Source: Defluviitaleaceae bacterium
Lineage (GTDB): Bacteria; Bacillota; Clostridia; Lachnospirales; WRAX01
DNA length: 44,542 bases
Assembly (NCBI GenBank): GCA_009780415.1
Contig: WRAC01000018.1
Span: 1 to 44,542 of the forward strand
Direction of reading: 5' to 3'
Below, piece by piece: positions 1 to 44,542 of the stretch (positions within the stretch are counted from its first letter, which is position 1; the number at the start of each line of letters is the position of its first letter). Position numbers and translations under genes: made by a program. Under the pieces are notes generated by a model that did not search any database, was not told the DNA's origin, and saw nothing but the letters and a program-made list of their open reading frames with translations.

Positions 1-30
1 GATGTGATATACTAAACACGTGTGATTTTG

Positions 31-300
31 ATGAAAAAGCAGATAACATTTAGTGATATAGAATACAGTAAACGCAAACGAAGAACACGGCGCGAAGAAT
101 TTTTATCCATGATGGATAAGAAAATGCCTTGGAAGGAATTCATAGGACTGATAGAGCCGATATACTTCAAAGGAGAGCGGGGACGTCCACCCAGAGGCAT
201 AGAAACAATGGTCCGGATGTATTTCCTTCAAATATGGTTCACATTGTCAGATGAAGCTGTAGAGGACAGCATATACGACAGTTACGCCATGCGAAGCTTT
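31..300 (+). pseudogene. IS5-family transposase, N-terminal fragment
   Basis: The reading frame from the ATG at 31 encodes the start of an IS5-type transposase: a basic TRREEFL stretch, a MPWKEFI/LIEPIYF segment, and the family block GRPPRGIETMVRMYFLQ followed by LSDEAVEDSIYDSYAMRSF. Similarity stops at the AAGCTT hexamer ending at 300; downstream sequence belongs to a polymerase gene on the other strand. The C-terminal DDE catalytic half and the right inverted repeat are missing, so this is a dead fragment. The frame continues artificially to 651 through unrelated sequence. The left end of the element may lie outside the window. Confidence 0.85.
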
Positions 301-1110
301 GATGTTGAGCGCGTACTGATGCCGTTGGCTTTCAGAAGCCTTAGAATGAAGGGGGTGCTGTCGAAGTTATGGTTGCCGGTTACTTCCCCTCCCCATAGAT
401 TCATTTGCGCCACAGGTTTCCCGGTGTATGTATATAAAGCCTCCAACGCTTTGCCGCGCGCCAATTCGGTATGCTCCAGCAGATTGTCCCAACGCTTCGT
501 ATCAAGCGTAATACCCGAATATTCTGCCAATGCCATGGCATGGACGCATGAGAGCTCAATTAAGGCTATCTCCGCTAAATCATGCTTGAAAATGTCCTTG
601 ACCATAACCTCACGAAGCTGGAGCAGCACATCCGCGTCCTGCGCCGCATAAATAAGCTGAGCTTCGCTTAACATGCCGCTCCAGTCACTTTTTTGCTCGT
701 CTTTGTAGATTTCCTCGTTAAGGTAAATGCCGCGCCAAAGCCGTCAGATTCACGCGGGACGGACCTCCTGAGCTTCGCAGCAATTCCCCCGCCAGCATCG
801 TATCGAACACGGGCGCGGGATATACGCCCAAGCCCAATAAAAATTGCAAATCAAACTTGGCGTTCTGAAAGACCTTCACAGCATGGCTTTCCAGTATATC
901 CTTGATTATATCAATGCCTTCCGGTAAAAACGCAAAGCAATCAATAATAAAAACCGGCAACCCTGACGCCGCAAGCTGGATAAGCCTGATACTGTCCGCA
1001 TACGGTTCAAGCCCGGCGGTTTCCGTGTCAACTGCTATAACCTTCGCCTTTTTCAGCGCGGGTATGTATTGGGTCAGCTCATGTCTTGACATAATTAATT
1101 TGATTTCCAT
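300..1110 (-). pseudogene. DNA polymerase I-like 3'-5' exonuclease/polymerase, frameshifted and truncated
   Basis: Two minus-strand frames together encode the N-terminal part of a bifunctional 3'-5' exonuclease/DNA polymerase. The first (start at 1110) carries the exonuclease motif VIAVDTETAGLEP and continues through FQNAKFDLQFLLGLG to LTALARHLP. The second carries LSEAQLIYAAQDADVLLQL and GNHNFDSTPFILRLLKANGI. Deleting one base of the AAA run at 725-727 joins them in the family order as RHYLNEEIYKDEQKSDWSG, so a one-base insertion is the likely lesion. The gene is then cut at about 300 by the IS5 fragment, removing the whole polymerase domain. It cannot make a functional polymerase. Confidence 0.85.
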
Positions 1111-1169
1111 ATTTGCTATTATACTATATAATATAGTTTAAAGTCATCCTAAATTAAACGGGAGAGCGT

Positions 1170-2138
1170 ATGATAACCGTTGAAAGACTGCGTCACGGCG
1201 GTATAATGGCAAATTACCGGTGCACCGCCGCCTGCCGCCATTGCCTATATGCCTGTTCGCCGGACAGAAGCGAAGGGTATATATCAAAACCGGAAGCGGA
1301 AAGCATTGGCAAACTGCTGCGCGACGGGGGCTGCCGTTCCGCGCATATCGGCGGAGGGGAACCTTTCCTTGATTTTGAGAGGCTGCTGGAGCTTATAAGG
1401 ACAGTAACCCGGGCGGGCATAACCGTGGAATACATAGAAACCAATGCGTTTTGGGCAGCAGATGAAGTGCAATCCCGGCGATATTTGAAAGAATTGAAAC
1501 GTTCCGGGGCCGATGCCTTGTGCATCTCCCTTGATCCTTTCCACGCGGAGTATGTATCTCCCCAATTGCCCATCAGGCTTGCGGAGATATGCAACGGCAC
1601 GGGTTTCAGGTTCTTTTTATGGCAGGATAAATTTACAAAGATGCTGTCCGGTATAGACAAAGCGTGCAGCCGCGCGGAGCTGGAACGTTTGATATCGCCC
1701 GGTTACATCCTCAAAACGGCTCAGAATTACGGGCTGCACATGGGTGGGCGTGCCATAAACATTGAAGCGGAATACGCGGCGGTTAAACCTGCCGAAAATA
1801 TAATTAACGCGCGTCCATGCCGCAATTTGTTGTCATCCGGTCATTTCCATGTTGATTTATACGGCAGGTTTATCCCGCCGGGCTGCACCGGGATCGCGAT
1901 ACCTCTGGATGAAGCGGTTAACGGCATCCCGGACGGGAAATACCCGGTTTTGGAAGTTCTCTTGTCAGGAGGCGTTGCCGGGCTCCTCGCATACGCAAAA
2001 AACCTGGGTTTTAGGGAAAGCTCCGGTTATACATCCGGCTGTGCGCTTTGCTTCCACATCCGGCATTGGCTTAGCGAACATGCGGAATGTCCGGAACTCT
2101 TCGCGGAGCATTATAAGGAATCCTTAAAATACTATTGA
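1170..2138 (+). CDS. radical SAM protein
   Basis: A 322-residue radical S-adenosylmethionine enzyme. Cys18, Cys22 and Cys25 form the CxxxCxxC motif that binds the catalytic 4Fe-4S cluster, and GGGEP at residues 61-65 is the SAM-binding motif. More Cys residues in the C-terminal third (PCRN, PGCTG and CALC) suggest a twitch- or SPASM-like auxiliary cluster region. The substrate cannot be read from sequence. The ATG at 1170 follows a GGGAGAG ribosome binding site. The AT-rich segment just upstream (1111-1140) is shared with the divergent polymerase remnant. The stop codon overlaps the -35 box of the next promoter. Confidence 0.85.
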   Translation: MITVERLRHGGIMANYRCTAACRHCLYACSPDRSEGYISKPEAESIGKLLRDGGCRSAHIGGGEPFLDFERLLELIRTVTRAGITVEYIETNAFWAADEVQSRRYLKELKRSGADALCISLDPFHAEYVSPQLPIRLAEICNGTGFRFFLWQDKFTKMLSGIDKACSRAELERLISPGYILKTAQNYGLHMGGRAINIEAEYAAVKPAENIINARPCRNLLSSGHFHVDLYGRFIPPGCTGIAIPLDEAVNGIPDGKYPVLEVLLSGGVAGLLAYAKNLGFRESSGYTSGCALCFHIRHWLSEHAECPELFAEHYKESLKYY

Positions 2139-2163
2139 CTTTCAGTTATATTCATGTTAGAAT
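2135..2163 (+). promoter_or_regulatory. sigma-A-type promoter of leader/ABC-2 exporter operon
   Basis: TTGACT (2135-2140), a 17-bp spacer and TAGAAT (2158-2163) preceded by TGT. The -35 box overlaps the stop codon of the radical SAM gene. The same layout with TTGAAA/TAGACT occurs at 21023-21051 before the ABC-F leader. Confidence 0.7.
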
Positions 2164-2195
2164 TGGCAAAGCGTTTATGAAAGGCGGTGAGAGGT

Positions 2196-2324
2196 ATGAA
2201 TGTTAATTTTTGGGTGAGATGCGCTAATTTACCCATTATTTGCGTAGGTTTTGGGCTTTTACGGGATAGTTATGCCTATATGAACCGTATTGAATGCCCC
2301 TTGCCTCGAAACTGCCCTGCCTGA
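2196..2324 (+). CDS. leader peptide upstream of ABC-2 exporter (42 aa)
   Basis: A small ORF with a very strong start context: GGCGGTGAGAGG lies just before the ATG at 2196. It encodes 42 residues, rich in Cys and hydrophobic residues early on, with the segment RDSYAYMNRIECP in the middle. Its ribosome binding site and DSYA segment recur in the 49-residue leader at 21086-21235. It ends in TGA inside a small hairpin, and an intrinsic terminator follows before the exporter genes. Inference: it is a regulatory leader translated to sense ribosome inhibition, not a stable protein. I recognise no named family. Confidence 0.6.
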   Translation: MNVNFWVRCANLPIICVGFGLLRDSYAYMNRIECPLPRNCPA

Positions 2325-2352
2325 TTACAACAGGCTTGATCACGTATTGAGT

Positions 2353-2385
2353 TACCCGGGTGTTCAAACGGATACCCGGGTATTT
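2353..2385 (+). terminator. intrinsic terminator / attenuator before ABC-2 operon
   Basis: TACCCGGGT (2353-2361) pairs perfectly with ACCCGGGTA (2374-2382) and is followed by a short T-run. A smaller hairpin, GCCTG/CAGGC, lies upstream around the leader stop codon. Placed between leader ORF and the first structural gene, this is where attenuation would act. Confidence 0.75.
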
Positions 2386-2421
2386 TAATGCCCGGAATAC
2401 CTTGCCAGGAGTAATAATAAC

Positions 2422-3189
2422 ATGAAAAAATACTTAAAAACCGCCCATTTATCGGCTTCGGAAAAGACGAACGGCGGCATAATATATCTGTTTCCCGATA
2501 TTCTCATAAAGATTTTCACACTCATCCCGCTTGTTTACCTGTGGCGCGTGGTTATGTCCTCGGGTGCCGATGCGGGCATGAGCCTTGGGCAAATGCTGAC
2601 TTACACTTATGTCAGCGCACTTTTGGCGGATATGCTGGTTGTTAAAACCGCCGCGTCTGGCTGGCTGTCCGAAGGCGTTTTGCAAAGATTATACGGGCGC
2701 CCGCTACCGGTACTGAGCCAGCTTGCCGCGCAAACCGTTGGCGGCTGGCTGCCTATGCTTGCGTTGTTTTCACTGCCGATGGCGCTTATATCGCCTTTAT
2801 TCGGCGTGCGGCTGATTCCCGCCTCACCGTTGTTCTTTGTCAGCTTACTGCTTTGTGTTGCCCTTGGCTTTGCCGTAGATTTTCTGTTCGCCTGCCTGTC
2901 CATCAAACTGCGCAGTATGAACTGGCTTATCGGCCGTATGCGGATGGCGATTGCGGCGATATTCTCCGGTACCGTCATTCCAATAAGGCTGCTGCCCTTC
3001 GGCATGGCTGAGGTAATGAAATACCAGCCATTCGCCAGCCTAGGCGGCGCGCCTTTATCCGTATTCACCGGTGTGGGGGACGCGGGCGAAACAATCCTTC
3101 TGCAAATTGTCTGGAACCTTGTTCTGTGGCCCTTTGCGCTGTATGTATGGAAGAAATCACAGGAAGGAATGGTGAGCTATGGCGGATAA
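2422..3189 (+). CDS. ABC-2 type exporter permease, subunit 1
   Basis: A 255-residue integral membrane protein with about six hydrophobic segments, of the ABC-2 permease type found in three-gene exporters resembling COG4587/COG3694 permeases with a COG4586 ATPase. It starts at 2422 after AGGAG. It overlaps the next permease gene by 11 bases, which suggests translational coupling. The substrate is unknown; related systems are usually described as drug or toxic-cation exporters, and the leader-attenuator upstream supports an antibiotic-responsive role (inference). Confidence 0.8.
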   Translation: MKKYLKTAHLSASEKTNGGIIYLFPDILIKIFTLIPLVYLWRVVMSSGADAGMSLGQMLTYTYVSALLADMLVVKTAASGWLSEGVLQRLYGRPLPVLSQLAAQTVGGWLPMLALFSLPMALISPLFGVRLIPASPLFFVSLLLCVALGFAVDFLFACLSIKLRSMNWLIGRMRMAIAAIFSGTVIPIRLLPFGMAEVMKYQPFASLGGAPLSVFTGVGDAGETILLQIVWNLVLWPFALYVWKKSQEGMVSYGG

Positions 3190-4027
3190 AATCACGATTG
3201 GGCGGATACTGCGGTTATTGGCGATTTCGGCTAAAATGGATCTTGTATGGCTTCTGCGCGACACAAAGTATGCAATACTTGGCATCGCGGGCGATATGGT
3301 CAACAACGTCGCTACGGTGTCCGGGGTGTTCCTGATAGCGTCGCGGTTTGGCGGGATCGGCGGCATGAGCGCCGACGAAGTTATGTTTATGATGGCGTAT
3401 TCCACGCTGGTTACCGGTATCTTCATCATGTTCGGCGCGGGTAACAGCATCCACATCAGCCGTATTATCGGGCGCGGACAGCTTGAGCATTTGTTTATCC
3501 AGCCCCTGCCTTTGGGGGTTCAGCTCATGACCCGCGGCTTCAACCCGTTCACGGGCGGCGGCAACCTGGTTGTCGGAACCGCGCTGATGGCGTTAGCGGT
3601 AAACCGTTTGGGACTTGTTATCACGCTTTGGTGGATTGCGCAATTGATTGCCTACCTGATCACCACTATGGTTATCATCATCGCACGTTCGTACCTTGTA
3701 TCCAGCATGGCGTTCTACGCGCCCGCCGCCGCCGAGGAGATTTCCAGCACCGCCATTGACGGCACGTGGTTTATGAGTACGTTCCCGCTGTCGGGAATGC
3801 CTAAATATATACAATTTCCGATGCTGACTATACTGCCGGAGGGGCTTATGGCTTGGTTCCCGGCATTATGCTTGCTGGGCAAGCCGCCGCTAAACCTGAC
3901 CGCGTATTACCCGATGTTTTTCGCGCTGGCGATATCGCTGGCGGCGAGTTATATTTTCAAGAAAGGACTAAGACACTATGTTCAAAAAGGCTCAAACAGA
4001 TATTTATCACACGGATTCCGCCGTTAG
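3179..4027 (+). CDS. ABC-2 type exporter permease, subunit 2
   Basis: A 282-residue membrane protein and second permease of the exporter. The segment with RIIGRGQLEHLFIQPLP followed by a Gly-rich PFTGGGN loop resembles ABC-2 permeases whose cytoplasmic gate region contacts the ATPase. Several hydrophobic helices follow. The ATG at 3179 lies inside the end of subunit 1, and its own 3' end overlaps the ATPase gene by 50 bases. The three genes are therefore tightly packed and probably translated as a unit. Confidence 0.8.
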   Translation: MADKITIGRILRLLAISAKMDLVWLLRDTKYAILGIAGDMVNNVATVSGVFLIASRFGGIGGMSADEVMFMMAYSTLVTGIFIMFGAGNSIHISRIIGRGQLEHLFIQPLPLGVQLMTRGFNPFTGGGNLVVGTALMALAVNRLGLVITLWWIAQLIAYLITTMVIIIARSYLVSSMAFYAPAAAEEISSTAIDGTWFMSTFPLSGMPKYIQFPMLTILPEGLMAWFPALCLLGKPPLNLTAYYPMFFALAISLAASYIFKKGLRHYVQKGSNRYLSHGFRR

Positions 4028-4937
4028 CATAAAAGGCGTAACAAAAACTTTTATTCAGTGGCAGCGCGACAACACAGGCAAAGGTATTTTAAGAAACCTC
4101 ATTAAACCGGAAAAACGTGTCGTCACGGCCCTCGACAATGTATCGTTCGAGATAGGGAAAGGTGAATTCCTCGCCTACGCCGGGCCAAACGGCGCGGGTA
4201 AAAGCACTACGATGAAGCTGCTGTCCGGTATGCTGTTGCCGACCTCCGGCGACATTTCCGTACTGGCCATGTCGCCGCAGAAACAGCGCCGCGCTATTAT
4301 GCGCAATTTAGGCGTTCTGTTCGGCAACCGCACCGAGCTTTGGTGGGATCATCCCGTTATACAGAGTTTTGAGTGGAAAAAGGTTGTTTGGGATATCCCG
4401 GACGCGCAGTACCGCAAGAATCTGGCAATGGTTACGGAGCTGCTGGACATCGGCGGTTTGCTTAAAACCTTTGCCCGTGAACTGAGTCTGGGGCAGCGCA
4501 TGAGGGCCGATCTGGCGATGCTGCTGCTGCACAGCCCCTCTCTTATTTTGCTTGACGAGCCGACCCTGGGCCTTGACGTTATGGCAAAGCGGCAGATGAT
4601 CGGTTTCCTAAAGCAATTAAATGAGCGCAGCGGGACTACAATAGTCGTCACAAGCCACGATATGGACGACCTTGAAGAAATGGCGCGGCGGATATTGCTT
4701 ATTTCGGGCGGCAAGATCGCGTTCGACGGGGGATTCGCCGCCCTCCGCAACGAATTGGGCTGCACAAAGCGCGCCGTGGTCAATTTTAACAACGGGACGC
4801 AAAGGCAAATTGATTATCAGGACACGGGTAAGCTCCTACATGAATTATCCGGTCTGGACGGCGTTGCCGATATCAGCTTTACCCAGACATCGTTGGAGGA
4901 GGGGCTGGCGAACTTATTCGCGAAATGGAGGTCATAA
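3978..4937 (+). CDS. ABC exporter ATP-binding protein (COG4586-like)
   Basis: A 319-residue ATPase energising the two permeases. Walker A is GPNGAGKS (residues 69-76), the signature is the variant LSLGQ (169-173), Walker B with its catalytic Glu is LILLDEPT (189-196), and the H-loop is VTSHD. An N-terminal extension of about 45 residues before the Q-rich beta core and the LSLGQRMRADLAM signature match the COG4586-type subfamily. The ATG at 3978 follows AGAAAGGA inside the previous gene. No cargo specificity is visible. Confidence 0.85.
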   Translation: MFKKAQTDIYHTDSAVSIKGVTKTFIQWQRDNTGKGILRNLIKPEKRVVTALDNVSFEIGKGEFLAYAGPNGAGKSTTMKLLSGMLLPTSGDISVLAMSPQKQRRAIMRNLGVLFGNRTELWWDHPVIQSFEWKKVVWDIPDAQYRKNLAMVTELLDIGGLLKTFARELSLGQRMRADLAMLLLHSPSLILLDEPTLGLDVMAKRQMIGFLKQLNERSGTTIVVTSHDMDDLEEMARRILLISGGKIAFDGGFAALRNELGCTKRAVVNFNNGTQRQIDYQDTGKLLHELSGLDGVADISFTQTSLEEGLANLFAKWRS

Positions 4938-4962
4938 GGCAGACACAAGGCCTGCTCCTACA

Positions 4963-5132
4963 TAATAGACCTGTCCGGCAACCTCGTTCCGGCGTCTTTC
5001 CGGCAAATTTTCCGTTCTGCGTCGTCACAAAAAACCTTCTGTGCCTTTGGGCACACGCGGTTTTTCATTTCTAGCACAACGAAAAATTTGCGCGAAAATC
5101 CACCGAAAGCAGGTTACCGGACAGGTCTATTA
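4963..5132. mobile_element. MITE-like long palindromic element A
   Basis: AATAGACCTGTCCGG (4964-4978) is repeated inverted at 5117-5131, and the sequence between folds on itself as well: GGCAAATTTTCCGTT pairs with AACGAAAAATTTGCG, and GTGCC with GGCAC in the middle. The roughly 170-bp unit is bounded by TA on both sides, as expected for IS630/Tc1-type insertion. It encodes no protein. It lies between the convergent exporter ATPase and aldo/keto reductase genes and supplies the last codons and stop of the reductase. It could also act as a bidirectional terminator. Confidence 0.7.
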
Positions 5133-6136
5133 AGCATTTCGAAAAATTCCGCTTGCTGGCGCTTCAAGAGTTCGGGGGTATCCAGCCCGTAAGGGCAATG
5201 CGCTTTGCAATGGCCGCAGCCCGTGCAGTTGTCAATGCGTTTCATGTTATCCTGCCATTCCGGGGTGCTCCACTTATCCGCCGGCATCCTGCGAAGTAAT
5301 AGAGTGATGCGGGCGGCATTCGGGATGGGGATGTTCGCGGGGCATGGCAGACAGTATCCGCAGCACCGGCAGAAATTACCGGCCAGCGTTTCTTTGTCGT
5401 TTTGAATTGTATCCAGCATAGCTTTGTCCAATATCGGCGGTTCTTTTTCATAAGCTAAGAATTCGTCAAGCTCCGGCATTTTCTGTATACCCCAAATGGG
5501 GATGACATTTTCATACTGCCTAAGAAACGCAAACGCCGCCTTCGCGTTGGTGAGCAAGCCGCCGCACAGCGCTTTCATCGCCAGCAAGCCGATATTGCGT
5601 TCGCCGCATAATTTTATCAGCTCCAGCTCCTCATCGGCGGAAAGATATGAAAGGGGATACTGAAGTGTTTCGTACAAGCCTGACAGCACTGCTTCCCGCG
5701 CGATATCCCTGCTGTGTGACGTAATGCCGATATGCCTGATTTTACCTTGTTCCTTAGCTTTAAGAAAGCAGTCATACACCCCGTCCCCGCCGCCGGGACG
5801 GGGTACGAATGAGGGATTATGTATTTGCAGCACGTCTATATAGTCTGTTTGCATCATTCGCAGGCTGCTGTCAATGTTAGCCATGACATCGTCCGGCTGC
5901 AGCGGGGATGTCTTTGTGCAAAGCACGATTTTATCACGGACATCTTGCAATGCGATGCCTATGCGCTCTTCGCTGGTCGTGTAGGCGTTGGCGGTATCGA
6001 ACAGCGTTATGCCGTTTTCGTAGGCACGCCGAAGCAAGGCGGTGCTTTCATCATAAGATACCCTCTGAATGGGAATGCAGCCGAAGCCTGTGCGGCTCAC
6101 CGTTAAATCTGTTTTACCAAAAATTACCTTCTCCAT
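5114..6136 (-). CDS. aldo/keto reductase with C-terminal ferredoxin-like domain
   Basis: A 340-residue fusion. Residues 1-240 are an aldo/keto reductase barrel with the catalytic tetrad visible as Asp47, Tyr52, Lys75 and His106. Residues 255-315 hold two Cys clusters (CRCCGYCLPCP at 256-266 and CTGCGHCKAHCP at 304-315), suited to two 4Fe-4S centres. Such proteins are thought to link NAD(P)-type reduction to iron-sulfur electron transfer; the substrate is unknown. The ATG at 6136 follows AAAGGGGAT and an in-frame stop lies just upstream. The final NRPVR and stop codon are contributed by palindromic element A. Confidence 0.88.
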   Translation of the reverse strand: MEKVIFGKTDLTVSRTGFGCIPIQRVSYDESTALLRRAYENGITLFDTANAYTTSEERIGIALQDVRDKIVLCTKTSPLQPDDVMANIDSSLRMMQTDYIDVLQIHNPSFVPRPGGGDGVYDCFLKAKEQGKIRHIGITSHSRDIAREAVLSGLYETLQYPLSYLSADEELELIKLCGERNIGLLAMKALCGGLLTNAKAAFAFLRQYENVIPIWGIQKMPELDEFLAYEKEPPILDKAMLDTIQNDKETLAGNFCRCCGYCLPCPANIPIPNAARITLLLRRMPADKWSTPEWQDNMKRIDNCTGCGHCKAHCPYGLDTPELLKRQQAEFFEMLNRPVR

Positions 6137-6240
6137 TTAAATCCCCTTTCAATTGTTCATTCGCCGCCGTTACTCGACGGTTACGTACACCAGCGTTTGG
6201 TTTATAAGCCGGTACGCTGCTCTTTGCCATCCTGTTATGC

Positions 6241-6278
6241 ATAAATAAGGGCAGACTTTTATGCCCGCCCTTATTTAT
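6241..6278. terminator. intrinsic terminator-like hairpin
   Basis: ATAAATAAGGGC (6241-6252) pairs perfectly over 12 bp with GCCCTTATTTAT (6267-6278). It overlaps the stop codon of the minus-strand dehydrogenase gene at 6275 and would end that transcript before the aldo/keto reductase. Confidence 0.7.
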
Positions 6279-7273
6279 ATTACCATCCTGGCTTTATTCT
6301 TTGCGCTTTCTATCGATTTGAATACCATACGTATGCTGTGAATGTTGTCGCGGCAGTCGGTTTGCGGGCGCGTACCAGTTTTCAACGCCGCGAACATGTC
6401 GTCGATACAGGATTCATGTGATGAAACCTTACTTGCCGGGCCTACGGGTATTTCTATCTTCCGGCCCTCATTGTTGTTTAATTGTTTTTCATGATATAAC
6501 AACTTTTCGTGGCCGTCCCATACGACGGTACCGTTAGCGCAGGACGCACGCCATTCGGAGTTCCAGCTATTATTGAATCCCTGTTCGCACCAAGTCCCTC
6601 TGTAGTCAAAGACGAGTCCGCCTTCCATCTCGAAAATGCAGTTTGCGCTGGCATTTCCCTTGTACCATGACCATTCGGGGTTAAATTCGTGGCAGTACAC
6701 GGCTTCGGGGCGGCTGCCCGAAATGTAGCGCGCAGCGTCGAACGTGTGGATCGCCATGTCCGCGATCAACGGGCTGGGCATTTCCTCACGGAAACCGCCG
6801 AAATGTATTCCCCTAAGAAAATCGGCGGAAAGACGCCCAAGAGTCCCCGGCGCATCCGACGCGATAAATTCCTTAAACGCGCGTATTTGGGGGTTGTATC
6901 TGTAATTCTGTAAAACAAAATATTCTTTGCCCGAATTTTCGGCGCATTCCACCATTAATTCCGCGTCCGCGAGATTATCGGACATAGGTTTTTCGCCAAA
7001 GACATGCAAACCCGCCCCCAGCGCTTCCGTCACTATTTGCTTGTGGAACTGCGGCGGCGTTATATCGGCGACGATATCGGCTTTTTCATTTTTAATGGCT
7101 TCGGATAGAGATGTGTATACATTTGCCTCCAAAGCATATTTCGATTTTTGTTCAATAGCGCTACTCTCGTTTACATCAACTAAGCCAACGATAACGCAGT
7201 CGTCCCGTTTCACCATCGGTTCGATCCAAGCGTGCGCCATGGCGCCGCAGCCCGCGATTATTACCCTAAACAT
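6275..7273 (-). CDS. Gfo/Idh/MocA family oxidoreductase
   Basis: A 332-residue NAD(P)-dependent sugar or cyclitol dehydrogenase. The N-terminal Rossmann motif is VIIAGCGAMAHAW, and the family EKPMSDN motif (catalytic Lys) follows in the first third. The C-terminal half is the alpha/beta dimerisation and substrate domain. I chose the ATG at 7273, preceded by a GGGGCGGGGA ribosome site, over a start 21 bases upstream. It overlaps the 3' end of the TIM-barrel gene by 13 bases, so the two are co-translated and probably act on the same sugar or inositol-like compound. Confidence 0.85.
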   Translation of the reverse strand: MFRVIIAGCGAMAHAWIEPMVKRDDCVIVGLVDVNESSAIEQKSKYALEANVYTSLSEAIKNEKADIVADITPPQFHKQIVTEALGAGLHVFGEKPMSDNLADAELMVECAENSGKEYFVLQNYRYNPQIRAFKEFIASDAPGTLGRLSADFLRGIHFGGFREEMPSPLIADMAIHTFDAARYISGSRPEAVYCHEFNPEWSWYKGNASANCIFEMEGGLVFDYRGTWCEQGFNNSWNSEWRASCANGTVVWDGHEKLLYHEKQLNNNEGRKIEIPVGPASKVSSHESCIDDMFAALKTGTRPQTDCRDNIHSIRMVFKSIESAKNKARMVI

Positions 7274-8139
7274 ACAAAATCCCCGCCCCTGCATTGTTTT
7301 AAATAGTTCAAAGCGTGTACCTGTCCTGTATATTCCAGCTCGTTGATATAAACAGGGTCGTGGAAGCCCTCAATATCAATGCTTCCTTTAAATCCTCCCA
7401 TACGTAGAATCGTGATTATATCCGTCCAGTTACTGTCCCCGAATCCCGGGGTTCGGTGCCAGCAATACGGTATGCCCGAGCGTATTCCGGTATCGCGGAG
7501 GATATCCCATGCTATGGTTGCGTCTTTGCCGTGGAGGTTGAAAACCTTATGTACCCATTTGCGCAGCTGCGGTATCGGGTCTATAAACTGTATCAGCTGA
7601 TGGCAGGGTTCCCATTGCAGGCCCGCGTTATCGTATGGAAGCGCCTCGAACATCATTTCCCACGCTCTGGGGGTAAACGCGATATTGAAATCGCCGCGTT
7701 CCCAGTTTCCGCCCATATCGCAGTTTTCAAAAGCTATACGCATACCCTTTTCTTTTGCCTTTTCAGCGATGGGGGTAAAAACCTCCTTGAATTTGGGTAT
7801 GGATTCGGGAACCGGCCTGTCAATTAGCCTGCCCGCAAAGCCGGTGACCAGATCCACCCCCAGCCCTTCCGCCATATCTATCAGCCCATACCAGCCTTCA
7901 CGCGCCCCGCCCCCTCTTTCGCAGTCCAGAAGCGGATTGCCGAAAATTGATAAACAAGAGATAACGGCGTCAGACCCTTGCAGCATTTGTGATAACTCAT
8001 CCGCTATTTTAACCAAGTCAAAGCCTTTTGCCGTTTCCCAGAACATGATCGAGAACGATTCAAAGCCATATCCGATCAATTTGGGTATCAGCCCGATTCT
8101 GTCGATGGGTACAAGCGTCCCTATTTTTATGTTTTGCAC
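7261..8139 (-). CDS. sugar phosphate isomerase/epimerase (TIM barrel)
   Basis: A 292-residue xylose-isomerase-like TIM-barrel protein. Metal-ligand-type motifs are visible as AFENCDMGG (Glu), LQWEPCHQ and KVFNLHGKDA in the middle, and GSIDIEGF near the C-terminus. These proteins isomerise or epimerise sugars and inosose-like compounds using a divalent metal. Partnership with the overlapping Gfo/Idh/MocA gene is a common arrangement in sugar and cyclitol catabolism. The exact substrate cannot be assigned. Confidence 0.82.
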   Translation of the reverse strand: MQNIKIGTLVPIDRIGLIPKLIGYGFESFSIMFWETAKGFDLVKIADELSQMLQGSDAVISCLSIFGNPLLDCERGGGAREGWYGLIDMAEGLGVDLVTGFAGRLIDRPVPESIPKFKEVFTPIAEKAKEKGMRIAFENCDMGGNWERGDFNIAFTPRAWEMMFEALPYDNAGLQWEPCHQLIQFIDPIPQLRKWVHKVFNLHGKDATIAWDILRDTGIRSGIPYCWHRTPGFGDSNWTDIITILRMGGFKGSIDIEGFHDPVYINELEYTGQVHALNYLKQCRGGDFVCLG

Positions 8140-8157
8140 AGTAACACCCCTCTAATA

Positions 8158-8718
8158 TTAAAACCCCTTAAAATATTCACCCTTTACAAGCCTTGCCGCT
8201 GCGTTCGTTATGGATTCCAACATAGGTTCTCTGTTATAACGCGTGATGCCGATGCGGTCCTTCGGAACCGCGCCCACGTGGCGGCACCAGTTCTCCATCT
8301 CCACAAGGCATTGCGCCGTGCCGTTGCCGCTGCCGCCCGCCGCCGCGATAAGGTCTATTTGCTTGCCCTTCGCCGCGCTGCCGTTTTCGTTGAAACATTC
8401 GCACCTGCGGAAACGGTCAAGGAAATACTTCATGCGTTCGCTGGGCTGCCAGAAATAAACCGGCGTAACAAGGACGATGCCTTCGCAATCAAGGATTTTA
8501 ACGCGCAACCCGGCAAGAATGTCGTCAATAGCGCATACAGCCGTTTTGTAACATGTTCCCCAGCCGTCGCCGCACATACGGCAGGGTTCCAAATCGGACC
8601 GGCAAATGTCGATTAATTCCGCTTCCCCGCCGGCACCGGTTATTCCGTCATAAGCCGCTTTGCCGCAAGCGGCAGTCAGCCCGCCGGCGTTTGGGCTTGC
8701 CGTGATGATGATGTACAC
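8158..8718 (-). CDS. flavodoxin-family / NAD(P)H-dependent FMN reductase
   Basis: A 186-residue flavodoxin-fold oxidoreductase. The N-terminal ITASPNAGGLT is the FMN phosphate loop and VLVTPVYFWQPSERMKYFLDRF is the family signature. A CRMCGDGWGTC segment at about residues 46-56 recalls iron-sulfur flavoproteins, though the spacing is not the compact CxxCxxCxxxxxC of that group. The start is GTG at 8718, after AAGGGGGAG. The promoter upstream has an unusual long spacer with a dyad, described separately. It probably reduces flavin, quinone or disulfide-type substrates in the cytoplasm. Confidence 0.82.
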   Translation of the reverse strand: MYIIITASPNAGGLTAACGKAAYDGITGAGGEAELIDICRSDLEPCRMCGDGWGTCYKTAVCAIDDILAGLRVKILDCEGIVLVTPVYFWQPSERMKYFLDRFRRCECFNENGSAAKGKQIDLIAAAGGSGNGTAQCLVEMENWCRHVGAVPKDRIGITRYNREPMLESITNAAARLVKGEYFKGF

Positions 8719-8744
8719 AGAATCTCCCCCTTATTTTTTATATA

Positions 8745-8776
8745 GTTATAGTGACATGCCTTTAGGCAATTGTCAA
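8745..8776 (-). promoter_or_regulatory. promoter with 19-20 bp spacer and central dyad (MerR-like)
   Basis: On the minus strand, TTGACA (8771-8776) is separated by 19 bp from CTATAA, or 20 bp from TATAAC. The spacer is centred on TGCCT-AA-AGGCA. Over-long spacers with a central dyad are the mark of MerR-family-activated promoters. No regulator gene is adjacent. Confidence 0.45.
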
Positions 8777-8813
8777 TGGCATAATATTACCCCACTAATT
8801 AAAATATGTCCTC

Positions 8814-10079
8814 CTATCCGATTTTAATTATCCTTGCGCCAAGCTGCCGCAGTTTTTCGTCGATACGGTCGTATCCGCGCTCCAGGTGGTGGACGCCGAA
8901 TATCTCGGTAACGCCGTCAGCGCCCAGAGCGGCGATGATGAGAGCCGCTCCGGCACGGAGATCCGTCGCTTTCACGGGGCATCCGGCAAGGTTTCTCACA
9001 CCGTCCACGACGGCGGTACGCGAATCTATTTTAATGCAGGCGCCCATTCTGGACATTTCGGCGGCGTGCATATAGCGGTTCTCAAAAACCGTTTCGGTCA
9101 TAACGCCGCGCCCCGTTGAGACGGCCAAAAGCGCCATGAACTGTGCTTGCATGTCCGTCGGGAAGCCTGGGTATGGCAGTGTTTTAACGTCGGCTGCCTT
9201 GAGGCGGTCATCCGTTTTTATACTCAAAAGCCCCGGGCCGCTTTTTTCCTCTATTTGAGCACCCATTTCGCGAAGCTTTGCGATAACCGGGCGCAGATGG
9301 GCGGTATCGGCGTTTTCTAGGGAAACATCGCCGCCCGGGCGCGCACAGGCAGCCGCTAAAAACGTGCCTGCCTCAATGCGGTCGGGTATAATACGGTACT
9401 CACCGCCGTTCAGGCTGTCCACGCCGTTTACTGTAATGGTGTCTGTCCCCGCGCCGGAGATATCCGCACCTATGGAGACGAGGAAATTGCATAGATCGGT
9501 GATTTCCGGCTCAAGTGCGCAGTTGCCGATAATAGTACGGCCTTTGGCTAAGGTCGCCGCCATTATTATGTTTTCCGTCGCGCCAACGGAGGGGAAATCA
9601 AGATGCACCTCCGCCCCGCGCAATTTCGCGGCGGAAGCCTCTATATAACCGTGATTCAGGCCTATTTGCGCCCCAAGCGCCGCCATTCCCTTTAAATGCA
9701 AATCCACCGGACGCCCGCCAATGGCGCATCCTCCGGGCATAGCGGTCTTAACCTCTCCGAGCCGTGACAGCAGCGGCCCGAGGATAAGAAATGACGCGCG
9801 GATTTTACTTATAAGCTCATAATCCGCCGTATGCCTGCCAAGTTCCGAGGCGTCGATAATCATGCGTTCGCTTTTGCAATCATATTCCGTCGCCCCGCCA
9901 TAACTTTCGATAATGTTCTGCATAACAAAAATATCCGACAACGCCGGAACGTCATGTATTACGCATTTACCCCGCGCCATCAGCGCCGCCGCCATTATCG
10001 GAAGCGCGGCGTTCTTGCTGCCGCCGACGCGGACGCGGCCCGCCAACGGCGGGCTTTCTTCAATAATCAACCTGCTCAC
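8814..10079 (-). CDS. murA: UDP-N-acetylglucosamine 1-carboxyvinyltransferase
   Basis: A 421-residue enzyme of the first committed step of peptidoglycan synthesis, transferring enolpyruvate from PEP to UDP-GlcNAc in the cytoplasm. RVGGSKNAALPIMAAALMA near the N-terminus contains the substrate-binding Lys22 and Asn23. MPGGCAIGGRPVDLH carries Cys118, matching the fosfomycin-reactive catalytic Cys. The C-terminal block LERGYDRIDEKLRQLGA is typical. The start is GTG at 10079 after GAGGTGA. Length is normal. It is alone, divergent from the anti-sigma-like gene. Low-GC Firmicutes often have two MurA paralogues, so this may be either MurAA or MurAB. Confidence 0.93.
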   Translation of the reverse strand: MSRLIIEESPPLAGRVRVGGSKNAALPIMAAALMARGKCVIHDVPALSDIFVMQNIIESYGGATEYDCKSERMIIDASELGRHTADYELISKIRASFLILGPLLSRLGEVKTAMPGGCAIGGRPVDLHLKGMAALGAQIGLNHGYIEASAAKLRGAEVHLDFPSVGATENIIMAATLAKGRTIIGNCALEPEITDLCNFLVSIGADISGAGTDTITVNGVDSLNGGEYRIIPDRIEAGTFLAAACARPGGDVSLENADTAHLRPVIAKLREMGAQIEEKSGPGLLSIKTDDRLKAADVKTLPYPGFPTDMQAQFMALLAVSTGRGVMTETVFENRYMHAAEMSRMGACIKIDSRTAVVDGVRNLAGCPVKATDLRAGAALIIAALGADGVTEIFGVHHLERGYDRIDEKLRQLGARIIKIG

Positions 10080-10136
10080 ATATTCACCTCAACAATAATG
10101 AGTTTTGACAGCTTTTAATAAAAGAAAACGTAAATG

Positions 10137-10165
10137 TTGGAAAAAAATGAAAAGACGTGTATAAT
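10137..10165 (+). promoter_or_regulatory. sigma-A-type promoter for 10230-11294 genes
   Basis: TTGGAA (10137-10142), a 17-bp spacer and a consensus TATAAT (10160-10165), 64 bases before the chosen start of the first gene. Confidence 0.65.
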
Positions 10166-10229
10166 GAATAAGATGAAGCGAAAGGACGAATAGCTATATG
10201 TGATAAACTTCATTAGGAGCGGATCAGAT

Positions 10230-10640
10230 ATGGCGGAGAGAATACTTGCTGAAGATATATTACATGAAACAGAGAATGTTGAGCTTTCGCTTCCCGTAAA
10301 CGCGGCCTATATCAGCGCCGCGAAACAGACGGCGTTTTCCGTGGCCGGCAGGATGGGTTTCGACGCGCAGGAACAGCACGATATCAAGACAGCCGTTTCC
10401 GAAGCCTGCGCGTACCTTATAAAAGGGCTTGCGGGCGGCGCGGCAAAGGCGTATACCATTACGTTCAGGCTTACCGGCGGGCATATATCAATCAGTATGA
10501 GCTGCCCATCCGGGGATATAACATCTTTTACGGACGGGGATAACAACTTGCAAAAGATACGGTATTTAGTTGATCATTTTGAAATTCTGAACAACGGCAG
10601 TGTTTTTGAGATTGCAATGTCTAAAAATCATAACGAATAG
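10230..10640 (+). CDS. RsbW/SpoIIAB-like HATPase-fold protein, degenerate ATP site
   Basis: A 136-residue protein resembling anti-sigma serine kinases of the RsbW type (HATPase_c_2 fold): LPVNAAYISAAKQTAFSVAGRMGF and DIKTAVSEACAYL match the N-terminal and N-box helices. The usual Asn of the N-box (EAxxN) is Tyr, and the DxGxG box is replaced by SCPSGDI, so ATP binding is doubtful. I chose the ATG at 10230 because AGGAGCGG lies just upstream; a GTG at 10200 is also open. No partner sigma factor or antagonist is nearby. The tmk gene follows 15 bases later. Confidence 0.65.
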   Translation: MAERILAEDILHETENVELSLPVNAAYISAAKQTAFSVAGRMGFDAQEQHDIKTAVSEACAYLIKGLAGGAAKAYTITFRLTGGHISISMSCPSGDITSFTDGDNNLQKIRYLVDHFEILNNGSVFEIAMSKNHNE

Positions 10641-10655
10641 CAAAGAGGGAAAATA

Positions 10656-11294
10656 TTGAAAAAACGCGGAATGTTTATTGTTTTCGAGGGCCTAGACGGC
10701 AGCGGCAAAACCACGCAGTTAAGCAAATTAGCGGATATGCTTAAACAGAGGAAAGTTAAATGCATAACCACACAGGAACCTACCGATTTTCCTACCGGGG
10801 TTTTAATTCGTGAGGCATTAAGGAAGAATGTGGAGTTTCTGCCGGAAACACTTGCCCTTCTCTTTGCGGCTGACCGTTTTGAGCATGTAAACAAAGCGAT
10901 TCTGCCCGAATTAAATAAAGGCGTATCCGTTTTATGCCATCGGTTCGTTTTCTCAAACCTCGCGTTTCAGGGTTTGGCAATGCCTATGGACAAGGTGCTG
11001 GCATACAACCGATCCGCACTTGACTTGTTAATGCCGGATTTAACCGTTTTTGTTGACACCCCGCCGGATTTATGTATTCGGCGGATACATAGGGAACGTG
11101 AAAATATTGAGCTGTTTGAGCGTGAGGATATTTTACGTGCGGTCAGAGAAAACTATCTGCGGGCGTTTGAGATGCTGCCAGATACCGAAGTGTGGCGGAT
11201 AGATGGCGACAGGCCCGAGGAGGAGGTTTTTGCCGATATATGGGAAAAACAGACCGGAGGCGGTCTCAGCCGCCTCCTTACAAGGTACATATAA
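10656..11294 (+). CDS. tmk: thymidylate kinase
   Basis: A 212-residue dTMP kinase making dTDP for DNA synthesis. The P-loop is GLDGSGKT (residues 12-19), the DR motif is AADRFEH and the lid/LID-proximal region is RIHRERENIELFER. The start is TTG at 10656, which has an AGAGGG site at the right spacing; an ATG five codons later is possible. The last codons contain a perfect GGAGGCGG/CCGCCTCC hairpin. The protein ends slightly longer than typical, with GGGLSRLLTRYI. It is probably co-transcribed with the preceding RsbW-like gene. Confidence 0.9.
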   Translation: MKKRGMFIVFEGLDGSGKTTQLSKLADMLKQRKVKCITTQEPTDFPTGVLIREALRKNVEFLPETLALLFAADRFEHVNKAILPELNKGVSVLCHRFVFSNLAFQGLAMPMDKVLAYNRSALDLLMPDLTVFVDTPPDLCIRRIHRERENIELFEREDILRAVRENYLRAFEMLPDTEVWRIDGDRPEEEVFADIWEKQTGGGLSRLLTRYI

Positions 11295-11312
11295 GATACG
11301 ATAAACGTATTT
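11293..11312 (+). terminator. short intrinsic terminator after tmk
   Basis: ATACG, a five-base loop and CGTAT are followed by TTTTTT, directly after the tmk stop codon. The stem is short, so it may be a weak terminator. Confidence 0.45.
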
Positions 11313-11369
11313 TTTAAGTTGTTTTAAATATATGCCTTGCTGATATTATTATATGCGGAAACGGGTTTT

Positions 11370-12467
11370 TTATAGCTCCATCTTTGTAAAAAGCTGATCC
11401 ATTTTTGTCAGAAGAAGGAAGTTGCCGCGTACCTTTAGCTGTCCAATCATGAAGGCTTTTTGCGCGGACAGCTTACCGGTTAAAATATCTGTCCATATTT
11501 TTGAATCCACTGTTATTTGCATCTCAGCGTCAGTGGACGCGCTTTCGTCATGACGGCATTGCACGCCATCAATAGTTACCGTCGCGCCGAAGTTTTCGTC
11601 CCCGGTTATATTCAGCGCAATAACCGTGCGGATGCCGGCGGCAAGCTGCGGATTAAAATAATGCGGCATACTGGCGGTTAATTGTTTGCTGGTTTTATTG
11701 CGCGGTTTTATGGGCAGCGCCGGCTTTTCGGGTTTTACGGGGTTTTCCAGCCTTTGCGCCACAAACTGTGTAATATCCGAAATATCCTGCTCCTGCTCAT
11801 CCGTCAGAATCTGGTTTTGCGCGCGTTCTTTTATTTTGTTGTAGAGGCTCTCGTCCCCTATTTCGACTGTAACGTCGGGGGTGTCTTCCTCGTTTTGCGC
11901 CGCGATGTCAACCGTGTGGGTCTCAAGTGGGTAGAACTTGCGCCCCTGACGTAAAATGCGGTAATAATCCTCTGTCTGTTTTTCCACAAACAACCGCGCG
12001 TCGGCATCGGTTTCAAGCGCACCGCCCGGCAGCCAGATCCGAACGCTGTCGCTGCCGCCCAAATGCCCGATAATCCGGGACATGCTTTCCAGGGCTTCGC
12101 GTGTGCCGGCGTATCTGCCTTCGCCCGATACTACAACCATGCAATTCTTATCCAGCAACGCGTGGGAAAACTGCGGCTGTGAAAAATGTTCCAAAAACGC
12201 CTGCATCTGCGCCGCAACCCCGCCAAGCGCCGCCGGCGCAACAAAAACCGCGCCCGCCGAACCCATAATTTCGTAAATCGCGTCGTGAACAGCCGTTATG
12301 ACAGGCTCCGGCGCTTTTTCCGACGATCCATGGAATGGTATTTTTATCCTATCCAGTTTTATGTGAACGATTTCCTCGCCCAGCTCGGCAAGCGTCTCCG
12401 TCACTATCCGCATCATCGCATCTGCGGCGGAACCTGCCGCTGAAGCGTTTATTACAGCTATTTTCAT
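11370..12467 (-). CDS. flavodoxin-fold reductase fused to SCP2 sterol-carrier-like domain
   Basis: A 365-residue two-domain protein. Residues 1-185 resemble NADPH-dependent FMN reductases: MKIAVINAS at the start, VFVAPAALGGVAAQMQAFLEHF in the middle. A charged linker follows. Residues from about 265 form an SCP2-like lipid-binding domain ending in WTDILTGKLSAQKAFMIGQLKVRGNFLLLTKMDQLF. The ATG at 12467 overlaps the stop of the upstream peptidase-like gene as ATGA, with GGGAGGCGACCG before it, so the two are translationally coupled. A start 39 bases upstream is open but lacks support. The function is unknown; a redox protein acting on a lipid-like ligand is an inference. Confidence 0.75.
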   Translation of the reverse strand: MKIAVINASAAGSAADAMMRIVTETLAELGEEIVHIKLDRIKIPFHGSSEKAPEPVITAVHDAIYEIMGSAGAVFVAPAALGGVAAQMQAFLEHFSQPQFSHALLDKNCMVVVSGEGRYAGTREALESMSRIIGHLGGSDSVRIWLPGGALETDADARLFVEKQTEDYYRILRQGRKFYPLETHTVDIAAQNEEDTPDVTVEIGDESLYNKIKERAQNQILTDEQEQDISDITQFVAQRLENPVKPEKPALPIKPRNKTSKQLTASMPHYFNPQLAAGIRTVIALNITGDENFGATVTIDGVQCRHDESASTDAEMQITVDSKIWTDILTGKLSAQKAFMIGQLKVRGNFLLLTKMDQLFTKMEL

Positions 12468-13930
12468 CGGTCGCCTCCCTCCGGCAGCCCTTCGCCATGA
12501 AGCCAAGCATCGAAAAAACCGCGCAGACAGCCGTTATAAGCCTCTTCCGCCGCCCGTATCAGACTTTCCTCGTTCGCGATAGCAAGGTAATTGGTGCGGT
12601 AATATATGCGCAGGAATTCGTCGTAAGCTTCGCTGCCGATTAATCCGCGCAAGGCATGGAACATCAATGCCGCTTTGTGTGTCTGAATTGCCGTATGCGC
12701 GGCGTTTGAGGCGTAAACGCTGATATGTCCCGCAATGGCTGACGAATGTTCCATTAACCTGATTTCACGCTTAACCCCGGCGGCCAAATCCGTCATATGC
12801 CTCTCCAAGCCCTCCTCGTCCCCGCGGTTTAAGAATCTGACGGCGGTGTAGTAAGCCAATCCGTCGCACAGCCAGGCTTCCCTGATTTGGTCGTTGCCGA
12901 CGACACCGTAGAACCATTGCTTAGCGACGGCGGAAACCAGTTGCAGCGCGGCTTCATCCTTATCCGCACTCTGTACCGTTTCCGTGTTTACGAAGATAAG
13001 CTGCGGGTAAATGGCTGTGGCGGCGTAGTTGCCGTTTTCAGCTATTTTAAAGGATTTATAGGGATAACCGCCGATTGTCTCCGAAAAATAGTCAAGCGCT
13101 TCGATTGCTATAGAAAAGCTTGTATTTTCATCAATATCGGATAGCATGAAGGTCTTTACATGCACCCCGCTTTCAGAAATAAAAGTGGTTTCGCGGTATT
13201 CATTGCTGGCGGCGAAAGCGAAATCCCGCACCAATACCGCGTTAAAAGCCGTGGTTTTATGGTCGCCCGCTTCGGAAACGGAGGCGTCGCCCGTACCCAC
13301 TACTATATAATCCGCCGGGGTGGTGATTTTTACGTTAAAGTTGGCGATGTTTGAAAAGAAAGGCCTTCCCGCCGGGTAATACGGATCGGCGCGCCATTGC
13401 TGTTCGGCCCTGTTGTAAACCGAAAGGAGCGGTACAAAATTCCCAAACCACGCCGTATTGCCGTTTGCGCCGGTTCTGTGCGATATTTCGGGGATAGTCG
13501 CCTCGAAATGAACGCTGATGGATACCTCCTGCTCTTTTTCCAAAACGAAGGGCAGGAAAACCGTGAGGCTTGTGCCGTTTACGCTGTGCCTGCTCATATC
13601 TCCGTTTACAAAGGTGTTGATGACGTTGATACCGCCATAGCCGATGCCTTTAGGGAAAATCGCGTCAAAATCCCGTCTGAAATAAGGCGTCGGAGCGTAG
13701 CCTTCCGCAAAAGCGTTGAAATAAAGGTTAAATAAAACCCTGGCTTGCGGGCTTCCGGTCCTGTTTGTATATGTTACGCGCTGAAATCCTATTATATCAC
13801 GCGTTTCCGGGAAATATTCCAGCGATATGGAATATTCGTTGCGTATCAGCGGCTCCTGCACGGCGGCATGCAAATAAACCGCATGGTTAAGAGCCAAAAC
13901 AGTGATTAAGGCGCATATTAAAATTTTCAT
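12464..13930 (-). CDS. M1-family aminopeptidase-like protein, zinc site lost
   Basis: A 488-residue exported protein: residues 1-23 look like a signal peptide (hydrophobic, ending HAA). The fold is clearly M1 aminopeptidase, with KQWFYGVVGNDQIREAWL after the metal motif. However, the zinc motif HExxH is SAVAK at 333-337, and the third ligand, 19 residues after the last motif position, is Asp356 instead of Glu. The GAMEN-like exopeptidase strand also reads NYAATAIYPQ. It is therefore probably not a peptidase but may bind peptides or substrate. The neighbour downstream is coupled by an ATGA overlap. The best ribosome site (GGGAGG) lies rather far upstream of the ATG. Confidence 0.82.
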   Translation of the reverse strand: MKILICALITVLALNHAVYLHAAVQEPLIRNEYSISLEYFPETRDIIGFQRVTYTNRTGSPQARVLFNLYFNAFAEGYAPTPYFRRDFDAIFPKGIGYGGINVINTFVNGDMSRHSVNGTSLTVFLPFVLEKEQEVSISVHFEATIPEISHRTGANGNTAWFGNFVPLLSVYNRAEQQWRADPYYPAGRPFFSNIANFNVKITTPADYIVVGTGDASVSEAGDHKTTAFNAVLVRDFAFAASNEYRETTFISESGVHVKTFMLSDIDENTSFSIAIEALDYFSETIGGYPYKSFKIAENGNYAATAIYPQLIFVNTETVQSADKDEAALQLVSAVAKQWFYGVVGNDQIREAWLCDGLAYYTAVRFLNRGDEEGLERHMTDLAAGVKREIRLMEHSSAIAGHISVYASNAAHTAIQTHKAALMFHALRGLIGSEAYDEFLRIYYRTNYLAIANEESLIRAAEEAYNGCLRGFFDAWLHGEGLPEGGDR

Positions 13931-14020
13931 CTTATTTGTATTGATATTCCTGCCTCCCTTGTCGTATCATTAAGTATAGCACATTTTTCGCGGGATTCAA
14001 GAAAAAATTAGGAGATTGGC

Positions 14021-15082
14021 ATGAAAAAGATTATATTAACGGGCGGAGGGTCTGCCGGGCATGTTACGCCTAACCTTGCGCTGGCGCCGGTTTTGCGCGA
14101 AGCCGGATTCGATGTGGAATATATTGGCGGTAAAAACGGGATGGAAAGGGCGCTGGTTGAACAGGCCGGTATACCTTACCACGGCATTTCAACGGGCAAA
14201 CTCCGCCGGGACAAGCTTTTGAGCCTGAAAAACCTGAGCGATATGTTCGGAGCCGCGGCGGGTGTGGGGGATTCGATTAAAGTTATGAAAAAGGTTAAAC
14301 CGGATATTATTTTTTCGAAAGGCGGTTTTGTCGGCTTGCCCGTAGCCATTGCCGCACGAATGCGCCGCGTGCCCCTTGTGCTGCATGAGAGCGATTTGTC
14401 CTCAGGCCTTGCGAACCGCCTAAGCATGGGCTTTGCGAAGGCTATATGCGCCTCGTTCCCGGAAACAATGCAAAGTCTGCCGCCGCGAAAGGCGGTTTTA
14501 ACCGGGAATCCTATACGCAAGGAGCTTTTGGCGGGCAACGCGGATAAAGGGAGATCTCTGTGCGGCTTTGCGGGAAATAAGCCCGTGATCCTTATGATGG
14601 GCGGGAGCCTGGGTTCGGAAAGGTTAAACAACGCGCTTATATCCGCGTTGCCCAAGCTTTTGCAAAAGTATGATATTATCCATATCTGCGGACGCGGCAA
14701 GATGGATGGCGGTTTGAAACAAACCGGATACGCCGCTTTTGAGTACCTTGGAAACGGCTTGGGCGATGTGCTTGATTTGGCGGATGTTATCGTTTCCCGG
14801 GCAGGTTCCAACGCACTGAATGAGTTTCTGGCGCTGCGCAAACCCAGCCTTCTGATACCGCTGGCACGCGCCACACGCGGCGATCAGATACAAAACGCGC
14901 GGAGTTTTGCCGAACGGGGTTTCGCTATGGTTTTGGATGAACAAGCGCTTACATCAGACGCGTTGACCGCAAACATAGACAGCCTTTACCGCAAGCGCCA
15001 TGACTTTATTTTAAATATGGAAAAATCTCCTGTTTCAAACGCTGCGAATGAGGTTGTAAAGGTTATATTAAATAATGTATAA
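14021..15082 (+). CDS. murG: UDP-GlcNAc:undecaprenyl-PP-MurNAc-pentapeptide GlcNAc transferase
   Basis: A 353-residue GT28 glycosyltransferase making lipid II at the cytoplasmic membrane face. The N-terminal TGGGSAGHVTPNLAL is the first Gly-rich loop, HESDLSSGLANR follows, then MMGGSLGSERLN, and the C-terminal UDP-GlcNAc site is VSRAGSNALNEFLALRKPSLLIPL. Length is normal. The ATG at 14021 follows TTAGGAGATT. It stands outside a classical mur/fts cluster and is followed 8 bases later by a PHP-domain gene. Confidence 0.93.
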   Translation: MKKIILTGGGSAGHVTPNLALAPVLREAGFDVEYIGGKNGMERALVEQAGIPYHGISTGKLRRDKLLSLKNLSDMFGAAAGVGDSIKVMKKVKPDIIFSKGGFVGLPVAIAARMRRVPLVLHESDLSSGLANRLSMGFAKAICASFPETMQSLPPRKAVLTGNPIRKELLAGNADKGRSLCGFAGNKPVILMMGGSLGSERLNNALISALPKLLQKYDIIHICGRGKMDGGLKQTGYAAFEYLGNGLGDVLDLADVIVSRAGSNALNEFLALRKPSLLIPLARATRGDQIQNARSFAERGFAMVLDEQALTSDALTANIDSLYRKRHDFILNMEKSPVSNAANEVVKVILNNV

Positions 15083-15090
15083 TATAAAAT

Positions 15091-15762
15091 ATGTATTTAT
15101 ATGAGACTCATTTGCATACGTCGCCGGTCAGCGCGTGCGCGGGCGCTTCGCCTGCCGCGCAGGTGCACGCTTATAAAAAAAGAGGGTACGCCGGGATCAT
15201 TGTTACCGATCACTTTATAAACGGTAATTCAAGCTGTCCCCCTAACCTGCCTTGGATTAAAAAAATGGCGTATATCGCGTCGGGTTATCACGAAGCTAAA
15301 AAAGCGGGGGATAAATGCGGTGTTGACGTTTTTTTCGGATGGGAATTTTGTATAGACGGATCGGATTTCCTGACATACGGGTTGACGCTTGATTTTCTTT
15401 TGGCAAATCCCGGTCTGGATAGGCTTAATATTGAGCAATACAGCGTTTTAGTGCGTAGGAACGGAGGATATATATGTCAGGCGCATCCTTTCAGGAAGGC
15501 TTGGTGGATTCCGAACCAATTCCCGATGGAGCCTCACCTTTTGGACGCCGTGGAAATATATAATGCCAGCGATCAAGATAAAACCAATGATAAGGCCCGG
15601 GATTTCGCCGCTTTTCACAATCTGCCCATGCAAGCCGGCAGTGATTCGCATTACGTGAATATTCCATTTACCAGCGGTATTATGCTTGATAAGAAAGCGG
15701 AAAGTATTTTTGACATTATCGCGGCTATTAAATCAGGGGCGGCGAAGCTTATTGTTCCATAA
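15091..15762 (+). CDS. PHP-domain metal-dependent phosphoesterase
   Basis: A 223-residue protein of the PHP (polymerase and histidinol phosphatase) superfamily. Metal ligands are visible as ETHLHTS at the N-terminus, VTDHF at about 39-43, CQAHPFR in the middle and AGSDSHY near the C-terminus. It probably hydrolyses a phosphoester. It follows murG closely and may be co-transcribed. Its 3' end overlaps the convergent rbgA gene by 14 bases. Confidence 0.82.
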   Translation: MYLYETHLHTSPVSACAGASPAAQVHAYKKRGYAGIIVTDHFINGNSSCPPNLPWIKKMAYIASGYHEAKKAGDKCGVDVFFGWEFCIDGSDFLTYGLTLDFLLANPGLDRLNIEQYSVLVRRNGGYICQAHPFRKAWWIPNQFPMEPHLLDAVEIYNASDQDKTNDKARDFAAFHNLPMQAGSDSHYVNIPFTSGIMLDKKAESIFDIIAAIKSGAAKLIVP

Positions 15763-16609
15763 TTTCCGGCCTTTCAAGCGAAACCCTTCCCAGCTTGCCG
15801 TCACGGAATTCATGCACGAGGGTTACCGCCGCACGTTCCAAATCAACAGCGCCGCCCGTAAGCCTAAAGCCGCGCGCCGCACCGATTTTTTCAAGTAAGG
15901 CGAAGTCAGATTCGTCCTCCGTAAAATCAACCTTATACCGGGTTTTTACAGCCGCCGGAGTTATATCGCGTAAAAGTTTCAAGCCATAGAGCGCCAGTTC
16001 CGTCATATCGGGTATGGTTTCCTTTACAGCTCCGGTTAATGCAAGCAGCGCGGAAACATCCGGGTCGTCAACCTTGGGCCAGAGGATGCCCGGTGTATCC
16101 AGAAGCTCGAAAACCGGGCTTATGCGAACCCATTGCCGTCCGCGCGTGACGCCCGGCCTGTCCGCCGCCGCCGCCGCCTGCCGTCTGGCATATTGGTTTA
16201 TAAGCGTTGATTTGCCGACGTTCGGTATGCCCAGCACAATGGCGCGGGTGGTAACCCCTACCCTGCCCTTGCTTTTCTGTTTTTCATGTTTTTTTCGCAT
16301 AAGGGCTTCGGCGGCTTGGATTACGGCTGTCTGGTGCTTGGATGAATTCGATTTCGCGGCAATTGCATGCGTACCTTGGGACGCGTAAAAATTCACCCAT
16401 TTCGCCGTTACGCCTTCTTCGGCAAGGTCAGCCTTGTTTAAAACAATAATATGCTTTTTACCCGCCGTAATTTCGCGGATATCGGGGTTACGGCTGCTTA
16501 GGGGTATACGCGCGTCCAAAAGCTCCACCACAACGTCGCACAGGGAAACATCGGCCATTATAATCCGCTTGGATTTGGTCATATGGCCGGGATACCAATG
16601 AATATTCAT
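15749..16609 (-). CDS. rbgA: ribosome biogenesis GTPase RbgA (YlqF)
   Basis: A 286-residue circularly permuted GTPase needed in Firmicutes for late 50S subunit assembly. The N-terminus MNIHWYPGHMTKSKR and VVELLDARIPLSSRNPDI are family signatures. The G motifs occur in permuted order: G4 NKADL, then G1 GIPNVGKST, then G3 DTPG. An ANTAR-like C-terminal RNA-binding region follows. It begins one base after the preceding gene's stop, so both belong to one minus-strand operon. Confidence 0.93.
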   Translation of the reverse strand: MNIHWYPGHMTKSKRIIMADVSLCDVVVELLDARIPLSSRNPDIREITAGKKHIIVLNKADLAEEGVTAKWVNFYASQGTHAIAAKSNSSKHQTAVIQAAEALMRKKHEKQKSKGRVGVTTRAIVLGIPNVGKSTLINQYARRQAAAAADRPGVTRGRQWVRISPVFELLDTPGILWPKVDDPDVSALLALTGAVKETIPDMTELALYGLKLLRDITPAAVKTRYKVDFTEDESDFALLEKIGAARGFRLTGGAVDLERAAVTLVHEFRDGKLGRVSLERPEIMEQ

Positions 16610-16610
16610 A

Positions 16611-17213
16611 TTATTCTCCGTAGAGGTTTCTGAATGTGCTGTCCATGCGCCTGAATGTGTAAATCTTCCAGCGCCCGTTTTCCAGCCTGAGGAAATAATT
16701 CCAATATATCTTTTCGGGATAGTTTGTAAGGGTCATCGTTATGGGGACGCTTGCCATCTCCAAATCGTCGCTTTCATAAAAAAGCCCGACCTGAATGTCC
16801 CACACATAAACATTATAATCAAACAAAATGCCCGTATCTCCCAAAAGCGTTTCAAAACGGTCATAATACGGGTTATTTTCAGTTAAAAAGCTTGAGAAAA
16901 GCTGTTGCTGCATAACAACCAGATCCCATAGCAATTCCTCGGATTGCACAATCTTGCCATAAATCATCTGATATAGCAGATTGTACAGATAGATAACTTC
17001 CTCCGGCGTTTCCGGATAGGCGTTCACAAGATCGTATGTCATTATCTCATCCAGCATACGCTGCCCGATGGCGCGTCTTTCAAAAAAGAAATACTGCGGC
17101 CTGTTACGGTTCTCCATGTACATATATCCGATTATCGCCGTTATTAATATAACGCCTGTTGCTAATATCACAATGGCGGCAGCCGGCCCGACTCTACCTT
17201 TTTTAGTAACCAT
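16611..17213 (-). CDS. membrane-anchored hypothetical protein (possibly DUF6715-like)
   Basis: A 200-residue protein with one N-terminal transmembrane segment (about residues 9-30) and an extracytoplasmic, Tyr-rich domain. The C-terminal block with YPEKIYWNYFLRLENGRWKIYTFRRMD resembles a conserved clostridial family of unknown function; the DUF6715 label is from memory and uncertain. The ATG at 17213 follows CAGGAGCC. It precedes rbgA by one base. No function can be assigned. Confidence 0.65.
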   Translation of the reverse strand: MVTKKGRVGPAAAIVILATGVILITAIIGYMYMENRNRPQYFFFERRAIGQRMLDEIMTYDLVNAYPETPEEVIYLYNLLYQMIYGKIVQSEELLWDLVVMQQQLFSSFLTENNPYYDRFETLLGDTGILFDYNVYVWDIQVGLFYESDDLEMASVPITMTLTNYPEKIYWNYFLRLENGRWKIYTFRRMDSTFRNLYGE

Positions 17214-17245
17214 ATCACAGGCTCCTGTCCGTGTATTATAATACC

Positions 17246-17274
17246 ATTATACAACATCTTTTACAGGATTGAAA
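17246..17274 (-). promoter_or_regulatory. promoter for the 16611-17213/rbgA operon
   Basis: On the minus strand, TTTCAA (17269-17274), a 17-bp spacer and consensus TATAAT (17246-17251). It sits between the gene start and the hairpin at 17281-17306. Confidence 0.55.
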
Positions 17275-17280
17275 GAACAA

Positions 17281-17306
17281 GGGAAACTTTTTTTATAAAG
17301 TTTCCC
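17281..17306 (-). terminator. intrinsic terminator of the spore-coat cluster
   Basis: GGGAAACTTT (17281-17290) pairs perfectly with AAAGTTTCCC (17297-17306). It lies 25 bases after the stop of the small Trp/Arg-rich peptide. The core AAACTTTT/AAAGTTT recurs in the palindrome at 34491-34532. Confidence 0.65.
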
Positions 17307-17330
17307 AAGGCATTTTATATTTATTTTATT

Positions 17331-17435
17331 TTACCACCAGCGGCGCCTATGACCCCACCACGGATTTCGGAATCCGTACCAACCGCCCCAATTCCTACGG
17401 AATGAGCCGGAAAAAAAAGGATTGAAGAAAAACAT
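17331..17435 (-). CDS. small Phe/Trp/Gly/Arg-rich peptide (34 aa), coat-like
   Basis: A 34-residue ORF with a clear GAGGTGAAAG ribosome site before its ATG at 17435. The sequence begins MFFFNPFFSGSFRRN, continues with Trp-Gly-Trp-Tyr-type repeats and ends HRRRWW; almost every residue is Phe, Trp, Gly, Arg, Asn or Tyr. Such composition is seen in small spore-coat and assembly peptides. It lies 16 bases downstream of the YlbF-like gene and the cotJC remnant and before a terminator, so it is probably part of the same coat cluster. No named family is recognised. Confidence 0.6.
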   Translation of the reverse strand: MFFFNPFFSGSFRRNWGGWYGFRNPWWGHRRRWW

Positions 17436-17451
17436 TGCTTTCACCTCACTT

Positions 17452-17802
17452 TCATTCACAAATCAATTTTTCAATCAAATCATGCAGTTGCTGCCAGGCA
17501 TTGCCCAATATACCGCTAAATTCACGTTCCGCATTAAAATACATAAAAAATTCAGGTATTTTGCATAAATGCCTGTAATGATCACGAACCGCCCCCATAA
17601 CACTGCCGTCTGCGTCAGAATCTATATCAGACTCAAGTTTGCGCAGGCTTCGTTCGTAATCCTCAAGCATCGGGCGAAGCCTGTCGTCACCGGTTATCTT
17701 TTTACGCGATGCTCGCAATGCGGCAAACTCGTCCGTAGCGGCAATCATTCCCGCCAAACCGGCGGTGGCGGCATAAATATCCGCGTCTCCATTCCATACC
17801 AT
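17452..17802 (-). CDS. YlbF/YmcA-like family protein
   Basis: A 116-residue helical protein. Its layout (DIYAATAGLAGMIAATDEFAALRASRKKITGDDRLRPMLEDYE, a charged helix, then EFFMYFNAEREFSGILGNAWQQLHDLI) matches the YlbF/YmcA family, whose Bacillus members influence sporulation, competence and RNA processing. It starts one base after the cotJC remnant's stop codon and is followed by the small aromatic peptide. Assignment rests on helix pattern and short motifs, so moderate confidence only. Confidence 0.6.
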   Translation of the reverse strand: MVWNGDADIYAATAGLAGMIAATDEFAALRASRKKITGDDRLRPMLEDYERSLRKLESDIDSDADGSVMGAVRDHYRHLCKIPEFFMYFNAEREFSGILGNAWQQLHDLIEKLICE

Positions 17803-17803
17803 A

Positions 17804-18240
17804 TTAAATGTCCGTCCCTGTTTTGGAAGCGTCTAAATGCGGCGGGAATACAAACATACGTTTGCTGTCGTAATAATCTTCAACGATCCTCAGCGCCTCG
17901 CCGAATCTCTGGAAATGAACAACCTCACGTTCGCGCAGGAATGATATCGGGGCGGCAACATCCGGATCATCTATAAGATCCAACAGATATTCATAGGTTG
18001 AACGGGCTTTTTGCTCTGCCGCCATATTTTCGTACAAATCAGTTATCGGGTCCCCCTTGGACTGCATCGCCTGGGCGCTGTAAGGTATCCCGCCAGCGCT
18101 TTGGGGATAAATACCCAATCCATGGTTTACATAATCAGCCGAAAGGCCCGCGGCTGCCATTTCTTTTGGGCTTGCGCCTTCTGTAAGCTGATGAACCATT
18201 GTGCCGACCATTTCAAGGTGCGCCAGTTCTTCTGTTCCTA
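17804..18240 (-). pseudogene. cotJC: CotJC manganese-catalase-like spore coat protein, 5'-truncated
   Basis: The frame encodes the C-terminal two thirds of CotJC: GTEELAHLEMVGTMVHQL with metal-ligand Glu and His, then a NMAAEQKARSTYEYLLDLIDDPDV stretch and FLREREVVHFQRFGEALR. Family similarity begins at the GTEELAHLEM motif near 18240. The usual N-terminal 60-70 residues, holding the first metal ligand, are absent, and upstream sequence is unrelated with an in-frame stop. An internal ATG at 18211 could start a shorter product, but it would lack half the di-manganese site. Loss probably came from rearrangement with the 18.3-21 kb operon. Confidence 0.8.
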
Positions 18241-18409
18241 CAGGCGCAGCGGAAATGTTCCTTAGACTATTTCCGCTATTTTTCTTGATAGTTTAAGTTT
18301 TTCGATAGAATAGCTCCATTTATGCGATAATAAATTCAAGGTCATTATAGTTCATTACCGTATTCTTCCAGATGCTTTTCAACATTATAATGTTTTGCAA
18401 ACCACATTC
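18241..18409. other. rearrangement junction region, no clear gene
   Basis: AT-rich spacer between the truncated cotJC and the MerR-led operon. A 20-codon minus-strand frame (18345-18407) is present but has no convincing ribosome site. No repeat or inverted repeat marking a mobile element end is visible at the cotJC breakpoint. Confidence 0.4.
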
Positions 18410-19552
18410 CTACGATTTCGCTTTCTTCGCCGTCTGCTCTTCATCAATGATTTCACACCGGATTTCGATCAGCCGTTTAATCATCGCCATATCCGCTTCC
18501 CCCGGTTCATGCCAGTCGTAAAAAATCCTCTCCTCACCGCACATTTGATGTTTCTTCCCAAGAACAGTAACGTATTTTCCAGATGAATATGTTGAACACA
18601 TTAAACATTGCTTTGCGCCACACCCCGACATCCGTTGCAACGTTTGGTTTTGGAAATCCTGTGATTCCTTTCCCAAGTACTTGTCCACCACCGTACAAGC
18701 GTCTTCTTTACCTTTGCCGATAACGCTTACGCATAACGTGCGGTCAGCGTCGGGCCCCGTCCTCTTAAAATCACAGCCTGTCCAAATTGTCATTACATGC
18801 TTGCTCTTGTAATGGTAAACTACGCCCCAGTTTGCGTTGGTGCTAATGCGCATTTTGCATTTCATTGCAAAGTTATGGATTTCGTAAGCCAAATCACGAT
18901 ATTTTGTTACTAACGGGTAAAAATAATCGTCATGGGTGGATTTATACGTACCGTTTATATTACGGAAATCAAGCATTCCAAAATTATCCCATGGCAGGGC
19001 TTGAATCGCCAGGAACATACCGGGGTGATTATCGGAAGTAAAACGGTATTCATTTGTTTGTAAGGTTTCCATTATTAAGCCGATACGGTTCAAAGCTTCC
19101 AGCCGTTTAGAAAGCGTAATGGGGCTTGAGCTTGAGCTGACCCGTTTGTTTATATATTGCAAATTTTCCTCGGAAACAAGGAGGGTATCGCCATCGGCCT
19201 TTCCGCCGTGCCCAATCCGCCATAATAAATCAATATATGTACTTGCGGCGTGCCTGACTTGCGTATCAAGGCTTTTAATTTTTGAATGAGACTCTTTCTT
19301 TACATCGTGAATATCCCTGCCGTTAAGAAATTCCTCCAGCTTCATAATAGGCAGATGGTAGGCTTCCGGGTTATCGTACATATCCGATAACATATTCATT
19401 ACAAAACCATGCAGATCTTCGCAGGATTCCCGCAAGATAGGATCCGTCACCGCATCCAGAGTCCGGGACAAAGGCATTATGCCCCGGCCTTTGGCGTATA
19501 TGGCCGAATGCACTGCGGAAGGAAAATTGGTGAGTTCAATGTTAAAATCCAT
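18410..19552 (-). CDS. uncharacterised 380-aa protein with Cys-rich C-terminus
   Basis: I do not recognise this protein. It has a largely helical N-terminal half, a Ser-rich turn (VSSSSSPITLSKRLEALNRIGLI) resembling a winged-helix entry, and a C-terminal Cys cluster with GCGAKQCLMCSTYSS and a later HQMCGEER that could bind metal. It ends in a basic tail. The ATG at 19552 follows AAAGGAG. It is the third gene of the MerR-led operon, 20 bases after the VOC gene, so it probably shares the inducer response. No signal peptide or transmembrane segment is evident. Confidence 0.65.
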   Translation of the reverse strand: MDFNIELTNFPSAVHSAIYAKGRGIMPLSRTLDAVTDPILRESCEDLHGFVMNMLSDMYDNPEAYHLPIMKLEEFLNGRDIHDVKKESHSKIKSLDTQVRHAASTYIDLLWRIGHGGKADGDTLLVSEENLQYINKRVSSSSSPITLSKRLEALNRIGLIMETLQTNEYRFTSDNHPGMFLAIQALPWDNFGMLDFRNINGTYKSTHDDYFYPLVTKYRDLAYEIHNFAMKCKMRISTNANWGVVYHYKSKHVMTIWTGCDFKRTGPDADRTLCVSVIGKGKEDACTVVDKYLGKESQDFQNQTLQRMSGCGAKQCLMCSTYSSGKYVTVLGKKHQMCGEERIFYDWHEPGEADMAMIKRLIEIRCEIIDEEQTAKKAKS

Positions 19553-19572
19553 ATAAATCTCCTTTGAATAAT

Positions 19573-19944
19573 TTATTGGCTAACCGCCATAAAGCCCCAC
19601 AAAACGCCGAATTTATCCATGAAATTACCGACTAACGGGCTATACGGCGTTTCCCTGAACGGGTCAATAATACTGCCGCCTTCTTTTAAATTCCCATAAC
19701 ATTCAAGCAATTCATCCACATCATTAAACGTGATTATCATATGCATGGCGCAGTCAAGCGTTTTATTCTTATTGCCGAATCTGTCGTTTAAAAAAATCCT
19801 TTGCCCGCGGATAATCATTTCGGCATGGACGATCTTATTGTCATCCCTGTACTCGACATTCTCCGCCTTTGTCGCAAACGCATTTTCGTAAAAGCGGATA
19901 GCGTCCTCGCAATCGCCGCAAAAATGTAAAATAGGTATCAGCAT
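19573..19944 (-). CDS. VOC-family (PhnB/glyoxalase-like) protein
   Basis: A 123-residue protein with the PhnB-type vicinal oxygen chelate fold. LIPILHFCGDCEDAIRFYENAF at the N-terminus and FMDKFGVLWGF at the C-terminus are the family marks. Related proteins bind small molecules or confer resistance to antibiotics such as bleomycin-type or fosfomycin-type drugs, but no ligand can be assigned here. It overlaps the merR gene by 7 bases. Confidence 0.8.
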   Translation of the reverse strand: MLIPILHFCGDCEDAIRFYENAFATKAENVEYRDDNKIVHAEMIIRGQRIFLNDRFGNKNKTLDCAMHMIITFNDVDELLECYGNLKEGGSIIDPFRETPYSPLVGNFMDKFGVLWGFMAVSQ

Positions 19945-20912
19945 AAGTTATTACCATCCTTCAGTCTGATTGGAACATACCTCGCCAGTTGAAAATAGCC
20001 AAGGCCTTTTTTAATTTCATCATCTTCACTTTCGTTTAAATAAGGCATCTGCCCCATAATGCCCCGGCTTTCGTCATACTCGAAGTTGGTGGTTTTCAGC
20101 CATTTGCAAATTTTATCCTCTACTTTGTGTATACTCTCGTCATCATCATTTATGCTCATTGCCAAGGCATATAAGCCGCCCGTAAATTCAATAATTTCAA
20201 AGGGAGATGTCTCAGCCGCGGTAATATTATCCTTAACCGCCATGATATATTCAAACATGCCTTCCTTTCTTATCAAAAAATCGGCACAGTCAAAGATTAC
20301 ATCCCTAAAATAATTATGGCGGCCTTCCTGCCAGGCCCAATCCATAAGCTTTCCCCATTCGTCCCATTTGCCGCATCCCGACGTTACCGCGCGGAATTCC
20401 GGTATTCTGACTATTATAACATCGGGTATTTTTTTGTCCAGCTTTTCCGTTATCTCCATCAGGCGGTTTATATTTGAAGGCTTGCCGATATAGTCGACGT
20501 TTACAAACTGCGTTTCAATCTCCTTAGCCTTGTCGTACAACAGCTTTATATCGGAATTATCAGCAAAATTCACCCGTTCGATTTCACGGATGAACTCCGT
20601 TACTATTCCTTTTAATTCGTGCAGGAGCGCAACCTCATCGTCTATGTTCTGCACTTTCTTTTCAAGCACCCCAATAACCACTTCGGAACCGGAGGTATTG
20701 AAAATACGCTGAATATCTTTTATGCTGATGTTTAGCTTGCGCAGAATAAGTATTTGCTCAAGTTTCCTGATGGCGTTTTCGTCATACATTCTATAGGCAT
20801 AGTCATCGCTGCGGGTGCTTGATATCAGGCCCATATCCTCATAGTAGCGCAATGTGCGCGCCGTAATATCGTACTTGTTTGATACATCTTTGATTTTAAT
20901 AAGGTTTTGCAT
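19938..20912 (-). CDS. MerR-family regulator with GyrI-like effector domain
   Basis: A 324-residue transcription activator. Residues 5-75 form the MerR winged helix (IKDVSNKYDITARTLRYYEDMGLI, then YRMYDENAIRKLEQILILRKL). A coiled-coil dimerisation helix covers about 80-125, and residues 160-315 resemble GyrI-like multidrug-binding domains (VIIVRIPEFRAVTSGCGKWDE). Such regulators bind structurally varied drugs and activate promoters with long spacers; exactly such a promoter lies upstream at 20964-20994. The ATG at 20912 follows TAAGGAGATG. It probably autoregulates the three-gene operon. Confidence 0.87.
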   Translation of the reverse strand: MQNLIKIKDVSNKYDITARTLRYYEDMGLISSTRSDDYAYRMYDENAIRKLEQILILRKLNISIKDIQRIFNTSGSEVVIGVLEKKVQNIDDEVALLHELKGIVTEFIREIERVNFADNSDIKLLYDKAKEIETQFVNVDYIGKPSNINRLMEITEKLDKKIPDVIIVRIPEFRAVTSGCGKWDEWGKLMDWAWQEGRHNYFRDVIFDCADFLIRKEGMFEYIMAVKDNITAAETSPFEIIEFTGGLYALAMSINDDDESIHKVEDKICKWLKTTNFEYDESRGIMGQMPYLNESEDDEIKKGLGYFQLARYVPIRLKDGNNLC

Positions 20913-20963
20913 AATTATTACATCTCCTTAATTATTATTTTCAGATTTTTTCTTGTCTTATAT

Positions 20964-20994
20964 ATAATAATCGCTTCCCCAAAGGCAGAGTCAA
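20964..20994 (-). promoter_or_regulatory. MerR-type promoter/operator, 19-bp spacer
   Basis: On the minus strand TTGACT (20989-20994) and TATTAT (20964-20969) are separated by exactly 19 bp. The spacer holds the dyad CTGCC-TTTGG-GGAAG (CTNCC-N5-GGNAG). This spacing and dyad are the classical architecture of MerR-activated promoters, and the gene directly downstream encodes a MerR protein. Confidence 0.75.
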
Positions 20995-21022
20995 GACATT
21001 TATTTTATTTTTTAAATTTTGC

Positions 21023-21051
21023 TTGAAAAATCACGGCGCATATGTTAGACT
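21023..21051 (+). promoter_or_regulatory. sigma-A-type promoter of ABC-F leader
   Basis: TTGAAA (21023-21028), a 17-bp spacer and TAGACT (21046-21051) preceded by TGT. It is nearly the same as the promoter at 2135-2163. Confidence 0.65.
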
Positions 21052-21085
21052 ATATGTAATATTTAAAAGAAAGGTGGTGAGAGGC

Positions 21086-21235
21086 ATGAAACAATCTTAT
21101 TTTTTACGCTCTAGCGAATTATTCCCCGGAAGCAATGCAGTGCGTAAGTATACGTTCAAAACAATTAACCTATGGGATAGCTATGCCCATTTTCGGGAAA
21201 AGATTGTTTTGAATGCCTGTCACCGCATGATATAG
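21086..21235 (+). CDS. leader peptide upstream of ABC-F gene (49 aa)
   Basis: A 49-residue ORF whose ATG at 21086 follows GGTGGTGAGAGG. It shares with the leader at 2196-2324 the start context and a central WDSYAH segment; in both, DNA reads GGGATAGYTATGCCYAT in the same frame, with one synonymous change in the Ser codon. The stop lies in a hairpin with AGCGG and CCGCT arms, and a terminator follows. Inference: it is a regulatory leader whose translation under antibiotic stress allows read-through into the ABC-F gene. Starts further upstream are open but lack a ribosome site. Confidence 0.65.
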   Translation: MKQSYFLRSSELFPGSNAVRKYTFKTINLWDSYAHFREKIVLNACHRMI

Positions 21236-21262
21236 CGGCATAATTCCGCTCCTTTATGTTGG

Positions 21263-21300
21263 TAACCTTGCGCAGCCAAAACAGTCGCGCAGGGTTTTTT
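21263..21300 (+). terminator. intrinsic terminator / attenuator before ABC-F gene
   Basis: AACCTTGCGC pairs with GCGCAGGGTT (one G-U pair) and is followed by a run of T to 21300. A preceding hairpin with arms AGCGG and CCGCT overlaps the leader stop codon. The order leader, hairpin, terminator matches the ABC-2 operon leader. Confidence 0.75.
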
Positions 21301-21325
21301 ACGTCTAAATATAAAGGAATATACA

Positions 21326-23158
21326 ATGATTGATATATCCGTACATGAATTAAATAAACACTACGGCTCTAACCATGTGATTAAGGGTATCACCTTTGAA
21401 ATTAACAGCGGTGAAAAAATCGGACTGCTGGGCAAAAACGGCTCCGGCAAAACTACGCTGTTTAAAATAATAGCTGAAGATGAAACTTATGACAGCGGGA
21501 GCGTATCCAAGGCATCGGGCAAAAAGGTTGAAATTCTCGCACAAATCCCTATTTTCGCTGAAAGCGATACTGTGGAGGATATTCTCCGTTCATCATTTAA
21601 GGAAATAACGGAAATATACGAAGCTATGAAAAAAATCGAGGGTGACGGCAATCCAACGGTTTTGAAACGATATGGAAAGCTGATGGAGGAATACGAACGG
21701 CTGGGCGGTTACGATGTAGAGGTCAAAATCGAAAAAATCTGCAACGGGATGAATATCGGGGAAGGGATGAGGGAAAGCCCGTTCAGATTGCTTAGCGGCG
21801 GGGAGAAGACCCGGGTGAATCTGGCCCGTATCCTTCTGCGCGATTGCGACATACTCCTGCTTGACGAACCGACAAACCATCTTGATTTAACATCTCTTGA
21901 GTGGCTTGAGAATTTTCTTAGGGAATTTATGGGTACTGTTGCGGTGATTTCTCACGACAGGTCGTTTCTTGATAATGTCATCACACGGGTTATTGAGATT
22001 GACGATGGCAAAGCGCATTTCTACAGCGGTAATTACTCATGGTACGCCGAGGAGAAGAGGCGCAGGTTTGTCCGCCAATCGGAGCTTTACGAACGCCATA
22101 AGAAGGAAATCAAGCGGATTGAGGACAGGGCAAGATGGTTCGTCGAGCAAAACCGCTTCACCACAAAACATCACGCCATTCTATCGCGGATCGACCACAT
22201 GGAAAAAGTTGAAAAACCCGGCACGTCAATGAAGATAACGGAAGAGTTTAACAGCGGGGGCCACGCGGCAAAGGTAATTGTTTCGCTCGATTCGGTATAC
22301 AAAGCCTATGGCGCCAATATACTGCTTGATAACGTGACCGCCAGCATCGCCAGAAATGACCGCATAGCCTTAATCGGCGCGAACGGCTGCGGAAAGACCA
22401 CGCTTATAAAGCTGATAATGGGCGAGGAATCCTGCGGTGAAGGAACCGTTAAGGTCAGCAGTAATGTAAAAATTGCCTATATGCCCCAGATTATCCGGTT
22501 TGATGATGACGGCATGACTGTTCTTGAAACCTTACGCGACGCGGTTGGCCTTCCCGAAGTTAAAATCCGGAGTATTCTGGCGAAGTTTAAATTTATGGCG
22601 GCAGATGTGCTGAAAAAGGTCGGCAACCTTTCCGGCGGCGAGAAAAGCCGTTTAAAGCTGTGCCTGCTAATGCAAACCAAGGCAAATTTCTTGATACTTG
22701 ACGAGCCGACGAACCATCTTGATATTGAATCAAGGGAATGGATAGAGGACGCCGTATCCGATTGGGGCGCCACTATGCTGTTTATATCGCATGACCGTTA
22801 CTTCTTGAATAAATTCGCTTCAAAGGTCTGGAGCATGAAGGATGGCGGGATAACCGAGTTTGACGGTGCTTTTGACGGATATCTGAAGTTGGCTGCGGGC
22901 GCGGGAAATCATCCGAATAAACCCATTGCCGGTAAGAAAAAGAAGACTCTCCCTGCTAAAGCGGCGGAACAGCCTAAGAAGCCAATTTCGTATGAAACTC
23001 TGATTTATGAAGCAGAAGCCGAATTAAGTAAGGTCAGTGAGGAAATAGAGGCGTTTTTATCCGATTCTAATTATCAAGAAATTAAAAAGCTATATCAAAA
23101 AAAGCATCATATTGAAGAGCAGATCGCATCATTGTATGACGAATGGTCAACAGTTTGA
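21326..23158 (+). CDS. ABC-F family ATPase, probable ribosome-protection type
   Basis: A 610-residue soluble protein with two ABC domains and no membrane segment. Domain 1 has Walker A GKNGSGKT (36-43), signature LSGGEKTR and ILLLDEPTNHLD; domain 2 has GANGCGKT, LSGGEKSR and LILDEPTNHLD. The linker between them is rich in Arg and Lys with RFTTKHHAILSRIDHME, and a C-terminal coiled coil covers about 545-605 after a Lys/Pro/Ala-rich spacer. ABC-F proteins act on the ribosome; the antibiotic-resistance type often sits behind attenuating leaders, as here. The drug class cannot be read off. The ATG at 21326 follows AAAGGAATA. Confidence 0.85.
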   Translation: MIDISVHELNKHYGSNHVIKGITFEINSGEKIGLLGKNGSGKTTLFKIIAEDETYDSGSVSKASGKKVEILAQIPIFAESDTVEDILRSSFKEITEIYEAMKKIEGDGNPTVLKRYGKLMEEYERLGGYDVEVKIEKICNGMNIGEGMRESPFRLLSGGEKTRVNLARILLRDCDILLLDEPTNHLDLTSLEWLENFLREFMGTVAVISHDRSFLDNVITRVIEIDDGKAHFYSGNYSWYAEEKRRRFVRQSELYERHKKEIKRIEDRARWFVEQNRFTTKHHAILSRIDHMEKVEKPGTSMKITEEFNSGGHAAKVIVSLDSVYKAYGANILLDNVTASIARNDRIALIGANGCGKTTLIKLIMGEESCGEGTVKVSSNVKIAYMPQIIRFDDDGMTVLETLRDAVGLPEVKIRSILAKFKFMAADVLKKVGNLSGGEKSRLKLCLLMQTKANFLILDEPTNHLDIESREWIEDAVSDWGATMLFISHDRYFLNKFASKVWSMKDGGITEFDGAFDGYLKLAAGAGNHPNKPIAGKKKKTLPAKAAEQPKKPISYETLIYEAEAELSKVSEEIEAFLSDSNYQEIKKLYQKKHHIEEQIASLYDEWSTV

Positions 23159-23258
23159 AGCTAGCACACAATCTATAATACCGGCTCTTATTGCGCTTGT
23201 TGTCAAACTGATACCTGTTGCTGCACGGGAGTTGGGGAGTAACGAAATTTTATATTAA
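23136..23258 (+). CDS. possible small hydrophobic peptide (40 aa)
   Basis: An ORF starting inside the last codons of the ABC-F gene, in another frame. It encodes a short polar start, a hydrophobic segment SIIPALIALVVKLIPVAARELG able to span or lie on a membrane, and a polar tail. It ends 14 bases before the DUF3795 start. The ribosome site is weak (AGAGCAG rather far upstream), so translation would depend on coupling to the ABC-F stop. No family is recognised. Confidence 0.35.
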   Translation: MTNGQQFEASTQSIIPALIALVVKLIPVAARELGSNEILY

Positions 23259-23272
23259 ACGGAGGGTTTTAA

Positions 23273-23710
23273 GTGGATAAACAAAGACTGACAGCGCCAT
23301 GCGGGTTAGACTGTTTTAACTGTCCTACATATGAGGGAAATATTGATATTACTGGAGAATGGGCGGTTCAAACTGCCGAGTTCTTAAAAATACCAGTTGA
23401 CGAATTGCCATGTAAAGGCTGCAGAGATGAAAAAGGTCATTGTAAGTTTGCGCCTAACAAGGAATGCGCTACATGGGAATGTGTACAAGAAAAGGGAGTG
23501 TCTTTTTGCCACGAATGCGTTTATTTCCCGTGTGAATTGTTAATGCCTACTAAGCAAGGGGCTAATTATCCTCATAACATGAAAGTCTATAATCTAAGCA
23601 GAATGAAACTGATTGGACTGGACAAGTGGATTGAGGAATCGTCATGTATTCGGGAGCGTTATTATAACGGTACTTTTCTTGTAGGGCAGGGACCGGTATT
23701 AAAAGAGTAG
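23273..23710 (+). CDS. DUF3795-like Cys-rich protein
   Basis: A 145-residue protein with a conserved Cys pattern: APCGLDCFNCPTYEG at the N-terminus, LPCKGCRDEKGHC in the middle, then CATWECVQEKGVSFCHEC and YFPCELL. This matches DUF3795, a family of presumed metal- or cluster-binding proteins without known activity. The start is GTG at 23273, after GGAGGG. It may be expressed from the ABC-F transcript. Its 3' end overlaps the convergent DUF2284 gene by 49 bases. Confidence 0.75.
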   Translation: MDKQRLTAPCGLDCFNCPTYEGNIDITGEWAVQTAEFLKIPVDELPCKGCRDEKGHCKFAPNKECATWECVQEKGVSFCHECVYFPCELLMPTKQGANYPHNMKVYNLSRMKLIGLDKWIEESSCIRERYYNGTFLVGQGPVLKE

Positions 23711-24246
23711 ACCCAGTCGTTTACTAAAACAAGCGCCGCATAGTAAACCTTATCCGGCCTGAATGAATACTCTAATTCCGCCATCTCACACAGCTTGCCT
23801 ACATCAATGCCGTATGCGGATAACGAGTTCATTCTTAATCCCGGCTTTATACAGGGGGCCGGAAAGGAGCATCCTTCGCAGAACACACAGCCTCCGCTTG
23901 TAAGCGCGAGAACATCCATGTCATTATTGCAATGCGCTTCAAGAAAACCGCGCAGCCTAAAATTATGTATACGATTCAATTCCTTGTATCTGTCTAAATC
24001 CTTTATTAAAGGATTCATTTCAGAAACTGATTGTAATAATATGCCTTTGTCAAACCGCCTGACTTTTTGGGCACATTCATCCAAACTCCCGCAGCCTGGC
24101 GGACATACCCAATTGCTGCCATGCTGCGGGCATCCTTCGGGGTTGCAATATTCCCTTAACCGCGCCTCACATTCAATTCTTAATCCATCAAGCCAAACCG
24201 CGCGGGTAAATCCCGCCGCAAGCGCTTTGTTTATTAAGTGATTCAT
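23662..24246 (-). CDS. DUF2284 metal-binding protein, last gene of B12 operon
   Basis: A 194-residue Cys-rich protein. YCNPEGCPQHGSNWVCPPGCGSLDEC and SGGCVFCEGCSFPAPCIKP match the DUF2284 predicted metal-binding family. The ATG at 24246 overlaps the ATPase stop as ATGA, so it is translationally coupled to the corrinoid-type importer. That position suggests a role in handling the imported corrinoid or its cobalt, but this is inference. An upstream in-frame start at 24264 is possible. Confidence 0.75.
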   Translation of the reverse strand: MNHLINKALAAGFTRAVWLDGLRIECEARLREYCNPEGCPQHGSNWVCPPGCGSLDECAQKVRRFDKGILLQSVSEMNPLIKDLDRYKELNRIHNFRLRGFLEAHCNNDMDVLALTSGGCVFCEGCSFPAPCIKPGLRMNSLSAYGIDVGKLCEMAELEYSFRPDKVYYAALVLVNDWVYSFNTGPCPTRKVPL

Positions 24247-25013
24247 TTTCGCAGCCCTTCCCAAATTTTCAAGGAATCCGCCATATATCGGGCAACATCC
24301 ATTTCATATACGTCCTCAAGCAGGCCGGCTGTTAAAACATCGGAGGTTCGCCCACAAGCTTGTATTCCGCCGTCTTTCAGAATCATTATGTTATCACTAA
24401 GCCGCATGGCCAGGTTTAAATCATGCAGAACCCCAACCACGGCACGGTTTTCTTGCATTGACCACTTTTTCAGATATTCGACAAGCTCAAATTGATATTT
24501 TAGGTCAAGGTGGTTTGTCGGTTCATCCAGCAGGATTATTTCAGGGTCCTGCGCCAATGTCCGCGCCAAGAATACCCTTTGAAGCTGCCCGCCCGATAAC
24601 TTGGTTATTTCCTTATCTTTCTCATTTATAAGGTCAACGGCTTCTAAACATCGCAATACAAATTCCTTATCTCTATCAGAAGGCAGCTTTAATAAACTCT
24701 CGCTTATATGCGGATACCGCCCCATCATAACCGTGTCATATACGGAATACGTAAAATAAATCCCGGCGGTTTGGCTTAACATGGCTACTTTGCGGGCGAT
24801 TTCCTTTTGCTTCATTTTACGAATGTCTTTTCCGTTTATCTCAATTTCGCCACTGAACGCCAATAATTTCGCCACCGTTTTAAGAAGCGTTGTCTTTCCG
24901 CACCCATTTGGCCCGATTATTAACAGATTCTCATTTTTATTTATATCAACCGTAATATTTTTTATTACATCCGCGCCGCCATATCCGGCGCTTACGTTTT
25001 TAAGCGCCAGCAC
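24243..25013 (-). CDS. corrinoid/iron-siderophore-type ABC importer ATPase (BtuD/FecE-like)
   Basis: A 256-residue importer ATPase. Walker A is GPNGCGKT, signature LSGGQLQR, Walker B EIILLDEPTNHLD, H-loop VLHDLN. The FecE/BtuD class is shown by the segment between Q-loop and signature, VYDTVMMGRYPH. I chose the GTG at 25013, which has a perfect GGGAGG site seven bases upstream, instead of the longer frame to 25121 that overlaps the permease gene. B12 riboswitch control points to corrinoid as cargo. Confidence 0.87.
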   Translation of the reverse strand: MLALKNVSAGYGGADVIKNITVDINKNENLLIIGPNGCGKTTLLKTVAKLLAFSGEIEINGKDIRKMKQKEIARKVAMLSQTAGIYFTYSVYDTVMMGRYPHISESLLKLPSDRDKEFVLRCLEAVDLINEKDKEITKLSGGQLQRVFLARTLAQDPEIILLDEPTNHLDLKYQFELVEYLKKWSMQENRAVVGVLHDLNLAMRLSDNIMILKDGGIQACGRTSDVLTAGLLEDVYEMDVARYMADSLKIWEGLRK

Positions 25014-26025
25014 TTTTTTTCCTCCCGCCAAAATAAATATATGCAAAGAAAGGCGCTCCGATAATGGCTGTAACCGCTCCAACCGGTAAATCGACAGGCG
25101 CCGTAACCGTCCTTGCCGCAAGGTCAGCCGCCACCATAAATGTGCCGCCTATAACGGCGGACATGGGAATCACATAACGGTGCGCCGCTCCGAACAGCTT
25201 GCGCACAATATGCGGGGCAAACAAATCCACAAACCCGACCACTCCAACAAACGCAATGGTGCTTCCGGTTAAAGCGGCTGCCGATATAAGAAGCATCAAC
25301 TTTACGGATTTTATCTTGACGCCTGCGGTATGCGCCTGTTCCTCGCCAAAGGTCATAACGTCCAATTCCCATTTGAAACGGGATATTATTAAGACACCAA
25401 TAACAGCAGCCGGCGCAAGGATAGTCACAGGCGTCCAACCCCTTGCGTTAAAGCTGCCCATTTGCCATAAAATCATCCGCTGCGTGCCTTCGCGGAAAAA
25501 GGTGAACATCAGCGTTGTTATGGCGTTGATAAAGAGGGAAAATACCATCCCGGTCAGGATAATTGTATGGTTCTCCATACGGGTGTCAAGCCTTGAGGAT
25601 ATACCCATAACCAAAAGGATGGTGCCTAGGCCAAATGTAAAACCTAAAATGGGAAGGGTCATCATCGGTATTAACGGCAGCGAAAACCCCAAAAATATAA
25701 CAAATGAAGCGCCGAGTGATGCCCCCGATGAAACGCCCAGTGTATAAGACGATGCAAGGGGATTTCGTAATACCGACTGCATTACAGCACCGCTTACCGA
25801 TAGAGCCGCGCCCGCGCAAAAAGCCAGCAGCACCCGGGGCAGACGCGAGCTCCAAACAATTGCCGTATGAGCAGGCGCAACGCGTTCCGGCAATTCCGCC
25901 CCGAAAATATTATGCGCCAGTATGCGCAGCACATCGGTTGGCGGTATATACACGCTGCCAATGGCGATGCCTAAAACAATCGCAATAAAAGCCGCACATA
26001 CCGCCACGGTTATTTTTATTCTCAT
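25000..26025 (-). CDS. FecCD-family ABC importer permease (BtuC-like)
   Basis: A 341-residue membrane protein with about ten hydrophobic helices. Family marks include LPRVLLAFCAGAALSVSGAVMQSVLRNPLASSYTLGVSSGA near the N-terminus and FVGVVGFVDLFAPHIVRKLFGA later, which forms the ATPase contact. FecCD permeases import corrinoids, haem or siderophores. It overlaps the binding-protein gene upstream by ATGA and the ATPase downstream by 14 bases. Confidence 0.88.
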   Translation of the reverse strand: MRIKITVAVCAAFIAIVLGIAIGSVYIPPTDVLRILAHNIFGAELPERVAPAHTAIVWSSRLPRVLLAFCAGAALSVSGAVMQSVLRNPLASSYTLGVSSGASLGASFVIFLGFSLPLIPMMTLPILGFTFGLGTILLVMGISSRLDTRMENHTIILTGMVFSLFINAITTLMFTFFREGTQRMILWQMGSFNARGWTPVTILAPAAVIGVLIISRFKWELDVMTFGEEQAHTAGVKIKSVKLMLLISAAALTGSTIAFVGVVGFVDLFAPHIVRKLFGAAHRYVIPMSAVIGGTFMVAADLAARTVTAPVDLPVGAVTAIIGAPFFAYIYFGGRKKSAGA

Positions 26026-26975
26026 TGATGGGGATTGGGGAACAACTCAGGATAAACCGCGCTTGCTATCTCCCTTAAAGCCCTGACGATATTGTGGCTT
26101 GGGCGGTTGCTGGAATTTGCGTCGATATAGAATACATCGCCATTTTGGACGGCGGTGACGGCATCCCATCCTGGCCTGTCCGTAATATCCGCAATCGGGT
26201 CGGGAAGGAAATTTGTTGAGGTGAGGATTACGTCAGGGTTTAATACCAAAAGCATTTCGTCCGAAACGCCAAGCCATCCTTCATGGTTCGCAAAAACATT
26301 TACCGCGCCCGCCAATTCAATCATTTCGTTCAGGAATATGCCAGTACCGAAGCTGTACATCCATGGCGCAGGGGATATTTCAAAATATACGGTTCTTTCT
26401 TCAGTTACTTTTTCAGCAATTTGGCGTACATTATCAATTTCCGCTTCCATTTCCGCGATGATTTCTTCGCCCCGCTCCTGCGCGTCCATTACCGCCGCGA
26501 TAAAGCTTATATCCAGGATTATATCCGCTATGCTGGCACTGATAGGCATATAAACCACAGCCGTACCCAAATCCGAAACCAGTTGCAGCTGATCGTCCCC
26601 GTGCACTCTGGTCATTCCTGTTATAAAAATGATATCAGGCTGTAAATTAATAATGAACTCAACATCAAGGGACATCATATCAAGTACGGAGATTCCTTCG
26701 GCGATACCCTCAACATCGCTTGAAAACATGTCCGTTGAGATTATTTGGCCGCCAAATCCCAAATCAACAAGAATCTCCGTGTTTGAAGGGCCGATGGAAA
26801 TAATTGTTTCGATAATCTCCGGCAAGTAAACGGTATAGCCTTCGCGGTCAACGATGGGGCGGCGCGCAATTATTTCAGCTTCTGGAAGTGCTGCCCGTGA
26901 TGCCTCGCTGGTACAAGCCGATAAAGCTGTCAGCATAAAGAGTAAGGTTAAAAATATAGTGACGCTCTTCTTCAT
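26022..26975 (-). CDS. corrinoid-type ABC importer substrate-binding lipoprotein (BtuF-like)
   Basis: A 317-residue lipoprotein with an N-terminal signal peptide and lipobox LSAC, so it is anchored outside the membrane. The TroA/BtuF-type two-lobe fold is indicated by ETIISIGPSNTEILVDLGFGG, LQPDIIFITG and LVLNPDVILTS. It would deliver substrate to the adjacent permease. It lies 12 bases after the phosphatase gene within the cobalamin operon, which makes corrinoid the likely ligand. Confidence 0.87.
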   Translation of the reverse strand: MKKSVTIFLTLLFMLTALSACTSEASRAALPEAEIIARRPIVDREGYTVYLPEIIETIISIGPSNTEILVDLGFGGQIISTDMFSSDVEGIAEGISVLDMMSLDVEFIINLQPDIIFITGMTRVHGDDQLQLVSDLGTAVVYMPISASIADIILDISFIAAVMDAQERGEEIIAEMEAEIDNVRQIAEKVTEERTVYFEISPAPWMYSFGTGIFLNEMIELAGAVNVFANHEGWLGVSDEMLLVLNPDVILTSTNFLPDPIADITDRPGWDAVTAVQNGDVFYIDANSSNRPSHNIVRALREIASAVYPELFPNPHQ

Positions 26976-26987
26976 TTGCTTCTCTCC

Positions 26988-27563
26988 TCATATTGGTTTA
27001 TATAGTTTAAGCCTTTCCGAAACGTTGTCATACAAGAGAGTATATCCGCGTCCCGGTTCTGGCTGCCACTCATAAAAATTCCTTTCTCCCGGCATAAGCC
27101 TTTCCATAATGGAAACAATCACGCCGCCATGGCATATAATTACCGCGTCTTTTTCTGCTTTATTAATGATTTGATTAAATCCGTCAGCAACCCGTCGCTC
27201 AAACATCATTTTGCTATCTCCATCCGGACATTTTACATCACCGGTCAAATCGGTTATCCATGCTTGATAATCGGCGTCTTCTTTCAGTTCCTCGTAGCTT
27301 TTCATTTCAAACAAACCAAAATCAAACTCAGTAATTTGGGGAATAACCATACTTTCCACATAGCCGTAAATTATTTCCAGTGTCTGCTCAGCCCGTAGAA
27401 GCCCGCTTGTAAAGAGCATATCAGCGGACGGGTAAACACCTTGTTCTTTCAACCGTATGATTTCAACCCTGCCATTTTCGGATAACGGTAAATCAGTACT
27501 GCCGCAGTAGAGCCGTTTTTCGTTGGCAAGGGTTTTTCCGTGGCGGATTAAATGGATTTCCAT
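26988..27563 (-). CDS. cobC: histidine phosphatase, alpha-ribazole phosphatase (CobC)-like
   Basis: A 191-residue phosphoglycerate-mutase-fold phosphatase. The N-terminal LIRHGKT holds the phosphorylated His; CGSTDLPLSENGR and ICHGGV are further family motifs. In the cobalamin lower-loop pathway, CobC removes phosphate from alpha-ribazole phosphate or cobalamin phosphate. The assignment rests on the operon position. It overlaps the preceding short CobU-like gene by one base. Confidence 0.82.
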   Translation of the reverse strand: MEIHLIRHGKTLANEKRLYCGSTDLPLSENGRVEIIRLKEQGVYPSADMLFTSGLLRAEQTLEIIYGYVESMVIPQITEFDFGLFEMKSYEELKEDADYQAWITDLTGDVKCPDGDSKMMFERRVADGFNQIINKAEKDAVIICHGGVIVSIMERLMPGERNFYEWQPEPGRGYTLLYDNVSERLKLYKPI

Positions 27564-27889
27564 TATTTCAGCCTTGTAGGTATACCGCAGAACATCCGGA
27601 CAACCTCATCGCTTTCTTTTGAAAGTATCGCCAAAACGCGCCCCAATTCCTCACGCCATTTCCGCGCCGCAGCGTCAACAGGTACCACCCCGCAGGATAT
27701 GTCGTCACAGATAATCACCTTATCCGCGTATTCCGGCAAAGATATCTTAATATTTTCAACAGCATCAATACCGTTTTTAACCATTTCCAATACCTTTAAG
27801 TGAAATTCCGTAATTATTTCCATTCCGGCATACCGCTCACAGGCATATTCCGTTTTCCCCTGATAAGCTCCGCCAAAAACTAATATCAT
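27563..27889 (-). CDS. short CobU-like nucleotide-binding protein
   Basis: A 108-residue protein that begins with MILVFGGAYQGKT, a CobU-type P-loop, and ends with a CobU-like C-terminus: CDDISCGVVPVDAAARKWREELG and VRMFCGIPTRLK. The central part of CobU, with the guanylylated His and the helix after it, is absent. The neighbouring 28666-29226 gene has the opposite pattern, with a good centre and an altered C-terminal part. I chose the ATG at 27889 after GGGGGGTT. It may be a regulatory or complementing subunit (inference). Confidence 0.72.
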   Translation of the reverse strand: MILVFGGAYQGKTEYACERYAGMEIITEFHLKVLEMVKNGIDAVENIKISLPEYADKVIICDDISCGVVPVDAAARKWREELGRVLAILSKESDEVVRMFCGIPTRLK

Positions 27890-27917
27890 ATCATAACCCC
27901 CCATTCGTTTGACTTTG

Positions 27918-28691
27918 TCAAACGGCTTGCAAAACAGACAAAGCGATAATACCGCACAACTCACCGATTACCATCGAATACCCAAGCAAATCCCCAGATA
28001 CGCCTTTGAAGCTTTTATATACCACCCTCATAGCGGCGGCGTATCCTAAAACAACAGCGGCGGACACTATCAACCCGGAAACCCCGGCATACAGGAATGA
28101 CAGAACAACCGCGGCCGCCGCGGCGCCAACGGCAAAAACCTTACCCTTTGAGCTTTTGGTTTTCGCAATCATCGCCGCGTAATTACTTCCCGGTATATGG
28201 CGTAAAACAAGGACGGACAAAGCGGAGCAGCTTCTGGAAAGGACACAGGTACTTATTAATAATGCTAAGTACTTTGCGTTTTCCGCCACCGTATACATAG
28301 CCGCGAATTGTAATAAAACTATAATCACAAGCATGATAACGGCAAACGCGCCAACAGTCGGGTCTTTAAGTATCCTCAGTTTATCTTCCGGATTACGGCG
28401 CGAAAGATGCGCGTCGCTGGTGTCCATAAATCCGTCCAGATGGATAAACCCGGCAGCAACGAACGGAATCAACGCCAAACAAGCCGCGGCCAGCATTAAC
28501 GGAAGATTTAAAGCGGTAAGCAGCAAGCCCGCCGCCCACCACACCGCCCCAATAAGCAGCCCTACCAACGGCAGGGAAGCGACCATCACAGACACCAATT
28601 CCTCATCCCAAATATGAAAGGGCAAAGGAATCCCGCAAAACATCCCCAACGACATATAAAAGCCTCTAAGACAACGTTTTATAAAGTTCAT
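27918..28691 (-). CDS. cobS: adenosylcobinamide-GDP ribazoletransferase (cobalamin synthase)
   Basis: A 257-residue integral membrane enzyme that joins adenosylcobinamide-GDP and alpha-ribazole to give cobalamin. The catalytic block GFIHLDGFMDTSDAHLSRRNPEDKLRILKDPTVGAFAV, with its Asp residues, is well conserved, as is the N-terminal MSLGMFCGIPLP. Hydrophobic helices fill the rest. I chose the ATG at 28691; the longer frame to 28820 runs into cobU. It overlaps cobU by 26 bases. Confidence 0.9.
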   Translation of the reverse strand: MNFIKRCLRGFYMSLGMFCGIPLPFHIWDEELVSVMVASLPLVGLLIGAVWWAAGLLLTALNLPLMLAAACLALIPFVAAGFIHLDGFMDTSDAHLSRRNPEDKLRILKDPTVGAFAVIMLVIIVLLQFAAMYTVAENAKYLALLISTCVLSRSCSALSVLVLRHIPGSNYAAMIAKTKSSKGKVFAVGAAAAAVVLSFLYAGVSGLIVSAAVVLGYAAAMRVVYKSFKGVSGDLLGYSMVIGELCGIIALSVLQAV

Positions 28692-29226
28692 TAAATTTAC
28701 CGCCGCCTTTGTGTATAATAACGTTAGTAAATGCAACCTCAATAACAACATCACACAATTTTGCCAGATATTTGTCGATTCCGGCAAGCGATTCCCTGTA
28801 TTTCTCCGTAAGCGGGTCATAGATTACCGCATCGCTGTAGATATAATCGGAAACAATCACAATATCTTCAATATTCTTTAAAAGCTGCGAAAACCCGTTG
28901 ATTATTTTATCAGCCGCGTTTTCGTTTACAGAGCCATCAGGCAGGAACATTTCATTTGCCAAAAGAGCCGTAACGCTGTCCAGAAGAAAAGAGCCTCTTG
29001 AATCCGATTTATTCAAGATTTCCTCAATACACACAGGTTGTTCAATCGTTAAGAATCCCCAATTTTCTCGCTCAGCCCGATGCCTTACTATACGCTCGTC
29101 ATCCTCGCTGTCAACAGGCTTCATTGTTGCAACATAGTACAAAAACCCCATATTCTGTGCTTTTGCTAAGTGCTGCGCGTAGAATGACTTTCCGTTTTTG
29201 CAGCCTCCCGAAACAAAAATCCTCAT
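28666..29226 (-). CDS. cobU: adenosylcobinamide kinase/guanylyltransferase
   Basis: A 186-residue enzyme that phosphorylates adenosylcobinamide and then transfers GMP to it. SGGCKNGKS is the P-loop; YVATMKPVDSEDDERIVRHRAERENW carries the region of the guanylylated His; LLDSVTALLANEM is the next conserved strand. The C-terminal part differs from canonical CobU (VSDYIYSDAV in place of VSNEVG). The start overlaps the cobT stop as ATGA. Confidence 0.87.
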   Translation of the reverse strand: MRIFVSGGCKNGKSFYAQHLAKAQNMGFLYYVATMKPVDSEDDERIVRHRAERENWGFLTIEQPVCIEEILNKSDSRGSFLLDSVTALLANEMFLPDGSVNENAADKIINGFSQLLKNIEDIVIVSDYIYSDAVIYDPLTEKYRESLAGIDKYLAKLCDVVIEVAFTNVIIHKGGGKFNELYKTLS

Positions 29227-30329
29227 TCCCCTATACCCCTTGAAACGGTAAAATTATCACCGCCCTTAACCTCGTTTACATATTCCTCACCGATTGCCGC
29301 CTGCTCAAAAGTTCCCATGTTTTTTATCATAGCGCAAGCCGCGTCAATTACCGCGAACATGATGGGGCAGCCGCTCCCTTCCCCAAGCCGCATGCTTAAA
29401 TTCAAACACGGTTCAATTCCAAGCGCTTTTGCCGCGTGAGAAAATCCTTGCTCATATGAAGCATGGGAAGCAATCATATAATCCTTTGCCAAGGGGCAAA
29501 TCCTTGCGGCCGCAAGAGCCGCGACCATTGAGATAAACCCGTCGATAACAACAGGAACGCGCATCACGGCACCGCCGATATAAACACCGGCGAGGGCCGC
29601 TATGTCAAATCCGCCAACTTTGGCGAGAACGCCTATGGGATCCGAAGGATCAGGCTTGTTATTCAACACAGCCATCCGCACCACTTCAACCTTGCGTTTA
29701 TATGCGTCTTCCCTAAGCCCCGCGCCTTTTCCGGCGGCTTGCTCGGCAGGTATTCCAGTCAATGCGCATAAAACCGCGGCTGACGTTGTTGTATTTCCAA
29801 TGCCCATCTCACCCGCGCCTATGAGCTTATATCCGTTCTTAACCGTTTCCATGGCAATTTCAATGCCGGTAAGAATAGCTTGCTCAGCTTCATCGCGGGT
29901 CATGGCGTCCCCTTTTGCGATATTAAAAGTAGATTTCCGGATTTTCTTATTATTAATAAGGGGATGGTTAATATCCGCGTTTACGCCCATATCAACCACA
30001 ATCAAATCGGCGTTAAACTGCTTCGCCAAAACGGAAACGCCCGTGATTCCCTTCAAAAAATTGAGCGTCATCATATGCGTTACCGATTGCGGCGCGCTCG
30101 CCACGCCCTCATCAACAACGCCGTTATCCGAAGCCATGATAACCACGCAGCGTTTGCTTACGTCATAAATCATTTCGCCGCCGATGCCTGTCAATTGTAC
30201 GGCTATTTCTTCCAATTTACCCAAGCTCCCCGGAGGCTTTACCAAGCCGTCAACCCTTACCCGCGCTTTTTCCATTGCCAAGGTGTCAAGCCCTTTAACT
30301 TGCGATATGTACGTATCTAACATCTTCAA
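29223..30329 (-). CDS. cobT: nicotinate-nucleotide-dimethylbenzimidazole phosphoribosyltransferase
   Basis: A 368-residue enzyme activating the lower-ligand base (such as dimethylbenzimidazole) to its ribotide. KPPGSLGKLEEIA at the N-terminus, GEMGIGNTTTSAAVL in the middle and the catalytic-Glu motif RLGEGSGCPIMF at the C-terminus are all present. The start is TTG at 30329, with GGGGAGGG at good spacing; an ATG six bases later is an alternative. It is the first gene after the riboswitch and terminator. Confidence 0.93.
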   Translation of the reverse strand: MKMLDTYISQVKGLDTLAMEKARVRVDGLVKPPGSLGKLEEIAVQLTGIGGEMIYDVSKRCVVIMASDNGVVDEGVASAPQSVTHMMTLNFLKGITGVSVLAKQFNADLIVVDMGVNADINHPLINNKKIRKSTFNIAKGDAMTRDEAEQAILTGIEIAMETVKNGYKLIGAGEMGIGNTTTSAAVLCALTGIPAEQAAGKGAGLREDAYKRKVEVVRMAVLNNKPDPSDPIGVLAKVGGFDIAALAGVYIGGAVMRVPVVIDGFISMVAALAAARICPLAKDYMIASHASYEQGFSHAAKALGIEPCLNLSMRLGEGSGCPIMFAVIDAACAMIKNMGTFEQAAIGEEYVNEVKGGDNFTVSRGIGE

Positions 30330-30353
30330 CTATACACGCCCTCCCCATGCCGA

Positions 30354-30401
30354 TAAATAAAAAATCCTTGTTCAAAGCGGAATTCCGCCAAGAACAAGGA
30401 T
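30354..30401 (-). terminator. riboswitch expression-platform terminator
   Basis: On the minus strand ATCCTTGTTC pairs with GAACAAGGAT (30392-30401 and 30364-30373), enclosing the palindrome GCGGAATTCCGC, and the stem is followed by TTTTTTATTTAT. It lies between the B12 aptamer and cobT, so it is the likely OFF-state terminator. Confidence 0.85.
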
Positions 30402-30504
30402 ATATACATCAAGACAAAATCACAAAGCAAAAGCGTACCCAGTCTTTCGCCGCATGCTTCCAGTCTCTAGCACATAGCCCTCCATTCTCTGTGGAGCCGC
30501 TACG

Positions 30505-30705
30505 ATACGGTGCAAAACCGCAAAATGAGGCAGGTCTTCCGACTTAGACTTAACCTGGGAATTCGCCTTCTCAAACATCAACTCATTCAATGGCTTTTGA
30601 ATTCCCAGTCTCTAGATTCTTATACCTAGATTGTCAACACGGCAGCAGGACTGTTCAGGATTCCAACCTGATTCCCTATTATCGCGTATATAATACGCGC
30701 ACCTT
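30505..30705 (-). promoter_or_regulatory. cobalamin riboswitch
   Basis: Read on the minus strand, the aptamer begins AATAGGGAATCAGGTTGG and AATCCTGAACAGTCCTG, matching the conserved 5' half of the B12 riboswitch. The hallmark AGTCGGAAGACCTGCC follows near the 3' end. A closing P1 helix pairs GGTGC (30699-30703) with GCACC (30509-30513). With the terminator downstream it would shut off the cobT operon when adenosylcobalamin-type ligand is abundant. It belongs to the set with the classical GGTG/AATCC core. Confidence 0.9.
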
Positions 30706-30722
30706 CATTTATTATTCGACTA

Positions 30723-30818
30723 CTATAGAATTATATCGTATTTTGCGGTTTTGTCAAGATATTTATTATCCAGGTACTCCCGCAATTCATGGAAACCGGA
30801 TGTGTTTGATTTATACAT
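30723..30818 (-). CDS. possible small ORF (31 aa) upstream of riboswitch
   Basis: A 31-codon minus-strand ORF with a strong AAGGGAGG site before its ATG at 30818. The product is hydrophilic, with HELREYLDNKYLDKTAKYD. It overlaps the riboswitch promoter, and its stop lies just after the -10 box. A TATAAT box occurs further upstream around 30860-30866. It may be real or a decayed gene end; no family is recognised. Confidence 0.35.
   Translation of the reverse strand: MYKSNTSGFHELREYLDNKYLDKTAKYDIIL
30730..30757 (-). promoter_or_regulatory. promoter of the B12 riboswitch operon
   Basis: On the minus strand TTGACA (30752-30757), a 16-bp spacer and consensus TATAAT (30730-30735), about 25 bases before the aptamer. 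Confidence 0.75.
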
Positions 30819-30886
30819 TTTTGCCTCCCTTGGTTCATATTTTTAGTCAATACTGCATGATTATATCACAGCCGTCAAAATATGTC

Positions 30887-30951
30887 TTGACAAAAATGAC
30901 AGTTTGGATTAATATTGAAAATATTACTATACACGTTAGCTAAACATGTTT
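30887..30951 (+). promoter_or_regulatory. promoter and palindromic candidate operator of sugar importer operon
   Basis: TTGACA (30887-30892), a 17-bp spacer and TAATAT (30910-30915). About 27 bases downstream of the -10 box is the perfect palindrome AAACATGTTT (30942-30951), preceded by GTTAGCTAAAC. These are possible repressor sites for the LacI-type protein encoded at 37620, but this is inference. Confidence 0.55.
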
Positions 30952-30974
30952 CGTTAAGCGGAGGGCGGCGGCAT

Positions 30975-31898
30975 ATGCGTACGGGTAAGAAAAAATCCTA
31001 CTGGAAGATTTTTTTGAAGAACAAGGAGCTGCTTTTATTAACACTGCCTGCGCTTGTCTATTTTGCCGTTTTCCACTATCTGCCTATGGGCGGAATTTAT
31101 ATAGCTTTTACAAACTACAGGTTTGTTGACGGTATCTTTGGCAGCGAATTCGTTGGTCTAAGGTGGTTCCGTATTTTTTTCCAGGGCGATCTCTTCCGCG
31201 TAACAAGGAATACTGTTTTGTACAGTATGGCCTTTATCGTTTTATCATTGGTAACAGCCGTATTTACCGCCATTCTGATGAGCGGTCTGAAAAGCAGAAA
31301 AGGAGTAAAGGTCTATCAAACCACCATGATCCTGCCTAATTTCATGTCGTGGATTGTCGTATCCCTTGTGCTTTATGTTTTCCTAGACCCCGCTTACGGT
31401 TTTATCAACAGCATCCACCTCTCGTTGGGATATGAGGACATAAATTGGTACGCAAATCCCGGTTACTGGCCGTTTATCCTTACTTTTATGAACATATGGA
31501 AGAGCGTGGGAATGGGATGCGTCATGTATTACGCCGCCATGATGGGCATCGACCCCTCCCTGTACGAGGCCGCCACTATTGACGGCGCCGGAAAAATGGG
31601 GAGGCTGCGCTACATAACCCTTCCCGCGCTGGTACCGCTTATGACGATATTGACGATCCTTGCCATGGGCAACTTGTTCCGGGGCGATTTCGGGCTGTTC
31701 TTTTCGCTGCCCCGCGATGTGGGTATGCTCTATTCCACTACGGATGTGCTGGACACTTATATTTTCCGGGGCCTGCGGGCCGGCAGGTTCAGCCTGAACA
31801 CGGCGGCGGGCCTGTTGCAATCGGTGATGGGTTTTATAATGGTTGTTGTCACTAACCTTATCGTTAAAAAAATAAACCCGGAAAATTCATTATTTTAA
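30975..31898 (+). CDS. carbohydrate ABC importer permease (LplB-like)
   Basis: A 307-residue MalF-type permease with six hydrophobic segments. The EAA loop is YEAATIDGAGKMGRLRYITLPALVP near the C-terminal third, the contact for the ATPase. FLKNKELLLLTLPALVYFAVFHYLPMGGIYIAF at the N-terminus is typical of the polysaccharide permease LplB/YteP group. I chose the ATG at 30975 after GGAGGGCGG. No ATPase gene is present; such importers commonly share a genomic MsmK-type ATPase. Confidence 0.88.
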   Translation: MRTGKKKSYWKIFLKNKELLLLTLPALVYFAVFHYLPMGGIYIAFTNYRFVDGIFGSEFVGLRWFRIFFQGDLFRVTRNTVLYSMAFIVLSLVTAVFTAILMSGLKSRKGVKVYQTTMILPNFMSWIVVSLVLYVFLDPAYGFINSIHLSLGYEDINWYANPGYWPFILTFMNIWKSVGMGCVMYYAAMMGIDPSLYEAATIDGAGKMGRLRYITLPALVPLMTILTILAMGNLFRGDFGLFFSLPRDVGMLYSTTDVLDTYIFRGLRAGRFSLNTAAGLLQSVMGFIMVVVTNLIVKKINPENSLF

Positions 31899-31945
31899 TC
31901 CGCGGCGTATCCTTATACCCACCCAACAGGACAGGAGGAATCTAA

Positions 31946-32839
31946 ATGGTCGAAAACAAAAAGCAAGCCAGAGTAGAGCAAATCCTTCTAAACGGTTATT
32001 TTTTCATCTGCTGCCTGTTTTTTGTTATACCCATGCTGCTGGTTATAACCTCCTCCTTTACCAATGACAACGAAATCAGGTTGTATGGCTATTCGCTTTT
32101 ACCGCGTGAGTGGTCGCTGGAATCGTACAGGGCCATCTTCAGGATACCGCAGAGGATGTTTGACGCGTACATAATCACCGCTTTTACTTCTATCGTAGGC
32201 ACAATTATGTCGGTAACCGTTATGGCTCTGGTGGCCTATCCCCTATCCCGCCGGGATTTCGCGTACCGCAAAGCCATCACATTCTTCATCTTCTTCACTT
32301 TACTTTTCAGCGGCGGCCTTATTCCCAGCTATATCATGAATACGCAAATCTTGAAATTGGATGACACTATATGGATTTATCTGCTGCTGCACCTGGCAAA
32401 CGCGTGGCATATAATCATCATTCGCACGTTCTTCCAGCAGCTTCCTTACGAACTGATTGAATCCGCAAAAATGGACGGCGCGAAGGAGCTTCGGATTTTC
32501 TTTGCCATTATAGTCCCGTTATCCAAACCGGTGCTTGCCACAATCGCCCTTTTCGTCCTGCTGGGCAGATGGAACGAATGGATGATCACGCTGGTATATA
32601 TACGCAGCGAAAGGCTGTATACCTTGCAGTTTATATTGCAACGGCTCCTTTTACAGGCCGAGTTCGCCAGGAGCTATATGCTGAACGTACCGGGCATTAT
32701 GATCGATTCCCGCGCGCTGCCCACGCTAAGCATGCGTTACGCCATGACCGTTATCGCGGCCGGCCCCATGCTGCTTGTATTCCCCTTCTTCCAGAAATAT
32801 TTTACCAGAGGCCTAACCATCGGCGCCATTAAAGGCTGA
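31946..32839 (+). CDS. carbohydrate ABC importer permease (LplC/YtcP-like)
   Basis: A 297-residue MalG-type partner permease. The EAA loop is ELIESAKMDGAKELRIFFAIIVPLSKP. The C-terminus FFQKYFTRGLTIGAIKG is highly typical of the LplC/YtcP group. The ATG at 31946 follows ACAGGAGGAAT. It forms the membrane channel together with the preceding protein. Confidence 0.9.
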   Translation: MVENKKQARVEQILLNGYFFICCLFFVIPMLLVITSSFTNDNEIRLYGYSLLPREWSLESYRAIFRIPQRMFDAYIITAFTSIVGTIMSVTVMALVAYPLSRRDFAYRKAITFFIFFTLLFSGGLIPSYIMNTQILKLDDTIWIYLLLHLANAWHIIIIRTFFQQLPYELIESAKMDGAKELRIFFAIIVPLSKPVLATIALFVLLGRWNEWMITLVYIRSERLYTLQFILQRLLLQAEFARSYMLNVPGIMIDSRALPTLSMRYAMTVIAAGPMLLVFPFFQKYFTRGLTIGAIKG

Positions 32840-32846
32840 TGTGTAG

Positions 32847-32865
32847 GGGCGGTCTGTGACCGCCC
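32847..32865. repeat. small intergenic palindrome (GGGCGGTC type)
   Basis: GGGCGGTC-TGT-GACCGCCC, a perfect 8-bp stem between permease and binding-protein genes. A related stem, GGGCGAAC-CGT-GTTCGCTC, occurs at 36410-36434. It may set relative expression or be a scattered repeat. Confidence 0.55.
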
Positions 32866-32892
32866 GAATATAATTTTAAAGGAGAGAGAAGT

Positions 32893-34482
32893 ATGCGTAT
32901 CAAAAAACTGCTCGGTATCGCGCTCGCCCTTGTGTTCGTGTTCTCGCTTGCCGCGTGCGCTGCGGAGAACAATCCGGCCGCCGGCTTTGGCGACGATGTT
33001 GTCGTTCTCAGATGGCTGCAGGGCGGCGACAACACCCCGGACAGCGCCCAGGTATGGGCCGCGGTAAACGAGGCATTGCAGGAATTTCTGCCGGGCACCG
33101 TTTTAGACATAACCGTCATCCCCTTTGGCGAGTACGAGCAGCGCTTTCAATTGGAAGCGGCTGCCGGCGGGCAATGGGACATTGCGTGGTTCGGATGGAT
33201 GCTGCATCTGTCGAACGAAGTCGCTAACGGCGCGCTGATGCCCATGAACGATTTGATTGACCGTTACGGGCAGAATTTACGCGAGGAACTGCCCTCGTTT
33301 ATGTTTGACTGTAACACCATAGACGGCAATATATACTTAATCGCCAACAACCAAGTGGCCGCAAGGCCCGCAGGCGGATTTTTCGCCCCGAAGGAGCTGG
33401 CCGACCTGTATTTGGATGCCGCGGCTTTTGAGCGGGCAGCACAGGCATGGGCCGCATCCGATCAAATATTTGCGCCAGACGATTTTCTGGATGTAATTGA
33501 GGATTACGCGCAACAATGCCTGGACGCCGGAAGAATTATGTTGGGTATGAACATCCATTATTTTGTCGGTAACACAAGCGCCAGAAATATCTGGTTCAAC
33601 AGCAGGATAGGCGACAGAGTCGAGCATTTGGGCGGGTTTGCCAAAGCCCACGACCCAGCCAGCGCAATCTATAACTACAGTGACATCGTCGAAGAGGAAA
33701 TCGCCTACTTCGAGCGCATCAGAAGCTGGAACGAAAAAGGCTTTATCCGCAGGGACGCGCTGACCGTCGATGATTGGCAGATTGATTTCGATAATTTCCC
33801 CCAAGGCAACGGATATATTTTCCGCACTTTCAACTACGACGTATTCCAAGCCGAGACGCAAAGCGCGCGCCACGGCTTCGAGGTTATCGCCCTTCCCTAC
33901 CTGTACCCCATGGCTCCCACCAGCGCCAATCCCACCGCAACCTCCCAAAGCATTATGCACGGCGCGCGTAACCCCGAACGCGCCATGCAGTTCCTGAACT
34001 TATTAAATTCCGCGGAAGGCGCTTACATCTACAACATGCTTGCTTACGGCATTGAAGGCATCCATTGGGATTATACGGACAGGGAAAACGGCATTATTGA
34101 GACTTACGATTACGCAGGCGGGCACGCTACCGGCGGCGACGTATCCTATGCGCTTCCCAGATGGGCCATAGGCAACACCCGTTACGCGTATGCCACACAG
34201 GGCGTAGATCCCGGGTATGACAGGTACATGACCGGCGTATTCAACTTTGAAGCCATGCCCATGCCCCTTTCCGGTTTCGTATTCAACAGTTCCGCCGTAA
34301 TAGCGGAAGTCGCCGCGGTTACCGACATTGTACAGGAGTACGAACAAGGCCTGATGTACGGTATGTACTCCGATGTCCGCGCCACTATTTTGGAACGCAA
34401 CGCCCGCTTGGACGCTGCCGGCGGCCAGAGGATCAAAGAAGAGATTCAGAGGCAAGTTGATGCGTTTTTAACTAATAGGTAA
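32893..34482 (+). CDS. carbohydrate ABC importer substrate-binding lipoprotein (LplA-like)
   Basis: A 529-residue lipoprotein with signal peptide and lipobox LAAC at about residues 18-21. VVLRWLQGGDN, GEYEQRFQLEAAAGGQWDIAWFGWM and the C-terminal segments resemble family-1 solute-binding proteins of the LplA/DUF3502 type, which bind oligosaccharides. The ATG at 32893 follows AAAGGAGAGAG. It completes the importer with the two permeases upstream. Confidence 0.87.
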   Translation: MRIKKLLGIALALVFVFSLAACAAENNPAAGFGDDVVVLRWLQGGDNTPDSAQVWAAVNEALQEFLPGTVLDITVIPFGEYEQRFQLEAAAGGQWDIAWFGWMLHLSNEVANGALMPMNDLIDRYGQNLREELPSFMFDCNTIDGNIYLIANNQVAARPAGGFFAPKELADLYLDAAAFERAAQAWAASDQIFAPDDFLDVIEDYAQQCLDAGRIMLGMNIHYFVGNTSARNIWFNSRIGDRVEHLGGFAKAHDPASAIYNYSDIVEEEIAYFERIRSWNEKGFIRRDALTVDDWQIDFDNFPQGNGYIFRTFNYDVFQAETQSARHGFEVIALPYLYPMAPTSANPTATSQSIMHGARNPERAMQFLNLLNSAEGAYIYNMLAYGIEGIHWDYTDRENGIIETYDYAGGHATGGDVSYALPRWAIGNTRYAYATQGVDPGYDRYMTGVFNFEAMPMPLSGFVFNSSAVIAEVAAVTDIVQEYEQGLMYGMYSDVRATILERNARLDAAGGQRIKEEIQRQVDAFLTNR

Positions 34483-34490
34483 TAAAGGCC

Positions 34491-34532
34491 TTGGGAGAGG
34501 AGAAACTTTTGAAAAAGTTCCCCCTCTCCCAA
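34491..34532. repeat. palindromic repeat/terminator with AAACTTTT core
   Basis: TTGGGAGAGG (34491-34500) pairs with CCTCTCCCAA (34523-34532), and the interior AACTTTT/AAAAGTT also pairs. It would form a long stem after the binding-protein gene. Its core matches the hairpin at 17281-17306, so this is probably a dispersed palindromic repeat. Confidence 0.65.
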
Positions 34533-34576
34533 ACCCTCACCCCTTCAAAACTTTATTTTTTCGAAAGAGGATTATT

Positions 34577-36412
34577 ATGAACAGCTGGTTTAAGAAAGCA
34601 AAAGTAGGTTTATTTATACATTTCGGGATAAATACCGGGAATATGAAGTATCATGAAAAAATAATGCAATACGAGACTTTTGACGCATTTGAAAAAGCCG
34701 TGAACGATGGCGGCTGGAACGCTGAGAAATGGGTGGATGCCGCGCGGAAAATGCGAGCCTCATACATTACATTCGCGATTTTCCATAGCTGCCTGGGTTA
34801 TATTAAAGCGTGGAAGTCCAATATTCCGGGAACATACACAACCAAACGGGATTTTTTAGGGGAATTAATTGAGGAAGCAAATAAATATGACATTAAAGTA
34901 ATTCTTTACATAAGCGGCGACACCACCGGTAATAAGTTCTTTGCGGAACAGCCGTGGATTTTTCCTGATGAGTACGCCGAGTATAAAAATGATTCAAGTG
35001 TTGATATTTCAACCGACCGGCACTGGCAGAGTATTTATTGCAAGGATATTATAGGCGAGGTTATTGATAATTATCCTGATTTGGCGGGGTTTTGGTTTGA
35101 TGGCTGGAACAACCTTGAAACAAACGAAATGCTGTTTAGCTTTATCCACAGCAAAAACCCCGCGTTACTTACTATGAGGAATAATTTTGGCGACCAGCCC
35201 GGGCCTGGCGAAGATGTAATGAGCATAGAATGCTTTGGCAAAAAGCTGGATCCGCCCTTCGACTACGCTTCGGGCGCGTGGCATCCGCCCGGAAACAAGG
35301 AATATTGCTACGTCATCCCCGGATTAAGCGACTGGTACCAGATATATGAACCCGGCGAGTACGATAAAAACAACGCGATCCGGAATTTTATATCGGTCAT
35401 TACGAACGGATGGGCGGCGCACATCGGCTTAGGTCCCGATATCGGCGGTAATTTCAACGGTTCAATGGGGGAATTTATTAATGAGTTTGATAATTTCCTG
35501 ACATGGGCCGGTGAGTCGGTTTTCGATACCGCAGCGGGCGGCCTTGAAACGGGGCATTTGAACGGCGGAGCCTACGCCTTAGCCTGCCAAAAAGACAACG
35601 CGGTATACATCCACGTTCTTCTCCCGCCAAAAGGTAATGTGCTTATCATAAAAGACGGCGGCAGAATATATTCCGAAGCGATTAATATAAGAACGGGACA
35701 AAGCGTCCCATTTTCACAAAAAGAAGGCTTGCTGCATATAGCCGGCGAATTCCGCAGGCATTGCGACGAAGACGGGGACACAGTCATCAAATTAGTCATA
35801 AACCGCAGTGGCGAACCTTGCGTTTACCCGAATCCGTGCAAGCATGAGGTTCAACAATACATGCAGCCGCTGCCCGCAGACATCGTCATTCAAACAGATA
35901 AACCCGTACAAGGCATTTTACTGCATCAGGACGATACATCGGCCATCACAAAAGGCGGCTGGGCGGCCCCTCACAACAACCGCGCCAAGGATTATTCTTT
36001 ATATACAAGCGACGACGGTATATGTTATACTCTGTTTCAACAAGGGCAGTTAAGCGGGGCCAGGGGAATTAAACAAATAAGCCTGCCCGGAATAAAAACG
36101 GCATTTATTAAGCTCCGCATTGAAACAGCCTTTGATACCTCAGATGGCTTAATAGGAAAATTCATAAACGGGGCATGGGAATACCGCAATAGTGGGGGCG
36201 AACAGCCCAAATCAGAGGTAATAATAGAAGGGCAAAGGCACATACGCGATGAGCAAGGCCGCGTATGCGTCTGGGGAGCGGAAGGCAACAATGTATATAT
36301 TATAGGCAGGGGCGCGGAAGGCGTTGCGGCAGACACGGACGGCAAGCTCCTTGCCGTTATGCCGCCCGAAAAAGGCAGACTGAGGATTTCACATATTTCT
36401 ATAATCACGTAA
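34577..36412 (+). CDS. GH29 alpha-L-fucosidase-like protein
   Basis: A 611-residue glycoside hydrolase. GLFIHFGINTG at the N-terminus and the nucleophile-type motif GFWFDGW (Asp) in the first third match GH29 enzymes, which retain configuration and release alpha-L-fucose. The C-terminal part, with GIKQISLPGIKTAFIKLRIE, looks like a beta-sandwich (discoidin-like) domain. No signal peptide is seen, so it would act in the cytoplasm on imported oligosaccharides. The ATG at 34577 follows AGAGGATT. Specificity for fucose is inferred only from family resemblance. Confidence 0.75.
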   Translation: MNSWFKKAKVGLFIHFGINTGNMKYHEKIMQYETFDAFEKAVNDGGWNAEKWVDAARKMRASYITFAIFHSCLGYIKAWKSNIPGTYTTKRDFLGELIEEANKYDIKVILYISGDTTGNKFFAEQPWIFPDEYAEYKNDSSVDISTDRHWQSIYCKDIIGEVIDNYPDLAGFWFDGWNNLETNEMLFSFIHSKNPALLTMRNNFGDQPGPGEDVMSIECFGKKLDPPFDYASGAWHPPGNKEYCYVIPGLSDWYQIYEPGEYDKNNAIRNFISVITNGWAAHIGLGPDIGGNFNGSMGEFINEFDNFLTWAGESVFDTAAGGLETGHLNGGAYALACQKDNAVYIHVLLPPKGNVLIIKDGGRIYSEAINIRTGQSVPFSQKEGLLHIAGEFRRHCDEDGDTVIKLVINRSGEPCVYPNPCKHEVQQYMQPLPADIVIQTDKPVQGILLHQDDTSAITKGGWAAPHNNRAKDYSLYTSDDGICYTLFQQGQLSGARGIKQISLPGIKTAFIKLRIETAFDTSDGLIGKFINGAWEYRNSGGEQPKSEVIIEGQRHIRDEQGRVCVWGAEGNNVYIIGRGAEGVAADTDGKLLAVMPPEKGRLRISHISIIT

Positions 36413-36434
36413 GGGCGAACCGTGTTCGCTCTTA
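36410..36434. repeat. small intergenic palindrome (GGGCGAAC type)
   Basis: TAAGGGCGAAC pairs with GTTCGCTCTTA across CGT (one G-U pair). It lies between the fucosidase and dehydrogenase genes and resembles the palindrome at 32847. Confidence 0.5.
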
Positions 36435-36449
36435 TCCAGGGGGCATAAT

Positions 36450-37616
36450 ATGTCAGACGCTGTGTTAAAACAATTTACACCGGGATTGCCGGATAAGCAG
36501 GATATTGACATGGGTAAAACTCTCCGTGTAGGAATAATCGGGACGGGTTGGATCGCGGAGTACTACATTGAAGACTTAAAGCAAATGCCGGATATTGCAA
36601 TTGTATCAGGCGCTGACCTTATACCCGGGAAAGCGGATGCGTTTTTTAAGCGTTTTAAGGCAGAAGGCGCCCGTACTTATAACCATCATCTTGAAATGCT
36701 GGAGAACGAGGAGCTTGACGCCGTTTGCGTCTGCACATACAACACAACCCACGCGGAATGCACAATTGACGCGCTGAACAAAGGCGTACACGTGCTGCTG
36801 GAAAAACCGATGTGCGTAACAATTCAGGAAGCGGCGGATATCCTAGCGGCGGAAAAAAGATCCGGCAAGCTGCTTTCCCTTGGCTTTCAGCCGCGCATGG
36901 ATGAAAATGTGAAGATGATAAAAAAAATCGTCGAATCCGGCGAGCTGGGAAAAGTTTATTATATCCAAACCGGCGGCGGCAGGCGGCGCGGCATACCCAA
37001 CAGCACCTTCATCGAGAAAAAGACGGCCGGTGTCGGCGCGCTGGGGGATATAGGCTGTTATTCGCTGGATATGGTGCTTTATGCCATCGGATATCCCAAG
37101 CCTTTGACGGTTTCCGGCTATACCTCCGCTTTTTTTGGCGCGAACCCTAAATATAATAACCCGCAAGACGCTGCGCGTTTTAATGTGGACGATTTCGCCG
37201 CGGCGTTCATCCGGCTGGAAGGTGATATTGTGCTGGATTTCCGCATTTCGTGGGCATCGCATATCGACACGCCGGGGGATACAATTATTATGGGGACTGA
37301 GGCGGCTTTGCGCATACCTTCAACGGAATGCTGGAACGGGGGCTTTACCGCGCCCATGAAGCTATATAAAGATGTGGCGGGCGAGCAAGTGGAGATGGAG
37401 ATCCCGCTCCGTATGGAAAAACCGGGCGGAAAGGGTTTATTTTACAAAAAGATACGGGCCTTTGCCGACGCGGTAAAAAGTAATACGCAGCCGCCGGTGC
37501 CTTCTAAAGAGATTTTCATTAACCAGGCGATAATTGACGCAATCGTAACGTCCGCCCGGTTAAAACGCGAGCTCGAAGTGGTTTTGCCTGTTGAGGTTTT
37601 AGAAGGGGTTTTGTAG
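36450..37616 (+). CDS. Gfo/Idh/MocA family oxidoreductase (second)
   Basis: A 388-residue NAD(P)-dependent sugar dehydrogenase. RVGIIGTGWIAEYYI is the Rossmann loop and LLEKPMCVTIQEA the catalytic-Lys EKP motif; GALGDIGCYSLDM is the substrate-domain signature. I kept the ATG at 36450, after AGGGGGC, although the conserved region only starts 24 residues later and an ATG at 36510 is possible. It probably oxidises a sugar freed by the fucosidase-like enzyme. It shares only the family with the 6275 gene. Confidence 0.87.
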   Translation: MSDAVLKQFTPGLPDKQDIDMGKTLRVGIIGTGWIAEYYIEDLKQMPDIAIVSGADLIPGKADAFFKRFKAEGARTYNHHLEMLENEELDAVCVCTYNTTHAECTIDALNKGVHVLLEKPMCVTIQEAADILAAEKRSGKLLSLGFQPRMDENVKMIKKIVESGELGKVYYIQTGGGRRRGIPNSTFIEKKTAGVGALGDIGCYSLDMVLYAIGYPKPLTVSGYTSAFFGANPKYNNPQDAARFNVDDFAAAFIRLEGDIVLDFRISWASHIDTPGDTIIMGTEAALRIPSTECWNGGFTAPMKLYKDVAGEQVEMEIPLRMEKPGGKGLFYKKIRAFADAVKSNTQPPVPSKEIFINQAIIDAIVTSARLKRELEVVLPVEVLEGVL

Positions 37617-37619
37617 GTT

Positions 37620-39539
37620 ATGAACATAAGGGAATTAGCTAAAATTGCCAATGTGTCGCCAACCACGATTTCAAAAGTAATTAATCATAAAGCAAATGAT
37701 ATCAGTGAAGTGACAAAAAAGCGCATTTGGGATGTAGTAAGGGAATACAACTACGTCCCTTATCAAAATGTAATCAATAGTTTGGAAGCCAACGGGCGCT
37801 TAATCGGAATGCTGGTATCCGATATCGACGCTATGCATGCGCAAATAATAAAAGGCGCGGAGAAAGCCGCCTTTGAAAATGATTTTGAAATCGTTATCTG
37901 CAAGATAGGCGAACAAGCCAGTATGTTGGAAAACCGGCTGAATTCTCTCAGAAGGAAGAAAGCGGAAGGTGTTATCCTTAGCCGGACAAAGTCTTTTGGG
38001 CTGGAAATATTGGAATCGCTGGCAAGGGAGAATTATCCGGTGCGTATTCTGGAATATTATGTCAGCTATCATACCGCCGTACATCAGGCGTATAAAGAAC
38101 TCATTGACAAAGGGCATAAAAAGATAGGCCTGATTACTTCCGATTTAAAGCGTACGGACACGCAAAAAAAACTGGACGCATATAAAAACGCGGTGTTAAA
38201 GGAAAATCGGAGTTACGATATAAGTTTGGTATACGAAACTGACGGCACTTCCGAATCAAGCGGCTTGGGCATGAAATACCTTTTATCCATGGATGTATCG
38301 GCGGTACTGGCTTTTGACGATGTAATCGCTTCAGGCATATATCATCTCTTGCAAAAAGAGGCATTGCGCGTACCGCAGGATATCTCGGTTTTATGCTTCG
38401 GCGGTTATGGCGTATATCCTTATCTTTTCCCCGAACCCGCAGTGATAAAGACAGCTTATGATGAAATTGGATACCGGGCGGTGCTGGATTTGATTCATGA
38501 GGCCAGCGGTTCTTCGCCGCCCAATGCCGGAGGTGCTATCGAGGCAACCGTGTATTGGGGAGCGGGCATTGCGGCGTGCCATACCGGTCAAGGCAAGTCC
38601 GGCGGAAAGATCCTGGTAATTGGCTATTTAAATATGGATACGATTATTTATACGCCGGGTGAAGCGGACGGGCGCAATAACGCCGATATAAACGCAAGCG
38701 ACGTGCAGATTATGCCGGGCGGGAAGGCGTCGCTTCAATCCGCCACGGTGGCCAGGCTTGGTGGGAACTGTTATGTGCTGGGCCGTGTGGGCAGCGACTT
38801 AAACGGCGAGAAGATCCAAAACGAGCTTTCTAAAATGAATATAAAAACAGGCGGAATCATTTTTGATGAAAACAACCCCACCGGAAAAGCTATTATTTAT
38901 GTGCCAAAAACAGGGAAGACCAGTTTCGATATTGAGCCTGGGGCCAATGTATATCTTTCGGGGCGGGATATTGAGCGGTACATTGATTTGTTCAGCGACG
39001 CGGCATTCTGCCTGATACCCACCGAAGTACCCCGCGATATCTTTTATTATGCCGCGCGTATTTGCAAGCAAAAAAGCGTGAAGCTTATCAGCAGCATTAA
39101 TCCAGCCTTTGAATTGGATGCAAACCCTATCGGCGCGTATGTATTAATATCAAGCTTGCTCAACATTGACATCCTCGTACCCGGCAGAGGCAGCTTGCAG
39201 AAGAAAGTTAATAAATTACTGGAACACCATTGCGAGAATATAATAATCACGCTGGAAGACGAGGGGCAATGCATTTTAATACATAAAAAGCAATGGACCA
39301 GGTTTGTGGCCGCGGATTTCGTTTTTATGAGTCATACGGCCGGCATAGACTGTTTTTGCGGCGCGCTGGCTGTCGCGCTGACGGAAGGGAAGACATTGCC
39401 GGAAGCCACCCGTTACGCGTTAACGGGCGCGATACTGACCATGTCACGGAAAGGCTCCCTTCCCGCAATTCCGACGGCGGAGGAGATTATTGAAAACCTG
39501 GACAGAATAAGTGAAAAAGAATATTGCCAAGTACATTAA
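37620..39539 (+). CDS. LacI-family regulator fused to PfkB-type (ribokinase-like) domain
   Basis: A 639-residue fusion. Residues 1-50 are a LacI helix-turn-helix (IRELAKIANVSPTTISKVINH). Residues 60-320 are a periplasmic-binding-protein-like sensor (ISVLCFGGYGVYPYLFPEP). Residues 330-632 are a PfkB sugar-kinase fold: VIGYLNMDTIIYTP, PGGKASLQSATVARLGG at 366-382, and AGIDCFCGALAVAL with the catalytic-type Asp577. The kinase motifs are eroded: GGKGAN reads GGKASL, the ATP-site TLG reads TLED, and the anion-hole GxGD reads AGID. It may serve as a second sugar sensor. It follows the dehydrogenase gene by three bases. Confidence 0.87.
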   Translation: MNIRELAKIANVSPTTISKVINHKANDISEVTKKRIWDVVREYNYVPYQNVINSLEANGRLIGMLVSDIDAMHAQIIKGAEKAAFENDFEIVICKIGEQASMLENRLNSLRRKKAEGVILSRTKSFGLEILESLARENYPVRILEYYVSYHTAVHQAYKELIDKGHKKIGLITSDLKRTDTQKKLDAYKNAVLKENRSYDISLVYETDGTSESSGLGMKYLLSMDVSAVLAFDDVIASGIYHLLQKEALRVPQDISVLCFGGYGVYPYLFPEPAVIKTAYDEIGYRAVLDLIHEASGSSPPNAGGAIEATVYWGAGIAACHTGQGKSGGKILVIGYLNMDTIIYTPGEADGRNNADINASDVQIMPGGKASLQSATVARLGGNCYVLGRVGSDLNGEKIQNELSKMNIKTGGIIFDENNPTGKAIIYVPKTGKTSFDIEPGANVYLSGRDIERYIDLFSDAAFCLIPTEVPRDIFYYAARICKQKSVKLISSINPAFELDANPIGAYVLISSLLNIDILVPGRGSLQKKVNKLLEHHCENIIITLEDEGQCILIHKKQWTRFVAADFVFMSHTAGIDCFCGALAVALTEGKTLPEATRYALTGAILTMSRKGSLPAIPTAEEIIENLDRISEKEYCQVH

Positions 39540-39640
39540 TCCTGACAGATGTTCCAGCTTATGCCGAACTTGTCGGCGCATTTACTGTCAACAATATCTT
39601 TTGCGGCGGAGCAAACCGTCTTAGTATCGCAATACGTTAA
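39538..39640 (-). pseudogene. possible VOC-family C-terminal remnant
   Basis: A minus-strand frame without a start ends with CADKFGISWNICQD and a stop. DKFGxxW is typical of the C-terminus of PhnB-type VOC proteins, as in the 19573 gene. Only about 33 codons remain, and the 5' part is missing next to the permease stop. Weak evidence, from one motif. Confidence 0.4.
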
Positions 39641-40492
39641 TTATCCTTTTAGCGCGCCAAGCACCAGGCTGCTCTGGACTTTTTTACTTAGGGCGAAATA
39701 AATAGCAAGCGTCGGTATAGTCGCTACGGTAAGCCCGGCCCCAATGGGACCCCAATTTGTGCGGTATTGCCCTGTCATGCTCATAATTCCAACTGTAAGC
39801 GTCCTGAAACGCCCGTCGGTAATGTAGACGCTTGCAAACAGCAGCTCGTTCCAGCATTGCAAAAACGTAAAGATTGATACAACCGATATGGCGGGTGCCA
39901 TTAACGGCATAATAATCCTTATAAAAATGCCATAGACCGAGCAGCCGTCAAGGCAGGCCGATTCCTCAAGCTCATTGGGTATCCCGTTGATAAACCCAAT
40001 GAATATTAATATCGACATAGACAGCGCGAACCCCGAATACGGCAGAATTAAGGCCCAGTGACTGTTCAGCATCCTCATGTTCCTTAAAACAAGAAAAATT
40101 GGCAGCAATGCCGCGTGAATGGGGAGAGCAAGTCCCAGCATGAAATAACTCCTCATCACGCCGCGTCCCCGCCAAACCATGCGTGTAATTGCGTAGGTCG
40201 CCATCAGCCCGCATATGGTTACAATAGTAATTGTGACCGCGGAAACAATAAGGCTGTTCGCAAGATACCGCAGCATGTTCGCGTTTTGGATAACGTCCCG
40301 GTAGTTCTCCCACAGCCAGTCCCTGGGCAGGCCGATTGGGTTATCCACAAAAATTTCCTGATTGCTCTTTAACGAAAAAGAAAACATCCAATACAATGGA
40401 AATATTTGAATAAACGCCCATATTAAAAGAAAAATGTATAGCCCTGCCTTCGCTGTCCGCCTTAACGCTGTTTTTAATTTGGCATCACTCAT
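39641..40492 (-). CDS. carbohydrate ABC importer permease (MalG-like)
   Basis: A 283-residue permease with six hydrophobic segments. The EAA loop reads ELEESACLDGCSVYGIFIRIIMPLMAP. The C-terminus ending VQSSLVLGALKG is typical. The ATG at 40492 overlaps the end of the partner permease gene by eight bases; a longer frame to 40546 would lie inside that gene. It belongs to the family-1 importer with the genes at 40485-42751. Confidence 0.88.
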   Translation of the reverse strand: MSDAKLKTALRRTAKAGLYIFLLIWAFIQIFPLYWMFSFSLKSNQEIFVDNPIGLPRDWLWENYRDVIQNANMLRYLANSLIVSAVTITIVTICGLMATYAITRMVWRGRGVMRSYFMLGLALPIHAALLPIFLVLRNMRMLNSHWALILPYSGFALSMSILIFIGFINGIPNELEESACLDGCSVYGIFIRIIMPLMAPAISVVSIFTFLQCWNELLFASVYITDGRFRTLTVGIMSMTGQYRTNWGPIGAGLTVATIPTLAIYFALSKKVQSSLVLGALKG

Positions 40493-41402
40493 AACGAACC
40501 TTGCCTTTCCGGTTTTTATCCCTGTCACGAAAGATATGCGCGACAAATTGATAAAGGATGACGCACATCAGAATTAATATGATTGCCATCGCGCTGCCGT
40601 AACCATAGCGGTTCGAAGGGTAGAACATCCTTCTGACCATCAGTGTAGTGATAACTTCTCCCGAACCGGACGGGCCGCCGTCGGTCAGCATTACCCTCAC
40701 CAAATCGAACACCTTCATCGAGCCTACCACGCAGAAAGTCAGGCTGACTTGCAAAACCGGCTTTAATAACGGTATGGTAATTTTAAAAGCCGTCTGCCAG
40801 AACCCCGCTCCGTCAATCCGCGCCGCTTCGTATATTTCAGGCGGCAATGATTTTATCCCCGAATAGTACAAAAGCATATGATATCCGACATACTGCCAAA
40901 GTATCGGCACCAAAACCGCCCCAAGCGCCGTATTTACATCGCCAAGCCATGCCGTTGGCCTTGTTGGGTCCATAAAACCAAGATTTATAAGCAGCGTGTT
41001 CAGCAAGCCCCCGCGCGGGAAATATATCCGCATCCAGAGTTGGCCGATAACGACTGCCGAGAGTATGACGGGGATGAAATAAACCGTAATAAAGAAACGT
41101 TCGCCTTTTACCTTTGAAGCCAATATCAGCGCCAACAGCAGCGCAAGGGGCAGCTGGATGAAAACGGACGCCGCCGCGATAATAAATGTATGGTAAACGG
41201 CGGGTAAAAACCTGTCCCTGTCCGTTAAAAGCTCTATGTAATTGCTAAAACCTATGAAGGTCTGCCTCCCGATACCGTTCCAATCAAGGGTGCTGTAATA
41301 AATAGACATAACCACAGGCACAATTATTATTAGTGTAAACAACATAAAAGCAGGAAGGATAAATATCGCGGCGGCTTTTTTATCTCTCATTACCCGTTCC
41401 AT
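40485..41402 (-). CDS. carbohydrate ABC importer permease (MalF-like)
   Basis: A permease of about 305 residues. IFILPAFMLFTLIIIVPVVMSIYYSTLDWNGIG forms the first helix and loop, and the EAA loop is EIYEAARIDGAGFWQTAFKITIPLLKP. The start is uncertain: ATG at 41402 (AGGAT 12 bases upstream) or GTG at 41414. A stable hairpin separates it from the binding-protein gene, so its expression may be lower. It forms the channel with the MalG-like protein. Confidence 0.87.
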   Translation of the reverse strand: MERVMRDKKAAAIFILPAFMLFTLIIIVPVVMSIYYSTLDWNGIGRQTFIGFSNYIELLTDRDRFLPAVYHTFIIAAASVFIQLPLALLLALILASKVKGERFFITVYFIPVILSAVVIGQLWMRIYFPRGGLLNTLLINLGFMDPTRPTAWLGDVNTALGAVLVPILWQYVGYHMLLYYSGIKSLPPEIYEAARIDGAGFWQTAFKITIPLLKPVLQVSLTFCVVGSMKVFDLVRVMLTDGGPSGSGEVITTLMVRRMFYPSNRYGYGSAMAIILILMCVILYQFVAHIFRDRDKNRKGKVRYE

Positions 41403-41428
41403 ATAAATACTCACATCCTGATAGAATT

Positions 41429-41453
41429 AGCGCCGGGAATTAATCCCGGCGCT
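41429..41453 (-). terminator. intra-operon hairpin between binding protein and permease
   Basis: AGCGCCGGGA (41429-41438), loop ATTAA and TCCCGGCGCT (41444-41453) form a perfect 10-bp stem with no good T-run. Such hairpins behind binding-protein genes commonly protect the upstream mRNA or reduce read-through, giving more binding protein than permease. Confidence 0.6.
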
Positions 41454-41479
41454 TACTGGTTTTATTGATTTGCAATTAG

Positions 41480-42751
41480 TTACGGATGAATCTTCTTCAG
41501 CTCTTCATGGAACTGTTCGGCGGTTATAGTGCCGTTTACGAATCTGTCGAGGGCATCCTGGTATATCGTAACGTCGTCGCCGTCAAGGAAGGTGTCCCAC
41601 CAGATGACGTAGTCGGTAGCATTTTCGGTAGCCTCGATAATTCTGGCGAACACGGCGGGGCGGATAGCCATGTCTATCTCAACGGTATTCCACACGGGCA
41701 TATAATCGCCTTCCCGCGAAAGGTTTTCGGTAAAATACTTTACGAATGCGGCGGCGGCTTCGGGATGTGCGGTATTGGCACTTACGACAAGCCCGTCGAT
41801 AGCGCCGCCGTTAAAGTCGGTCGGGGCGCCTTTTCCGCCGGGGATAGTCGGGAAGGGTATCCAGTCGACATTACCTTTTATTAATGAGCTGTCGTCCTCC
41901 AACGCGGAACATTCCCACGAACCCATGTAATACAGGCCCGCGTCGCCGTTAATAAAGCTTGCCAGCGCTTCATCACGGGTCAGCGCGGCACGGTCCGAGT
42001 TGATAAAGCCGTTGTCAATTAACTCTCCCAAACGATTAATGGCTTCCAGGAACAATGGATCGGAATATCCTCCATCGGCTTCCTTGTTTATCGTAGCGTT
42101 GACTTTGCTTGCGCCAACGGCCTTTGTCACCATGCCTTCAAACAACATGCCTATAACCCAGCGCTCCCTGCTTGATGTCATTATCGGGATTTTGCCGCTT
42201 GCAAGTATTTTTTCGCTGGCTTCAACAAGCTCTTCCCATGTGGCGGGAATTTCTGCGCCCGCATCTTCAAACACTTTTGTGTTAACAAAAAAACCGCTGA
42301 CGTTTCTGCCGATAGTAAGCCCGTACACGCTGTCGTCGTAAATAAAGTAATTCAGCGCGCCGCCGTACAGCTTGTCAAGAGTGCCGTCGTTAAGGTATTC
42401 ATCAAGGTTAAGGAGTTTACCCGCTTCATAAAACGGACGGGAGAAGCCGGCGCCCCAAGTCGAAAACACATCAGCGACCTCATCCCCTGCAACGGCTGTC
42501 CTGATCATTGTTTTATAAGCTTCATTCTCGAAATACTCAACTACCACCCTTACACCGGGATGGCTGGCGTTGAAATCGTTAATAACCTTCCTGACGGCCT
42601 CGTGGTTAGCATCGCCGCCGCCCCAAATATTCCAAAACCGGAGCACTATATCGCCGTCAGTGCCCTCATCGCCCCCGCTCAAGCATCCTGTCATAACAGA
42701 AATGCACATGAGCGCCGCCAGTAAAATAGAAAAAACACGTTTAAGTTTCAT
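41480..42751 (-). CDS. carbohydrate ABC importer substrate-binding lipoprotein (MalE-like)
   Basis: A 423-residue lipoprotein with signal peptide and lipobox MTGC at about 19-22. VLRFWNIWGGGDANHEAVRKVINDFNASHPGVRVVVEYFENEAYKTMIRTAVAGDEVADVF is the standard N-terminal lobe of family-1 sugar-binding proteins. YYMGSWECSAL is the typical hinge-side strand. The ATG at 42751 follows AGGAGGAAAA. It is the first gene of this operon and unrelated in detail to the 32893 binding protein. Confidence 0.9.
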   Translation of the reverse strand: MKLKRVFSILLAALMCISVMTGCLSGGDEGTDGDIVLRFWNIWGGGDANHEAVRKVINDFNASHPGVRVVVEYFENEAYKTMIRTAVAGDEVADVFSTWGAGFSRPFYEAGKLLNLDEYLNDGTLDKLYGGALNYFIYDDSVYGLTIGRNVSGFFVNTKVFEDAGAEIPATWEELVEASEKILASGKIPIMTSSRERWVIGMLFEGMVTKAVGASKVNATINKEADGGYSDPLFLEAINRLGELIDNGFINSDRAALTRDEALASFINGDAGLYYMGSWECSALEDDSSLIKGNVDWIPFPTIPGGKGAPTDFNGGAIDGLVVSANTAHPEAAAAFVKYFTENLSREGDYMPVWNTVEIDMAIRPAVFARIIEATENATDYVIWWDTFLDGDDVTIYQDALDRFVNGTITAEQFHEELKKIHP

Positions 42752-42785
42752 TTTTTTCCTCCTCAGATATGTAATTATTTTTTAA

Positions 42786-42814
42786 ACAATAACACAAAAA
42801 CCTTTATTTGTCAA
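42786..42814 (-). promoter_or_regulatory. promoter of MalE-like importer operon
   Basis: On the minus strand TTGACA (42809-42814), a 17-bp spacer and TATTGT (42786-42791), 35 bases before the gene. No perfect AAACATGTTT palindrome is found here, so joint control with the other importer is not evident. Confidence 0.7.
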
Positions 42815-43035
42815 GCTATTGACAGTAAAAACCACGCAAACGCATGAAAGGAAATAACAAGTAAATCTGCCCCCAAAAGGAAAATCTAATTTTTTCAATC
42901 GTTTGGTTTTTGTCTTCCTGAAAAGTCACATATCTGGTTTCACAAGTCTCACCCTTGTCTAGTCAGAGTGTTATTTTTCTTTTTAAGGAGAACTTGTGCA
43001 TATTTGATTTTTTGCTTCCCCCAGATGTTTTTTTC

Positions 43036-43044
43036 TGTTATAAT
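43036..43044 (+). promoter_or_regulatory. extended -10 promoter of alcohol dehydrogenase gene
   Basis: TGTTATAAT: a consensus TATAAT (43039-43044) with an upstream TG, 30 bases before the start codon. No good -35 box is seen at normal spacing, as expected of an extended -10 promoter. Confidence 0.5.
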
Positions 43045-43073
43045 TGAAGCAAAACCAAACGAGGAGGGTTTGT

Positions 43074-44276
43074 ATGTCTTGGGAGAAAGGTATTAATATT
43101 AACAACGTAAGCACCATTATCTGCGGAAGCCGCGTTTTTTTGGGCGTTGGGGCCATTAAGAAGATGGATTTTATCGCAGAGCAGTTAAAGGCTCGCGGCG
43201 TTGACTGTGTGATTGTTATGACCGGCAAGGCAGCATACGCAACGACGGGCGCGTGGGATTATGTGACCAAAGCGCTGGACGGTCAGGGTATAAGGTATGT
43301 GCTTTATAATAAGGTACAGCCCAACCCGGAAACGCAGCAGGTTGACGAAGCGGTGAATATTGGGCGCGAAGCCGGGGCAAAGGCCGTTATCAGCATCGGC
43401 GGCGGCAGTCCCATTGACGCAGGTAAGAGTGTGGCAATCCTTTTGGCGTATCCCGGCAAAACCTGCCAGGAGCTTTATGAAATGAGCTTTACCCCTGAGA
43501 AGGCCGTTCCGAATATCGCCATCAATCTAACACACGGAACCGGTACCGAAACCAACCGGTTCGCGGTAGTAACCATCCCTGAGAAAGAGTACAAGCCCGC
43601 CATAGCGTACGATTGCATCTATCCCCTCTACTCTATCGACGACCCCGCCTTGATGGCCGGGCTGCCCGCCAATCAAACCCGGTATGTATCAATCGACGCT
43701 GTAAACCATGTAGTGGAAGGCGCGACGACAATCTTGAACAACCCATTCTCGGTCACCTTGGGCAGAGAAGTCATGGCGTTAGTTGCGAAGTATCTTCCAG
43801 CGGCATTAAAGGATCCAAACGACTTAACCGCCAGATATTTCCTTACTTATGCCGCGCTGATAGCAGGCACCGCCTTCGATAATGGGTTGCTGCACTTCAC
43901 ACACGCGCTGGAGCATCCCCTCAGCGGAATGAAGCCGGAACTGGCGCATGGCCTTGGATTGGCGATACTCCTCCCCGCCGTTGTGAAAGAAGCCTATCCG
44001 GCAGTAGGCGCCGTGCTGGCTGATTTATTAAGCCCCATCGTTCCCGGTCTGACCGGCGACGCCGGAGAAGCCGCGAAAGCCTCAAAAGGCGTAAGGGACT
44101 GGCTGGACTCCGTGGGAGTAACGGAAAGAATGGGCTGTATCGGCTTCACTAAAGCGGACATCCCCAGACTTGTACAGCTTGCCTTTGAAACCCCCGGACT
44201 GGCGGGCCTTATCGGCTGCGCCCCCGTTAATAATGATAGGGCCGTAGTAGAAAGGATTTATACGGATTCATTCTAG
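43074..44276 (+). CDS. iron-containing (group III) alcohol dehydrogenase
   Basis: A 400-residue dehydrogenase. SIGGGSPIDAGKS is the nucleotide loop, INLTHGTGTETNRFAVVT follows, and iron ligands are visible as the Asp and His of DAVNHVVEG and the His residues of LHFTHALEHPLSGMKPELAHGLG. It would reduce an aldehyde or oxidise an alcohol; a lactaldehyde-reductase-like role beside the fucosidase is possible but unproven. I chose the ATG at 43074, after GAGGAGGG. Its TAG stop codon is formed at the edge of palindromic element B. Confidence 0.9.
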   Translation: MSWEKGININNVSTIICGSRVFLGVGAIKKMDFIAEQLKARGVDCVIVMTGKAAYATTGAWDYVTKALDGQGIRYVLYNKVQPNPETQQVDEAVNIGREAGAKAVISIGGGSPIDAGKSVAILLAYPGKTCQELYEMSFTPEKAVPNIAINLTHGTGTETNRFAVVTIPEKEYKPAIAYDCIYPLYSIDDPALMAGLPANQTRYVSIDAVNHVVEGATTILNNPFSVTLGREVMALVAKYLPAALKDPNDLTARYFLTYAALIAGTAFDNGLLHFTHALEHPLSGMKPELAHGLGLAILLPAVVKEAYPAVGAVLADLLSPIVPGLTGDAGEAAKASKGVRDWLDSVGVTERMGCIGFTKADIPRLVQLAFETPGLAGLIGCAPVNNDRAVVERIYTDSF

Positions 44277-44379
44277 TCCATTGACCTAGTTAAATTTTAA
44301 TGTTCAGCGCTCAATTGCTTTCTATTAATAAGTATTTGATGCGCTGAACACCCTAAAATTTAACGCGGTCAATGGACTA
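44274..44379. mobile_element. MITE-like palindromic element B
   Basis: CTAGTCCATTGACC (44273-44286) and GGTCAATGGACTAG (44367-44380) are a perfect 14-bp inverted repeat. The pairing continues inward with GTTAAATTTTA/TAAAATTTAAC and GTTCAGCGC/GCGCTGAAC, around a loop of about 30 bases. The ends lie at CTAG, with TA flanks like those of IS630-type transposition. It carries no ORF. It also works structurally as a terminator for the dehydrogenase gene. Its sequence differs from element A. Confidence 0.72.
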
Positions 44380-44428
44380 GTGTCTTGCGTCATTCAATAA
44401 CTGTGATATACTACGCCTAAGAGGGGGT

Positions 44429-44542
44429 ATTCATTACCCAAACGCTCCAAAAATCTGTCTGGTTATGGATAACCTCAATACCCATACCATTTCGTCGCTC
44501 TATGAAACCTTCTCGCCGGATAGGGCGCGTGCTTTGGCAAGA
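44429..44542 (+). pseudogene. IS630-family transposase, internal/C-terminal fragment
   Basis: The frame around 44432-44542 encodes [19 protein letters not shown] followed by [18 protein letters not shown]. This is the conserved IS630 DDE block, with the second catalytic Asp in VMDNLNTH. The N-terminal half of the transposase is missing; upstream sequence to 44380 shows no family similarity. The frame is still open at the window end, so the C-terminus may continue. It sits 50 bases from the TA-flanked palindrome. Confidence 0.82.

Follow-up and report, generated by a model that had tools for sequence, protein, structure and literature searches.

A LacI repressor carrying an eroded PfkB domain in a Defluviitaleaceae bacterium, compared with its ortholog and with the wider family of LacI-PfkB fusions

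In the ROK repressors NagC and Mlc, a fold resembling that of sugar kinases is joined to an HTH and serves as a non-catalytic sensor. The protein described here differs from them in that its kinase fold belongs to another kinase superfamily, and in that the kinase fold of the ROK repressors is their only sensor. LacI repressors of the RbsR type (9ny7, 9ny8; NF047341) likewise consist of an HTH and a sugar-binding core and control sugar catabolism, which the present protein probably does from inside its own operon; in contrast to RbsR, it adds a kinase-fold domain of 300 amino acids and scores far below the equivalog cut-off. Yeast Gal3p and the plant proteins FLN1 and FLN2 are kinase-like proteins with regulatory roles, and FLN1 is a PfkB-type subunit of the plastid RNA polymerase complex (PMC3409070, PMC4036507). 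As in the protein studied here, sugar-kinase folds have been recruited to transcription control in Gal3p and FLN1; however, Gal3p, FLN1 and FLN2 are separate proteins with no fused DNA-binding repressor, and Gal3p retains ATP binding. Gal3p, FLN1 and the ROK repressors are the nearest functional parallels, none of them being a LacI fusion. Our literature searches returned no description of LacI-PfkB fusions, an absence which counts as weak evidence. The other LacI-PfkB fusions identified in this study share the architecture of the protein described here, but their motifs are mostly intact, whereas those of the present copy and of one ortholog are eroded.

The fusion gene lies at 37620..39539 on the forward strand (+) of the window, by which we mean the whole stretch of DNA that was analysed, 44,542 nucleotides in length; it starts with ATG and encodes 639 amino acids. 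Pfam assigns residues 3-47 to a LacI HTH (37626..37760, +; 9.9e-12), residues 61-318 approximately to a periplasmic-binding-protein-like sensor core, here called the PBP core (37800..38573, +), with a Peripla_BP_3 match at residues 160-298 (4.4e-15), and residues 330-619 to a PfkB/ribokinase-fold domain (38607..39476, +; PF00294, 8.1e-27). The N-terminal part exceeds the cut-offs of PF00356, PF13377 and PF00532, and the PfkB domain reaches 94.8 bits against a Pfam cut-off of 25.8. These domains agree with the sequence-only reading, which had described a full DNA-binding and sugar-sensing repressor with a ribokinase-fold third domain, and the observation of a LacI repressor carrying an eroded PfkB domain is confirmed far beyond chance. 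Among the NCBIfam families, the N-terminal part matches RbsR best (NF047341, 130.6 bits, with the equivalog cut-off far above at 382 bits) and the third domain is nearest to ribokinase (TIGR02152, 152.1 bits, under the equivalog cut-off of 299.65); ribokinases are the closest characterised relatives of the third domain. The hinge-helix segment at 37761-37790 (residues 48-57) looks non-canonical and is modelled with a pLDDT under 50.

An AlphaFold2 model, run on 52 aligned fusions, has a mean pLDDT of 89.5 and a pTM of 0.62 and contains a well-folded PfkB domain, while the placement of the domains relative to one another is uncertain. Its best match in the PDB is the complex of E. coli ribokinase with ribose and ADP (1rkd), with a TM of 0.90 on the target length, and the RbsR structures 9ny7 and 9ny8 are also among the matches. 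Since the input alignment is rich in intact kinases, the retention of the fold in the model is partly a prior. The likeness to RbsK (1rkd; TIGR02152) thus covers the complete fold and five of the six sugar-contact residues, whereas the window domain is without NxxE, TLG, the anion hole, the K+-site Asp and N46.

We take the ribose contacts of E. coli RbsK to be D16, G42, K43, N46, E143 and D255, and its Asp249 to be a K+ ligand, the equivalent of which in the window protein is Ser571. The GGKGAN motif is replaced by GGKASL at residues 367-372 (38718..38735, +), in which the equivalent of Asn46 is Leu372 (Ile in the ortholog described below), the Mg/phosphate motif NxxE by SLLN at residues 512-515 in the motif table (39153..39164, +), and TLG by TLE at residues 544-546 (39249..39257, +; TQE in the ortholog). 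In place of DTTAAGD or DTTGAGD stands SHTAGID (39330..39350, +), with AGID at residues 574-577 where AAGD or GAGD would be expected, so that the K+-site Asp and the anion-hole Gly are lost and Asp577 is kept. The changes in GGKGAN, TLG and GxGD and the persistence of Asp577 had been noted before, and all four points hold; the loss of NxxE (to SLLN) and of the K+-site Asp (DTT to SHT) come in addition to that list. On the sugar side, the alignment to RbsK shows D340, G368, K369, E469 and D577 in place and N46 alone changed. Asp340 (38637..38639, +) is the retained equivalent of the ribose-contacting Asp16 and Glu469 (39024..39026, +) that of Glu143. The equivalents D340, G368, K369 and D577 are kept in the window copy and the ortholog alike; the ortholog, however, has Gln for E143, so that strict conservation does not extend to the whole sugar pocket, which may be relaxing as well. 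Judged by these residues, the domain has kept most of its sugar side but its nucleotide side is destroyed; the motifs indicate that it is no longer catalytic. In terms of sequence it has the features of a pseudokinase, namely a kinase fold, lost catalytic residues and a gene under selection, and it falls short of an active ribokinase in its TIGR02152 score and in the GGKGAN, NxxE, TLG and (G/A)xGD motifs. Three residues flanking Asp577, H572, C578 and C580 (39333-39359), are common to both eroded orthologs, whereas the remaining fusions lack them; their role could conceivably involve a metal or a thiol.

The retention of the catalytic-type Asp577 would also suit a domain that is still a kinase and works by an unusual mechanism or on another substrate. 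Many fusions tolerate A, S or C at the anion-hole Gly with their other motifs kept, and no further kinase gene came to light in the window operon, both of which speak in favour of such activity. Nevertheless, we regard it as very unlikely, as the domain has jointly lost N46, NxxE, the Gly of TLG, the Asp of the K+ site and the anion-hole Gly, a combination present in 0 of 68 stand-alone PfkBs.

An ortholog with 65% identity to the window fusion was found in a Defluviitaleaceae MAG (L054, = L037). The survey of motif decay in homologous fusions, which had been suggested along with the sequence-only reading, limits the joint loss of N46, NxxE, TLG and GxGD to these two among 85 readable fusions. 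The eroded subclade thus has two members, both apparently metagenome-assembled, and further class and phylum genome samples yielded no third one. Between the two, the HTH (residues 1-60) is 78% identical, the PBP core 66% and the PfkB domain 65%, with the N-terminal part of the PfkB domain conserved best within it (71%). The dN is 0.263 in the PBP core and 0.267 in the PfkB domain, and synonymous sites are saturated (pS 0.82-0.87). In a simple neutral simulation, one substitution per site left the PfkB segment with 17% identity and about 12 stops, and distances of 1-2 gave 8-17% identity with many stops. The window PfkB domain is under strong purifying selection.

These data bear on the question of whether the window copy is simply decaying, as a broken fusion heading for loss. 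All catalytic motifs are changed, and a long stem branch of 1.0-1.3 changes per site precedes the pair, both of which would be compatible with decay. However, the frame is intact, the ortholog has the same changes, and the PfkB domain diverges no faster than the PBP core at saturated synonymous sites. In addition, the stem branch of the pair measures 1.17 in the LacI tree and 1.0-1.28 (about 1.3) in the kinase trees, and since the LacI stem is equally long, the fast change before the split concerned the whole protein and was not kinase-specific. The earlier concern that homologues with intact motifs might reveal this copy as merely degenerate is therefore borne out as far as the existence of such homologues goes, of which there are about 80, but not in its conclusion, because a 65% identical ortholog shares the erosion and the PfkB domain is under purifying selection. 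Simple decay was rejected on the basis of the ortholog with its shared losses, the purifying selection and the neutral simulation, and we consider it highly improbable.

The replacements at the lost catalytic positions are often unlike between the orthologs (L/I, S/T, N/G, S/A) in a conserved surrounding fold, which is the pattern expected of a pseudoenzyme. The variability of these replacements (L/I, S/T, N/G), together with the loss of the nucleotide and catalytic sites, is also what a purely structural PfkB domain might display, one that would bind no ligand and serve oligomerisation or stability instead. The beta-clasp lid of ribokinases is a known dimer interface, and conservation within the domain is highest in its N-terminal part. 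A scaffold, on the other hand, would have no use for D340, G368, K369 and D577, which are kept in both copies, and we therefore consider a purely structural role rather unlikely.

Within the taxonomic family of the window itself, the nearest relatives (G006, G007) carry fusions that are 28% identical and have nearly intact motifs, and the genome of the ortholog belongs to another family of the window's order, so that the distribution of the eroded subclade is patchy. Transfer between lineages is a possible explanation.

The fusion gene is the last of an operon on the forward strand (+) that comprises two ABC sugar permeases (30975..31898 and 31946..32839), an extracellular solute-binding protein (SBP_bac_1 / DUF3502; 32893..34482), a GH29 alpha-L-fucosidase-like hydrolase (34577..36412), a Gfo/Idh/MocA sugar dehydrogenase (36450..37616) and the fusion, which starts 3 nt after the dehydrogenase stop codon. 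The first permease probably starts at the ATG at 30975, which follows GGAGG; the start listed for it, 30915, is mechanical. The hydrolase and the dehydrogenase have homologues in the ortholog operon with 57% and 66% identity, respectively. The GH29 hydrolase only suggests L-fucose or a fucoside as the sugar of the operon, in which few neighbouring genes are annotated by family. Upstream of the ortholog operon (L054 1448-3944) lie an MtaA/CmuA-like methyltransferase and another fucosidase-like protein, neither of which occurs in the window operon. Immediately downstream of the fusion, at 39641-42751 on the reverse strand (-), the window contains a second, convergent operon for an ABC sugar transporter with two permeases and a solute-binding protein. 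On the other side, a Cobalamin riboswitch (RF00174, 75.9 bits) was found at 30512-30721 (-), just upstream of a cobT-like gene (29223-30329, -).

A promoter of the sigma-70 type precedes the window operon at 30887..30915 (+), with TTGACA and TAATAT at a spacing of 17 nt (10/12 matches), and the ortholog operon has TTGACA-17-TATACT at 3972-4000. The putative operator GCTAAACATGTTTCGTT, with the palindromic core AAACATGTTT, is located at 30939..30955 (+) and starts 24 nt after the -10 box. The 13-bp palindrome GCTAAACATGTTT is common to both operons and lies at 4018-4030 in L054, 18 nt after the -10 box; with a trailing NRTT, it is the sole zero-mismatch site in each of the two genomes. Because the palindrome counted alone, with two mismatches allowed, is no rarer than chance, the case for an operator lies in the two operons having an exactly matching sequence in the same position. 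On the strength of its position and of one ortholog, GCTAAACATGTTT is probably the operator. A point against this assignment is that classical LacI operators have a CG centre, unlike the palindrome in the window, which has an AT centre; this may go together with the non-canonical hinge-helix segment.

LacI-PfkB fusions form a broad family centred on the Clostridia. An order-level search of 392 genomes found 33 with a profile match at 1e-80, and in 18 of these the match was full-length within a single uninterrupted frame. Among bacterial and archaeal species genomes, a scan gave 80 loci, most of them fusions, from Lachnospiraceae, Oscillospiraceae and other groups. Further members occur in Spirochaetota, Synergistota (Synergistaceae) and Myxococcota, and Enterococcus raffinosus carries a LacI-PfkB fusion on a megaplasmid; a scan of viral contigs found no relatives. 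In the LacI-domain tree, all 26 sampled fusions including that of the window fall on one side of a branch with a support of 99.4. The kinase-domain tree places the window pair just outside the main fused group, and a single origin was not rejected by the AU test on a 46-row subset of the 150-row tree (p-AU 0.45). The sampled LacI-PfkB fusions therefore apparently go back to one fusion event, as far as these trees indicate. An obvious source for it is provided by separate lacI and ribokinase genes, which adjoin in 22 fetched loci, with lacI first in 21 of them and gaps of 3-67 nt.

In the other fusions, GGKGxN, NxxE, DTT and mostly TLG are kept, and most depart from kinases only at the anion-hole Gly: 98-100% of them retain N372, N512, E515 and D571 (window numbering), and 92% the TLG glycine. 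The anion-hole Gly is present in 13 of the 85 readable fusions, with the duplicate row of the window counted once, and is otherwise A (53), S (12), C (5), I (1) or V (1). It is kept in all 68 stand-alone PfkBs from the fetched loci and, in a separate control sample, in 28 of 28 stand-alone PfkBs whose motif could be read by pattern. Since five changes suffice on the kinase tree, the contrast of 13/85 with 68/68 represents few events and is a lineage trait. Two fusions (L056, L073) have GAAN for GxGD and have lost the catalytic Asp itself with their other motifs kept. Of 75 fusion loci, 26 have a separate PfkB gene no more than 400 bp away, and 41 have one anywhere in the fetched stretch. Two such neighbours were scanned (L055, L060) and reach 361 and 367 bits, above the ribokinase cut-off of 299.65. 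By comparison, the scores of nine other fused domains against TIGR02152 range over 239-298 bits, and that of the eroded ortholog is 153; at loci with a neighbouring kinase, the fused domain is thus unlikely to be the pathway kinase. A supposed lack of nearby kinases in Gly-keeping fusions was dropped, as Fisher's test gave p = 0.24 and no independent pairs supported the link.

Taken as a whole, we consider it reasonably probable that the window protein is a LacI/RbsR-type repressor of its own operon, derived from an rbsR-rbsK fusion, in which the PfkB domain is a non-phosphorylating second module. Neighbouring rbsR and rbsK genes would have fused in an ancestor, and the resulting protein would bind the palindrome at 30939-30955 and repress its own sugar-catabolic operon. 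The sugar would enter through the ABC importer and be sensed by the PBP core, while the pseudokinase domain would most likely bind a sugar and thereby tune DNA binding, or otherwise serve dimer or tetramer assembly through the ribokinase beta-clasp. The two-ligand sensor proposed in the sequence-only reading survives in so far as the inactive-looking PfkB domain is plausibly a second ligand-binding or regulatory domain. A reading of the nucleotide state by this copy, which had also been proposed, does not, with NxxE, TLG, the anion hole and the K+-site Asp gone: nucleotide sensing is disfavoured because the ATP/Mg side is lost and the sugar side mostly kept. It fits the other fusions better, since NxxE and TLG are retained there at 92-99%.

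For the family, we tentatively suggest, with rather less confidence, that LacI-PfkB fusions are two-input repressors in which a captured ribokinase has become a sensor, the window lineage being the fully non-catalytic end point. The fused and the stand-alone ribokinase of one locus are directly comparable by standard biochemistry. If the suggestion is true, these fusions would illustrate clearly, for bacteria, how the repressor of a metabolic enzyme captured that enzyme and converted it stepwise into a non-catalytic sensor, with intermediate stages that would persist in living genomes.
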